A stretch of 54,163 nucleotides of DNA from Bryobacteraceae bacterium (GTDB lineage: Bacteria; Acidobacteriota; Terriglobia; Bryobacterales; Bryobacteraceae), in the NCBI GenBank assembly GCA_019748195.1, contig JAIEPW010000078.1:1-54163 (forward strand), read 5' to 3'. The notes under the pieces are model-generated. The model was not told the DNA's origin. It worked only from the letters and a program-made list of their open reading frames with translations, and searched no databases. Made by a program: the position numbers and the translations under genes. Below, one piece after another: positions 1 to 54,163 of the stretch. Position 1 is the first letter of the stretch. Every line of letters begins with the position of its first letter.

Positions 1-62
1 CACCTTATCGCCAAGCCCCGCTGAGCGGGCCCGATCCCGGCCGCTTCCAGACTACCCGTTGC

Positions 63-390
63 GCCGCCTTCAGGCCCGCCGAAGTCAAAGCCCGAACAGG
101 CGCCACTACATCTTTCGCTGATCGCCTTCTCCCGCCGGACCACCCGTACTGCCGCCTTCAGGAGGCGCGGGCCTTCAGGCCCGCCGAAGTTCAAAGCCCG
201 AACAGGCGCCACTACATCTTTCGCTGATCGCCTGCTCCCGCGGACGACCCGTAGTGCCGCCTTCAGGCGGCGCGGGCCTTCAGGCCCGCCGAAGTCAAAG
301 CCAGAACAGGCGCCACTACATCTTTCGCTGATCGCCTTCTCCCGCCGGACCACCCGTAGTGCCGCCTTCAGGCCGCCGAAATCAAACAGC
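63..390. repeat. Tandem repeat of about 105 bp, three copies, with TTCA-loop hairpins
   Basis: The 12-base core AACAGGCGCCAC recurs at 95, 201 and 305, giving periods of 106 and 104 bp. Each unit carries a box reading CCCGTAGTGCCGC (one copy has CCCGTACTG) followed by short inverted repeats: CCGCC-TTCA-GGCGG and GGGCC-TTCA-GGCCC. The last unit is cut short just before the serS stop codon at 402. No convincing reading frame runs through the array. The hairpins lie downstream of serS on its strand, so they could act in transcript termination or stability, which is inference. The array shares its CCGTAGTG box with the larger one at 4.7-5.15 kb. Confidence 0.85.
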
Positions 391-401
391 CACCGTGATC
401 G

Positions 402-1754
<1,353 letters not shown>

Positions 1755-2879
1755 TTAGCGGTCGCCGATCTCCACCCAGGCGCGGCCCACCGGCTCGCCC
1801 GTGTACTCCGCCCGCGGACGGATCAGCCGGTTATTGCGGTACTGCTCCAGAATGTGGGCGGTCCAGCCCGACATCCGGCTGACGGCGAAAATCGGCGTGA
1901 AGAGATCCACCGGAATTCCCAGCGAATAGTACGTCGACGCCGAGTAGAAATCGACGTTCGGATCCAGTCCCTTCGACTCCTTGATCATCTGCTGCAGCCG
2001 TGTCGACATGTTGAACAACTCCACATGCCCCGTCCGCTTGCCCAGCTCCTCCGACAACGCGGCCAGATGCCGCGCCCGCGGATCGATCGTCCGGTACACC
2101 CGGTGCCCGAAGCCCGCGATCTTCTCCTTCGCGTCCAGCCGCGCCTTCGCCTGCTCCAGCAGTTTCTCGGTGGAGCCCGCCGCCAGCAGCATCCGGATCA
2201 CATCTTCATTGGCGCCCCCGTGCAGCGGACCCTTCAGCGCCCCGATCGCCGACGTCGCCGCCGAGTGAATGTCGGACAGCGTCGCCGCCGTCACCCGCCC
2301 CGCGAACGTCGAGGCGTTCAATTCATGATCGGCATGCAGCGTCAGCGCGATGTCGAACACCCGCTCCATCACATCGTCCGGCTTCTTGCCGGTCAGCGTG
2401 TAAAGGAAGTTCGCCGCGAAATCCAGCTTCGCATCCCCGCCGATCGGCTGGTTGCCGTTCCGCAGCCGGTCGAAGCTCGTGACAATCGTCGACGTCTGCG
2501 CCATCAGGTTCACCGCCTTCTTCTGCGAAGCCGTGATGGAGTTGTCCCGCGCCAGCGGATCGTACAGGCTCAGCATCGACACCGCGGTGCGCAGTACGTC
2601 CATCGGCACCGCGCCCTTCGGCACGGAGGCCAGGAACTGCTCCACCTCCTTCGGAATCGGACGCGCTGCCACCAGCGCCTTCTTCAATTCGTCCAGTTCG
2701 GACTGCTTGGGCAGGCGTCCGTTCCACAGCAGGTAGACGACTTCTTCGAAGTTCGCTTTCTCCGCGAGGACGTTGATGTCGTACCCGCAGTAGCTCAGGA
2801 TGCCTTCGTGGCCGTCAATGAAACAAATGCTGGATTCGGCTGCGACAATCCCTTCCAGGCCGGCGGCGGTTAGTGCCAT
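1755..2879 (-). CDS. gltA: Citrate synthase
   Basis: Condenses acetyl-CoA with oxaloacetate to citrate, entry step of the TCA cycle. The 374-residue protein is of the short, dimeric type and lacks the N-terminal extension of the enterobacterial hexameric enzyme. Catalytic residues fit the family: His220 in GPLHGGANED, His259 in GFGHRVY and Asp310 in the DFYSAS segment, with the DPRAR motif after His259. 2-Methylcitrate synthases share these motifs, so a role in propionate use cannot be excluded, but no prpB or prpD lies nearby. GAGGAG is present about 14 bases upstream of the ATG. The 145-bp gap to rsmE is divergent and should hold both promoters. Confidence 0.93.
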   Translation of the reverse strand: MALTAAGLEGIVAAESSICFIDGHEGILSYCGYDINVLAEKANFEEVVYLLWNGRLPKQSELDELKKALVAARPIPKEVEQFLASVPKGAVPMDVLRTAVSMLSLYDPLARDNSITASQKKAVNLMAQTSTIVTSFDRLRNGNQPIGGDAKLDFAANFLYTLTGKKPDDVMERVFDIALTLHADHELNASTFAGRVTAATLSDIHSAATSAIGALKGPLHGGANEDVIRMLLAAGSTEKLLEQAKARLDAKEKIAGFGHRVYRTIDPRARHLAALSEELGKRTGHVELFNMSTRLQQMIKESKGLDPNVDFYSASTYYSLGIPVDLFTPIFAVSRMSGWTAHILEQYRNNRLIRPRAEYTGEPVGRAWVEIGDR

Positions 2880-3024
2880 TGCTTTCTGTATCGCTCCTCT
2901 ATATAGCTGCGCTCAATGAGTGCTAGGCAGTTCTCGGGTGAACCGCCATTGTATCAAGAGATGCCGCGCCAAAGGCCTCGGGTCTTTTCCTTGCGGCGTT
3001 GTCTGTGCGAGATTAGGACTTCTC

Positions 3025-3747
3025 ATGTCCCGCCGCCGCTTCTTCGTGGAAGCTGTCCGCAACGGCCAGGCCGAAATCGCCGGCGAGGAAGCCCGCCACC
3101 TCACCCGCGTCCTGCGCGTCGAGCCCGGCCAGGTGTTCGAAATCTCCGATAACGCCGCCGTCTACCTCGCCCAGGTGCAGTCCGCCCGCAAGGAGCAGGT
3201 CGTCTTCCACGTCCGCGAAAAACTGGACCCCCGCCCCGCCACCGTGACCCTCCGCCTCGCCGCCGCCCTCATCAAGTTCGACCACTTCGAGTGGATGATC
3301 GAGAAAGCCACCGAGCTCGGCGTCAGCAGCATCCACCCCGTGATCGCCGTGCGAACGGAAAAGGGACTCGATCGCGCCGCCGAAAAACGCATCGAGCGCT
3401 GGCGGCGCATCGCCCTCGAAGCCAGCCAGCAGGCGCGGCGCGACCGCCTCCCTTCCATCGAACTCCCCGCCCCCTTGCGGGAGGCCGCCGCGCGACCCTC
3501 CGCCTGCAGCCTGTTCTTCGACGAGGAAGGCGGAACTCCGGTTCTGAACGCCTTGCCGCCCGTGCGCGCCGCGCGTGACGAAGTCTCTCTCCTGATCGGC
3601 CCCGAAGGCGGCTGGACCGACGCCGAACGCGCCTGGATCCTAAGCAACGGCTGGACCCGCGCCTCCCTCGGTCCTCTGGTGTTGCGCGCGGAAACCGCCG
3701 CCATCGGCGCGCTCGCCATCGTCTCCGCCGCCTGGCAGGCCCCTTAG
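3025..3747 (+). CDS. rsmE: 16S rRNA (uracil-1498-N3)-methyltransferase RsmE
   Basis: Methylates U1498 of 16S rRNA using S-adenosylmethionine. The 240-residue protein starting MSRRRFFVEAV has the normal family length; a longer in-frame version from 2920 adds an unrelated 35-residue lead and is not preferred. The N-terminal PUA-like part (about 1-70) binds RNA. The C-terminal SPOUT domain shows the knot signature LLIGPEGGWTDAE and the SAM-binding segment LGPLVLRAETAAIGAL. The stop codon overlaps the stop codon of the convergent PspC-like gene by several bases. Confidence 0.93.
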   Translation: MSRRRFFVEAVRNGQAEIAGEEARHLTRVLRVEPGQVFEISDNAAVYLAQVQSARKEQVVFHVREKLDPRPATVTLRLAAALIKFDHFEWMIEKATELGVSSIHPVIAVRTEKGLDRAAEKRIERWRRIALEASQQARRDRLPSIELPAPLREAAARPSACSLFFDEEGGTPVLNALPPVRAARDEVSLLIGPEGGWTDAERAWILSNGWTRASLGPLVLRAETAAIGALAIVSAAWQAP

Positions 3748-4076
3748 GATTGCACCGGCGCCGGACGCGGTTCCGTCAGCCGGAATTCCGGATCGCGCGG
3801 CATCACGATCCAGCAGATTAAGTACAGCAGCCCGCCCAGACCGCCCCACACCAGCGTGAATAGAAAGAGAATCCGCACCAGAATCACATCCACGCTCAGG
3901 TACCGCGCGAAGCCCGCGCATACACCCGCGATTTTGGCGTCCTCCCGCGGTCGGCTCAGCCGGTTGTTCGGCATCTGGTAAGGCGAGCTGGCGAACGCCG
4001 GGTTCGTCGCCGCCCCGCAGTGGCTGCAAAATCTCGCCGGTTCCTTCATCTCCGTGCCGCATTGTGTGCAGAACAT
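3744..4076 (-). CDS. Zinc-ribbon plus PspC-domain membrane protein
   Basis: A 110-residue protein. The N-terminus has two CxxC pairs (MFCTQCGTEM...FCSHCGA, residues 1-25), a zinc-ribbon fold. A linker leads to a PspC-like domain (about 40-100) with the typical RPREDAKIAGVCAGFARYL opening, a hydrophobic stretch LVRILFLFTLVWGGLGGLLYLICWIVMP and a short polar tail. PspC proteins act in envelope-stress responses at the inner membrane; the fused zinc ribbon suggests a sensing or scaffolding part, which is inference. The ATG at 4076 is chosen because it starts the zinc ribbon directly. No other psp genes are adjacent. Confidence 0.85.
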   Translation of the reverse strand: MFCTQCGTEMKEPARFCSHCGAATNPAFASSPYQMPNNRLSRPREDAKIAGVCAGFARYLSVDVILVRILFLFTLVWGGLGGLLYLICWIVMPRDPEFRLTEPRPAPVQS

Positions 4077-4560
4077 GGGTTCCTCTCGAAAAGAGCTACG
4101 CAAGCGCCGCCGCGCGCGTTCCATCCCCCGCGGTCACCGCCCGGGAACCTTTTTATCCGCCTTCAAATCAACAACTTCCCCCGCCCTCCGCCTCCCAGCC
4201 CCACCCCTCCCGTGCGACAACCAAACCGGATAACGCGTCGAGGTGGCCACCTCATTCGCCCTGCCGTGTCTGGTTGTCCGCCCGGTGTCCCGGGCCCGGC
4301 TTCGCCGTGTCAGGCACGCGTCAGGTTGGGTTTGTTTCAAACAATCGGTGTTCCCCGCGTGGGAGCAGATCCGGATCTTCGCCAAGTATGCAAAGGCAGC
4401 GGCCGGCGCTAACATCCCGGCTTAACCCCCAGCTTTGGGACCGCTCAGTAAGCCTTCGGGTGCGGAACAGCGGCTCCGACAAACTCTTGCACCCGCCGGG
4501 CCGGGGTGATCGTACTTTCGCCCCGCCCGGCGCCATTCGCGATATTGGGAGCCACGACGA
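4077..4560. other. Intergenic stretch without recognisable genes
   Basis: About 480 bp between the PspC-like gene and the repeat array. It is GC-rich with weak short palindromes and no reading frame having a plausible start, ribosome site or family resemblance. One segment near 4346 begins CGGTGTTCCCCGCGTG, faintly like a type I-E CRISPR repeat, but it does not recur as an array. Confidence 0.5.
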
Positions 4561-5150
4561 ACAGAGTGGCAAACATTCCCGCCCGGGCCGTAGTGTGTCT
4601 CCACCCATACCGGGACCCACGACGGTAACGGAGTGGCAAACGTTCCCGCGACTCACGCCCGCAATTCACGCCGCGTAGTGCCACCGTCCCGCGACAGGAC
4701 CCGTAGTGCCGCGTTTACCCGGCGGGACCCGTAGTGCCGCGTTTACGCGGCGGGACCCGTAGTGCCGCGTTTACGCGGCGGGACCCTTTAGGGTCCCCAG
4801 TAAACTTCGTAACGAATTGGCAAACGTTTTCGCGACCGGACCCGTAGTGCCGCGTTTACGCGGCGGGACCCGTAGTGCGCGTTTACGCGGCGGGACCCTT
4901 TAGGGTCCCCAGTAAACTTCGTAATGAATTCGCAAACGTATTCGCGACCGGACCCGTAGTGCCGCGTTTACGCGGCGGACCCGTAGTGCCGCGTTTACGC
5001 GGCGGGACCCTTTAGGGTCCCCAGTAAACTTCGTAATGAATTGGCAAACGTATTCGCGACCGGACCCGTAGTGCCGCGTTTACGCGGCGGGACCCGTAGT
5101 GCCGCGTTTACGCGGCGGGACCCTTTAGGGTCCCCAATAAACCTCCTAAT
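4561..5150. repeat. Nested tandem array: 28-bp hairpin unit inside a 112-bp unit
   Basis: The landmark ACCCTTTAGGGT recurs at 4783, 4895, 5007 and 5120, a period of 112, 112 and 113 bp. Inside each large unit a 28-bp unit beginning ACCCGTAGTGCCGCG is repeated, starting at 4699, 4727, 4755, 4840, 4868, 4952, 4979, 5064 and 5092 (nine copies, two with single-base losses). The small unit holds the hairpin CCGCG-TTTA-CGCGG; the large unit holds GGGACCC-TTTA-GGGTCCC. Between them lies a 56-bp linker with GGCAAACGTATTCGCGACC. Degenerate linker copies (GAGTGGCAAAC at 4564 and 4631) extend the array upstream. No protein-coding frame is supported. It ends just beyond the stop of the CocE-like gene. 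Confidence 0.9.
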
Positions 5151-5166
5151 AAAACCTACCCCGGCC

Positions 5167-7122
5167 CTACCGCTTCACCACCGTCAACGTCACCTGCGAC
5201 GGATACTCCCGCGAATGATGCACGCTGTTGCGCGCCACCACGCCCTTCGTCTCGTCGTAATTGTTCCCGCCCGTATTCAGATTCCGGTCGAACCTCGGGA
5301 AATTGCTGCTCGACACCTCGATCCGGATCCGGTGCCCCGCCGCGAAGTAGTTGCTCGTCACCATCGGCTGCAGCGTAACCTTGTACACCTTGCCCGCTTC
5401 CATCATCGCCACCGGCTTGTCGTACCCGTTGCGATACCGCACCCTCTGGATCGTCTCATCCAGGTTGAACGCCCGGCCGTCCGGCTCCACATCCACCAGC
5501 TTCACCGTGAAATCCGTGTCCTTGGCGTCGCTCGACACATACAACGTCACCTCGATCGGACCGCTGACTTCCACGCCCTCCTTCAACGGCTCGGTTGAAT
5601 ACACCAGCACGTCCGCCCGCGCTTCGATCTGCCGCTGATCGAAGGACCCGCCCTGCACCGCGTTCCCGGTGCAACAAACGTTGCCGCCGTAGGATGGCGC
5701 CGGGTTCATCGGATCGTAGACGAAACTGTCCGGCTGATCCGCGGGCGGCGCCGCCGCGGCCAGCACGCCGTCGCCGTACAGGCTGTTCGCCTTCCCCCCG
5801 CTCGACAGGTAGAACGTCATCGGCGTCGCGCCCGCCGGCGGCCACGTGTCCGCGCTCTGCCACTTGTTGATGCCCATGGTGAAGTAGCGCACCTTCGGCA
5901 TCTTCTTCAACAAACCCTTGTCCTCGCCCTTCAGGAAATGGTCGAACCACCCGTACGTCATCTCGTCGTATTCCAGGCGGGCGTCTCCCATCTCGCGCTC
6001 CCCCACCACCGTGTTCTTCGTCGCCCGCTTGAATGCGCAGTGCAGCGTCGGGGCGATCACCAGGTATTGCTGATCCGCGATCTCCGGCTTCGCCGTCCGC
6101 CGCACATAGTTGTACGCCGCCAGGTTCGGCCCCGTCGACACGTCATACCAGGACAAAAACCAGAATCCCGGAATGTTCACCGGCATGTTGTCGTGCCACA
6201 ACCCGCCCTTGTACCACGCCGGATCGTTCGGCGCGCGCTTCACCATCGCCCCGCCCGTCTCCACCGGCATCGAGTCCGCGAAGATTCCGCCCGGCCCATC
6301 GACATTCTTCATGATGTCCATCACCGGCAGGTGGCGCAGCGCCTTCGACCAATCCACCGGCGGCAACTGTTGCGCCAGATCGAACGACTTCGACGCGCGG
6401 ATCAGATCCGCCCTCTGCGTGTCCTTGGGAAACATCGGCCGCACCTGATTCTGCTCCCCGTACAGCCAGGCGATGAACAGCATCTGGATCGCGCCGCCGC
6501 GATACCAGTTGCCCTGCTCGTAATACGGCGCAAACCGCCCCACCCCCGCCCCGAATCCCTGCGGGATCATCGTCGTGAACCCCGGCGGCCCTTGCGCCGC
6601 CACCGCCATCTGCCACTCCGCCGTCGACGAGCACCCGATCGCGCCCAGCTTCCCGTTCGACCACGGCCGCGTCGTGATCCACTGAATCGCGTCGTAGCCG
6701 TCCGTCAGCGGCGGCCCCAGAATGTCGTAATTGCCCTCGGAAAAGAAGTGCCCGCGCTCGTTCATCACCACATACGCGTAGCCTCGCTTCACCGCTTCGA
6801 GCTGCGTCGTCATGTCCGCCGGAACTCCGTTGCGAACATCCCAGAAATTGAAGTTGTAAGGGGTGCGGCTGAAAATCGTCGGGTACTTCCTGCTGGTGTC
6901 CTTGGGGCGATAGATATCGGCCGCCATGCTCTTTCCATCCCGCATGGGAACCATCACCTTGCGCTCGACAATGGCGATTTCCTGAAGCTCGGCTTCCGTG
7001 TTCTTGCGCTTCTCCTGATCGGCGGCGTCCAGGATCGTCCGCCGCTGACCCTCCAGCGGCCAGGTCAAACAAGCCGCGATTCCCGCGGCTGCCCAAAGCA
7101 TCTTCCGGTTCCGGCTGTGCAT
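5167..7122 (-). CDS. CocE/NonD-type alpha/beta hydrolase (peptidase S15-like), exported
   Basis: A 651-residue secreted hydrolase of the X-Pro dipeptidyl-peptidase/cocaine-esterase family, which cleaves acyl or prolyl bonds. The chosen ATG at 7122 opens a signal peptide ([18 protein letters not shown]); a longer upstream frame overlaps msrP and lacks sense. Domains: an alpha/beta-hydrolase core with [19 protein letters not shown] (typical S15 opening), nucleophile segment [12 protein letters not shown], and a later VIAPTLHC segment that may supply the His; a C-terminal jelly-roll domain (about 420-650) with [17 protein letters not shown], a family hallmark. Divergent from msrP with a 72-bp gap. 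Substrate cannot be told from sequence. Confidence 0.88.
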
Positions 7123-7194
7123 CACAGAAGCATATCCGAACCCGCTTCGGGAACAAAAGCGCCCCGCGCTAGGATAAGGGTAAGAAGGAGAGCC

Positions 7195-8115
7195 ATGCTG
7201 ATCCAGACGCCGAAGCCCTGGGACATCCCCGAGCGCGACCTGACTCCCGAAAGCGCCTACCGGAATCGCCGCGAGATCCTCGCCGCCGCCGGCTTCTTCG
7301 CCATGCAAGGCCTGCTCCGCGCCGCCGGCGAGACCAGGCCCAAGCGCAACCCCAGGTACACGCTCGACCGCCCCGTCACCGACGAGGCCGCCGCCACCGG
7401 TTTCAACAACTACTACGAGTTCGACGCCGAACAGAAACAGGCCGTCCAGTTCCTGACCGGCAAGTTCATCACCTCACCGTGGAAAATTCAGGTCTCCGGA
7501 CTCGTCAACAAGCCCCAGACCTTCGACCTCGATCAGCTCCTGAAGAAAATGCCCATCGAGGAGCGGACCTACCGCTTCCGCTGTGTCGAAGCCTGGTCCA
7601 TGGCCGTGCCCTGGTCCGGATTCCAGTTTTCCGAGCTGATCAAGCTGGTGGAGCCCAAGCCCGAAGCCAGGTTTGTCCGCTTCACCACCGTCTACCGCCC
7701 CGATCAGATGCCCGGCATCAAGAAGTACAGTTGGTATCCGTTCCCCTACTACGAGGCCCTGCGGATGGAGGAAGCCATGAACGAGCTTTGCTTCGTCGCC
7801 ACCGGGCTCTACGGCAAGCCGCTGCCGAAGCAGAACGGAGCTCCGTTCCGCATGGTGGTCCCATGGAAGTACGGATACAAGGGCGCGAAATCAATCGAGA
7901 AAATCGAGTTCGTCGCCAAGCAGCCGGAGACCTTCTGGAACAAGCTGCAGCCCGCCGAGTATGGCTTCTATTCGAATGTGAATCCGAAGAAGCCCCACCC
8001 CCGCTGGTCGCAGGCTACCGAGAAAGCGATCCCCAGCATGGAACGCCGCCCGACGCTGCTCTACAACGGCTACGGCGATTTCGTGTCGAAGCTCTACACC
8101 GGCGACGAGTTCTGA
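7195..8115 (+). CDS. msrP: Protein-methionine-sulfoxide reductase catalytic subunit MsrP
   Basis: Periplasmic molybdopterin enzyme that reduces methionine sulfoxide in oxidised envelope proteins. The 306-residue product starts after GAAGGAG four bases before the ATG. The N-terminus has the family pattern [12 protein letters not shown] followed by a twin-arginine-like signal [11 protein letters not shown], so Tat export is expected. Cys130 in FRCVEAWSM is the molybdenum ligand, and the C-terminus [16 protein letters not shown] matches the family. The usual partner msrQ (haem membrane subunit) is absent next to it and was not seen elsewhere in the window. Its last codons lie inside a direct repeat that recurs 474 bp downstream. 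Confidence 0.94.
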
Positions 8116-8136
8116 ACCGGCTCGTTCGTCAGGAAC
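8093..8136. repeat. Direct repeat, left copy, flanking hicBA
   Basis: Starts TCTACACCGGCGACGAGTTC and ends TTCGTCAGGAAC. It covers the last seven codons and stop of msrP, and the hicA stop codon also falls inside it. The right copy at 8567-8613 differs by a 3-base indel and two substitutions near the left edge; the shared run from CCGGCGAC to GGCTCGT (27 bases) is identical. Confidence 0.92.
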
Positions 8137-8362
8137 GTAGATTCCAGTCCGGCAAGCCGATCCCACTGCCCTCGATAATGGCTCTCATCGTGCCCAGCGG
8201 TAGGATCCGGCCGCGGTGGTATGGCACGATCACTTGTTTTCCGGTGAACAAGTTTCGCCACTTTTGGTGGCTTCCTTTCGAACCCACCTGTGCGAAGCCA
8301 TGACGGCGGAGTATAGCTGCAACCTGCTCTGCAGTGAGGCGGGGCGTTCCGCGGTCACCCAA
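8129..8362 (-). CDS. hicA: HicA-family mRNA interferase toxin
   Basis: A 77-residue toxin of the HicA (YcfA) family, a double-stranded-RNA-binding-like fold that cleaves translated mRNAs. The family core is visible: LTAEQVAAILRRHGFAQVGSK, then GSHQKWRN carrying the catalytic His, then VIVPYHRGRILPLGTMRAII. It overlaps the end of hicB by 8 bases, so the two are translationally coupled with the antitoxin first. Its C-terminal codons and stop come from the left direct repeat. The protein appears intact. Confidence 0.9.
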   Translation of the reverse strand: MGDRGTPRLTAEQVAAILRRHGFAQVGSKGSHQKWRNLFTGKQVIVPYHRGRILPLGTMRAIIEGSGIGLPDWNLRS

Positions 8363-8558
8363 CCGTTACCTCGACCAACTTCGCGGATGGCGGCAGTTCA
8401 ATTTCAGCGGGCGAAAGGTAGAGCCGAATCGCCTCTTCTATGCCAAGACGAGCTTCATCCTCCGTCTCGCCTGCAGAAGCGCACCCTGGAAGCTCAGGAC
8501 AAACTGCGGAATAGCTGTCGGTGTCTGGGTCGTACTCTAAAACCACCCGGAACTTCAT
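8355..8558 (-). CDS. hicB: HicB-family antitoxin, short form
   Basis: A 67-residue HicB: opening MKFRVVLEYDPDTDSYSAVCPELPGCASAGET and DEARLGIEEAIRLYL are diagnostic of the partial RNase-H-like HicB fold that blocks HicA. The C-terminal helix-turn-helix or ribbon-helix-helix domain present in many HicB proteins is missing, so DNA binding and self-repression are doubtful. The ATG lies 9 bases after the stop codon of the upstream membrane-protein gene on the same strand, leaving no room for a separate promoter; co-transcription is likely. Confidence 0.9.
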   Translation of the reverse strand: MKFRVVLEYDPDTDSYSAVCPELPGCASAGETEDEARLGIEEAIRLYLSPAEIELPPSAKLVEVTVG

Positions 8559-8566
8559 CTTTTTAG

Positions 8567-8613
8567 TCTAACCCGGCGACGAGTTCTGAACCGGCTCGTC
8601 CTTCGTCAGGAAC
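8567..8613. repeat. Direct repeat, right copy, flanking hicBA
   Basis: Right copy of the repeat at 8093-8136. Here it encodes, on the minus strand, the last residues and stop ([11 protein letters not shown]) of the membrane protein. The same DNA in the left copy encodes the end of msrP on the plus strand, so the pre-insertion locus probably had the two genes overlapping tail to tail. Confidence 0.92.
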
Positions 8614-9800
8614 TGCCAGAAATCGCGGACCCCCGCGCCCCACCGGATGTCGCGCACGCGGGCGACCCCGAAGAACTCGCGCAAGGCTTCGTCCCCGGGC
8701 CCGTAGCGCGGCGCCAGCCGGAACAGCGTGCGATGCCTGCCCTCCGGTTGCGCTTCGATCAGATACGCGTGCACCAACCCCCGCCCGACTTCGTAGTCCG
8801 CCTTCGGCAGCGTCATCCTCGATTCCCGCAGCAGGAAAAACCGGCGATAACGGAACTCGATCCCGTCCGCGCCCCGTTTCAACTGCCCGTAGGTCCGCTT
8901 GGGGAGCCCGTGAATCCGCCGTTCGGTGAACGCGCGAATCGAACCCGCCGCTCGCGGAGTTTCCCGCTCGCCCGAAAGCAGCTTCAGGATGTCCCACGAC
9001 ACCACGGTTCCAAAAACCATCAGCCGGTACGCCCATCCCGCCAGCAGCAGCGCGATCACGATCACGATCAGGGAGATGACCAGCGACACGTTCGGGCTGA
9101 TCGCCGTGATCGCCGCCAGCGCCGCGAACGCGCCGATGCGCATCAGCTTCAAAATCAGGTCCAGGAACGGGAACGGGCTTAGCAGCACCAGCACATCCAG
9201 GGCCTGGCACAGCATCCACACCACAAACGTGCTGACCGCGCCCGCGGCCACCAGAGCGATCGCCAGCATGGAATCGCTCCAGCCCGTGGGCGCGCTCACC
9301 GCCGGCGCTTGAGCCGCGTGGACCACCGGCATCCAGCTCGCGAACAACTCGCCGATCCGCTGCTTGCCGAAGATCTGCGCCACCTGATGGAACACCACCG
9401 GAAAGGCGACCATCAACATCGCGGCCTTGTTCACGAACAGAACCTCCAGCGCGTCAATGGGCTTGGTGACGAACGGGAACATCGCCCCGATGGTGTCCTT
9501 CAGGAAGATCAGCAGCAGGATGATCGAGACCGGAATCCAGAAGATCGGGAGGGCGTAGAACGGAAGCGTCGCGCGCTGCGCCTCCGGAGTCTGCCACCAC
9601 TCCCAGATGCCCAGGGCGCACACCCCCACCAGAGGCGAGATCGCCGTGGAGGTGACCGTTCCCACCGCGCTCGCGATCTGCTCGCCCCGGTTCAGCGTAT
9701 GCGCGGTGGCCGGGTCCGGCGTTGTGGGCATCTGCGCGATCAGAAGTCCCGCCGCGCACAGAGCGATCACGATGAGAAACAAAACAAGCTGAATCCGCAC
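8568..9800 (-). CDS. Multi-pass membrane protein of unknown function
   Basis: A 410-residue protein with an N-terminal signal-anchor-like helix (RIQLVLFLIVIALCAAGLL) and roughly six further hydrophobic segments up to about residue 270, including LPIFWIPVSIILLLIFLKD and VSLVISLIVIVIALLLAG. The last 130 residues are soluble and basic. No family was recognised. The GTG at 9800 is preferred because CGGAGG sits six bases upstream; a GTG at 9815 would place that site inside the gene. hicBA follows 9 bases downstream. The C-terminal end was apparently regenerated by the flanking repeat. Confidence 0.75.
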   Translation of the reverse strand: MRIQLVLFLIVIALCAAGLLIAQMPTTPDPATAHTLNRGEQIASAVGTVTSTAISPLVGVCALGIWEWWQTPEAQRATLPFYALPIFWIPVSIILLLIFLKDTIGAMFPFVTKPIDALEVLFVNKAAMLMVAFPVVFHQVAQIFGKQRIGELFASWMPVVHAAQAPAVSAPTGWSDSMLAIALVAAGAVSTFVVWMLCQALDVLVLLSPFPFLDLILKLMRIGAFAALAAITAISPNVSLVISLIVIVIALLLAGWAYRLMVFGTVVSWDILKLLSGERETPRAAGSIRAFTERRIHGLPKRTYGQLKRGADGIEFRYRRFFLLRESRMTLPKADYEVGRGLVHAYLIEAQPEGRHRTLFRLAPRYGPGDEALREFFGVARVRDIRWGAGVRDFWQFLTKDEPVQNSSPG

Positions 9801-9845
9801 CTGTAACCTCCGCACCCGCAGGATAACAGTACGTGGCGACGGTGT

Positions 9846-10151
9846 TCAGCCGGAAGTGTCAAACCGCGCCTTCCATTCGTTTATCGGACGCAGGCTATGG
9901 TTCTCACGTAGTGCGATGGATATCGCCGCCAGTTCGCCCGCCTCCAATTCGTTTCGCTGGATCTCAACCGCCATTTCGGTGACGGCCTGAGCCCGACGCA
10001 CCTCAATCCATTCCGGGCGAGCCTGAATCCAGGCGGCCACCGCAGTCGGCGTCCCTGGAGCGCTCAACTCCCGCAAGACCTCCTCCGGGATCACAACCCG
10101 CCTGTACAGCCGCCGCGGCAGTCGCGAGCGGTTCCTTGCCGTGTTGGCCAA
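9846..10151 (-). pseudogene. Remnant of a PIN-domain (DUF3368-like) toxin
   Basis: A 101-residue frame resembling the middle of PIN-domain VapC-like or DUF3368 proteins: LPRRLYRRVVIPEEVLREL, then AVAAWIQARPEWIEV and LEAGELAAISIALRENHSL. The N-terminal strand with the first catalytic Asp is missing, and the C-terminus (RPINEWKARF) diverges where the second acidic pair would be. No matching antitoxin gene is adjacent. Both ends look eroded, so a non-functional relic is the best reading; a real small protein of another role is possible. Confidence 0.55.
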
Positions 10152-10281
10152 GGCGGGCGGCGCTGAGCCGGAACCGGGCCTTCGGATTCCGTAGCCGGGA
10201 CAGGTGCGCTCGACGCCAATTCAGAGCCGAGTTTCCCGCGCCCCCGCTCTACGCACCCGCCCGGCATGCACACAATAGATC

Positions 10282-10617
10282 ATGCGCCTGATGGACCGCT
10301 TGGCCGTGGTGGTGACGCCGCGCCGCCCGTTCTATGAATGGGTCCAGTTCGTGGAGCACGATCCGGACCTGACGCTCGAAGACGTCCGCGAGGAGCCGAG
10401 CGTGTACCTGCTTCCGGAGGTGGACGCGGAAGCAGACCTGTTGCAGTTGCTGGAGCTCTGCTACGGCCCCATCTTCGACGAGCAATTGGCGTCCTGGTAT
10501 CCCGACGGGGACTCCTGGCCGCTCGACCGCTCCTTCGCCATGTTCCGTGACTGGTTCGATGTCACCTATCACTCCATGGTGTGGGACCTGCTGGCGGAGG
10601 ACAACGATCCACCGTAA
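10282..10617 (+). CDS. Small conserved acidic protein of unknown function
   Basis: A 111-residue, acidic, soluble protein (MRLMDRLAVVVTPRRPFYEW...). It resembles a small conserved family with a VVVTPKxPFxxW opening, an EDVREEPSVYLLPE segment and a C-terminal block with WPLDRSFAMFRDWFDV. That memory is of uncharacterised proteins, so no role is offered. An alternative start at the third Met codon (10291) is possible; neither has a strong ribosome site. It stands alone between the PIN relic and the convergent propeller gene. Confidence 0.6.
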   Translation: MRLMDRLAVVVTPRRPFYEWVQFVEHDPDLTLEDVREEPSVYLLPEVDAEADLLQLLELCYGPIFDEQLASWYPDGDSWPLDRSFAMFRDWFDVTYHSMVWDLLAEDNDPP

Positions 10618-10683
10618 GGAGACCGACGCCCGGCACTCGTTCTGCGCGGCGCGGCTGGGTTTCTCTTCTACGCATGCGGCGAG

Positions 10684-12603
10684 CTAGCGGAGCGCAACCG
10701 TTGTCTGAAAAACCGTCCAATGGGAGCCAATGATCAGCGCAAAGTAGACCCGTTCCCCGGCCCCCGCGTTTGCCGGCACTCTGACGTTCACTTGCAGCAG
10801 CCCCGCGACCGACCCTGGTGAACTTCCGGCGTACAGCACTTCGCCTTGCCCCCAGTCTCCAGTAAGGCCCCGGGCAAAGAATGCCGAAACCGGCAAACTG
10901 GCGCGCGGCACAACCCCGCTGACAATCTCGCCGTCCACCAGGCCCGGGTCCGCCTCGCCTCCTCCCGTCCCGAAAATAGTAATGATCGACCCTCTCAGGG
11001 CAGGATTCGAGGGTGAGTTGACGGTCCCGTCCTCGTTCAAAATCGCCCCCTGACCCTGGCCGGTGCTATCCACGCTGAAAATTCCGGGACGTGAGGCCAG
11101 CACAGGCGCCGTCACCGCATCGGACCGCACGCCGGCATGCTCCACCTGAACATCCACCCAGGTCCGGTCGGCGATGGCGTAAGGCACGATGGCGCTGCTC
11201 TGTTTGTCGGATACATATAAGAGAGGAGCCGCCACGCCGTTGAACAGGATGCGCGTGTCGGCCAGGGTGGTTGCCAGCCTGCGGTCCTCGGTCACGCGCA
11301 GCGGGACTAGTTCCGATGGGCCCATGGCGGAGCCGAACAGCGTTACCATCTCGCCTGGAGCCACGCCTCCGCCCACATAACTGGCCGCGTTCACCACGCA
11401 ATCCGGGAAGATACGCGGGCCGGGCCCGGCAGCCGGCGCCGCGGTTTTCTCGAACTTGGCGATAAAGGCGCCGCTGGACGAATTCGGTGGCGCAAGGAGG
11501 CCCGTGAGTTCCAGCCCGGAGTCATTCTCCACAAACATGGCGGTTCCCTCCCGCCCGACCACGTAGACGCTACCGGCATCCACGGCCACGCCGCTCGCCC
11601 AAGCTGCGTGAGCAGTGCCGAACTGGCGGGTCCACACCTCCCCGCCGTTGAGGTCGTACTTGCGCACAAAGGAGTCGCCGCCGGAACCAGAGGCACATTG
11701 CCCCGGCAAAGCGTGCGGATAATCCCTAAACCCGGCGATGTACACGCCGGTGGCATCCGCCGTCACGCCACCCGAGTAGAACTTGCCCAACTGACGCATC
11801 CACATTCGGTTCCCCGCGGCGTCGTACTTCAGAAGAGAGTGTTCTCCGGTCCCGGGGTCGTTCACAACGTAGACGCCCGAGCCGTCCGTCGCCAGGCCCA
11901 CGGACCATACGGGGACGCTCCATCGCCGGGTCCACCAGGGGTTGCCGCGCGCGTCGTATTTCCTCAACACCAACTCGTCAGGAAGGAACCCTTCACTGCG
12001 GCCTATTCTTGCCAGAACGTAGACGGCTGTCCCATCCACAGTCACACCCCGTGGACCTTCACCAGACGGACTTAGAATCGTCCATAATTCCGTTCCTTCG
12101 TGATCGTACTTACGCAAGTACGGCGAACTGGGGAAGTTGGGTCCGGTCACGTATACATATACGCCACCGGCATCAGCGGCCAGTCCGGCGGGATTGTCTA
12201 ACTGGCGGCTCCACAATTCGGTCCCTCCCGGGCTGTATTTGCGAACGACCCACTGATCGCCGGCCCCAATGCTCCCCAGGACGTAGACGCCCGTGAGGTG
12301 CGCCGCTACGCTGACCAGGAATGTTTCGCCCTTCGATGTGGAAGCGGTGAGTTCCTGGGTCCACAGCACAGTGCCGAGTAAGTCATACTTGCGCACGGCT
12401 GCTTTCTCACAGCGACCTTGCGAGCACTGTCGATAACCAACTACGTAGATGCCGGACGCATCCGCCGCTACCGCAGTGGCGCGGTCCATCCCGGGAGTGG
12501 TGAACTGGCGGAAAAAGGTCATCGTTTGCCCATGGGCCGGGCGAGCGCCGATCGACAAGCCGAGCGCGATCAGCGTCAACAAAGGGCCGGTATAGCGAAG
12601 CAT
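10684..12603 (-). CDS. Exported SBBP-type beta-propeller protein with TIGR03437 C-terminal domain
   Basis: A 639-residue secreted protein. The ATG at 12603 begins a signal peptide (MLRYTGPLLTLIALGLSIGA, cleavage near AHGQ) and has GAGG six bases upstream. Residues about 25-385 form repeats of 50-60 residues with GVYVVG...VRKYDxxGxxLWTRQ, typical SBBP/PQQ-like propeller blades. The C-terminal 240 residues are a TIGR03437 domain (ASYVGGGVAPGEMVTLFGS, GQGAILNEDGTVNSPSNPA, ITIFGTGGGEAD), found mainly in Solibacter-like Acidobacteria. Function unknown; probably binds something at the cell surface. It follows decayed TIGR03437 sequence belonging to the upstream gene. Confidence 0.85.
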   Translation of the reverse strand: MLRYTGPLLTLIALGLSIGARPAHGQTMTFFRQFTTPGMDRATAVAADASGIYVVGYRQCSQGRCEKAAVRKYDLLGTVLWTQELTASTSKGETFLVSVAAHLTGVYVLGSIGAGDQWVVRKYSPGGTELWSRQLDNPAGLAADAGGVYVYVTGPNFPSSPYLRKYDHEGTELWTILSPSGEGPRGVTVDGTAVYVLARIGRSEGFLPDELVLRKYDARGNPWWTRRWSVPVWSVGLATDGSGVYVVNDPGTGEHSLLKYDAAGNRMWMRQLGKFYSGGVTADATGVYIAGFRDYPHALPGQCASGSGGDSFVRKYDLNGGEVWTRQFGTAHAAWASGVAVDAGSVYVVGREGTAMFVENDSGLELTGLLAPPNSSSGAFIAKFEKTAAPAAGPGPRIFPDCVVNAASYVGGGVAPGEMVTLFGSAMGPSELVPLRVTEDRRLATTLADTRILFNGVAAPLLYVSDKQSSAIVPYAIADRTWVDVQVEHAGVRSDAVTAPVLASRPGIFSVDSTGQGQGAILNEDGTVNSPSNPALRGSIITIFGTGGGEADPGLVDGEIVSGVVPRASLPVSAFFARGLTGDWGQGEVLYAGSSPGSVAGLLQVNVRVPANAGAGERVYFALIIGSHWTVFQTTVALR

Positions 12604-12632
12604 AAGTTGCCTCACATCAGTTTTCCGACACA

Positions 12633-12985
12633 TCACCGCACTCCCATCGTGACTTCCTTGCTCGGGCGAGCAAGGTAAGTCAACCGCAAGCTCCCCTCGG
12701 TCAGGCCGGTGAGGTAAATCTCCAGGACCTCGCCGGTCACGGCGGGGTCGCTGGACGAGGCCCCCCGCGGTGTCCCCCCGTGCAGCATCGCGCCCTGCCC
12801 TTGCCCGGGCCCGACAGGGAGAACAACACGCCGGTGGAAGGGTCCTAAAATCCGGCGCTGGTCCGGATTGGGATCACCCCCCGGCGGAAGCCTCAACTGG
12901 ATGCCGCCCGCCGCTCCGTGCTCATGTTTTCAGTCGCGGTGAACGTACCCGGGGATTGCGCCACCACAATTGCGTGACCCGCCGC
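12633..12985 (-). pseudogene. Decayed TIGR03437 domain downstream of the NHL protein
   Basis: Minus-strand DNA encodes in two frames pieces of a TIGR03437 domain. The upstream piece (12985-12898) reads AIVVAQSPGTFTATENMSTE then stops; the second (12896-12633) reads GPGQGQGAMLHGGT, SSSDPAVTGEVLEIYLTGLT and ends LTYLARPSKEVTMGVR before the stop. Proteins of this family usually end in such an RxSNEVTIGV tail. A frameshift and an internal deletion separate the pieces. The natural parent is the NHL gene that ends at 13011 without any C-terminal domain. Confidence 0.7.
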
Positions 12986-13010
12986 TCCCCAACAACAGCA
13001 GCGGAAGAAC

Positions 13011-15041
13011 TCACTTCACCGCTCGCAGCATGCGAATCACGTGGTTATTGGCGTCCGCCACATAGATTTCGCCCGCGGCATTGACGGCGATTCCTAGGGG
13101 ATTGTTAAAGGATGCGGCCGAGGCCGGGCCGCCATCGCCCGAGTAACCCGGGGTTCCGTTTCCCCCAACCGTGGAGATGGTCCCGTCCCTGGCCACTCTA
13201 CGGATCTGGACTCCCAGGATGAAGATGTTGCCCTCGGTGTCCACGGCCAGGGCAGGCGACCTATTGTAGTTTTCATTATCGTTCGGAGCGACGGAAACAA
13301 CGACTCCATCCGGCGACAGCTTGCGGATACCGCATTGGTCCGCGATGTACAGTTGGCTGGAAGTATCCACCGCCACGGCCGTCGGCAACAAGAAACCGCC
13401 CGATTGGCAGCCCGCAAAAAGCCCCGCGCCCGCGACTGTCGTGATGATTCCGGACGTGGAAACCTTCCGGATACTCAAGTGGGAGGTGTCCGCGATGTAC
13501 ACGTTGCCGTTTGGATCGACGGCGACACCGCGCGGGCCAGCAAGGTTGGCGCTGGTGGCCGGGCCGCCGTCGCTCCACGGCCCGAAGCCGTGACCCGTGA
13601 CCCCATTCCCGGCGATCGTGGTGATGATCCCGCTGGGCGAAACCTTGCGAATGCGGTGGTCAGCGGTGTCGGCGATGTACAGGTTCCCGAAGGCGTCCAC
13701 GGCCACGCCCCCAGGGCCCCTCAGTTGCGCATCGATCGCCGGGCCGCCGTCGCCCGAGTACCCCGAGGTTCCGTTGCCCGCAACCGTCGTGATGACTCCC
13801 TCCGGGGAGACCTTCCGCACGCGGCTATTGCCGGTATCCGCGATATAGAGGTTTGCCGAAGCATCCACGGCCACGCCCGACGGATAGTACAGGGCAGCGT
13901 CCTCGGCGCGGCCGCCATCGCCCCAATAGCTTCTTGGATCTCCGCTTCCCGCGATGTTTGAGACCACTCCCAGTGGTGAAATCTTCCGGATTCTGGAGTT
14001 CCCGGTATCGGCGACGTAAAGATTGCCTTCGGCATCCAGCGCAACGCCAACCGGACAACTCAGCGGGGGGTCGCGTATGATGCTGCGATAAGTGCAGGCA
14101 AGCTCGCCGTGGTAAAGGAAAGCATTGACACCAGCAGCGGTTGTAATGAGTCCGCCGGGGGAGAACTTGCGGACGCGGTTGTTCTCCGTATCCGAAATGT
14201 ACACAATTCCCGCCGCGTCCACCGCGATTCCTCGCGGCGTTTGCAAAATCGCACTGGTGGCGGGGCCGTTTTCGTCCTGGTCTCCCGGATTGTTGTTGGT
14301 GACCCAATTCAGGCCGCCGGCAACCTTGTCGACGGCGCCGGTGGGTGTCACCCGGAGGATACGTCCGACATAGCGGGGGTCACAATCGTAGGGACAAGCG
14401 GCTTCGCCGAAGGCATAGTCGGTGACAAAGACGTTGCCGGAGGCGTCGACCGCGACGCCCTCTGCATGGTCGAGTCCCGCCACGACGGTGGTTATCAGGC
14501 CCTCTGACGAAACTTTCCGAACGCGCCTGTTTCCGGCGTCCGCGATATAAAGATTGCCGGAGGTGTCCACCGCGATTCCCACCGGGTAATGCAGTTGAGC
14601 GTTGCCGGCCGCGCCTCCGTCGCCCGAGTCTCCCGCGGCGCCGGTTCCCGCGACGGTGGCAATGATGCCGTCTGGGGAGACTTTGCGAATCCGGTGGCCG
14701 GCGTTCTCGGCGATGTAAACATTACCCGAGGCGTCCGTGGCTAATCCCGCCGGCCAAGCCAGTAAAGCGCTGGAAGCCGCGCCGCCGTCGCCCGCGCTGC
14801 CGAATCGGCCGGCGCCCGCAAAGCGCGTCAGGATGCCTTTCGCGTCCACCTTGAAAACCGAATTTCCGCCGGCAAAATACACGTCTCCCGCATTGTTGGC
14901 CGCGATCCCACCAGAAATCGGAACGGGCGCGCCGAGCGCCGGAACCGACGAAGGCGGTGGTCCGCCCCCAGCGATGGTCGCGATGGTGTACGGCTGCGCG
15001 GACAGGGCACACACGCTCAGCAGCCAGAAAGAGAACTTCAT
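13011..15041 (-). CDS. Exported NHL-repeat beta-propeller protein
   Basis: A 676-residue secreted protein: signal peptide MKFSFWLLSVCALSAQ, then about a dozen NHL repeats of roughly 55 residues, each with a block like GIAVDTSGNLYIADAGNRRVRKVS and a loop like AGTGAAGDSGDGG(A/P)A. These fold into one or two six-bladed propellers. GAGGTG precedes the ATG by about five bases. It ends at VIRMLRAVK, directly after the last blade, where relatives continue into a TIGR03437 domain; that domain's remains follow at 12633-12985. The protein is therefore probably a C-terminally truncated but expressed form. Role unknown. Confidence 0.85.
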   Translation of the reverse strand: MKFSFWLLSVCALSAQPYTIATIAGGGPPPSSVPALGAPVPISGGIAANNAGDVYFAGGNSVFKVDAKGILTRFAGAGRFGSAGDGGAASSALLAWPAGLATDASGNVYIAENAGHRIRKVSPDGIIATVAGTGAAGDSGDGGAAGNAQLHYPVGIAVDTSGNLYIADAGNRRVRKVSSEGLITTVVAGLDHAEGVAVDASGNVFVTDYAFGEAACPYDCDPRYVGRILRVTPTGAVDKVAGGLNWVTNNNPGDQDENGPATSAILQTPRGIAVDAAGIVYISDTENNRVRKFSPGGLITTAAGVNAFLYHGELACTYRSIIRDPPLSCPVGVALDAEGNLYVADTGNSRIRKISPLGVVSNIAGSGDPRSYWGDGGRAEDAALYYPSGVAVDASANLYIADTGNSRVRKVSPEGVITTVAGNGTSGYSGDGGPAIDAQLRGPGGVAVDAFGNLYIADTADHRIRKVSPSGIITTIAGNGVTGHGFGPWSDGGPATSANLAGPRGVAVDPNGNVYIADTSHLSIRKVSTSGIITTVAGAGLFAGCQSGGFLLPTAVAVDTSSQLYIADQCGIRKLSPDGVVVSVAPNDNENYNRSPALAVDTEGNIFILGVQIRRVARDGTISTVGGNGTPGYSGDGGPASAASFNNPLGIAVNAAGEIYVADANNHVIRMLRAVK

Positions 15042-15058
15042 ATCTCACCTCGTAAATT

Positions 15059-15097
15059 TCACTGCACTCCAATGGTGACTTCGTTGATTCGCGGTCT
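15059..15097 (-). pseudogene. Orphan TIGR03437 C-terminal tail
   Basis: Twelve codons on the minus strand reading RPRINEVTIGVQ then TGA, the canonical end of a TIGR03437 domain, 17 bases before the NHL gene start. Sequence further upstream no longer encodes a recognisable domain. It implies that another gene of this family once preceded the NHL gene in the same orientation. Confidence 0.6.
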
Positions 15098-15512
15098 CCG
15101 TACTCATCCCCCGAACGACTGCCTTTTCATATTGCCTCCTCTATATCCCGCTTCTCAGCCTCGAACGACTTGCCGGGGGCGCCGCCGGCAACCGCCTGTT
15201 GTTTCTCTAGCGTCAGGCGCCGATCGAAACGGCGGCCGTCCGCGGATTGCTCCGTAATCTCCGGAACGAGTTCATTCGCCTTGGCCGAAGCGCCGCGGGA
15301 GCCGCGTCCATCCCCCCTTGGCGCACATGATGTCCGCTAGGGCGAGTCCGCAACAGGTTGCCGAAAGCAGCGTCGATACCGGCAAAACGCGCATGGCTAA
15401 CGATGCGGCCCATCGGGCGGAAAATACAAGCAGTCCGGGGTGGGCGTGGGGTTAGCCACACAGCCATCCCATTGAAAACATGTGCGGCAAGGTTTAGACT
15501 TGCTGGCAGCGG
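15098..15512. other. Divergent intergenic region
   Basis: About 415 bp between the orphan tail and the start of the TPR protein. It should hold the promoters of both the minus-strand propeller genes and the plus-strand TPR gene. No clear promoter boxes, repeats or small genes were recognised; the segment CATATTGCCTCCTCTATATC near 15130 is locally AT-richer. Confidence 0.4.
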
Positions 15513-17297
15513 ATGCCGCCCCAAGAAACCTTCAGCGCAGAGCCTGTCCGCACCCAACTGACCAAGGTGCTCGCCAGCAGAGGATTTGCGCGCAACGAGC
15601 GGCTCAGCGGTTTCCTCCGATTCGTGGTGGAGCAGGAGCTTTCCGGGCGAGGGGGTGAGCTCAAGGAATCCGTCATCGGCGTGGAGTACTTCGGCCGCCC
15701 GGCCGATTACGATGTCCGGCAGGATTCGGTGGTGCGGAATGAGGCTGGCAAGTTGCGGTCCCGCCTCGCGGAATACTATATCGGCGAGGGAGCCGCGGAC
15801 GGCTTAATCATCGACCTGCCCAAGGGGGCGTACAAACCTGCCTTCCGGCAGATCGAAAAGGCAACTCTTCTCGCGCCCGGGACTGCCGGGGCGCGGCGGC
15901 GCCGCTTCTGGATGGGGCTTGTTGCCGCCCTGGCCGGATGCGCAATGGTGCTGTCGGTCTTATGGTGGCGGGGAATGCTGCACCCCAACCAGCCGGTTTC
16001 GATCGCGGTGCTGCCCCTGATCAATTTGGATGGGAACCCCGATCACGACTATTTCGCGGACGGCCTTACGAGCGAGCTCATCCGTAATCTGTCGATCATT
16101 GAAGGGCTCGCGGTGCGTTCCGAAACTTCATCTTTTGCCTTCAAGGGCAAGCAGCAAAACATCCGGGACGCGGGAACGCAGCTCGGCGCCGATTACATTC
16201 TGGAAGGCTCGGTTTTTCGCTCCGGCCGGCAGTTGCGGATCAATGCGCGGCTGGTCCGCGCGCGTGACGACTTCCCTCTGTGGACGGGCGGGTATGACAA
16301 GGAGTTCACCGACGTTTTTGCCATCCAGGACGAGATTTCCCGCGGCATCGTTAACGGCCTGCGGCTGAAATTAGGCCAGGGCCGCCGACGATATGAGACC
16401 AGCACGGATGCGTACGATCTCTACCTGCGCGCCCGTGCCCTGCAGCTTCAGATCGGCGACGCGGGCTGGGACCAAAGCATCGAGCCGCTGATGGAAGCGA
16501 TTGCCAAAGATCCCTCCTTCGCTCCCGCTTACGCAAGCTTGGCAAAAGCCTACGCCATAAGGTCTGGCCAAACCCGGCAGGATATTCCGGACGAAGTGCG
16601 GAAATTGAGAACGGCGGCGGAGCAGGCCATTCGTTTGGACCCCCTGCTGGCCGAGGCCCACGCCGCCTTGGGGATGCTGTACGCGCGCGAAGCCCGATGG
16701 TTGGAGTCGGAGAAGAGCTTCCGGCGCGCCATTGAGCTCGATCCTGGCAGTTCGGCGTCGCATCAGAGCTTCGGAGTGTATCTTCTTCGGACTCTCGGCC
16801 GAACGAAAGAGGCGATCGAACAGTTGCGGCTCGCGGAGAAGAACGATCCGCTCTCAACACGGCTTCAATACGCGATGACGCAGGTGCTGTTGTCGGCCGG
16901 CCGTCATGATGAGGCCGCGCGATATTGCAACAAGCTTCCCGCGGGTCACGACCGGGACCTGTGCCTGGGCCGCGTCCTGTTAGGCCAGGGGAGAACGGAG
17001 GAAGCAATCCGGATATTGAGTCACCACAAGTCCGATCGAGGCTATCTCGGTTACGCTTATGCGCGGTCCGGGCGCCGTGAAGAGGCTGAAAAGCTGGCGA
17101 TGATTCTTTCGCCGCACCAACGAGCCGTGATCTTCGCGGGTTTGGGCGATAAGGAACGCGCTATTGAGGCTTTGGATCGCATGACCGTAGTGGGGCCCGT
17201 TCGGATGGGCTGGATACTGAGTAATCCGGAACTGGCTACGCTCCGCGGCGATCCGCGATGGAAAGTCCTTCGCCAGAAGGTCGGGTTGCCGGAATAG
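15513..17297 (+). CDS. Membrane protein with TolB/FlgO-like and TPR domains
   Basis: A 594-residue protein. Residues 10-115 are a soluble cytoplasmic domain (ERLSGFLRFVVEQELSG, IGVEYFGRPADYDVRQDSVV, VRNEAGKLRSRLAEYY) seen at the front of many acidobacterial TPR signalling proteins. A transmembrane helix follows at about 132-152. Residues 161-285 form a TolB/FlgO-like alpha/beta domain (IAVLPLINLDGNPDHDYFADG, LGADYILEGSVFRSGRQLRI). The rest carries TPR repeats, clear at LAEAHAALGMLYAREARWLE and ELDPGSSASHQSFGVYLL. Such proteins are thought to be regulators or assembly factors; that is family-level inference. It is transcribed away from the NHL gene. Confidence 0.82.
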   Translation: MPPQETFSAEPVRTQLTKVLASRGFARNERLSGFLRFVVEQELSGRGGELKESVIGVEYFGRPADYDVRQDSVVRNEAGKLRSRLAEYYIGEGAADGLIIDLPKGAYKPAFRQIEKATLLAPGTAGARRRRFWMGLVAALAGCAMVLSVLWWRGMLHPNQPVSIAVLPLINLDGNPDHDYFADGLTSELIRNLSIIEGLAVRSETSSFAFKGKQQNIRDAGTQLGADYILEGSVFRSGRQLRINARLVRARDDFPLWTGGYDKEFTDVFAIQDEISRGIVNGLRLKLGQGRRRYETSTDAYDLYLRARALQLQIGDAGWDQSIEPLMEAIAKDPSFAPAYASLAKAYAIRSGQTRQDIPDEVRKLRTAAEQAIRLDPLLAEAHAALGMLYAREARWLESEKSFRRAIELDPGSSASHQSFGVYLLRTLGRTKEAIEQLRLAEKNDPLSTRLQYAMTQVLLSAGRHDEAARYCNKLPAGHDRDLCLGRVLLGQGRTEEAIRILSHHKSDRGYLGYAYARSGRREEAEKLAMILSPHQRAVIFAGLGDKERAIEALDRMTVVGPVRMGWILSNPELATLRGDPRWKVLRQKVGLPE

Positions 17298-17502
17298 CCC
17301 TTCGGAACCATCAATACGGCGCTTCGATGGCGCCTGACGGCGGTTGCCGGCTTGTCCGGCCGTAAGTCACTGATGTCGCAAATCCAGGCATGAGGAAACG
17401 GACCTAGTACTTTTTCAACGGGCAATTTCCGCGCCGAATCCGCCGACTTCATTGAGCGGGATTTCTCCCGCTCCTACTCGACAGCGAATTCGGAGCATAA
17501 CA

Positions 17503-18306
17503 ATGATCGCGATCTGGAGAACTCTTCGCGCCGGCTTTCTTGGCGCCCTCTGCTTGATACCAGCCACCCTGGCTCCGGTGCAGGGCAGCTATATCACGGG
17601 AAACATCAACAGCGGCGCCGACGGCGTCGTTTGCGGAGCGGTAAACGAACCGTTCCTCACCTGTCCGCCCTACAACGGGCCTCTCGGTCTCAACATCGGC
17701 AGCGCCGCCCTGCAGGTGGACTTCGGCTTGAACCGGGTCCTGGCGAGCGCCGGCGCGTCGTCTTCCACGGAATGGATGGTCCGCTACGGCCTCACCGGCG
17801 CCGCTCCCAACACGCAGATCCCGCTCACCGTTGAGATCGGCTTCGACCTGACAGCGATTAACGCGGCCGTGAACGCGCAATCGGAGTTCCGCATGGTCCT
17901 CAATAACAACTCGCTCTTTCCGTTCATCATCCGCATTGCCACCAATGGCTTAGGCAATCGCTGCGACGATCAGCCGGTGGGGGCGCCGTGCATGTCCGGA
18001 CCGCACAGCGGAATCTGGACCCAGACCGTCATGGCGTCCGTGGATCCCAACAACAGGCTGTATCTCAACGTGGGAGCGAGCAACTTCGGGGGCGGTCTTG
18101 TGGATGCCTTCAACACGGTTTGGATCCATCGAATTATCGTGCCCGACGGGATCAATTGGAACTACCAGGATCTCGCCGGAAACCCACTGAACTTCCAGCA
18201 CGCGAGCGCGACCGCGGTGCCGGAGCCTGGCTCCTTGGCGCTGCTGAGCACCGGCCTGCTCGTCGTGATTGTGCGGGGACGGAGGAGGTTCCGCGGCGTG
18301 ATATGA
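17503..18306 (+). CDS. PEP-CTERM sorting-signal protein, exported
   Basis: A 267-residue exported protein with a signal peptide (MIAIWRTLRAGFLGALCLIP) and a classic PEP-CTERM tail: VPEPGSLALLSTGLL, a short membrane span and a basic end GRRRFRG. Exosortases recognise such tails and process the protein at the membrane, usually in organisms making exopolysaccharide. The middle part is Asn/Gly-rich and has no recognised domain. The ATG at 17503 is preferred over an upstream frame start at 17452 because it opens the signal peptide. Nine bases separate its stop from the sigma-factor start, implying one operon. No exosortase gene is in the window. Confidence 0.85.
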   Translation: MIAIWRTLRAGFLGALCLIPATLAPVQGSYITGNINSGADGVVCGAVNEPFLTCPPYNGPLGLNIGSAALQVDFGLNRVLASAGASSSTEWMVRYGLTGAAPNTQIPLTVEIGFDLTAINAAVNAQSEFRMVLNNNSLFPFIIRIATNGLGNRCDDQPVGAPCMSGPHSGIWTQTVMASVDPNNRLYLNVGASNFGGGLVDAFNTVWIHRIIVPDGINWNYQDLAGNPLNFQHASATAVPEPGSLALLSTGLLVVIVRGRRRFRGVI

Positions 18307-18315
18307 TCGCCCTGC

Positions 18316-18897
18316 GTGAGCACCGAGGGCGAAAAGATCACCCAGCTCCTCGAGGAATGGAGACTCGGCGACCAATCCGCCTTCGACCGGATCGCGCCCG
18401 CCGTCCTGGATCACCTGCGCGAAGTTGCCCGGGCTTATCTGACGCGGGAACGCCCCGGTCACACGCTGCAGGCCACCGCCCTGGTCAACGAGGTGTTCCT
18501 CCGGCTGATCGATAGCCAGCGGGTACGCTATTCCAGCCGCGCTCACTTTTACGCGTTTGCCGCCAAGCTCATGCGCCGCATCCTGGTGGATTCCGCGCGC
18601 AGCGGCGCCGCCCGGAAGCGCGGCTCCAGTTTGGAGCGCGTCGCCCTCGCGCCGGAACTCGCCTGGGTGGATGCCGCCTCGGAGGAAATGCTGGACCTGG
18701 ATCTGGCGCTGGCGGAATTGGCCGGGCTGGACCCGCAAAAAGTGCAAACCCTGGAAATCCGTTTTTTCCTCGGGGCCACCTCCGAGGAAACCGCGGATCT
18801 GACCGGGCAATCCAGAGCCAAAGTGGACCGGGACATCAAGTTCGCGCTCTCCTGGCTGCACCGGCGCCTGCGCGGTTCCTTCCCCGTCAAAACGTAG
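18316..18897 (+). CDS. ECF-type RNA polymerase sigma factor (ECF_Ribo/Sig-70_X6 group)
   Basis: A 193-residue sigma factor starting at a GTG. Region 2 is seen in AFDRIAPAVLDHLREVARAYL, HTLQATALVNEVFLRLI and SRAHFYAFAAKLMRRILVD; region 4 in FFLGATSEETADLTGQSRAKVDRDIKFALSWLHRRL, where the residues contact the -35 element. This ECF group in Acidobacteria and Planctomycetes is commonly encoded beside a Ser/Thr kinase, as here (18 bases to the next gene), and the kinase is thought to control its activity. No anti-sigma factor is present. Confidence 0.92.
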   Translation: MSTEGEKITQLLEEWRLGDQSAFDRIAPAVLDHLREVARAYLTRERPGHTLQATALVNEVFLRLIDSQRVRYSSRAHFYAFAAKLMRRILVDSARSGAARKRGSSLERVALAPELAWVDAASEEMLDLDLALAELAGLDPQKVQTLEIRFFLGATSEETADLTGQSRAKVDRDIKFALSWLHRRLRGSFPVKT

Positions 18898-18915
18898 ATC
18901 CAAGCAGGAGGAATC

Positions 18916-21567
18916 TTGGCTGCCTCGCGCGACCAGCAAATTGAGGATCTCTTTCACGACGCCCTCGAACGCGGGCCGCACGTTCTTCTTTTCGCGGATT
19001 CCGCGATCCGGCGGGAAGTGGAACAGCTCCTGGAAAGCTATCGGGAATGGAGCGCCGCGCTTCCGCCGCCTTCGGCGGCACTGCCCCGATTCGGCCCCTA
19101 TCAATGCGAATCGATCCTGGGCGCCGGGGGCATGGGCACGGTGTACCGGGCTCACCGCGCCGACGGCCAGTTCCAGCAGGAAGTAGCGGTCAAGGTCCTG
19201 CGCGGGGCCTTCGCTTCGGAGGGATTCCGCGAGCGCTTCCTCAATGAACGCGAGATCCTGGCCCGCCTGAATCACCCCGGCGTCGCACGTCTGCTCGATG
19301 GCGGCATGACCCAGGAGAATCAGCCTTACCTGGTCATGGAGCTGGTCGCCGGCCAGCCCATGGATGAGTATTGCGACGCGCGCCGATTGGACCTTCCCAG
19401 CCGCCTGGCTTTATTCGACCAGGTTCTCGATGCCGTGGACTACGCCCATCGCCACCTGGTGGTACATCGAGACATCAAACCCGGCAATATTCTGGTCACC
19501 GGCGGGGGCCAAGCCAAGCTCCTCGATTTCGGAATGTCCAAGACGGCCGAGGCTGAGGACACCAACACGTCCACGCGCGCGCTTACGCCGCGTTACGCCA
19601 GCCCCGAGCAGTTGCGCGCGGAGCCGGTGGGCGTGGCCAGCGACGTTTACTCCGCCGCCATTCTGCTGTTCGAACTACTGACGGGAGCTCATCCGTTTGG
19701 CGACAGCTCCCTGACGCGCAGCCTGGAGATCGCCCGCGGCGCGGTGTCCGCGCAACCGGCTCCCTCCGCCGCGAGCGAAGCGGCCGCGCTCTCGCGAGGC
19801 GTTTCCCTCTCCGCCCTGCGCCACTCCTTGTCCGGCGATCTGGACGTAGTGCTGCGCAAGGCGCTGGAGCATGACCCTGTTCGCCGCTATCCATCCATCG
19901 CCCAATTTCGCGCCGATCTGCGCTGTGTCCGGGAAGGCCGGGTGGTTTCGGCGCGGCCCGCGTCGGCAGGCTATCGCGCGGCTCGCTTCGTTCGCCGCCA
20001 CAAGCTGCCGGTGGTGCTGGCGTCGGCTGCCGCCGTGGCAATGGCTGCCGGATTGATCGCTTCCCTTTGGCAGGCGCGCATCGCGCAGCGGCGCTTCGCG
20101 GAAGTGCGTTCCCTGGCCCGCTTTGTGGTTAACGATTGGAATTCGGAGCTGCAGCAGTTGCCGGGTTCGACAGCCTTACAGAAACGAAGCGTCGAGAAAT
20201 CGCTCGAGTATCTGGACCGCCTGGCGGGGGAAGCCGCGGGTGATCGCTCGCTGCGGCTCGAACTCGCCGAGGGCTACCTGCGGCTGGGCAACGTGCTGGG
20301 CAATCCCTTCCGCGCCAACCTCGGCGAACGGGGTCAGGCCGAGGCGGCTTACTCGAGAGGATTGCGAATCCTGGAGGGCCTGGGCGACGCGGTCCCGGTT
20401 CGGCGCCTGCGGGCCGAACTTCACCTCCAGCGCGGGGGCGTCCGTTCGTTCGGCGGCGACACGGAATCCGGTCTGGTGGAAATCCGGTCCGGCGTTGCCG
20501 AGTTGAAGAACCTGTCCGCCGCGCTTCCCGCCGATTCGAGCCTGCACCTGGCCGTGGCCCTCAGCCTGGAGTTCCTGGCCCGTCGATCCGCCGCCCAGGG
20601 GGGTCTCATCGAGACCGGGTTCACGCCGGCCGCCGCTGCCCTCTACGCGGACGCCACACGGGAGGCCTCCATTGCCTTGGGCACGGACGCCGCGCGTTCC
20701 AGCGCGCTGCGCCAGTTGGCGGCCATCGAAAACAGCCAGGCGATTCAGTTGGGCTCGGTCCAGCCCTCCGCGGCACTGGAGCGCCATCGCCAGGCGCTCG
20801 CCTACCTGGACCGTCTTCCGGCGCCGGAGCAGCTCAACCTGGAAGTCCGGCGCCTTCGCGCCAATATCCTGATCAACCGTGGTTTCGCCCTCGGCCAGGC
20901 CGGACGGCACGCGGAGGGGATCGCCGACGCGCAGCGGGCCGGAGAAATTCTGGAGGCGTGGCTCCACCAGGATCCCGGCAACACGGCCGCCCGATATCAG
21001 CTTACGACCGTTCATCGCACCATCGGCCTGATCGAGAGCTACCGCCGCCGGGATCGCGAGGCCGCGAAAGCGTTTGAAGCCGCGGCCGATCTGCACGGCC
21101 AGCTTCTTCAGGTGGATCCGGAGAACCTGAACTACCGCTACCTCCGTTCCGAGATGCTGGTTCGCGCCGGAAACTCGTGGGCCGCGGCGGGAGATCGTGC
21201 CGGCGCCCGCGATCGCTCTGCCGAGGGGCTGCGGCTTATGGCCCAGCTCGCCGCCGGGCCCAAACCCAACTTGAGTGCTGTCTTCGGCGCATGCCGGTGG
21301 CTGGTGGAGACTCGCGTTGCCGCCCTGCGGGATTTCACGCGCGCGGCGCACTTCTGCCGTCAGGCAAAGCAACTGACCAACCATTCCGATCCCGACGCCT
21401 ACGCCGGCTTGGCGGCGGCCGAGTTCGGGATTGGCAACCGCGCCGCGGCCATCCGCGAACTCAACCAGGCCATCGCGCTGCTGCCGCCGGCCGAGCCGGG
21501 GAAGCCGGTGAGCCAGCAGCGCCGGGACATGGAAGCGGGCTTGCGCCAATACCAGAGGATTCCCTGA
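18916..21567 (+). CDS. Transmembrane Ser/Thr protein kinase with TPR-like sensor region
   Basis: An 883-residue PASTA-less Hanks-type kinase. The TTG start is supported by AGGAGGA about six bases upstream. Kinase domain about 59-345: glycine loop GAGGMGTVY (69-77), Lys93 in AVKVL, HRD catalytic loop at 184-186 (HRDIKPGNI), DFG at 204-206 and SPEQ at 229-232. All catalytic residues are present, so it should be active. A transmembrane helix lies at about 365-385 (LPVVLASAAAVAMAAGLIAS). The outer 490 residues are helical and TPR-like. Probably phosphorylates partners including the adjacent sigma factor, which is inference from gene pairing. Confidence 0.93.
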   Translation: MAASRDQQIEDLFHDALERGPHVLLFADSAIRREVEQLLESYREWSAALPPPSAALPRFGPYQCESILGAGGMGTVYRAHRADGQFQQEVAVKVLRGAFASEGFRERFLNEREILARLNHPGVARLLDGGMTQENQPYLVMELVAGQPMDEYCDARRLDLPSRLALFDQVLDAVDYAHRHLVVHRDIKPGNILVTGGGQAKLLDFGMSKTAEAEDTNTSTRALTPRYASPEQLRAEPVGVASDVYSAAILLFELLTGAHPFGDSSLTRSLEIARGAVSAQPAPSAASEAAALSRGVSLSALRHSLSGDLDVVLRKALEHDPVRRYPSIAQFRADLRCVREGRVVSARPASAGYRAARFVRRHKLPVVLASAAAVAMAAGLIASLWQARIAQRRFAEVRSLARFVVNDWNSELQQLPGSTALQKRSVEKSLEYLDRLAGEAAGDRSLRLELAEGYLRLGNVLGNPFRANLGERGQAEAAYSRGLRILEGLGDAVPVRRLRAELHLQRGGVRSFGGDTESGLVEIRSGVAELKNLSAALPADSSLHLAVALSLEFLARRSAAQGGLIETGFTPAAAALYADATREASIALGTDAARSSALRQLAAIENSQAIQLGSVQPSAALERHRQALAYLDRLPAPEQLNLEVRRLRANILINRGFALGQAGRHAEGIADAQRAGEILEAWLHQDPGNTAARYQLTTVHRTIGLIESYRRRDREAAKAFEAAADLHGQLLQVDPENLNYRYLRSEMLVRAGNSWAAAGDRAGARDRSAEGLRLMAQLAAGPKPNLSAVFGACRWLVETRVAALRDFTRAAHFCRQAKQLTNHSDPDAYAGLAAAEFGIGNRAAAIRELNQAIALLPPAEPGKPVSQQRRDMEAGLRQYQRIP

Positions 21568-21910
21568 GGTCCGGCCGCGCACCCTGGGTGGGTGTGTCAC
21601 AGGGACACAGTTGCACGCTACCAGGCCCCGGTCCGGATCGGAACCAAGCTCCTAAGCTGCTGAGAACAGGGAACACCAGCAATGGCTGCCGATTTGCCTT
21701 AAGAGACTGCGAATTGATGGTAGTACCCTTTTAAACCTGCCCTCTGCTTGCAACGGGTGGGGACGGGAGAAGCGAGTCGGCTGAGAAAATACAGCGTGCT
21801 TGCGGGAGTTCGAGTTTGGAAGTTCAAACCGCTCCTTCCTTCGTTCCGGCAAGTTGCAAACAGAGGGGCTTTTTTTGAGCCGTGACTCGTAACGTCTTTA
21901 TTTTTTTACG

Positions 21911-22097
21911 GTTTTCACCCCAGGGATCAGGGTTTCGGTGATCGGGCAGATATTTCAAGCGCGGAACTTGATTGGACGCGGGCCGCGTGGGGAGTATTTG
22001 TCCGGGCTGACGCCGGATCTCAGCCCGTCTTGGGCAAGCCGCATCGGGAAAGGTATCCGACTGCTACCTCAGGCACCGATTCCGATGCGGCTTTTTC
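21911..22097 (+). ncRNA. Candidate structured small RNA
   Basis: Three hairpins follow one another on the plus strand: GATCA/TGATC near 21930, the 8-bp stem CGGGCTGA/TCAGCCCG (22003-22010 with 22020-22027), and the 12-bp stem AAGCCGCATCGG/CCGATGCGGCTT (22036-22047 with 22082-22093) that ends in a T-run. The long loop of the last contains a small AGGTA/TACCT helix. Upstream, TTGAGC (21875) and TATTTT (21899) are spaced 18 bp apart as possible -35 and -10 boxes, giving a start near 21911. No known RNA family was recognised. It could instead be only a late terminator for the kinase operon. Confidence 0.35.
22036..22097 (+). terminator. Rho-independent terminator
   Basis: A 12-bp perfect stem AAGCCGCATCGG/CCGATGCGGCTT with a 34-base loop, followed by TTTCTG so that the transcript ends in a run of five T from the stem edge. 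Only the plus-strand side has the T-run. It would stop either the candidate small RNA or read-through from the kinase gene 470 bp upstream. Confidence 0.65.
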
Positions 22098-22265
22098 TGC
22101 CCCCGGACCGCCGTCATAAAACCATCGGCAGCAACTACTTCTGACCGCAACCGGTATTGCGGCTGGGCCTCGGAGTCCCCGGGTCCCGGTTCTCCGATCC
22201 GTAATCATAGCATCATTCCAGCCGCCGGATGCAAACCTCTCCTTCAAGATTGCGGGGGGATGTGG

Positions 22266-22559
22266 CTACCATGCCAGCGTTCCGGTTCGCGGAGCTTCCT
22301 CCGGATTCGGAAGATAGACCGTGCCACAGCGTTCGCAGCGATACAGCTCCGGCTGGCCGCGCAATTCCGCTGCTACTTCGGGACTCAGATCGAAGTAGCG
22401 CTTCAAGTGCCCCGCGCACAGCTTGCCTTTCTCGTTCTTCTCGTCACAGGCCCGCATCCGGGGCACGCGGCGTTTCACCTTCAAACCGGAGGGCAGCGTA
22501 CGGATCAAGCCGGAAGGCGGGAATCGGGCATCGGCATACTTGGGGGTGGCGCCGGACAT
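22266..22559 (-). CDS. Small zinc-ribbon-like protein
   Basis: A 97-residue protein starting MSGATPKYADARF. It has a Cys-rich pattern: MRACDEKNEKGKLCAGHLKRYF followed by LYRCERCGTVYLP, so two Cys plus a His and a CxxC pair could bind zinc. It is basic in the middle (SGLKVKRRVPRMR). The start codon lies 4 bases after the stop of the DUF418 gene on the same strand, so they are co-transcribed. Function unknown; similar short proteins occur in Acidobacteria. Confidence 0.7.
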   Translation of the reverse strand: MSGATPKYADARFPPSGLIRTLPSGLKVKRRVPRMRACDEKNEKGKLCAGHLKRYFDLSPEVAAELRGQPELYRCERCGTVYLPNPEEAPRTGTLAW

Positions 22560-22563
22560 CTCT

Positions 22564-23958
22564 TCAGTTCTCCTTCGCATCGGGCGGCGCGGCGGCGGGC
22601 ACCGTCTCCAGATTATCCTCGGAGTCCACCGGCGTTCCGGCCAGCGATACCTCGGGCTCACCCAGGTGATGCCGCATCGGCTGGCGCTTCCAATACGTCA
22701 GGGACCGCCAGCCCCATTCGAGGGGTCCGAACTGGAAGTGACGCAGCCAGATGGGGGAGACAATCAGTTGCGCGGTCCAAATCGCGAGCACGATGAAATA
22801 CAACTGATAGCGCTGCAACTGGCCCATCCAGCCGAGCCCGTAGCCATAGAAGAGGAAGCCGCACACCACCGAGTGCGTGATGTAATTGGAAAACGCCATC
22901 TGCCCCACGGCCGACAGGCGCGAGGTGAGCCAGGTGAGCGCGCCCGCCTTCACCACGATCATCAGCAGCGCCATGTAGGCGATGGACACCGGCACGCGTC
23001 CGATCTCATAGCCCACGAAGTTGAACGCACCGGCGATGGGATCGAAATTCTGCCGCATCATGAACCAGGCGGTTACCGAGTTCACGGCCACGCCGAAAGT
23101 CATCGAGACCGCGGCCATCCAGGCATAGAAGCGGAAGCTGCGCTCCGCCGTCAGGATCCCCAGTTTCAGGAAGGCGATTCCGACGAACATCATCGACAGC
23201 ATGTCCCAGTTGAACGGCGACCAGTAGGGCATGGCGTGGAAGCGCATCACCTGCCTGGCGCGCTGCTTCAGCACGCTGAGATAATTGCCGCGATAGGCGT
23301 CGACCTCTTTCTTCACGTCCTCGGGCGACGGCTTGACGGACTTCAGCGTCTCCTTCCAGGCGTCGAGTTCCTTCTTCTGGTCCTCGGTGAGCTTCCTGCC
23401 CTCCTTTTCGAGAGCCATGGCCGCTTCGCCCTTCTTCTGCCGTTCGCGCAGGTCGAACCCCTGTCCGATACCGGCTCCGGTCAGCAGCAGGATCTGGACG
23501 GTGGCCAGGATCAGCAGCCACTTGGGCGACATCTTGCGAAACGGGAACAGCATCAGGCCCATCAGCGCGTAGGGGTAGAGGATATCGCCCCACCACACCA
23601 GAAACGCGTGCACGATGCCGAACAAGCCCAGCCACAGGGTGCGGCGGTAGTACACGTCGGCGATGTCCAGACCGGCGCCCTTGGTCTCTCCGCGCGTGAT
23701 CAGCAGCACCGCGCTGGCGCCGAACATCATGGAGAAGATGCCGCGCATCTTGCCTTCCGCCAGGATGTACTGCAGCACGATGGCCCACTTGTTCACCGGC
23801 GCGTCCCCTCCGCCGTAGGCGGGGTTCATGTAGCCCGCCTCCGGATAGGCGAACGTCACAATGTTCATCAGCAGAATGCCGAGCAGCGCGAAGCCGCGCA
23901 GCGCGTCGATGGAATACAGCCGGTCGGCGTTGGACACGGGTCCAGCGTGTGCCGTCAT
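22564..23958 (-). CDS. DUF418-domain membrane protein (YeiB-like)
   Basis: A 464-residue polytopic inner-membrane protein. The opening RLYSIDALRGFALLGILLMN is the hallmark of the acyltransferase-like/DUF418 superfamily, and the C-terminal DUF418 part is seen in SAVGQMAFSNYITHSV and FQFGPLEWGWRSLTYW. About ten membrane spans are evident. Between the first and second halves lies a charged helical segment (about 165-225, ERQKKGEAAMALEKEG and KKELDAWKETLKSVKP). The family has no settled function; transport or modification of an envelope component is guessed. It heads a two-gene unit with the zinc-ribbon protein and diverges from the S9 peptidase. Confidence 0.87.
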   Translation of the reverse strand: MTAHAGPVSNADRLYSIDALRGFALLGILLMNIVTFAYPEAGYMNPAYGGGDAPVNKWAIVLQYILAEGKMRGIFSMMFGASAVLLITRGETKGAGLDIADVYYRRTLWLGLFGIVHAFLVWWGDILYPYALMGLMLFPFRKMSPKWLLILATVQILLLTGAGIGQGFDLRERQKKGEAAMALEKEGRKLTEDQKKELDAWKETLKSVKPSPEDVKKEVDAYRGNYLSVLKQRARQVMRFHAMPYWSPFNWDMLSMMFVGIAFLKLGILTAERSFRFYAWMAAVSMTFGVAVNSVTAWFMMRQNFDPIAGAFNFVGYEIGRVPVSIAYMALLMIVVKAGALTWLTSRLSAVGQMAFSNYITHSVVCGFLFYGYGLGWMGQLQRYQLYFIVLAIWTAQLIVSPIWLRHFQFGPLEWGWRSLTYWKRQPMRHHLGEPEVSLAGTPVDSEDNLETVPAAAPPDAKEN

Positions 23959-24021
23959 TCGGACCTCCAGTTGACTTGTAAATAAATGTTAGCTGACCGG
24001 ACAGGCGATAGAATAGTGGTT

Positions 24022-26085
24022 ATGAGCCGATGCCTTTTGCTGCTGGTGCTGCTGCTGGAAATGGCGGGCCCGAAGCGTCTTTCCGCGCAGAAGTTGTTCG
24101 ATGTTTCCGCGCTTCTGCGGCTGCAGCGGATCAGTGAACCTCAGCTTTCCCCGGACGGGAAGACCATCGCCTTCACCGTCCAGACGGTGGATGTCGAGAA
24201 GAACACGAAACCCAAGCACATTTGGGTGGCGCCGCTGGATGGGGGCGCCGCGCGGCAGATCACCACCGCCGGTACCGCCAACGAGCGCCCGCGCTGGACG
24301 CCCGATTCCTCGCGGATCGTATTCATCTCCAATCGGGAAGGCGGCTCACAGGTCTGGTCCATGGCCGCCGACGGCGGCGACGCCCGGCAGATCACGAAAA
24401 TCTCCACCGAGGCTTCCGGCGTTCTGGTTTCCCCGGACGGCAAGAAGATCGTGTTCCTGAGCAATGTTTATCCGGAGTGCGGGTCCACTTCGGTGTTCGA
24501 CGACGCCTGCAACAAGCTCCGTCTGGACGCCGAGGAAAAGAGCAAGGTGAAGGCGAGAGTCTACACCAGCCTGCTGTACCGCCACTGGACCGAATGGCAG
24601 GGCAAGCGCCGGCAGCACCTGCTGGCGGCGAACATCGACGGCAGCGACGTGAAGGACCTGACTCCAGGCAATCGCGACGTGCCTCCGTTCTCGCTCGGCG
24701 GACCCGACGACTACGCGATCTCGCCGGATTCGGGAGAAGTCGCTTACGTGGCCAACACCGATCCGGTGCCGGCCACCAGCACCAACCACGACATTTACAC
24801 GGTGGCCATCGACGGCGGGGAGGCGCGCAAGATCACGCCGGGCGCGGGCGCGGACACCGGTCCGCTCTACTCACCCGACGGCAAATACCTCGCCTACCGT
24901 TCGCAGTCCCGCGCGGGCTATGAAAGCGACCGGTGGCGCCTGCTGGTCAGCGATCGCCAGACCGGGCGGACCACCAACCTGACCGAGAATCTCGATCGCA
25001 ACGTACAGAGCTTCACGTGGTTCCCCGATTCGAGCCGGTTGTTTTTCGTCGTGGAGGATCGCGGACGGCACGGGGTGCAGATGGTTCCGGTTCGCGGCGG
25101 CGGCGCGCGATCGATCATCACCGGATCGACGACCATCGACGATGTGCAGTTTTCGCCCGACGGCAAGACGCTGGTGTACACGGAATCGACGGGCGCCAAG
25201 CCGGCGGCGATCTACCGCGTATCGTCCAGCGGAGGCTCGCCCGCGACGTTGACCCATTTGAATGATTCGGTGCTGGCTGAATATTCGCTGAAGGCGTTCG
25301 AGGAGTTGTGGGTGGAAGGCGCGGACAAGACGCGTGTCCACAGTTTCATCCTGAAGCCGCCGTCGTTTAAAGCGGGCGACAAGTACCCGGTGCTGTTCCT
25401 GATCCATGGCGGGCCGCAGGGCGCGTGGTCGGAAAGCTGGGGCTATCGCTGGAACCCGCAGGTTTTCGCCGCGCAGGGATTCGTGGTGGTGATGCCGAAT
25501 CCGCGAGGCTCCACCGGATACGGCCAGAAGTTCACCGACGAGATCAATTCGGACTGGGGCGGCAAGGTCTACGAAGATCTGATGGCGGTGGTGGACCACG
25601 TGGCGGCGCAGCCCTGGGCGGACGCCGACCGCCTGGCGGCGGCGGGAGGATCGTACGGCGGCTACATGGTCAACTGGTTGCTGGGGCACAGCAATCGCTT
25701 CAAGGCTTTTGTGTCCCACGCGGGCGTGTTCGACCTGCGCAGCATGGCCGGGGAGACCGAGGAGCTATGGTTTCCGCTGTGGGAGTTCCGCGGCATGCCC
25801 TGGGACAACCCGGACGTCTATCAGCGCTGGTCGCCCAGTTTCTACGTGAAGGACTTCAAAACGCCGACCCTGGTGATTCACGGCGAACTGGATTACCGTG
25901 TGCCGGTAGGCCAGGGGTTGCAGTTGTTCACCGGACTGCAAATGCAGAAGGTGCCATCCAAGATGCTGCTGTTCCCCGACGAGGGCCATTGGATCGGCAA
26001 GCCGCAGAACACGGTTCTCTGGTACGGCACGTTCCTGGAGTGGATCACGGAGTGGACGCGCAAGGTGGAGCCCGCTCAGCCTTGA
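24022..26085 (+). CDS. Exported S9-family peptidase (dipeptidyl/acylaminoacyl peptidase)
   Basis: A 687-residue serine peptidase with a signal peptide (MSRCLLLLVLLLEMAG). Residues about 30-410 form a WD40/TolB-like propeller with blades such as LSPDGKTIAFTVQ and FSPDGKTLVYTE that gates access. The C-terminal alpha/beta-hydrolase domain holds the triad: Ser544 in GGSYGGYM, Asp624 in GELDYRVP and His656 in DEGHWI. Such enzymes trim peptides in the periplasm. The ATG at 24022 is used because it opens the signal peptide; the frame continues 12 codons upstream. Convergent with the GGDEF-EAL gene, 7 bases apart. Confidence 0.93.
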   Translation: MSRCLLLLVLLLEMAGPKRLSAQKLFDVSALLRLQRISEPQLSPDGKTIAFTVQTVDVEKNTKPKHIWVAPLDGGAARQITTAGTANERPRWTPDSSRIVFISNREGGSQVWSMAADGGDARQITKISTEASGVLVSPDGKKIVFLSNVYPECGSTSVFDDACNKLRLDAEEKSKVKARVYTSLLYRHWTEWQGKRRQHLLAANIDGSDVKDLTPGNRDVPPFSLGGPDDYAISPDSGEVAYVANTDPVPATSTNHDIYTVAIDGGEARKITPGAGADTGPLYSPDGKYLAYRSQSRAGYESDRWRLLVSDRQTGRTTNLTENLDRNVQSFTWFPDSSRLFFVVEDRGRHGVQMVPVRGGGARSIITGSTTIDDVQFSPDGKTLVYTESTGAKPAAIYRVSSSGGSPATLTHLNDSVLAEYSLKAFEELWVEGADKTRVHSFILKPPSFKAGDKYPVLFLIHGGPQGAWSESWGYRWNPQVFAAQGFVVVMPNPRGSTGYGQKFTDEINSDWGGKVYEDLMAVVDHVAAQPWADADRLAAAGGSYGGYMVNWLLGHSNRFKAFVSHAGVFDLRSMAGETEELWFPLWEFRGMPWDNPDVYQRWSPSFYVKDFKTPTLVIHGELDYRVPVGQGLQLFTGLQMQKVPSKMLLFPDEGHWIGKPQNTVLWYGTFLEWITEWTRKVEPAQP

Positions 26086-26092
26086 TGCGGGG

Positions 26093-28132
26093 TCAGGCCC
26101 GCACGGTGGAAGCGAGCTTGGACTGGCGCACCAGTTCCTCCGCCGCCTCCGGATGCAGCGGCGGGGAGAAGAGGAAGCCCTGGCCGTACTGGCAACCCAT
26201 GCCTTGCAACTCGCGCGCCTGCGCCTCGGTTTCGATGCCTTCCGCGATGACGGCGATGCCCAGGCTGCGCGCCAGGCGGATGATGGTCCCGATGATCACC
26301 TGATGGCGGTCGGCGGTGGCCATGGCCTTGACGAAGCTGCCGTCGATTTTCAATTGCGTGATGGGAAAGCGCGCCAGGTAGCTCAGCGAGGAATAGCCGA
26401 TCCCGAAATCGTCCAGGCAAATGCCGACATTGAGGGAGCGCAGACGGCCGATGGCGGCCTCCGACAGGGTCCCGCGCTCCACCAGCATGCGCTCGGTCAG
26501 CTCCAGGTTGATGCGCCGGGAATCGATGCGAACGTTGCGCAGCATCTCATGGAGGCGATCGGGAAAATCCGGACGCAGCAGGCTGGCGGGGGAGAGATTG
26601 ATGTTCATGCCCAGACCGGAGCTGAACGGGCCGGCTCCGAACCACTTCCGGCATTGCACCAGCGCGCTTTCGAGCATCCATTCGTCGATGGGGACGATCA
26701 GCCCCGTTTCCTCGGCCATCCGCATGAACTCCTCGGCGGCCAGCAGCCCGCGAACGGGATGCTGCCAGCGCGCCAGGGTTTCGAACGCGGCGAGCTTGCG
26801 CGATTGCAGCACGACGATCGGCTGGTAGTGCATGATGAACTCGCCATGCTGCACCGCGGCCCGCAGGTCGTGCTCCAGCAGGAAGGCGCTCATCGCCGAA
26901 GAGTGCATGCCGTGTTCGAAGACCACGGCGCAGGCGCGGCCCTGCGCCTTGGCCCGGTACATGGCGGCATCGGCGTCGCGCAGCATCGCGATGGAATCCT
27001 GATAATTCGCGGTGCTGAGCGCGATGCCGATCGAAACCGTGGGGTAGACGTCCTGGCCGCCGAGCCGGACGGGCGCCTGCACGACCTCGGCGATGCGGGC
27101 GGCCACCGAGGTCGCCTCGCCGGCGTCGCGCACCTCCTCGAGCAGGATGGTGAACTCGTCGCCGCCCAGCCGGGCCAGCGTGTGCGCGGGGCTCACCGCT
27201 CCGCGGAAACGCCGCCCGAGTTCCATCAGCAGTTGATCTCCGACGAGGTGGCCCATGCTGTCGTTGATCATCTTGAAGCGATCGAGGTCCAGGAACAAGA
27301 CGGCGAACTCGCGGTGGCGGTCCGCGCGCCAGCGAGCCAGCCGGTGCGCCAGGCGATCGAGAAACAGCGTCCGGTTGGCCAGCCCGGTGAGGGAATCATG
27401 CAGCGCGTCGTGCAGCAATTGCTCTTCGATCAGCTTGCGTCCGGTGATCTCGGTGATCGATCCCGAAACCCTCTGGGCGATTCCCGCGGAGTCGCGCGTC
27501 ACCAGCGCGCGGCAATGCACCCACCGGTAGGCGCCGTCGGTATGGCGCACGCGGCATTCCAGCTCCACCCGCGGCGACAGTCCGGCGATATGCGAGCTGA
27601 CGCTGCCCCGCAGCCGCTCCGCGTCGTCGGGATGAATCCGGTCAAACCATTCGGCGGAGCGAAGCGGGCGGGCATCCAGCGCCAGCCCGTGGATCTCGAA
27701 CCAGCGCACGGAAACGAAGAACTCGTCGCGAGCCAGATCCCATTCCCAGATGCCGTCGTGGGAGCCTTCGATCACCCGCCGGCAGCGGCCCAGGTCCAAG
27801 ACCTCGCGGTCGACTTCCAGGTCGCGAACACGGACAATCGCCTCGCGCAGAGTCGCCGCCGGCGACACGCCGTTTTCCAGGATCAGCACCGGCACGGCTC
27901 CCGTGGCGGACGCCGCCTGCCGCACGGCGTCTTGGAACACCTGGCCGGACACATCGGAGTCGACGCACACCGCGTCCACTTCCTGGCCTTTCCATTCTTC
28001 GGGAACCAGGATCTCGCAGGGCAGCCTCTCTAAGGCGAGTTGATTCGACAGCACCGCCAGATTGCCCGGTGCACTGTAAAAGTACAGAACCCGGAAAACG
28101 TCCGAGGCGGCGTTCTGAACGGATTCTTGCAT
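26093..28132 (-). CDS. PAS-GGDEF-EAL protein (c-di-GMP turnover)
   Basis: A 679-residue bifunctional c-di-GMP protein. Residues about 10-110 resemble a degenerate receiver domain; a PAS domain with PAC motif follows (118-231, DGIWEWDLARDEFF, YRWVHCRALVTRD). The GGDEF motif is intact at about 323-327 (LARLGGDEF), so diguanylate cyclase activity is possible, but the inhibitory RxxD site upstream is absent. The EAL domain shows ETLARW in place of EALxRW, with NINLSP, ELTE, DDFGIGYSS, KIDGSFV and EGIETEAQ all kept, so phosphodiesterase activity is likely. ATG at 28132 has AGAGGT upstream; a GTG at 28189 is less likely. No transmembrane helix is seen. Confidence 0.92.
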   Translation of the reverse strand: MQESVQNAASDVFRVLYFYSAPGNLAVLSNQLALERLPCEILVPEEWKGQEVDAVCVDSDVSGQVFQDAVRQAASATGAVPVLILENGVSPAATLREAIVRVRDLEVDREVLDLGRCRRVIEGSHDGIWEWDLARDEFFVSVRWFEIHGLALDARPLRSAEWFDRIHPDDAERLRGSVSSHIAGLSPRVELECRVRHTDGAYRWVHCRALVTRDSAGIAQRVSGSITEITGRKLIEEQLLHDALHDSLTGLANRTLFLDRLAHRLARWRADRHREFAVLFLDLDRFKMINDSMGHLVGDQLLMELGRRFRGAVSPAHTLARLGGDEFTILLEEVRDAGEATSVAARIAEVVQAPVRLGGQDVYPTVSIGIALSTANYQDSIAMLRDADAAMYRAKAQGRACAVVFEHGMHSSAMSAFLLEHDLRAAVQHGEFIMHYQPIVVLQSRKLAAFETLARWQHPVRGLLAAEEFMRMAEETGLIVPIDEWMLESALVQCRKWFGAGPFSSGLGMNINLSPASLLRPDFPDRLHEMLRNVRIDSRRINLELTERMLVERGTLSEAAIGRLRSLNVGICLDDFGIGYSSLSYLARFPITQLKIDGSFVKAMATADRHQVIIGTIIRLARSLGIAVIAEGIETEAQARELQGMGCQYGQGFLFSPPLHPEAAEELVRQSKLASTVRA

Positions 28133-28265
28133 CAGACCTCTGATCGCGGTTCCTGTCAGCCCGAGGGGGGCAGGGCTCGCGCCATCCACCTGTACATCCG
28201 TGACGCGAGAGTGATTGAGGCCAAGAATAACAGACTATCCGAGCAATTAACAATAGGCCGTCGTT

Positions 28266-29006
28266 CTATGTCCGAAGTAAGAGGCACTGCCATCCGGACC
28301 GCTCCAGCAGCGTGCCGGAAGGCGCCCGCGGCAAACTCGAAAAGCCGCTCAGAATGATGTGCTTACCTGTAGGGAACGGCAAATCTAATATTTTCCGCGC
28401 GACATTTTCGGAAACGTTGCATATCACCAGATCGAAGTGGCCGGGACTCACCGCGTCCACGGTGCCTTGATATAGAAGAGCGCCCGTGGCCTGGCGAGCG
28501 TCGCGCAGGGAATCGGGGTCGATGTCGCAGGCCACCACGCTGCTCGCGCCCAGTAACTCCGCGGCTCGCGCCAGGATACCCGATCCGGTCCCGATATCCA
28601 GTACTTTAAAGCCGCGCCGCAGAACTTCTTCCATCGCCTGCAGACAAAGCTGAGTGCAGGGGTGGATTCCGGTGCCGCTGGCCATTCCGGGATTGATCTC
28701 CAGGCGGATTCTGCCCGGTGGAGTGGGATCGGTGCGGAAGGGAGCAATGACAAACCAGCTCCGCCCGATCTCCAGCGGCGGCCAGGCGTCGTAATTGCGC
28801 TTTTCCCAGTCGATGTCGTCCGCGGGAAGAATCTCCGGGGCGCGGGCGGCGAACTCTCGCAGCAACGCCTCCGGCGGGACCTCCGCTTCAAAGAACGCCT
28901 GCAGGTGAGCGTCGCCTTCCACGATGCCCAAAGTCCCCAGCTCATGAAGCCGTGCGATCAGCTCATCGCGATCCCCGGCCTCCGAGTCGAGGAACAGGGA
29001 ATACAT
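28266..29006 (-). CDS. prmA: Ribosomal protein L11 methyltransferase-like protein (PrmA family)
   Basis: A 246-residue SAM-dependent methyltransferase. The PrmA signature is clear: LEINPGMASGTGIHPCTQLCLQAM, the SAM-binding VLDIGTGSGIL, and DLVICNVSENVARKIL (NPxx-like catalytic loop as NVSEN). PrmA trimethylates ribosomal protein L11. At 246 residues it is shorter than the typical 290-300, mainly in the N-terminal substrate-recognition domain, so the target may differ. It follows the acyl-CoA ligase gene by 4 bases. Confidence 0.82.
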   Translation of the reverse strand: MYSLFLDSEAGDRDELIARLHELGTLGIVEGDAHLQAFFEAEVPPEALLREFAARAPEILPADDIDWEKRNYDAWPPLEIGRSWFVIAPFRTDPTPPGRIRLEINPGMASGTGIHPCTQLCLQAMEEVLRRGFKVLDIGTGSGILARAAELLGASSVVACDIDPDSLRDARQATGALLYQGTVDAVSPGHFDLVICNVSENVARKILDLPFPTGKHIILSGFSSLPRAPSGTLLERSGWQCLLLRT

Positions 29007-29010
29007 GGGC

Positions 29011-30597
29011 TCAGCCCTGCACGCGCTTGGCCTTGCCGGCCCAAAACTGTTCCTTGATCTGCACCTTCTTGATCTTGCCGGTTCCGGTTTTGGGAAGCGG
29101 ATCGGCCTGAATCAGAATCTTGCGCGGCAGTTTGAACTTGCCCAGGCGCTCCTGCAGGAAGGCCATCAACTCCTCTTCCTGCAACGCGTGATCCGGCTTG
29201 GGAACGACAATCGCCACCGGGACCTCGCCCCAGCGCTCATCGGGCGCGGCCACCACCGCGCACTCGAACACCGCCGGATGGGCGAAGATGGCCTTCTCCA
29301 CTTCGATGGAGGAGATGTTCTCGCCGCCCGAAATGATGATTTCCTTCTTGCGGTCGACGATGTGGATGTAGCCGTCCTCATCCCATACCGCCATGTCGCC
29401 GGTGTGAAACCAGGGTCCGGTCATGACGGCGGCGGTGGCTTCCGGCTCCTTGAAGTAGCCTTCCATCACGTGATCCCCCATGGCGATGACCTCGCCGATG
29501 CTGGCGCCGTCCTTCGGTACGTCCTTCATGTCGAAGTCCACCACGCGGATGGTCACGTTCGGCACCGGCCAGCCCGCCATCGCATGCCGCCGGAGGCGAT
29601 CCGCGGCATCGGCATACCGCAAGCCCTTCTCACGCGACATTGACAACACCGGCGCGGTTTCGGTGAGGCCGTAGCCGCACAGCGCCTCGCCGCCCAGCGC
29701 TTTCTCGATGCGGTCGATCAGCTCGGGCGAAGCGGCCGCCCCGCCGATCATGATCTGGCGCAGGGAGCTCAAGTCGTAGTTCTTTGCTTCCGGCGAGTTG
29801 ATGAGCGCGTTGGCCATCGTCGGCACCAGGCTCATGTGCGTCGCCTTGTACTTCTGGATCAGCCCGAACACGAAGAGGGGCTCGAAGCGGCGCACCATCA
29901 CTTGCGTGATCCCCAGCATCGTGGACGCCTGCGGGCGGCCCCATCCGTTGGCGTGAAACAGCGGAATGGTGTGCAGGTCCACCATCTCGTGCGGCTTCTC
30001 CATCAGGCTGGCGACGGACAGCGCATGCAGGTACAGGGTGCGGTGGGAATGCGTAACCCCCTTGGGCGTTCCCGTGGACCCGGAAGTATAGAACAGCTCG
30101 GCAATCGACCGCTCGTCATAAGAGAAGATGTCGGCGCGCTCCGCGCGGCCCTGCGCCAGGATCTCTTCGTAAGCCAGGTCCGCGTGGTCCGTTTTCTCGT
30201 TGATGCTCACCCACTTCCCGACGGACTTGCATTGCGGCTTGAGTTGCTCGATGAGAGGGAGGAAGTCGTTTTCGTAGATCAGCATCCGCGCGCCGGAGTG
30301 GTTGAGGATGTTGATCAGCTCGGGCGCCGAGAGCCGCACGTTCAGCGGCATGACGATGCCTTTGGCCTGCACGACGCCGTAGTAGCCCTCCAGCAACTGG
30401 TGATTGTTGAAGCTGAGGTAGGCCACGCGGTCGCCGGGCTGGATGCCGAGCTTGATGAGTCCGGTGGCAAGCTTCTCGCTCCGCTCGGCGAACTGCGCAT
30501 ATGTGAATTCGTGGTTGCCGCAGACAACGCCCGTCTTGGATCCGAAGAGGTCGACAGCGCGGTGCAGGCAGCGGAGTGGGGTGAGTGGTACGAACAT
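29011..30597 (-). CDS. AMP-forming acyl-CoA synthetase (fatty-acid CoA ligase)
   Basis: A 528-residue ANL-superfamily enzyme that activates a carboxylic acid with ATP and CoA. Motifs in order: YTSGSTGTPKGVTHSHRT (P-loop-like A3), YGLTET (A5), WFHTGDMAVWDEDGYI and DRKKEIIISGGENISS (A7-A8 hinge) and PKTGTGKIKK with the catalytic Lys (A10). The sequence is most like medium/long-chain ligases such as the FadD/AlkK group; the exact acid cannot be told. ATG at 30597. The PrmA-like gene follows 4 bases after its stop, suggesting an operon. Confidence 0.9.
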   Translation of the reverse strand: MFVPLTPLRCLHRAVDLFGSKTGVVCGNHEFTYAQFAERSEKLATGLIKLGIQPGDRVAYLSFNNHQLLEGYYGVVQAKGIVMPLNVRLSAPELINILNHSGARMLIYENDFLPLIEQLKPQCKSVGKWVSINEKTDHADLAYEEILAQGRAERADIFSYDERSIAELFYTSGSTGTPKGVTHSHRTLYLHALSVASLMEKPHEMVDLHTIPLFHANGWGRPQASTMLGITQVMVRRFEPLFVFGLIQKYKATHMSLVPTMANALINSPEAKNYDLSSLRQIMIGGAAASPELIDRIEKALGGEALCGYGLTETAPVLSMSREKGLRYADAADRLRRHAMAGWPVPNVTIRVVDFDMKDVPKDGASIGEVIAMGDHVMEGYFKEPEATAAVMTGPWFHTGDMAVWDEDGYIHIVDRKKEIIISGGENISSIEVEKAIFAHPAVFECAVVAAPDERWGEVPVAIVVPKPDHALQEEELMAFLQERLGKFKLPRKILIQADPLPKTGTGKIKKVQIKEQFWAGKAKRVQG

Positions 30598-30851
30598 AGG
30601 GGTAACCTGCTATTCTACACCGCCTTAGGCCAGCTTCGTGATGGGCGGCGCGGGTGGAACCGCGGCAACCGCGCAAAGCGGGCCAATATCAATTATTTAA
30701 CTTTCTTAACCAAGGGGCTGGCCGGCTTGCTTTCTTCCGTTCAATCGGGTTACAACAATACCCAGCGGTTTTAGTAGTGGTGCGCCAAAACGCCCCGGTT
30801 GGGAAGGGCCGGCCGCCACGGATCTAGCTCTAGTTTGTTGGGGGTCAATTT
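30598..30851. promoter_or_regulatory. Divergent promoter/leader region before the first Oar-like receptor
   Basis: A 254-bp gap between the acyl-CoA ligase and the first receptor gene, transcribed apart. An AT-rich block (CAATATCAATTATTTAAC) lies near 30690. TTGCTT and TTACAA around 30730-30760 are spaced 17 bp, a poor promoter match offered only as a candidate. The leader ends TTGGGGGTCAATTT before the ATG. Confidence 0.3.
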
Positions 30852-33800
30852 ATGAATTGGACACACATGCGAGATGTGCATCGTCTCGTTTTCGTCCTGT
30901 GCCTGCTGTTGGCGTTAGTGCCCGCAGTGTTCGCCCAGGACGCCACCGGAAGAATTGTGGGAGTGGTAACGGATCAGCAGGGCGCGGTGGTGGTGGGGGC
31001 AAAGGTCTCCATCACGAACGTGGGAACTCAACAGATCCGGGAAACCACCACGGGACAGGACGGCGTTTACCAGGTGCTTCTTCTGCCGGTCGGCCGGTAC
31101 ACCGTTACGGTGGAGGCTCCCGGCTTCCGCAAGGTGATCACCGACGCGCAAACGCTGCAGATTAACGAAGCCCTGAAGATTGACGCGCGCCTGGAAGTGG
31201 GCGCCACGTCGGAAGTGGTACAGGTGGAGGCGAGGCCGGCGGGCGTGGAAACCGTTACGGCGACACTGGGCGGCGTTGTCGCGTCGCGACCGGTCATCAA
31301 CATGCCTTTGAACGGCCGCAACGCGCTGGACCTGGCGCTGCTGCAGCCGGGAGTCACCCCCGCGCGGCCAGGCTCCGGCGCCGCGGGTGGATTCAACGTG
31401 GCGGGCGGACGCTCCGACAGCGTCACCTACGTTCTGGACGGCGGGATGAACAATAACCTGCTGAACAACGGCGTGGTTTACAATCCGAATCCGGACGCGA
31501 TCCAGGAATTCAGGATCCTCACCTCCAATTACACCGCCGAGTACGGCCGCAATGGAGGCGGCATCGTGAGCGTGGTGACCAAGTCCGGCACCAACGAGTA
31601 TCACGGCTCCGGCTTCTGGTTCCACCGCAATGATTTCTTCAACGCCAACCGGTTCTTCAACAACGCCAATGGCGTGCCGCGGGAGGTATTGAAGCGGAAC
31701 CAGTACGGCGCTACTCTCGGCGGCCCGCTGTCGATTCCCAAGGTGGTTGACGGCAAGGACAAGCTGTTCTTCTTCTTTGCGTATCAGGGGCAGAAGCTGC
31801 GCCAACTGCAGACCAGCCGCGAAGTGCGGACATTCACGCCGGCGGAACTCACCGGCGACTTCTCCCGGTCCGGCGCCAACGGCGGCCCTGACGCGAACGT
31901 CGCCGCATTCTTGCGAGCCAACCCGTTCTTCCAGTCCAACCCGGCGCTCGCGGCGCAGGGGATTATCGATCCCGCCCGCATCCACCCGGTGGCCCGGTCC
32001 TACATCACCAACAACCTGATTCCGGTGAGCGCCGGGGGCCGCGTGGTTCCGCAGGGCAGCGCCACCAACGACTTTGACGAGTACACCGGGAAAGTGGACT
32101 TCACTCCCACGGCGAAGGACCGCTTCTCGGTCACGCTGGGATCCCGCGATGGCGACGTGCTGAATCCCTTCAGCTACACCGGCTTTTACGCGGACACGGG
32201 GGGATTCCCGGTAGCGACAAAGAGCCCGCGCCGCTTCGGAAACATCAACTACACGCGGACGTTCACTCCGACCCTGATCAACGAGTTCCGGTTCACGGCG
32301 CAACGCTCGGTGACCAACCAGCAGATTCCGCAGCGCTCGGCCCCAGGTCCGCAGCAGCTTGGAGTCAACGTGACCCCGGATCGTGTCAGCGGCCCCCCCA
32401 TTCTGTTCTTCGACAACACGGGGCTGTCGGCGGGCTTCAACAACAACGGTCCGGCGGACCTGATCAATAACACCTATGTCTACAGTGACACCGTGAGCTG
32501 GCAGAAAGGCAAGCACACCTTCCGCATGGGCGGCTACTTCTCCGCTTATCAGAACAACACCCTTTACGACTTCTACGTGAACGGATCGTTCTTTTTCGCG
32601 GGACCCTCCTTCGGCGGCATCGGCTCGGAAAACGATCGCGCCAACTTCCTGTTCGGAATGCCGTACGAGTACCTGCAGTTCCCGTCCGCGCCTTCCAACA
32701 TCCGCTCCAAGAACGTCTACGGGTTCTTCCAGGACGAATGGCGAATCCGGCGCAACCTGGTGCTGACCTTCGGCATCCGCTATGAGTACGCGGAACCGAA
32801 GTTCGACACCGAGGGGCGCAGCTTCTCGCTGGTGGAGGGCCAGCGCTCGCAGCGCTTTGTCAACGCTCCGCGCGGGCTGCTGTTCCCGGGCGACAGCGGG
32901 GCTCCCAAGGGCGCGAATTTCCCGGACAAGAACGACTGGGCGCCGCGCTTCGGCTTCGCCTACTCCCCCAGTTCCCGCACCGCCATCCGCGGCGGATTCG
33001 GCGTCTTCCACGACATCCTGAAGGGCGAGGACAACCTGCAGTTTAACGGGCAGGCGCCGTTTTTCGGATTCGCCGACCTGTTCTTTGATGATCCGTCGCA
33101 AGTTACATCGCAGTTGAATTATTTCAACAACCCGTTCGTGGCGGCGGGTATTCCCAACTCGTTCCCGTCCCGACCTCCGGCCCAGAACCTGAATTGGGAC
33201 GCAGCCGGATTCCTTCCGGCCGGCGGTTCCGGCGTGTTTTACGTCAACCCGCGGCTCCGGACGCCTTACCTGATGCAGTACAACTTCTCGATTCAGCAGG
33301 AAGTCGTCAAGAACGTGGTCGTCGAGCTTGCGTATGTCGGCAGCCTCGGCCGCAAGCTGACTTCGCTGGTCGACGCCAATCCGATGCTCGCCGGCACCAA
33401 CCGCCGCCGCCTGAACACGCTGCCGGGCAACACCGACACCAGCTTCAGCTTCCTGGATCAATTCGAGAACATCGGAACCTCCAACTACAATGCGATGGTC
33501 GCGTCGGTGACCAAGCGGGTGTCGGAGAACCGGTTCTTCGGAACCTCGTACTTCACGCTCGCCTACACCTGGTCGAAGTCCATCGATAACTCCTCGGGAT
33601 TCCGCGACCGCGGCAGCCGCGTGCCGGCGTTCAACCCGGCCCAGTTCCGCGCCGTGTCGGATTTCGATCTGACCCACAACCTGGTGTTCTCCGGCGGCTG
33701 GGACCTCCCGTTTGATCGCGCCTGGTCCAACGGGCCCAAGCTGATCACCAAGGGATGGAGCCTGTATCCGATCTTCACGTGGCGCACGGGCTTCCCCGTG

Positions 33801-34274
33801 GAAGTCTTCGCGAATATCGCCCGCAGCCGCACCCGTCCCGGCCCGTCGGGCGCCGGCGACCCCAACCTGGTCCGCACCAATCAGGTGCTGCCTGAGATCG
33901 CGACCTATGAAGTCCGCAACCGCCAGACCATCACTGGCCGCACGGGCAATTTCTGGTTCGATCCACGGGCGTTCTCCAACGCCGGTTTGATCACCAACAA
34001 CGCAATCCCGGCGCGCGGGACGGAGACCTACGGCACCCTGGGCCGCAATTCCTTCCGCGCTCCCGGTCGCACCAACCTGGACCTCGCGATCGCCAAGACG
34101 CTCTTCTTCTTCGGCGAGCGCTTCCGGGCGGAGCTTCGCGGCGAGGCCTTCAACCTGATGAACACCGCTCAGTGGGGCACGCCGAACACCACGTTCGGCA
34201 ACCCGTTGTTCGGCCAGGTGACGACCACCTTCGATCCGCGCATCCTGCAGGTGGCGGTTCGTCTGCAGTTCTAA
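30852..34274 (+). CDS. Oar-like TonB-dependent receptor, copy 1
   Basis: An 1140-residue outer-membrane protein. Signal peptide 1-28 (cleavage before QDATG), then a carboxypeptidase-regulatory-like beta-sandwich (about 29-115, GRIVGVVTDQQGAVVVGAKV), a TonB plug (about 130-230, INMPLNGRNALDLALLQPGV, YVLDGGMNNN, YTAEYGRNGGGIVSVVTKSG) and a long barrel with many aromatic-ended strands to the C-terminus (DPRILQVAVRLQF). Such proteins import large or unknown nutrients, or act in adhesion; in Acidobacteria they are very common. Closest to copy 2: the plug and several barrel stretches are nearly identical. Its ribosome site is GGGGG seven bases before ATG. Confidence 0.93.
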   Translation: MNWTHMRDVHRLVFVLCLLLALVPAVFAQDATGRIVGVVTDQQGAVVVGAKVSITNVGTQQIRETTTGQDGVYQVLLLPVGRYTVTVEAPGFRKVITDAQTLQINEALKIDARLEVGATSEVVQVEARPAGVETVTATLGGVVASRPVINMPLNGRNALDLALLQPGVTPARPGSGAAGGFNVAGGRSDSVTYVLDGGMNNNLLNNGVVYNPNPDAIQEFRILTSNYTAEYGRNGGGIVSVVTKSGTNEYHGSGFWFHRNDFFNANRFFNNANGVPREVLKRNQYGATLGGPLSIPKVVDGKDKLFFFFAYQGQKLRQLQTSREVRTFTPAELTGDFSRSGANGGPDANVAAFLRANPFFQSNPALAAQGIIDPARIHPVARSYITNNLIPVSAGGRVVPQGSATNDFDEYTGKVDFTPTAKDRFSVTLGSRDGDVLNPFSYTGFYADTGGFPVATKSPRRFGNINYTRTFTPTLINEFRFTAQRSVTNQQIPQRSAPGPQQLGVNVTPDRVSGPPILFFDNTGLSAGFNNNGPADLINNTYVYSDTVSWQKGKHTFRMGGYFSAYQNNTLYDFYVNGSFFFAGPSFGGIGSENDRANFLFGMPYEYLQFPSAPSNIRSKNVYGFFQDEWRIRRNLVLTFGIRYEYAEPKFDTEGRSFSLVEGQRSQRFVNAPRGLLFPGDSGAPKGANFPDKNDWAPRFGFAYSPSSRTAIRGGFGVFHDILKGEDNLQFNGQAPFFGFADLFFDDPSQVTSQLNYFNNPFVAAGIPNSFPSRPPAQNLNWDAAGFLPAGGSGVFYVNPRLRTPYLMQYNFSIQQEVVKNVVVELAYVGSLGRKLTSLVDANPMLAGTNRRRLNTLPGNTDTSFSFLDQFENIGTSNYNAMVASVTKRVSENRFFGTSYFTLAYTWSKSIDNSSGFRDRGSRVPAFNPAQFRAVSDFDLTHNLVFSGGWDLPFDRAWSNGPKLITKGWSLYPIFTWRTGFPVEVFANIARSRTRPGPSGAGDPNLVRTNQVLPEIATYEVRNRQTITGRTGNFWFDPRAFSNAGLITNNAIPARGTETYGTLGRNSFRAPGRTNLDLAIAKTLFFFGERFRAELRGEAFNLMNTAQWGTPNTTFGNPLFGQVTTTFDPRILQVAVRLQF

Positions 34275-34297
34275 GAGGCCGGTAAGCGCCAAACCTG

Positions 34298-34326
34298 AAG
34301 GGCGGGCTTTGCCCGCCCTTTTCTTT
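34298..34326 (+). terminator. Rho-independent terminator after receptor copy 1
   Basis: 10-bp stem AAGGGCGGGC/GCCCGCCCTT with loop TTT, followed by TTCTTTT. It sits 24 bases after the stop. Similar GGGCGGG stems end copies 2 and 3. Confidence 0.92.
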
Positions 34327-34487
34327 TCGCGGGCATCTTGGAAGATTGGCAACTTTCTGGGTCAATCGCAGCCACAGTCTGTACACCCACCCCATGGAGA
34401 ACGAATTTCGCCCCAGCTTCGTTGAAGTTCGCGATCTTTCCTTAGTTCACTGGTAACCAGACAATCTTTGGTCTACAGGGGGCCAGA

Positions 34488-37400
34488 ATGAACTTTCCTC
34501 GCAATCGAGCGTTGCTATGGGCATCGCTTTTTCTGCCCTGCGCCTTGCTGGCGCAGGACGCCACCGGCCGTATCGTAGGTACCGTCCAGGATCCGCAGGG
34601 GGCCATGATCGCCTCCGCGAAAGTGACAGTGACCAACGCCGGCACCAACATCACCAGAGAGACGCAGACCGGCAACGACGGCGCCTTCCAGGTGCTGCTG
34701 CTGCAGCCCGGCCGCTACACCTTGACGGTGGAAGCGCCCGGATTCCGCAAGACGGTTACCGACCCGCAGACACTCGAAATCAACCAGTCCCTGCGGTTCG
34801 ACATCAAGCTGGACCTCGGTCAAACGTCGGAAACCGTGCAGGTGGAAGCCAGGCCTTCGGGCGTGGAGACCATCAACGCCACGCTCGGCAACGTGATCTC
34901 CAGCCGTCCGGTCGTCAACATGCCGCTGAACGGGCGTAACGTCCTCGATCTCGCCCTGCTGTCGCCGGGCGTGAATCCCGGCCGTCCGGGCGGCGTTCTC
35001 GCGCCCAACGCGACCACCGCCGGCCGGCCCAACATCTCGGGCGGACGCTCGGACTCCACCACCTACATCCTCGATGGCGGCATGAACAACAACACGTTGA
35101 ACAACGACGTGGTCTACAATCCGAACCCGGATGCCATCCAGGAATTCAAGGTGCTGGTCTCCAACTACACGGCCGAGTACGGGCGCAACGGCGGCGGCAT
35201 TATCAGCGTGGTCACCAAGTCGGGCACCAACCAGTATCACGGTTCCGGATTCTGGTTCCACCGCAATGACTTCTTCAACGCCAACCGCTTCTTCAACAAT
35301 GCCAACGGCGTGCCTCGCGAGGTGCTGAAGCGCAATCAGTATGGCGCCACCCTCGGCGGTCCGTTGTCGATCCCCAAGGTGTTTGACGCCAAGGACAAGC
35401 TGTTCTTCTTCTTCGCCTACCAGGGCCAGAAGCTGCGCAACCTCCAGTCCAGCCGCGAGGTTCGCACCTTTACCCCGGCGGAGCTGACCGGCGACTTCTC
35501 CCGTTCGGGCCCCGGCGGCACGGCGGACCCGTCGGTTGCCGCGTTCCTGCGCGCCAACCCGTTCTTCCAGTCCAATCCCGCGCTCGCCGCGCAAGGGATT
35601 ATCGACCCGGCGCGCATCAACCCCGTTGCCCGCAACTACATCAGCAACGGCCTGATGCCGGTTTCGGCCACCGGCCGCATCACGCCCCAGGGCAGCCTGA
35701 CCAACGACTACGACGAGTACACGGGCAAGGTGGACTTCACCCCCACCAACAGCGATCGCTTCTCGGTGACGCTCGGCGTGCGCGAAGGCGACCAGTTGAA
35801 TCCGTTCAGCTACACCGCCTTCTACGCCGACACCGGCGGGTTCCCCACCACCACCAAGTCGCCCCGGCGCTTTGCGAACGTCAACTATACGCGCACGTTC
35901 ACGCCGAACCTGATCAACGATTTCCGCTTCACCGTGCAGCGCTCGGTGACGAACCAGCAGATCCCGGCCCGCGAGGCTCCGACCCCGCAGCAATTGGGGG
36001 TGAACGTCACGCCGGACCGCGCCAGCGGACCCAGCATCCTGTTCTTCGACAACACCGGGTTGTCGGCGGGATTCAACAACAATGGCCCGGCGGACCTGAT
36101 CAACAACACCTACATCTACCAGAACACCGTGAGCTGGCAAAAAGGCCGGCACACGATGCGCATGGGCGGCTATTTCTCGGCGTACCAGAACAACACGCTG
36201 TATGACTTCTATGTCAACGGCGCGTTCTTCTTCGCCTCGCCGGCCGCCGGCGGCATCGGCTCCGCCAATGACCGCGCCAACTTCCTCTTCGGACTGCCCT
36301 ATGAATACCTGCAGTTCCCGTCCGCGCCGTCCAACATCCGCTCGAAGAACGTCTACGGTTTCTTCCAGGATGAATGGCGCGTGATGCGCAACCTGGTGCT
36401 GACCTTCGGCATTCGCTATGAATACGCCGAACCGAAGTTCGACACCGAGGGCCGCAGCTTCTCGCTGGTGGAAGGCCAGCGCTCCCAGCGGTTCCCGAAC
36501 GCCCCGCGGGGCATGCTGTTCCCCGGCGACTCCGGCGCTCCCAAGGGCGCGAACTTCCCGGACAAGAACGACTGGGCGCCGCGCTTCGGCTTCGCCTATT
36601 CGCCCAACAGCAAGATGTCGGTTCGCGGCGGCTTCGGCGTGTTCCACGACATCCTGAAGGGCGAGGACAACCTGCAGTTCAACGGACAGGCGCCGTTCTT
36701 CGGATTCGCCGACCTGTTCTTCGATGAGCTGCCGCAATACACCGGCGTCTCGAACTATTTCAGCAATCCGTTCGTAGCGGCGGGCATTCCCAACTCGTTT
36801 CCGTCGCGGCCTCCGACGTCCAGCCTGGACTTCGCGGCGGCCGGCTTCCTGCCGGTGGGCGGAACGGGTGTTTACTACGTCAATCCCCGCCTGCGCACGC
36901 CTTACCTGATGCAGTACAACATCTCGATCCAGCGCGAGCTGGTCAAGGATCTGGTGATGGAGGTCGCCTATGTCGGCAGCCAGGGCCGCAAGCTCACCTC
37001 CCTGGTGGACGCCAACCCCATGCTGCTGGGCACCAACCGGCGGCGGCTGAACATGCTGCCCGGCAATACGGATACCAGCTTCAGCTTCATCGACCAGTTC
37101 GAGAACATCGGCACGTCGAATTACAACGCACTGCAGGCATCGGTCACCAAGCGTTTGTCCGATACCCGGTTTTTCGGCACCTCCTACTTCACGCTCGCCT
37201 ACACGTGGTCGAAGTCGATCGACAACTCGTCCGGGTTCCGCGATCGCGGCAGCCGTGTCCCGGCTTACAACCCGGGCCAGTTCCGCGCGGTTTCGGACTT
37301 CGATCTGACCCACAACCTGGTGTTCTCGGGCGGATGGGATCTTCCCATTGACCGCGCCTGGGCCAGCGCTCCCAAGCTGCTCACGCGGGGCTGGAGCCTG

Positions 37401-37907
37401 TATCCGATCTTCACCTGGCGCACCGGCTTCCCGGTGGATGTGTTTGCGAACATCGCTCGCAGCCGCACCCGCCCGGGTCCGTCGGGCGCCGGCGACGCCA
37501 ACCAGGTGCGCACCAACCAGGTGCTGCCGGAGATCGCCGTTTACGATCCGCGGAACCGGCAGACGATCCAGGGCCGCACCGGCAACTTCTGGTTCGATCC
37601 GCGGGCTTTCTCCAACGCGGGCCTGATCACCAACAACGATGTTCCGGCCCCGAATCAGCGAACCTACGGAACGCTGGGACGGAACGCGTTCCGCGCGGCC
37701 GGCCGCACCAACTTCGACCTGGCGATCGCCAAGTCGCTTTTCTTCGGCGAACGCTTCAAGGCGGAGCTTCGCGGCGAAGCCTTCAACCTGGCAAACAATG
37801 CCCAGTGGCTTGCGCCGAATACCACCTTCGGCAACCCGCTGTTCGGCATGGTGACCACCACGCTCGACCCGCGCATTCTGCAGGTCGCGCTGCGCCTTTC
37901 GTTCTGA
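34488..37907 (+). CDS. Oar-like TonB-dependent receptor, copy 2
   Basis: An 1139-residue paralogue of copy 1 with signal peptide 1-22 (MNFPRNRALLWASLFLPCAL) and the same domain order: beta-sandwich, plug with YILDGGMNNNTLNN, barrel ending DPRILQVALRLSF. Copies 1 and 2 share long identical peptide runs (for example FWFHRNDFFNANRFFNNANG), while the codons differ at many synonymous sites, so the duplication is not recent or has been kept by selection. The start has AGGGGG five bases upstream. A 161-bp leader separates it from the terminator of copy 1, so it may be separately transcribed. Confidence 0.93.
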   Translation: MNFPRNRALLWASLFLPCALLAQDATGRIVGTVQDPQGAMIASAKVTVTNAGTNITRETQTGNDGAFQVLLLQPGRYTLTVEAPGFRKTVTDPQTLEINQSLRFDIKLDLGQTSETVQVEARPSGVETINATLGNVISSRPVVNMPLNGRNVLDLALLSPGVNPGRPGGVLAPNATTAGRPNISGGRSDSTTYILDGGMNNNTLNNDVVYNPNPDAIQEFKVLVSNYTAEYGRNGGGIISVVTKSGTNQYHGSGFWFHRNDFFNANRFFNNANGVPREVLKRNQYGATLGGPLSIPKVFDAKDKLFFFFAYQGQKLRNLQSSREVRTFTPAELTGDFSRSGPGGTADPSVAAFLRANPFFQSNPALAAQGIIDPARINPVARNYISNGLMPVSATGRITPQGSLTNDYDEYTGKVDFTPTNSDRFSVTLGVREGDQLNPFSYTAFYADTGGFPTTTKSPRRFANVNYTRTFTPNLINDFRFTVQRSVTNQQIPAREAPTPQQLGVNVTPDRASGPSILFFDNTGLSAGFNNNGPADLINNTYIYQNTVSWQKGRHTMRMGGYFSAYQNNTLYDFYVNGAFFFASPAAGGIGSANDRANFLFGLPYEYLQFPSAPSNIRSKNVYGFFQDEWRVMRNLVLTFGIRYEYAEPKFDTEGRSFSLVEGQRSQRFPNAPRGMLFPGDSGAPKGANFPDKNDWAPRFGFAYSPNSKMSVRGGFGVFHDILKGEDNLQFNGQAPFFGFADLFFDELPQYTGVSNYFSNPFVAAGIPNSFPSRPPTSSLDFAAAGFLPVGGTGVYYVNPRLRTPYLMQYNISIQRELVKDLVMEVAYVGSQGRKLTSLVDANPMLLGTNRRRLNMLPGNTDTSFSFIDQFENIGTSNYNALQASVTKRLSDTRFFGTSYFTLAYTWSKSIDNSSGFRDRGSRVPAYNPGQFRAVSDFDLTHNLVFSGGWDLPIDRAWASAPKLLTRGWSLYPIFTWRTGFPVDVFANIARSRTRPGPSGAGDANQVRTNQVLPEIAVYDPRNRQTIQGRTGNFWFDPRAFSNAGLITNNDVPAPNQRTYGTLGRNAFRAAGRTNFDLAIAKSLFFGERFKAELRGEAFNLANNAQWLAPNTTFGNPLFGMVTTTLDPRILQVALRLSF

Positions 37908-37927
37908 CCTCCTCGGAACGTTCGCGG

Positions 37928-37962
37928 AAAGGGCGGGTCTTCGGACCCGCCCTTTTTGCGTT
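37928..37962 (+). terminator. Rho-independent terminator after receptor copy 2
   Basis: 12-bp perfect stem AAAGGGCGGGTC/GACCCGCCCTTT closed by a TTCG tetraloop, followed by TTGCGTTTTT. Strong stem and stable UUCG loop. Confidence 0.93.
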
Positions 37963-38142
37963 TTTGCCCCCGCCCGCGGGTTGTTTTGATTCCTAAGCCG
38001 CTGCTTTTGCCTGTGGCGGAAATAACACGTTTGCCCCTAAAGAACCACCTCTGGCCCCTCCGCTGTTGCCCGGCTTGCGAATCTCGGTTCTGATTGTTCC
38101 AGATTCTTCGCAACTTGCTTAAGGGAACACCGGGGGGTTTTT

Positions 38143-41100
38143 ATGAGATTTCACTTTTCCGCCGCACTGCGCCTGCTATGCGGCGCGATGCTGTTCCTGG
38201 CGCCTGCCTTCGCGCAGGATGCCACGGGCAGAATTGTCGGCAGTATTCAGGACCCGCAGGGAGCCATGATCGCTTCCGCCAAGGTCACGGTCACCAACGC
38301 GTCCACCAACCTGGCGAACACCACGTCCACGTCGCAGGATGGCAGTTTCCAGATCCTGCTGTTGCCGATCGGCTCCTATACGCTGACCGTGGAGGCGCCC
38401 GGCTTTCGCAAGCTGGCGACTCCGGCTTTCCAGTTGGAGATCAACCAGAGCCTTCGCTTCGACCTGAAACTGGAGCTCGGGCAGACCACCGAGACGATTC
38501 AGGTGGAGGCCGCGCCGAGCGGCGTGGAAACCGTGAACGCCACCATCGGCCAATCGGTCACCGAGCATCCGATCCGCAATCTGCCGCTCAACGGCCGCAA
38601 CGTGCTGAACCTGGCGCTGCTGCAGCCTGGCGTAACCGACGCCCGGCCGCTGTCGGGGTCGGCGGGGACGTTCAACGTCGCCGGCAACCGTTCCGACTCG
38701 GTCACCTTCCTGGTGGACGGAGGCATGAACAACAACCTGCTGTCCAACGGCGTGGTTTTCAACCCGAACCCGGACACCATCGCCGAGTTCCGCGTGCTGA
38801 CTTCCAACTTCACCGCCGAGTTCGGACGCAACGGGGGCGGCATCGTCAGCGTGGTGACGAAATCGGGCACCAACCGGCTGCACGGCAGCGCCTTCGATTT
38901 CGTCCGCAACGAAGCGTTCAACGCCAACCGCTTCTTCAACAACGCGCAGGGCCTTCCCAAGGAGCTGTTTAAGCGGCATCAGTTCGGCGCCACCGTTGGC
39001 GGCCCGGTGACTATTCCGAAGGTGGTGAACGGCAGGGACAAGCTGTTCTTTTTCTTCGGCTGGCAGAGCCAGCGCCAGCGCCGCCTGCAGTCCAACCCCG
39101 AAGTGGTGACGTTCACCCCCGCGGAGGTGCGGGGCGACTTCTCGCAGAGCGGCCCGGGCCGCACGCCCGACGCCGGTGTCGCGGCGTTCCTGCGCGCCAA
39201 TCCCTACTATCAGTCCAATCCGGCGCTGGCCGCGCAGGCGATTATCGACTCGGCGCGCTTTTCCACGCCGGCGCGCAACTACATCGCCGCCGGCATGATC
39301 CCGGTGTCCGCCACCGGTTCGGTGGTCCCGCAGGGCGCCGGCAAGATCGACCTGAACGAGTACACCGGCAAGGTGGACTGGAACGCGAGCCAGAAGGACC
39401 GTTTCTCGGTAACCCTGGGCTGGCAGGACAACACCACGTTGAATCCGTTCTCCTTCGCCAACGACGCCGGCCTGTTCCCGCGGGTATCGCTGCTGCCCAA
39501 CCGCTTCGGCAGCATCGCCTACACGCGCACCTTCTCGCCGAACGTGGTGAACGATTTCCGCTTCACCGCGCAGCGCGGCAACACCGATCAGAATAACCCG
39601 GCCATCCAGCGTCCCGGCCCGGCGGAACTCGGCATCGCCGTCAGCCCGGACCGCGTATCGGGTCCCCCCATCCTGGCCTTCAACGGTTTGACGGTCGGCT
39701 TTAACAATAACGGTCCCGCGCAGCTCATCAACAACACGTTCATCTACCAGGACACCCTGTCCTGGACGCGCGGCCGGCACACCTTCCGCATGGGCGGGTT
39801 TCTGGCGGCGTTCCAGAACAACACCCTGTACGACTTCTTTGTGAACGGGATCTTCTTCTTCTCCGGTCCGGCCTCGAACGGCGGCATCGGCTCCGGCAAC
39901 GATCGAGCCGACTTCCTGTTCGGCCTGCCGGACTTCTACCGCCAGTTCCCGTCGGCGCCCTCCAACATCCGTTCGAAGAACGTGTCGGGCTTCTTCCAGG
40001 ATGAGTGGCGCGTCACGCGCAACCTGGTGCTGACGCTGGGCATCCGCTACGAGTACTCGCAGCCGAAGTTCGACCTGCAGGGCCGCAGCTTCTCGACGGT
40101 GCTGGGCCAGCAGTCGCAGGTGTTCACGCGCGCCCCGCGCGGGCTGGTGTTCCCCGGCGATCCGGCCGCGCCCAGGGGCGCGAACTTCGCCGACAAGAAC
40201 GATTGGGCGCCGCGCTTCGGCTTCGCCTACTCCCCCAGCGGCAAGATGTCGGTCCGCGGCGGCTTCGGCGTGTTCCACGACATCCTGAAGGGCGAGGACA
40301 ACCTGCAGTTCAACGGGCAGGCGCCGTTCTTCGCGGTGTCGAACCTGGTGCTGGATCCTCCCGCCCGGATCACCTCCGAGCCTTTGAACTTCCGCAACCC
40401 GTTCGGCGCGGCGGGGCTTCCCAATCCGTTCCCGTCCCGGCCGACGCCCAGCGACATCGACTTCGACGCCGCCGGCTTCCTGCCGGTGGGCGACGGCGGC
40501 GTGTTCTTCGTGAACCCCAACCTCCGCACGCCCTACGTAATGCACTACAACCTGTCGGTGCAGCGCGAGCTGTGGTCCAAGATGGTGGCCGAAGTCGCCT
40601 TCGTGGGCAGCCAGGGCCGCAAGCTCACCGCGCTGCAGGATGCGAATCCCTTTGTGCCGGGCGCCACCCGCCGCCTTTACAATACTCAGCCCGGCGTCCC
40701 CAACAACACCTTCAGCTACCTGGACACCTTCCAGAACGCCGTGACCTCGAACTACAACTCGATGCAGGCGTCCCTCACCCGCCGCATGGCGGACTCGCCC
40801 ATCGGGTCGGCGTTCTTCACGCTGGCCTACACCTGGGGCAAGTCGATCGACAATGCCAGCGGTTTCCGGGAGCGGAACAACGCCGTGCCGGCCTACGAGC
40901 CGGGCCGGTTCCGGGCGGTATCGGACTTTGACGTCACCCACCGGGTCGCTTTCTCCGGCGGCTGGAACCTGCCCTTCGACCGAATGTGGAAGTCGGGTCC
41001 CAAGAATCTGGTGGCCGGCTGGTCGCTGTTCCCGATCGTCACCTGGCGCTCCGGGTTCCCGCTGGATGTGGCCGCCTTCAGCGCGGCGTCGCGCACGCAG

Positions 41101-41550
41101 ACCCGTCCCGGACCCTCGGGTTCGGGCGACCTCCACCTGGTTCGAGCGAATCTGGTGGCCCCCATCGAGTTCTTCGATGTCCCGCGGCAGCGGACCATCA
41201 ATGGACGCACCGGCTGGTATTACTTCAATCCGAACTCGTTCTCCACGGCCGGCCTTTCCGCCAGCAGCACCGCGGCGGCTCTGAATCCCGCCCTGGCCAA
41301 CTGGGGCACGCTGGGGCGCAATTCCTTCCGCGATCCCAACCGCTTCAACTTCGACATGACCGTATCCAAGACGCTGGCCTTCGGCGAGCATATGCGCCTG
41401 GAGCTGCGGGGCGAAGCATTCAATCTGTTCAACAGCCTGCAGTTGACTCCGTCCGGCAATACGACGAACATCAACAACCGGCTGTTCGGGCAGATTTCCT
41501 CCAGCTTCGATCCGCGAATCCTCCAACTCGCGGCTCGTTTTTCGTTCTGA
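38143..41550 (+). CDS. Oar-like TonB-dependent receptor, copy 3
   Basis: An 1135-residue paralogue, the most diverged of the three. Signal peptide 1-24, same beta-sandwich (GRIVGSIQDPQGAMIASAKV), plug (FLVDGGMNNNLLSN, FGRNGGGIVSVVTKSGTN) and barrel ending DPRILQLAARFSF. It differs from copies 1 and 2 in several barrel loops (for example FFSGPASNGGIGSGN and the RTQTRPGPSGSGD region), which would line the outer surface, so a different ligand is plausible. GGGGGG lies five bases before the ATG. No SusD-like lipoprotein or TonB gene is adjacent to any of the three. Confidence 0.93.
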   Translation: MRFHFSAALRLLCGAMLFLAPAFAQDATGRIVGSIQDPQGAMIASAKVTVTNASTNLANTTSTSQDGSFQILLLPIGSYTLTVEAPGFRKLATPAFQLEINQSLRFDLKLELGQTTETIQVEAAPSGVETVNATIGQSVTEHPIRNLPLNGRNVLNLALLQPGVTDARPLSGSAGTFNVAGNRSDSVTFLVDGGMNNNLLSNGVVFNPNPDTIAEFRVLTSNFTAEFGRNGGGIVSVVTKSGTNRLHGSAFDFVRNEAFNANRFFNNAQGLPKELFKRHQFGATVGGPVTIPKVVNGRDKLFFFFGWQSQRQRRLQSNPEVVTFTPAEVRGDFSQSGPGRTPDAGVAAFLRANPYYQSNPALAAQAIIDSARFSTPARNYIAAGMIPVSATGSVVPQGAGKIDLNEYTGKVDWNASQKDRFSVTLGWQDNTTLNPFSFANDAGLFPRVSLLPNRFGSIAYTRTFSPNVVNDFRFTAQRGNTDQNNPAIQRPGPAELGIAVSPDRVSGPPILAFNGLTVGFNNNGPAQLINNTFIYQDTLSWTRGRHTFRMGGFLAAFQNNTLYDFFVNGIFFFSGPASNGGIGSGNDRADFLFGLPDFYRQFPSAPSNIRSKNVSGFFQDEWRVTRNLVLTLGIRYEYSQPKFDLQGRSFSTVLGQQSQVFTRAPRGLVFPGDPAAPRGANFADKNDWAPRFGFAYSPSGKMSVRGGFGVFHDILKGEDNLQFNGQAPFFAVSNLVLDPPARITSEPLNFRNPFGAAGLPNPFPSRPTPSDIDFDAAGFLPVGDGGVFFVNPNLRTPYVMHYNLSVQRELWSKMVAEVAFVGSQGRKLTALQDANPFVPGATRRLYNTQPGVPNNTFSYLDTFQNAVTSNYNSMQASLTRRMADSPIGSAFFTLAYTWGKSIDNASGFRERNNAVPAYEPGRFRAVSDFDVTHRVAFSGGWNLPFDRMWKSGPKNLVAGWSLFPIVTWRSGFPLDVAAFSAASRTQTRPGPSGSGDLHLVRANLVAPIEFFDVPRQRTINGRTGWYYFNPNSFSTAGLSASSTAAALNPALANWGTLGRNSFRDPNRFNFDMTVSKTLAFGEHMRLELRGEAFNLFNSLQLTPSGNTTNINNRLFGQISSSFDPRILQLAARFSF

Positions 41551-41571
41551 CCCTTCCTCGGAGCGAGACGG

Positions 41572-41605
41572 AAAAGGGCGGGATCCCTGTTCCCGCCCTT
41601 TTTTG
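41572..41605 (+). terminator. Rho-independent terminator after receptor copy 3
   Basis: 12-bp stem AAAAGGGCGGGA/TCCCGCCCTTTT with a 7-base loop, followed by TTGCGTTT. The third member of the GGGCGGG terminator set in this cluster. Confidence 0.92.
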
Positions 41606-41625
41606 CGTTTACACTGGTAGCTTGC

Positions 41626-42339
41626 ATGTCGTCCCCCGTACGCGTCGAGCTGGACACCCAGCGTAAGATTCGCTCCCGCAACAAGCTCTACTATCGCGTC
41701 AACCATTGGCCTATTTGGATCGGAGTGTACTTCCTGGTGCCCGGGCCCCTGATCTTCGACCTGTTCCACCAGGGGTTCGACTGGCGCATCGGGGCGTGGC
41801 TGGGCGTGGTCCTGCTGGGGACCGGGATCGCCGGGTTGTACGCCCAGCTTCCCGGATGCGAAGCAAGACCCTACATCATCCGCTTCACGGAAGACAAGCC
41901 GAATCCGCTTTACCGCCGCATCTGCTACACCTTCGCCTGGGGCGCGGTGCTGTCGTTCGCGCTGCTGAACCTGGCCGCGCTGGCCGCCGCCGCCATCACC
42001 GGCAAGTGGTACTTCCAGCAGATCTACCGCTACGGGTACTTTCCGCTGGCGGGAACGGTATGGCTGCTCGGGTTTCTCAAGATCCTGCCGCGCGTGCGGG
42101 CCTCAACCGCGGGAGAAGGGCATGAACGCCGCTACTTCTATGGATCGGTGTGGGCGGTTTGCGCGGCGCAACCCGTCGGGCTGGTGCTGTGGAAGGTGCT
42201 CCCGCAGAATCCGCTCACCAATTGGATCAAGCTGATCGCCTTCGTGGGCGTGCTCGCCTTCATGGGCTATCTGGCCTATCGCGGGCTGCTGCCGCGGACG
42301 CAGGTGATCAAGCCCGGCGAGCTCGCTGTCTCCGATTAG
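41626..42339 (+). CDS. Membrane protein of unknown function
   Basis: A 237-residue protein with about six hydrophobic segments: WPIWIGVYFLVPGPLIFDLF, GAWLGVVLLGTGIAGLYA, an amphipathic cytoplasmic stretch, AWGAVLSFALLNLAALAAAAI, YFPLAGTVWLLGFLKIL, GSVWAVCAAQPVGLVLW and LIAFVGVLAFMGYLAYRGLL. No family was recognised. It begins 21 bases after the terminator of receptor copy 3, so probably has its own promoter in the short gap or is reached by read-through. Confidence 0.7.
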   Translation: MSSPVRVELDTQRKIRSRNKLYYRVNHWPIWIGVYFLVPGPLIFDLFHQGFDWRIGAWLGVVLLGTGIAGLYAQLPGCEARPYIIRFTEDKPNPLYRRICYTFAWGAVLSFALLNLAALAAAAITGKWYFQQIYRYGYFPLAGTVWLLGFLKILPRVRASTAGEGHERRYFYGSVWAVCAAQPVGLVLWKVLPQNPLTNWIKLIAFVGVLAFMGYLAYRGLLPRTQVIKPGELAVSD

Positions 42340-42436
42340 CAACCCACTTGTCATGGATTGTTCAGAATGGCCTGCTAGGCTATTCGGAATCATCGCGGCC
42401 GTCCCCGGATGCGGGCCGGTCCTTCAAGGAGACAAA

Positions 42437-43978
42437 TTGTTGAGACTGGCTGGCTTGCTTGGCTGTATCTTCATGGCGCTTTACGCCCAGGATCCGACGC
42501 TGACCCCGCTGGGGACGTTCCGCACCGGGATCTACAATCAGGGCGCCGCGGAGATCGTGGCCCACGATCCGCAAACGCAGCGGCTGTACGTGGTGAACGG
42601 CGCCGACCGGACCATCGACATCCTGGACGCGCGAAATCCGCGCGAGCCGGCTCGTATTTCGCAGGTGCGCATTCCGGCGGAATGGGGCGTCGCGGCCAAC
42701 AGCGTCGCGGTAAAGAACGGCATCGTCGCGGCTGCCGTGGAGGCAACGCCCAAGACGGATGCGGGGTCGGTGATCTTCCTCAATGCCGACGGCGTGTTCC
42801 AGAAGGGAGTGAAGGTGGGCGCTTTGCCGGACATGATCACGTTCACCCCGGACGGACGCCGCGTGCTCACCGCTAATGAAGGCGAGCCGAGCGACGACTA
42901 CGCGATCGACCCCGAGGGCACGGTCAGCATCATCGATATTTCCGGCGGAATCGCGAATCTGACGCAGGCCAACGTCCGCACCGCCAACTTCCAGTCCTTC
43001 ACCACGCAGAACCTTCCCGCCGGGGTGCGGGTGTTCGGCCCGCGGGCGACGCCGGCGCAGGATTTCGAGCCGGAGTACATCGCGGTGTCGCCGGATTCGC
43101 GGACGGCCTGGGTGACGCTGCAGGAGAACAACGCCATCGCGGTGATCGATATCGAGAATGCCCGCGTAACGCGCGTCGCGCCGCTGGGCCTGAAGGAGCA
43201 CTGGCGGCAGGAGAACACGATGGATGCCAGCGACCGCGACGGCCGCGTCGCCCTGCGCACCTGGACCGTGTGGGGCATGTACCAGCCGGACGCCATCGCC
43301 ACCTACGTGGACCCGCGGGGGCAGGTTTTTCTGCTGACCGCCAACGAGGGCGATGCTCGCGACTATCCGGGCTACTCGGAGGTCCGGCGGGTGGCCGCCG
43401 TCAGGCTCGATCCCGCTCTGTATCCCAACCCGGCGGAACTGCAGCAGGCCTCCGAGCTCGGCCGGCTGAACGTGACCACGGCGACGGGCGACACAGACGG
43501 CGACGGCGACATCGATTTCCTGCACGTCTTCGGCGCGCGGTCCTTCTCGGTCTGGAACGCCAACCTGGATCTGGTATTCGACAGCGCCAATCACTTCGAG
43601 ATCATCAACGACGTGAACATCCGGCCCGCCTTCAACGTGTCGAACAGCAATAACACGTTCGACGACCGCAGCGACGACAAGGGGCCGGAACCCGAGGGGG
43701 TCGCCATCGGCCCGGTGCGCGGCGTTCCGTACGCCTTCATCAGCAACGAGCGCAGCAGCAATATCCTGATCTACGACCTGGTGGATCCCACCAATCCGCG
43801 CTACATCGGCCAGTGGTGGAACCGCAATCCGTTCGCGCCCACCAATACGGCGGCCGCGGGCGACCTGGGGCCGGAAGGCATCCTCTTCATCCCCGAGGCG
43901 GATTCGCCCAACGGGCGGCCGATGCTGGTGGTGGCCAACGAGATCAGCGGCACCGTCACCCTGTGGCAGATCAACTAG
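42437..43978 (+). CDS. Exported choice-of-anchor I type beta-propeller protein
   Basis: About 513 residues. The start is taken at TTG 42437, because AAGGAGA lies six bases upstream and it opens a signal peptide (LLRLAGLLGCIFMALYAQ); an ATG at 42353 gives an unlikely lead. The propeller matches the choice-of-anchor I family: RLYVVNGADRTIDILDARNP, LPDMITFTPDGRRVLTANEGEPSDDY, KEHWRQENTMDASDRDG and DKGPEPEGVAIGPVRGVPYAF. Related proteins are surface or periplasmic and sometimes linked to phosphatase-like domains; none is present here. No C-terminal sorting tail was seen. Confidence 0.83.
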   Translation: MLRLAGLLGCIFMALYAQDPTLTPLGTFRTGIYNQGAAEIVAHDPQTQRLYVVNGADRTIDILDARNPREPARISQVRIPAEWGVAANSVAVKNGIVAAAVEATPKTDAGSVIFLNADGVFQKGVKVGALPDMITFTPDGRRVLTANEGEPSDDYAIDPEGTVSIIDISGGIANLTQANVRTANFQSFTTQNLPAGVRVFGPRATPAQDFEPEYIAVSPDSRTAWVTLQENNAIAVIDIENARVTRVAPLGLKEHWRQENTMDASDRDGRVALRTWTVWGMYQPDAIATYVDPRGQVFLLTANEGDARDYPGYSEVRRVAAVRLDPALYPNPAELQQASELGRLNVTTATGDTDGDGDIDFLHVFGARSFSVWNANLDLVFDSANHFEIINDVNIRPAFNVSNSNNTFDDRSDDKGPEPEGVAIGPVRGVPYAFISNERSSNILIYDLVDPTNPRYIGQWWNRNPFAPTNTAAAGDLGPEGILFIPEADSPNGRPMLVVANEISGTVTLWQIN

Positions 43979-44022
43979 GTTGACATCAAGGACCCGCGCG
44001 AGGATGATGGGTCATCGCGTTC

Positions 44023-44568
44023 ATGCGGTCTCAACCTCGCAAGCTGGCCTATCAGACGCTGCTCGATTACGCTCTGAAACTGCTGACGGGGCGCGCGCTC
44101 TCGATCGGCGAATTGCGGGAGAAGCTGCGCCGGCGGGCTGCGGAAGCGGGCGATGTCGACACCGTGCTCGCCAAGCTGAAGGAAGCGGGCTATCTCAGCG
44201 ACGAGCGCTTCGCCGAGTCCTTTGCCTCCGCGCGGCTGGAGAACCAGGGCTTCGGGAAGATGCGGGTGCTGCGCGATCTGCGGGCTCGCCGGGTGGCCCC
44301 CGGACTGGCGGAGGAGACCGTCAAGCAGGTCTTTGAAGGCTCCGATGAAACCGCGCTCATCGAGACCTTTCTGGCGCGCAAGTATCGCGGCAAGGACCTC
44401 GCGGGGCTGCTGAAGGACGAGCGGCAACTGATGTCCGCGTTCCGCAAGCTGCGCATGGCCGGCTTCGGCGCCGGCAATGCCATCCGCGTGCTGAAGCGCT
44501 ACGCGGCGCAAGCCGAGCAGATCGAGGAACTCGAAGAGGCGGATGCGCCGGAAAAGGAAGCCGAGTGA
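44023..44568 (+). CDS. recX: Regulatory protein RecX
   Basis: A 181-residue RecX, which binds RecA filaments and limits recombination and SOS. Three helical RecX repeats are seen: DYALKLLTGRALSIGELREKLRRR, VLAKLKEAGYLSDERFAESF and AFRKLRMAGFGAGNAIRVLKR. recA is not adjacent. The start follows GAGGATG some 17 bases upstream; a slightly different start is possible. It ends in an acidic tail (EELEEADAPEKEAE). Confidence 0.87.
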   Translation: MRSQPRKLAYQTLLDYALKLLTGRALSIGELREKLRRRAAEAGDVDTVLAKLKEAGYLSDERFAESFASARLENQGFGKMRVLRDLRARRVAPGLAEETVKQVFEGSDETALIETFLARKYRGKDLAGLLKDERQLMSAFRKLRMAGFGAGNAIRVLKRYAAQAEQIEELEEADAPEKEAE

Positions 44569-44573
44569 ACCGA

Positions 44574-44594
44574 ATCCCCCGGTCACGGGGGGAT
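44574..44594 (+). terminator. Possible terminator after recX
   Basis: Inverted repeat ATCCCCC/GGGGGAT with a short loop, six bases after the recX stop. No T-run follows, so it may only stabilise the transcript end. Confidence 0.3.
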
Positions 44595-44729
44595 CGCGCC
44601 TCAATTTGCCCTGATTTTAGTTACTTAGCCGCGGGATGCCGGCGCAGGCCGGGAATCGCGTGCGACAAGGAAGCCGAAGCGCGACGGGCTGGCCAGCCTG
44701 CTTCTTAAGCCGGGATCGATCCCGCAACG

Positions 44730-44776
44730 AAAAAAACATGGCCGCCTGACCTCCCGGAAGCGGGAGGCCGGCGGCC
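44730..44776 (-). terminator. Terminator of the M16-TPM-NTase-lemA operon
   Basis: On the minus strand a two-part stem, GGCCGCC/GGCGGCC outside and CCTCCCG/CGGGAGG inside with a 4-base loop, is followed after ATG by seven T. It lies 60 bases after the lemA stop. Strong terminator geometry on this strand only. Confidence 0.8.
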
Positions 44777-44837
44777 TTCTGCATCGCGATTTCGCGGACC
44801 CGCCTCAGGCACACGTGTGCCTGCCCGCCCGCCGGAC

Positions 44838-45404
44838 CTAGAACTTCACCTTCGGGGTCTCGCGCGCCGCGCCTTCGGCGCGGAAATAGGCGTCGTTGCG
44901 CGCGAAGCCGAACAGCGAGGCGGCGATGTTCTTGGGGAACAGGTCGATGTTGGTGTTGTAGCGCTGCACCGCCTCGTTGTACTTGCGCCGTTCCTGGGCG
45001 ATCCGGTTCTCGGTCCCCGCCAGCTCGTCCTGCAAGCGCAGGAAGTTCTCGTTGGACTTGAGCTGAGGGTAATTCTCCACAACCACCAGCAGCCTGCTCA
45101 ACGCCGAATCCAACTGGTTGTTGGCGGCGATCCGTTCCTGCGGCGTCCGCCCGGACACCAGCGCGGAACGGGCGTCGGCCACCGCCTGGATCACCGCCTT
45201 TTCCTGCGCCGCGAATCCCTTCACGGTTTCCACCAGGTTGGGGATCAGATCCGCGCGCCGCTGCAGCGCGACATCCACCTGCGACCAGGCGCCGTTGATC
45301 GCCTCGCGGTCCGTTACCAGCTCGTTGCGCGCGCCGATCAGCGGACCGCCCACCAGCAGCGCCAGCAGCACCAGCGCACCCACCACGATCAATATTGTTT
45401 TCAT
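44838..45404 (-). CDS. lemA: LemA-family membrane protein
   Basis: A 188-residue protein with one N-terminal transmembrane helix (MKTILIVVGALVLLALLVGG) and a long helical domain: ARNELVTDREAINGAWSQVD, QRRADLIPNLVETVKGFA, VVVENYPQLKSNENFLRLQ and AGTENRIAQERRKYNEAV, all LemA hallmarks. LemA proteins are inner-membrane helical proteins often encoded with a TPM-domain protein; function unsettled. ATG at 45404 has AGAGAG upstream. It is the last gene of a tight minus-strand operon (19 bases after the NTase-like gene). Confidence 0.95.
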   Translation of the reverse strand: MKTILIVVGALVLLALLVGGPLIGARNELVTDREAINGAWSQVDVALQRRADLIPNLVETVKGFAAQEKAVIQAVADARSALVSGRTPQERIAANNQLDSALSRLLVVVENYPQLKSNENFLRLQDELAGTENRIAQERRKYNEAVQRYNTNIDLFPKNIAASLFGFARNDAYFRAEGAARETPKVKF

Positions 45405-45423
45405 CGATTGGCTCTCTCTCTGC

Positions 45424-46131
45424 CTAGCTCTTCCAGTTGTCCACAAAATCTACCATAGCCCGAACTTGCGCCAGATACTCGGGAAACAGCTTGCTCGGCT
45501 CCACGGTTTCCGGGGTGATCGCGCCTTCGCGAATATCCAGCAGCGTGTCGAAGGGAGCGGGCTGGATGATTCCCGCCGCCGCGAGATCCCGGACCACTTC
45601 GCGCTTGCGCCAGTGCGCCTGCCGCCCGCTCAGCAGCAGCACGTGCCGGCCCAGCACGCAGAAGGTGGCCACCGAATCCAGGCACAGGTCCAGCAGCTCC
45701 GCCTCGCGCGACAGGATCGCCGCCGCGCGCTGGCGCAGCCGCAGCAGCTTGGCGCGCAGCTCGTGTTCCACCTCGGCGCGATAGTACACGCCGTCCACCT
45801 CGATGCCTTCCACGACATCCACTCCGTACAGCACGCGGCGCCGTTCCTTCATGTCGCGGAACTCCACCGCGAACGCGTCCGCCGACTTGGTCACCTCGCG
45901 TTCGGTCATCAGCAGCGGCCAGGGGTTGCCCTGCTCCCGCCACCAGCGGAACACGATCTCCGCCTCGGCCAGTTCCGCCACGCCGATTTCCTTCAGCACG
46001 CAGAGGATGTTCAGATCCGAGTACTTGCCGTCGTAATCCTCGGCGGCGGCCGATCCGTAGAGAATCACGGAGACGAGGGTTCCCGGGTAGTGCCGTTCCA
46101 GCTTGCCGGTGAGTTGCCTGAGTAAGTCCAT
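45424..46131 (-). CDS. Nucleotidyltransferase-fold protein with helical C-terminal domain
   Basis: A 235-residue protein. The N-terminus has the NTase motif VILYGSAAAEDYDGKYSDLN, where the minimal-NTase pattern GSxAx(n)SDxD is present except that the last Asp is Asn, so metal-dependent transfer may be lost or altered. Residues about 105-235 are helical (LRAKLLRLRQRAAAILSREA, LDLCLDSVATFCVLGRHVLLL), similar in outline to HEPN-type domains, giving an NTase-HEPN-like arrangement in one chain. It starts 9 bases after the TPM gene stop and ends 19 bases before lemA. Role unknown. Confidence 0.75.
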   Translation of the reverse strand: MDLLRQLTGKLERHYPGTLVSVILYGSAAAEDYDGKYSDLNILCVLKEIGVAELAEAEIVFRWWREQGNPWPLLMTEREVTKSADAFAVEFRDMKERRRVLYGVDVVEGIEVDGVYYRAEVEHELRAKLLRLRQRAAAILSREAELLDLCLDSVATFCVLGRHVLLLSGRQAHWRKREVVRDLAAAGIIQPAPFDTLLDIREGAITPETVEPSKLFPEYLAQVRAMVDFVDNWKS

Positions 46132-46140
46132 CGGTCGCTC

Positions 46141-46896
46141 CTACCAGTCAGAACTTGCGCCGCCGCCGCCCGACGCGCCGCCGCCGAAGCCTCCGAAACC
46201 ACCGCCGGAGGAACCGCCGAATCCGCCGCCGCCCCAGCCTCCCCCGCCCCATCCGGGACCGGGCAGGATCAGCGGGAACGGAAGCCCGGCGCGCCGCCGG
46301 AAACCGCGCCCGCCGCCGCCGCCGCCGCGGAACAGGAACAGCAGCGCGATGATCCCGAAAACGATCAGCGGCAAAGGGAGAGACGTCTGCCGCGGAGGCC
46401 GTGTTCCCCGCCCCTCCTCCACTTCGCCCGGACGCTGCGCCAGGACGCGTTCGGAGATCTGCTGCGCGGCCGAGTACGCCGCCGCTCCATAATCGCCGGC
46501 GCGCAGCGCGGGACGCAGGCTGCGCAGGATGGCCCCGGTAGCCCCATCCGTCAGGATCGCCTCCAGCCCGTAGCCGTTCTCAATGCGGCTGCGGCGATCC
46601 TCAATCGCGAACAGGACCAGCGCGCCTTCGTCCTTGCCCTTCTTCCCGATTCCCCACTGGTTGTACAGCTTGTTGGCGACATCCTCGATCGCGTCGCCTT
46701 CGAGCGAACGGATGGTCACCACCGCAACCTGGGCTCCCGAGGTCCGCTCCAGCTTCGCGAGCGATTCTTCGATGCGCGGCTTCCAGCGGGCGTCCACCAC
46801 GTTGGCGAAGTCGCTGACATAACCCTGCGGCTTAAGCTTGGTGACGTCGACAGCCAGCAGCGGAAGGGCTGCCGCGATGAGCAATGCCTGCCGCAT
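46141..46896 (-). CDS. TPM-domain membrane protein (YgcG-like)
   Basis: A 251-residue protein: signal peptide (MRQALLIAAALPLLAV), a TPM domain at about 25-155 (GYVSDFANVVDARWKPRIEE, ALVLFAIEDRRSRIENGYGLE, LTDGATGAILRSL), a transmembrane helix (LPLPLIVFGIIALLFLF) and a glycine-rich tail ending GGGGASSDW. TPM proteins are envelope proteins often next to lemA, as here with one gene in between. The poly-Gly tail is typical of the family. Confidence 0.92.
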   Translation of the reverse strand: MRQALLIAAALPLLAVDVTKLKPQGYVSDFANVVDARWKPRIEESLAKLERTSGAQVAVVTIRSLEGDAIEDVANKLYNQWGIGKKGKDEGALVLFAIEDRRSRIENGYGLEAILTDGATGAILRSLRPALRAGDYGAAAYSAAQQISERVLAQRPGEVEEGRGTRPPRQTSLPLPLIVFGIIALLFLFRGGGGGGRGFRRRAGLPFPLILPGPGWGGGGWGGGGFGGSSGGGFGGFGGGASGGGGASSDW

Positions 46897-46917
46897 GGTC
46901 CGCTTTGATGGTAGCAG

Positions 46918-48216
46918 CTAAGCGCGCGCCAGATCCTCGCGCCGCAGCCGGAAGTCGTCCAGCGGGCCCAGCATCGCCAGCGTCATGCGGTCCACGTTGA
47001 AGAACTGTCCGGCGAGCCGGCGGACTTCCTCCGCTTCCACGCTCTCGATGCTGTCCAGCATCTCGTCGATCGACAGGAACCGCTGGAAGTACAACTGCTG
47101 GCGGGCGAGGTTGCCCATGCGGCTGGACGTGGACTCGAGTCCCAGCACGAACGAGCCTTTCAGGTGATCCTTGGCGCGGCGCAGCTCATCGGCGGACACC
47201 GGCTTGTCCTGCAGTTCCCGCAGCTCCCGCACAATCGACTCCACCACGCGGCGCGCGCTCTTGAGCGACGTTCCGGCGTAGATGGCCATGCAGCCGGCGT
47301 CGCGATACAGATTCAGCTCGCTGAAGACGGCGTAACACAGGCCCTGCTGCTCGCGAATCTTCTGGAACAGCCGCGAGCTCATGCCGCCGCCCAGAATCGT
47401 GTTGAGCAGATAACTGGCATAGCGGTCCTTATGGGGCATCGGCAGCGCGGGAACGCCCAGGTACAGGTGAACCTGTTCCAGCGACTTTTTGGAGCGGAAC
47501 ACGAACTGCGCATTCGGCTCCGGCGGCTCCGGAGCCGGATTCCGCTTGCGGCGCTTCAGCCCCGCGAAGTGATCCGACGCCAATTGCACCAGCTTCCTGT
47601 GCTTCAGGCTGCCCGCCGCGGTGATCAGGATATTGGCGGGAGAATACGCCTGCCGGTGAAAGTCGAAGAGCTTTTCGCGGTCGAAGCTGCGCACCGTGCG
47701 CCGCGTGCCCAGAATCGGCCGGCCCAGCGCGTGCCCTTTCCAGAACGTGCGCGAAAACATTTCGTGCAGCAGCGATTCCGGACTGTCGGATTCCATCTTC
47801 AATTCTTCCAGAATCACGCCCTTTTCCCGCTCAATGTCTTCCGGGCGAAACACCGGGTTCAATACCAGGTCGGAAATGATGTCGAAGGCGATGGGAACAT
47901 GCTCGTCCAGCACCTTGCAATTGAAGCTGACCAGTTCCTTGGAAGTGAAGGCGTCCAACCCGCCGCCGATCGAATCCGCGGCGCGGGCGATCTGCTCGGC
48001 TGAGCGTTTCTTGGTCCCCTTGAAGACCATATGCTCGGTGAAGTGCGTGATCCCGGATTCTTCCGGAGTCTCGCGGCGGCTGCCGCTGGCGATCCAGATT
48101 CCAACGGAAACGCTCCGCACATGCGGCATTTGTTCGGTGATCACGCGCACCCCGTTCGGGAGCGTCGCGGTCTCTATCGATCTGGACTGCAGAGCGCGAG
48201 GGACAGTGAATGCCAC
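46918..48216 (-). CDS. M16-family zinc metallopeptidase
   Basis: A 432-residue peptidase. The inverted zinc motif HFTEH (His58, Glu61, His62) is in [13 protein letters not shown], and the third ligand Glu lies near 137 in [10 protein letters not shown]. The N-terminal half is the active domain ([21 protein letters not shown]); the C-terminal half matches the companion domain, with [21 protein letters not shown] and [16 protein letters not shown]. No signal peptide is evident, so it probably acts in the cytoplasm on peptides or targeting sequences. It is first in the operon, 21 bases before the TPM gene, and diverges from rlmN. Confidence 0.93.
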
Positions 48217-48279
48217 GCTTCATTGTACCCCGTTCTGGCCAATCGCGATTTCACCGGTTCCCCTGCTAGAATGGTACAA

Positions 48280-49329
48280 ATGGCGCAAAGCCTTGTAGGA
48301 ATGGAACTTGCGGACATCCAAGCGGCGTTGCCGCAGGGTGTCGCAGGATACCGCGCCCGCCAGATCTACGACGCCGTCTATCGCCAGCGGCGGCTGAATT
48401 GGAGCGCGATTTCCACCTTACCCTCCGCTTTGCGGACCGATCTCGCGCTGCGGATGCCGCTCGGGATTCCGGAACAGGACACCCAGTACTTGTCGAGCGA
48501 TGGTACTAGAAGATACCTGTTGCGGCTCGATGACGGGCAGACCGTGGAAACCGTTCTGATGCCGGAGGAGGCCCGCAATACCGCCTGCATTTCCAGCCAG
48601 GTGGGCTGCCCGGTGAACTGCCAGTTCTGCCTGACGGCGCGGATGGGTCTGGAACGCAATCTTACCGCGGGCGAGATCGTCGGCCAGGTGCTGTTCCTGT
48701 GCGCGGCGAACGGCCTGGAGGCGAACTCAGACCGGCTGAACATCGTCATGATGGGTCAGGGCGAACCGCTGCTGAATCTGCCCAACGTCATCAAGGCCAC
48801 CCGCATCCTGGCGGATCCGGAAGGCATGGCGATTTCGCCCCGGCGCATCACCTTGTCGACCTCGGGGATCATTCCCAAGATCGAGGAACTGGGCCGCGAG
48901 GCGGTGCGGCCCAAGCTGGCGATTTCCCTGAACGCATCGCACCAGGAGCAGCGGGAGGAGCTGATGCCGATCACCCGCAAGTGGCGGCTGAAGGATCTGA
49001 TGGACGCCTGTCGCGCGTATCCGCTGCGCCCGTGGGAAAAGCTGACGTTCGAGTACGTGCTGCTGAAAGACGTGAACGATACGGACGCGGACGCCCGCCG
49101 CGTGGTGAAGCTGCTGGCCGGTCTGAACTGCAAGGTGAACCTGATCGCCCTGAATCCCGGACCGGGCATTCCGTTCGGAACGCCGGAGCGCGCCCGCGTG
49201 GAGTCTTTCCAGGCGATTGTAAGGCGCGCGGCGCCATGTTTCGTGCGCAAACCCAGGGGTCGCGACATCTTCGCGGCGTGCGGCCAGCTCAAGAAGATGG
49301 AAAGCGAGGGCCTGGTGCGGCTGTCTTAA
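48280..49329 (+). CDS. rlmN: Dual-specificity 23S rRNA/tRNA adenine-C2 methyltransferase RlmN
   Basis: A 349-residue radical-SAM enzyme that methylates A2503 of 23S rRNA and A37 of some tRNAs. The cluster motif CPVNCQFC supplies Cys110, Cys114 and Cys117, and Cys334 in DIFAACGQL is the conserved resolving Cys. N-terminal HhH-like part: [13 protein letters not shown]. The frame is open upstream to 48031; the ATG at 48280 best fits the family N-terminus, with 48271 and 48301 as alternatives. Divergent from the M16 gene with 63 bp between. Confidence 0.95.
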
Positions 49330-49387
49330 AATGCGGTGGTATTCTGAAGTTGTCCAGGAAGTTGTTCGATAGAAAGGGAGGTACACG

Positions 49388-49681
49388 ATGGAGGATGACA
49401 ACAGGCTGTCTTACTTCTTCTTAGGTTTGGGAGTGGGGGTAGCCCTGGGCGTGCTGTTTGCGCCGCAATCCGGCTCGGAGACCCGGGATCTGATCCGCAG
49501 CAAGACGGATGAGGGACGGGATTATCTCCGGCGGCGCGGCCAGGAGATTCGAGATTCCGCCGAGGAAGCGGTGGAACGGGGCAAGTCCGCCATTCAGCGC
49601 CAGAAGGAGCAGTTGTCGGCGGCCGTGGACGCGGGCAAGTCGGCGTATCGCGAGTCGCGAACCGCCGGTTCGGATGTGTAG
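49388..49681 (+). CDS. YtxH-domain small membrane protein
   Basis: A 97-residue protein with GLGVGVALGVLFAPQSGSETR, the YtxH membrane segment with the APxSGxETR motif, then a helical charged region (DYLRRRGQEIRDSAEEAVER). YtxH proteins are small stress-related proteins of unclear role. AGGGAGGT lies seven bases before the ATG. It is followed by a hairpin and the DUF948-like gene. Confidence 0.9.
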   Translation: MEDDNRLSYFFLGLGVGVALGVLFAPQSGSETRDLIRSKTDEGRDYLRRRGQEIRDSAEEAVERGKSAIQRQKEQLSAAVDAGKSAYRESRTAGSDV

Positions 49682-49701
49682 GTTTCTAAAGATTGAACGG
49701 G

Positions 49702-49724
49702 GCCTCCGGCCGCGCGCCGGAGGC
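49702..49724. repeat. Perfect 9-bp hairpin between the ytxH-like and DUF948-like genes
   Basis: Perfect inverted repeat GCCTCCGGC/GCCGGAGGC with a 5-base loop CGCGC in the 79-bp gap between two plus-strand genes. No T-run follows, so an RNA-stability or partial attenuation role is more likely than termination. Confidence 0.75.
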
Positions 49725-49760
49725 TACCGCCACCCTCGAGGATCGGGACGGTAAGACCAC

Positions 49761-50264
49761 ATGGACCAAGGGACGCTTCTCACAACTATGACGATCTTCG
49801 TGGTCGTCGCCGCCGTGGCGCTGGTGATCCAGGCCGGAATGCTGGTGGGGATGTACATCTCGTTCAAGCAGATGCGCGAGAAGCTGACGGCCATGCAGCC
49901 GGGCATCGAGAACCTGGTGAAGAACTCCACGCTGGCCGTGGAACAAAGCCGCAAGCAGATCCTGGAAGTCACCACCCGCGCCAATGAGGTGCTGGACATC
50001 TCCAAGCGGCAGCTTCTGGTGGTGGAGGGCGTCCTGAACGACGCCTCCGGCCGGGCGCGCGTGCAACTGGAACGCGCCGAGTTGATCCTGGACGACACCC
50101 TGGGCCGGGTGCATGAAACGGTCGCCCTGGTGCATCGCGGGGTACTGAAGCCGTTGCGCGAGATCAACGCGCTTTCCGCGGGCATTCGCGGATTCTTCGA
50201 GTTCCTGAAAGGCGGCCGGCCGAGCGTCGCGCAGGTCACCCAGGACGAAGAGATGTTCATCTGA
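49761..50264 (+). CDS. DUF948-like membrane-anchored coiled-coil protein
   Basis: A 167-residue protein with an N-terminal transmembrane helix (MTIFVVVAAVALVIQAGMLV) and a long helical part (EVTTRANEVLDISKRQLLVV, ELILDDTLGRVHETVALV), like DUF948 proteins. It lies after the YtxH-like gene, and in other bacteria these two types occur together as small envelope proteins. Function unknown. Confidence 0.75.
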   Translation: MDQGTLLTTMTIFVVVAAVALVIQAGMLVGMYISFKQMREKLTAMQPGIENLVKNSTLAVEQSRKQILEVTTRANEVLDISKRQLLVVEGVLNDASGRARVQLERAELILDDTLGRVHETVALVHRGVLKPLREINALSAGIRGFFEFLKGGRPSVAQVTQDEEMFI

Positions 50265-50314
50265 TGGGCCACAACGCCGCCGCGCCGCCCCGCTGATCCC
50301 GATACACTGGAGTC

Positions 50315-52717
50315 GTGAAGCTCCTTTGGCCCGCACTGGGGGCACTTCTGCTCGGCGAGCAGGTTCCCGACTCGCAATCCCTGCAGCCGTCCTCCATCAC
50401 CCGCCAGTTGCGCGAAGGCAAACTGGACGCCGGCGCATGCTATCGCGTGCGCGAACTGAGCTTTTTCAAGGAAGATGTCCGCATTTTCCTCACCGACGGC
50501 TACCTGATCTTCGCCCACCCGCTGAACGGCAAGCGGCTGAGCGCGATGTTCTCCGCCGAGGCCGAAGGGGGCGACGGCGAGATCCTGATGCTGCCGCCGC
50601 ATCGCGGGGAGCGGCGTTCGCTCGCCTCCTTCACCAAGTCCCCCAACCTGAGCGAGCACATCTCCTCGGCGCTGATGATCTTCACCGACGACACCGCCGC
50701 CGCGCTGCTGGCCGAGATCGAGCGCTCCGGCGCCAGGCGCAGCGAGGAGATGGGCGTGCTGCTGAGCGACCGCTGGTCGGAGACGGTTCGCAACATTCAG
50801 GCCAGCTTCGAGGTCCGCCTGCTGGAGGATCTTCTGGGCGGCGCGCAGCCGGGGTTCTTCTTCATGGCCGCGGCCGGGAAGTCGCTGGGTAACTTCGATA
50901 TCTTCCACGACCCGAAAGCCCGTGAACAGGTGGTGGCGGGTCAATTGACGCAGCGCAACAACCGCACGCTGTACGACATCTGGACCAGCTTCGAATCCCG
51001 CTCCGTGCGCAAGGGCGCGGCGCCCGGGACGCCGCAACTGTTCCGCACCGATTCCATCCGCATTGACGCCGAACTGCTGCCCGACCTGCGCATTCAGGCA
51101 GTGACGCGGTCCGCGATTCAGACGCTGGACAAGCCGGTGCGCGCCGTTGCGCTGGACATCTCGCGCCGGATGCGGGTGACGGAGGCGCGCGTGAACGGCG
51201 AGCCGGCGCAGGTCTTCCTGCGCGAGAGCCTGCGCGGCGCGGCGCTGCGCGGCGGCGACAGCGAGACCTTCCTGGTGGTCCCCAAGCAGGAGCTGCCCGC
51301 CCACGCGCGCGCCGAGATCGAGATCCGGCACGAAGGGAACGTGATCGGCATGGCCGGCAACAATGTGTACTTCGTCGGCTCGCGCGCCACCTGGTATCCG
51401 CACCGCATCGGCGAGTTCGTCCTGCATGACGTCACGTTCCGCTATCCCAAGACGCTCAGCCTGGCGATCGCGGGCGAGATCGTGGATGACCAGACCGAGG
51501 GGGAGCGCCGCGTGACCCGAACCGTGACGCGCACTCCGATTCGCGCGGCCGGGTTCAACCTGGGCAACTACCAGAAGGCCAGGTCCGCGCGCGGAGCGCT
51601 GACCGTGGAAGTGTACGGCAATCGGGCGGTGGAGTCGGCGCTGAGCCGGCAGCCCACCATCCTGTTCGCGCCGCCGGCCATCGGCGGCATTCCGCCCCGG
51701 CGGTCGCCGGACCTGATCGCGGCGCCGGCGATGCCGCCCGATCCCACGGCGCGGCTGCGCTCCATCGCCGAGGATGTCGCCAGCACGCTCGAGTTCCTGA
51801 CGGAGCGCTTCGGCCCGCCTCCGGTGGCGACCCTGCGCGTGTCCCCGATCCCGGGCACCTTCGGGCAGGGTTTCCCCGGCCTGCTGTATCTGTCGACGAT
51901 CGCCTACCTGGATCCCGCCCAGCGGCCGGCGGCGCTGCGATCGCCGGACCTGCAGTTGTTCTTCTCGGAATTGCTGGAGGAGCATGAGACGGCGCATCAA
52001 TGGTTCGGCAACCTGGTGATCGCCGCCGGATACCAGGACGACTGGCTGATGGAAGCGCTGGCGAACTACGCGGCCTTGATGTACCTGGAAAAGAAGCGCG
52101 GCCCCCGCGCGGTGGAATCCGTGCTGGAGGACTATCGAAAGCGGCTGCTGCGCAAGGGCGAAGGCGGCGCGACCGTGGAGTCGGCCGGCCCCATTGTCTG
52201 GGGCGTCCGCCTGACTTCCATGACTCCCGAAGCGTGGCGCGCCATCACCTACGAAAAGGGCTCCTGGATCATCCACATGCTGCGCTACCGCATGGGCGAC
52301 GAGGCGTTCCGCAAGATGCTGGCGGAGCTGCTGAAGCGCTACCGGCTGCAGGCGATCACCACCGAGCAGTTCCGCAAGCTGGCGGCGAGCTTTCTGCCCC
52401 CCAAGTCGCGGGACCCGCAACTGGAAGAGTTTTTCGAAGCCTGGGTTTACGGCACCGGCGTCCCGACGCTGGCCCTGAACCACGCGGTGAAGCCGCGCGG
52501 CAAGGAATTCCGGCTGACCGGAACCCTCGCCCAGACGCAGGTGGAGGAGGATTTCAGCGTGGACGTGCCCATCGAGATCCAGTTCGCGCGGGGCGCGCCA
52601 ATGGTGTACTGGGTGCGCAGCTCCACGGACCCCGTGAACTTCGCCGTCAACCTGCCGCAGCGTCCGGTGCGCGTGACGCTATCGCCCGGCAACGCGATCC
52701 TGGCGCAGAAACGATAG
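50315..52717 (+). CDS. M1-type (gluzincin) metallopeptidase, exported
   Basis: An 800-residue zinc peptidase starting at GTG (MKLLWPALGALLLG signal-like start). The zinc site is complete: H557-E558-T-A-H561 in EEHETAHQWFG and the third ligand E580 in WLMEALANY, exactly 18 residues apart as in M1 aminopeptidases. The long N-terminal region (about 25-450) is beta-rich and lacks the usual GAMEN exopeptidase motif in recognisable form, so substrate handling may differ from standard aminopeptidases. A small C-terminal beta domain follows. Convergent with the S10-like gene, 3 bases apart. Confidence 0.85.
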   Translation: MKLLWPALGALLLGEQVPDSQSLQPSSITRQLREGKLDAGACYRVRELSFFKEDVRIFLTDGYLIFAHPLNGKRLSAMFSAEAEGGDGEILMLPPHRGERRSLASFTKSPNLSEHISSALMIFTDDTAAALLAEIERSGARRSEEMGVLLSDRWSETVRNIQASFEVRLLEDLLGGAQPGFFFMAAAGKSLGNFDIFHDPKAREQVVAGQLTQRNNRTLYDIWTSFESRSVRKGAAPGTPQLFRTDSIRIDAELLPDLRIQAVTRSAIQTLDKPVRAVALDISRRMRVTEARVNGEPAQVFLRESLRGAALRGGDSETFLVVPKQELPAHARAEIEIRHEGNVIGMAGNNVYFVGSRATWYPHRIGEFVLHDVTFRYPKTLSLAIAGEIVDDQTEGERRVTRTVTRTPIRAAGFNLGNYQKARSARGALTVEVYGNRAVESALSRQPTILFAPPAIGGIPPRRSPDLIAAPAMPPDPTARLRSIAEDVASTLEFLTERFGPPPVATLRVSPIPGTFGQGFPGLLYLSTIAYLDPAQRPAALRSPDLQLFFSELLEEHETAHQWFGNLVIAAGYQDDWLMEALANYAALMYLEKKRGPRAVESVLEDYRKRLLRKGEGGATVESAGPIVWGVRLTSMTPEAWRAITYEKGSWIIHMLRYRMGDEAFRKMLAELLKRYRLQAITTEQFRKLAASFLPPKSRDPQLEEFFEAWVYGTGVPTLALNHAVKPRGKEFRLTGTLAQTQVEEDFSVDVPIEIQFARGAPMVYWVRSSTDPVNFAVNLPQRPVRVTLSPGNAILAQKR

Positions 52718-52720
52718 CCC

Positions 52721-54163
52721 TTACTGCCGCGGAATGCTCATGCGGATGAACTCCGCCGCATCCTGCTTCAACCGCAGCAGGGAAGGCTTGTGGATGTACA
52801 TCATGTGTCCGGCCTCGTAGTACTTGTGGGTGAAGTTGGCGCGCGCCGCCGGGTGCAGCCCCATGTGGGAAAGCGTGTACTCCGCCGCGAAATAGGGCGT
52901 CGCCATGTCGTAGTAGCCGTAGCCGACAAACACCTTCATGTGCGGGTTCTTGGCGAAGGCGCCGCGCAGCGCGTCCGCGGTCTCGACGAACTGGTTCTGG
53001 GAGTTGAAGTCCCAGGGCTGGATGCCGCCGCCGAGAATGAAGTACGTGGAGTCGGTCTTGTAGCCCAACTGCTCGCGCACATACTGGTTGAACAAGGCGG
53101 TGTACGGCGGGCGGATGGCGCTGTTGGAGGGATCGAACTCGTAGGAGTCGCCGGCGTCGAGCGGCGCGGGCCCGGTCAGGCGGCTGTCCAGCCGGCCCAC
53201 CATCTGCTTGCGATCCCGCAGCAACTGGCGGTTGAAGCGCGCGAGCGGCAGCCGCAGGTCGCTTTCGTCGACGTATTGCGGATCCAGGCCCGTCAGGCGG
53301 GCCAGCTTATCCACGGCGGCCTTGCGCTGCGCCGCGGTCATGCGATCGCCCTTCGCCAGCGCCTCCGCGTAGCCGGTGATGGCCCAGGTCTCGCTTTCGG
53401 ATAGCGCTTTCTTCAGGTCCTTTTGCAGATCCGGACCCAGCTTCTTGTGATACCAGGCGGTGGCGGTGTAGGTGGGCAGCATCAGGATATGCGGCAGGTC
53501 GTTGCCGCGCGTGGTCAGCACCGTTTGATACTGCAGGATGGTGGAGATCAGGCAGATGCCGTTCAGGGCGATCCCCTGGTCCACCAGGGCGCCGGCGAGT
53601 CCGGCGGCGCGAAAGGTACCGTAGCTTTCGCCGGCCAGGAACAAGGGCGATTGCCAGCGTTCGTTTCGCGTCAGATACAGGCGGATGAACTCGCCGACGG
53701 ATTGGATATCGCCGCGGACGCTGTTGAACCGCTGCGCCAGGTCCTGGCGGGCGGCGCGGGAGTAGCCCGTCCCCACCGGATCGATGAACACGAGATCGGT
53801 TTCCTCCAGCCAGGTGCCTTCGTTATCCACGAGTTGGTAGGGAGCGGGCGGAAGGTTGCCGTCGTCCAGCATTTTCACGCGCTTCGGTCCCAGGGCGCCC
53901 ATGTGCAGCCACACCGAGCTGGATCCGGGGCCGCCGTTGAAGCTGAACAGCAGCGGACGGGCCTTCTTGTTGGTCGTTCCATCGAGTGTGTAAGCGATGT
54001 AGAACATCAGCGCATCGATCTCGCCGGTGGCGCTCTTGATCGGAAGCTGCCCGGTGGTGGCGGTGTAGCTGAGGGTTTTGCCGTTGACGGTGATGGAGTG
54101 CTTGGTGGTCACCGGCGGCTCCTCGATGAGCGGGCGTGGCTGCGCGGGGGCCGCCGCGGCGGG
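52721..54163 (-). CDS. S10-family serine carboxypeptidase-like protein, 5' end outside window
   Basis: At least 480 residues, incomplete at its N-terminus: the frame stays open to the end of the window (PAAAAPAQPRPLIEEPP before the GTG at 54112), and that GTG is probably an internal Val. Peptidase S10 features: LLFSFNGGPGSSSVWLHMG, ETDLVFIDPVGTGYSRA, nucleophile Ser in LAGESYGTFRA, Asp in GYYDMATPY and His in YEAGHMMYIH. It removes C-terminal residues from peptides, probably in the periplasm. Convergent with the M1-type gene. Confidence 0.9.
   Translation of the reverse strand, partial: PAAAAPAQPRPLIEEPPVTTKHSITVNGKTLSYTATTGQLPIKSATGEIDALMFYIAYTLDGTTNKKARPLLFSFNGGPGSSSVWLHMGALGPKRVKMLDDGNLPPAPYQLVDNEGTWLEETDLVFIDPVGTGYSRAARQDLAQRFNSVRGDIQSVGEFIRLYLTRNERWQSPLFLAGESYGTFRAAGLAGALVDQGIALNGICLISTILQYQTVLTTRGNDLPHILMLPTYTATAWYHKKLGPDLQKDLKKALSESETWAITGYAEALAKGDRMTAAQRKAAVDKLARLTGLDPQYVDESDLRLPLARFNRQLLRDRKQMVGRLDSRLTGPAPLDAGDSYEFDPSNSAIRPPYTALFNQYVREQLGYKTDSTYFILGGGIQPWDFNSQNQFVETADALRGAFAKNPHMKVFVGYGYYDMATPYFAAEYTLSHMGLHPAARANFTHKYYEAGHMMYIHKPSLLRLKQDAAEFIRMSIPRQ

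Follow-up and report, generated by a model that had tools for sequence, protein, structure and literature searches.

A hicBA gene pair in the genome of a Bryobacteraceae bacterium lies between two direct copies of a 44/47-bp sequence that encodes the ends of both neighbouring genes. We read it, with a probability of roughly three in four, as a minimal addiction cassette that was added where msrP and a membrane-protein gene overlapped convergently, by additive recombination anchored in a gene end, with ~44–47 bp duplicated and both genes left whole. The alignment establishes the duplication at the junction, and we strongly infer that hicBA is the inserted part. The window, meaning the whole stretch of DNA analysed (54,163 nucleotides), is one whole contig of a 5.8-Mb draft genome (154 contigs). 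It has long been asked how chromosomal toxin-antitoxin modules come to their sites when no mobile element accompanies them. The scar of a duplicated neighbour edge is a readable footprint of insertion, absent from the core and regulator loci examined (0/77), and it makes the route testable; in this way a mechanism described for restriction-modification genes is extended to another class of addiction module. The features of the junction are listed in Table 1.

Table 1 Features at the hicBA junction, with positions in the window
Feature	Position	Strand	Support
msrP, protein-methionine-sulfoxide reductase catalytic subunit	7195-8115	+	NCBIfam NF003767 MsrP, 412.4 bits; Pfam PF00174, 113.9 bits; C-termini of 29 relatives
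Left direct-repeat copy, 44 bp: msrP end and orphan copy of membrane-gene end	8093-8136		
hicA, predicted toxin gene, 77 aa, TTG start, stop codon inside left copy	8129-8362	-	PF07927, 50.6 bits
Unique insert between the copies, 430 bp, 57.2% G+C	8137-8566	-	
hicB, predicted antitoxin gene, 67 aa	8355-8558	-	PF15919, 36.2 bits
Right direct-repeat copy, 47 bp: working membrane-gene end and orphan copy of msrP end	8567-8613		
Membrane protein gene, 415 aa, same strand as hicBA, directly upstream of hicB	8568-9815	-	

An earlier note on this DNA, made from the sequence alone, had described a 44/47-bp direct repeat around hicBA, and alignment bears this out. The two copies are identical at 42 of 44 aligned bases and differ further by one 3-bp gap, and when the 750-bp flanks are aligned locally the score is 67, whereas 500 shuffles by blocks of three bases average 22 and never exceed 32. 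The placement of the gene ends given there also holds: the last codons and stop of msrP lie inside the left copy and those of the membrane gene inside the right, and the left copy supplies the stop codon of hicA (TGA). Likewise, the membrane frame would end in SSPV in the left copy and does end in SSPG in the right. The right copy still encodes the GDEF terminus of msrP and its stop, on the strand opposite to the membrane gene. The locus shows the layout of insertion with long target duplication, in which a gene unit is enclosed by long direct copies of its target.

Other origins for such a repeat were considered at this point. Insertion of an IS element or transposon was rejected, given that the insert holds no transposase, as the earlier note had said, and that the duplication of 44/47 bp is not a short fixed one. 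Nor does a Pfam scan of 20 further ORFs, besides hicA, hicB, msrP and the membrane gene, reveal a recombinase, integrase or transposase (from a list of 42; all 20 lie within 405-30597). The copies might also be a dispersed element of the REP or MITE type, or the product of a tandem duplication followed by loss, with hicBA between them only incidentally. Repeats of this kind do occur at some HicA loci (L046, with a dispersed or multi-copy repeat, and genome G461, with a ~115-bp repeat in dozens of copies), but here both copies consist of two neighbouring gene ends, and we regard this origin as very improbable. A dispersed repeat was rejected on a further ground: the 611-bp region, searched against its own genome at E 0.001, matches only its own place.

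The hicBA genes are a predicted type II toxin-antitoxin pair. Both domain matches exceed the curated cut-off of 27 bits, with the adjacent HicB-type antitoxin matching over residues 4-50; HicA has no NCBIfam match at E 0.001. As in other HicBA type II systems, HicA carries the G-S-H motif that is typical of the family, a partial HicB domain is present, and the genes overlap with the antitoxin first. Two features depart from the usual arrangement: hicA no longer has a stop codon of its own and terminates inside the repeat, and the short HicB aligns to positions 2-47 of the 123-position model. The insert begins 8 bp ahead of the hicB start codon and ends inside the second-last sense codon of hicA, and its G+C content compares with 61.6% for msrP and 65.2% for the membrane gene. 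The six closest HicA relatives, 68-82% identical, belong to metagenome-derived Acidobacteriota genomes, among them a Paludibaculum and a Bryobacteraceae record, and DNA similarity to them extends little beyond the two ORFs. Among seven close hicA relatives (these six and one more), the match starts with TTG in six; five have their own stop one or two residues past a conserved Trp, and two are frame-broken. At this locus the frame instead continues into the repeat, which provides the TGA, and hence the joint on the hicA side appears to have cut the natural end of the toxin. In the 80 hicA relatives kept (of 126), neither msrP nor the membrane gene occurs in the flanks fetched, which reach up to 2.5 kb, and a plasmid collection searched at E 1e-5 returned a single HicA relative (51.5%), with no evident plasmid source.

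Relatives of the two neighbours indicate which parts of the repeat are old. In 29 related msrP loci (46-69% identical), the protein ends in YxGxEF or YxGxEY before the stop in 20 (for example LYKGDEF and LYTGDEF), in a near variant in three, and differently in six, one of them frame-broken. Given this conservation, the left copy holds the ancestral msrP end, of which the GDEF-coding stretch in the right copy is a duplicate. Neither Pfam nor NCBIfam has a family that matches the membrane gene at E 0.001, 'membrane' being the label of the earlier reader. A single relative (47% identical) was found in 1 of 100 other genomes of the same family, in another genus; it aligns up to residue 407 of 415, so that part of the membrane-gene stretch of the repeat belongs to that gene too. 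No msrP lies within the 1.5 kb fetched on each side of this relative, the membrane gene is absent from all fetched flanks of the 29 msrP loci, and a search of genome contigs with the membrane protein gave no confirmed match. Taken together, the conserved msrP end and the membrane-gene alignment make it most likely that the site before insertion was a tail-to-tail overlap of the two genes, which would then have been duplicated around hicBA. The earlier proposal of an insertion with long target duplication thus stands as the best reading, on the strength of the conserved msrP end and of recurrence at other HicA loci, while the comparison with possible empty sites drew on 60 related genomes, none of the same genus.

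That recurrence comes from a search which the earlier note had suggested, for other hicBA copies flanked by duplications. If a locus is taken as enclosed when local alignment of its 750-bp flanks gives a direct repeat around the toxin gene that scores 44 or more, a similar layout recurs: about one in five HicA loci examined (29/146, the prompting hicBA locus included) have enclosing repeats of some kind, 13/69 in Acidobacteriota and 16/77 among relatives of this HicA from all bacteria. Loci with flanks below 250 bp (7 of 153 HicA and 1 of 30 ParE) were left out. Control loci were never enclosed (MarR 0/30, msrP 0/28, ribA 0/19; together 0/77), and other toxin families were so in 3 of 59 cases (ParE 2/29, PIN 1/30). 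Mismatched pairs of left and right flanks reached the threshold in 0/414 and 3/462 HicA combinations (together 3/876) and in no control combination; the wide HicA set spans other phyla and has the mismatched pairs alone (3/462) as its control. Fisher's test gives 3e-5 for Acidobacteriota HicA against MarR, msrP and ribA, a value that is indicative only, the loci being related or from the same genomes. Against ParE and PIN (13/69 versus 3/59) it gives 0.03, again only indicative for non-independent loci, and the HicA excess over these toxin families is modest to weak. An earlier version based on blastn found 13/73 for HicA, 2/30 for ParE, 0/27 for msrP, 0/19 for ribA and 1/300 for random positions of the own genome, with 17/80 in the wide HicA set at a looser cut. 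The hicAB locus of E. coli K-12 has no flanking repeat detectable with 7-base words.

By type, 11 of the 29 repeats duplicate the edge of a gene or tRNA and two are integron-like; the remaining 16 are dispersed, palindromic, self-duplicated or unassigned. The 11 gene-edge assignments are by-eye readings of sequences and ORFs, with neighbours checked by Pfam/NCBIfam at L034, L035, L139, L156, L251, L277 and L307, partially at L295 and L302, and by ARAGORN at L047; L284 was left out of this check. These cases come from Acidobacteriota, Cyanobacteria, Chloroflexi, Verrucomicrobia and Planctomycetota records, and their repeats differ in sequence from case to case.

Gene ends are duplicated at several of them. 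At L035, a second hicBA-like locus of this genome, the enclosing repeat is a 62/66-bp copy of a part of the 3' region of ribA: the 62-bp piece lies after hicA, hicB has an in-frame TAG stop, and 7 of the 8 substitutions relative to ribA fall at third codon positions. Duplicated at L139 is the 3' terminus of an S8 peptidase gene, at L295 the end of a PEP-CTERM gene and what follows, and at L302 the end of an antitoxin-like gene that lies upstream of parE. In Argonema antarcticum (L307), an N6 DNA methylase gene closes with ATGA, on which hicB begins, and past the cassette 36 bp of the methylase end recur, again with ATGA, followed by the next gene (DUF433), so that hicB and the DUF433 gene both start on ATGA. 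Gene starts are duplicated elsewhere: an ABC transporter gene at L251, a small gene at L284, a xylose-isomerase-like gene (xylA) at L156 in G461, and, in a Verrucomicrobiales MAG (L277), the opening ~31 codons of the cas4-cas1 fusion gene that lies just downstream of hicA. Duplication of a gene edge is not exclusive to HicA. One ParE control (L175, G174) is enclosed by a 289-bp, 98% identical copy of the 3' end of a DUF1501 gene, at 1095-1383 and 2114-2402, and each copy leads to a different stop codon.

Two side observations concern L156. Directly before the hicAB insertion lies an xisH-xisI pair (PF08814, PF08869) that is itself inside a 60-bp direct repeat (528-587 and 1377-1436, 98% identical), a second two-gene cassette with the same type of scar. 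Between hicB and the xylA start, at ~1963-2077, is the ~115-bp sequence with dozens of copies in G461, at ~77-86% identity.

The survey also bears on two classes of site-specific recombination. The 3' part of a tRNA gene is a classic integrase target, att sites at the 3' ends of genes are known, and at L047 it is the 3' part of tRNA-Leu that is duplicated; two sister genomes have a single tRNA-Leu with no hicBA behind it, and their downstream sequence fails to align up to the junction. The repeats around the present hicBA could accordingly be attL and attR of an integrase-type island that lost everything else. An att-like pair is indeed present, but there is no integrase in the 20 ORFs within 405-30597 and the insert is trimmed to two ORFs. 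Moreover, other cases duplicate gene starts (xylA, cas4-cas1 and the ABC gene), and the repeats of gene-edge cases are different sequences. We consider such a remnant unlikely. Far less probable still, to the point of being negligible, is an integron-type gene cassette with attC repeats. The core boxes of attC are GTTRRRY and RYYYAAC, and attC-like boxes are carried by the repeats of the two integron-like loci, L136 (one box) and L275 (both boxes), but the present repeat codes for conserved gene ends and is found at one locus only. An integron attC at this locus was also rejected directly: neither copy contains a GTTRRRY or RYYYAAC core.

The main rival to anchored additive recombination is the capture of hicBA at a staggered break, in which nicks ~45 bp apart on opposite strands would be followed by ligation of a hicBA fragment, for example through end joining, and fill-in would duplicate the target. 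We hold this to be possible, if not the probable course. It needs no carrier sequence in the insert, the near-identical copies at the msrP junction fit a duplication derived from resident sequence, and this genome has a Ku gene. Ku occurs in 7 of the 30 genomes tested. Yet among the tested Acidobacteriota genomes that have enclosing repeats, 3 of 11 carry Ku (G000, G300 and G506) and 8 do not (G126, G152, G163, G256, G330, G385, G461 and G510), and among the four with gene-edge repeats it occurs in G000 and G300 and not in G163 or G461. Ku-dependent end joining is therefore unsupported as the general route. Random staggers should moreover include short repeats, yet few HicA loci score between background and ~44.

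Differences between the copies point both ways. Synonymous changes dominate at L035 (6 of 8), L139 (2/2), L277 (5/5) and L307 (2/2), which is unexpected from a decaying duplicate; the copies at these four loci look like two alleles that evolved as working genes before they met, and this favours anchored addition. At L156 (1 of 4), L251 (2 of 9, noncoding part included) and L302 (4 of 11), the differences look like random decay and fit capture at a staggered break; the ParE control L175 has 4 of 6. The frames of L277, L302 and L175 were picked from three as gene-like, L295 and L284 were left out of the count, and the grouping into synonymous and decaying loci was chosen post hoc, which weakens the comparison. 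At the msrP junction itself the copies, which differ by 2 bases and the 3-bp gap, are too alike to tell a donor-borne edge from a target-derived one.

In the anchored additive recombination that we favour, a single short piece of DNA bearing hicBA and the membrane-gene end would have come from this genome or a close relative of it and recombined additively. One side would be anchored by homology in the gene end and the other would be an illegitimate joint in the last hicA codons, by which hicA would lose its own stop and come to use the TGA of the repeat. One-sided homologous recombination would yield the same layout, as would a small circle that enters by single crossover. Placed behind the membrane gene on the same strand, hicBA may now be read together with it. 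Recombination between the copies could excise the pair, but cells that lost the antitoxin would then suffer, so addiction could keep a direct repeat that is otherwise unstable. Because the right copy still encodes GDEF and its stop, the donor, if there was one, must have carried the same msrP junction, and simple duplication of resident sequence is at least as economical here.

Insertion with long target duplication has a precedent in restriction-modification genes, for which it was reportedly described by Nobusato et al. in 2000 and Furuta et al. in 2010. The relevant parts of several reports (PMC3874152, section 7; PMC1643837; PMC3031569; PMC4978471) describe restriction-modification units that insert with long, variable target duplications on the order of 100 bp. 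The present locus resembles the cases outlined there in being a small addiction-type unit with a long target duplication and no known mobile carrier (PMC3874152, PMC1643837). It differs in being a type II toxin-antitoxin pair of ~430 bp with a duplication of 44/47 bp and no empty-site strain; the case set out in PMC1643837 is from Helicobacter pylori, whereas the gene-edge hicBA cases come from the records named above. A toxin-antitoxin review that cites the restriction-modification work does not, where it does so, claim the mechanism for toxin-antitoxin genes (PMC2654758). A ParDE-like module in Microcystis is described as 'fenced' by two 152-bp direct repeats (PMC7935541). It too is a toxin-antitoxin pair between direct repeats, and the stem 'transpos' is absent from the main text of that paper, but its repeats lie outside genes, contain inverted repeats and are not described there as duplicated gene ends. 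Our searches of the literature on toxin-antitoxin genes with target duplication or direct repeats turned up no account of hicBA between duplicated gene edges.

For the route itself, the closest parallel is a selection for one-sided recombination in E. coli, in which 56 of 60 clones gave the PCR product diagnostic of a duplicated lacZ end; the 14 duplications sequenced span 109-950 bp and are ascribed, in the results given, to a single crossover by a partly deleted circle (PMC3240628). That route shares with ours one homologous anchor in a gene end, the addition of foreign DNA and the duplication of part of the gene end, and differs in its laboratory constructs, selected markers and duplications of 109-950 bp. 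Homology-facilitated illegitimate recombination, or crossover by a deleted circle, has also been invoked for toxin-immunity arrays (PMC5361080).

The earlier note had left room for an unrecognised mobile carrier, for which restriction-modification genes provide a named precedent; four loci fit a donor-borne edge better than a plain target-site duplication, and three do not. A more general proposition, speculative and in our view rather doubtful, is that hicBA and similar two-gene addiction cassettes are self-standing mobile units without a recombinase. They would move as short pieces, possibly circles, together with the edge of their last neighbour gene, enter by additive recombination at that edge, and be kept by addiction despite the excisable repeat.

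A last observation concerns the small ORF at 9846-10151 on the minus strand, just upstream of the membrane gene. It has no Pfam match and is hit by the PADLOC candidate defence model PDC-S70 at 46.6 bits, and it may be another defence- or toxin-like gene beside the neighbour of the cassette.
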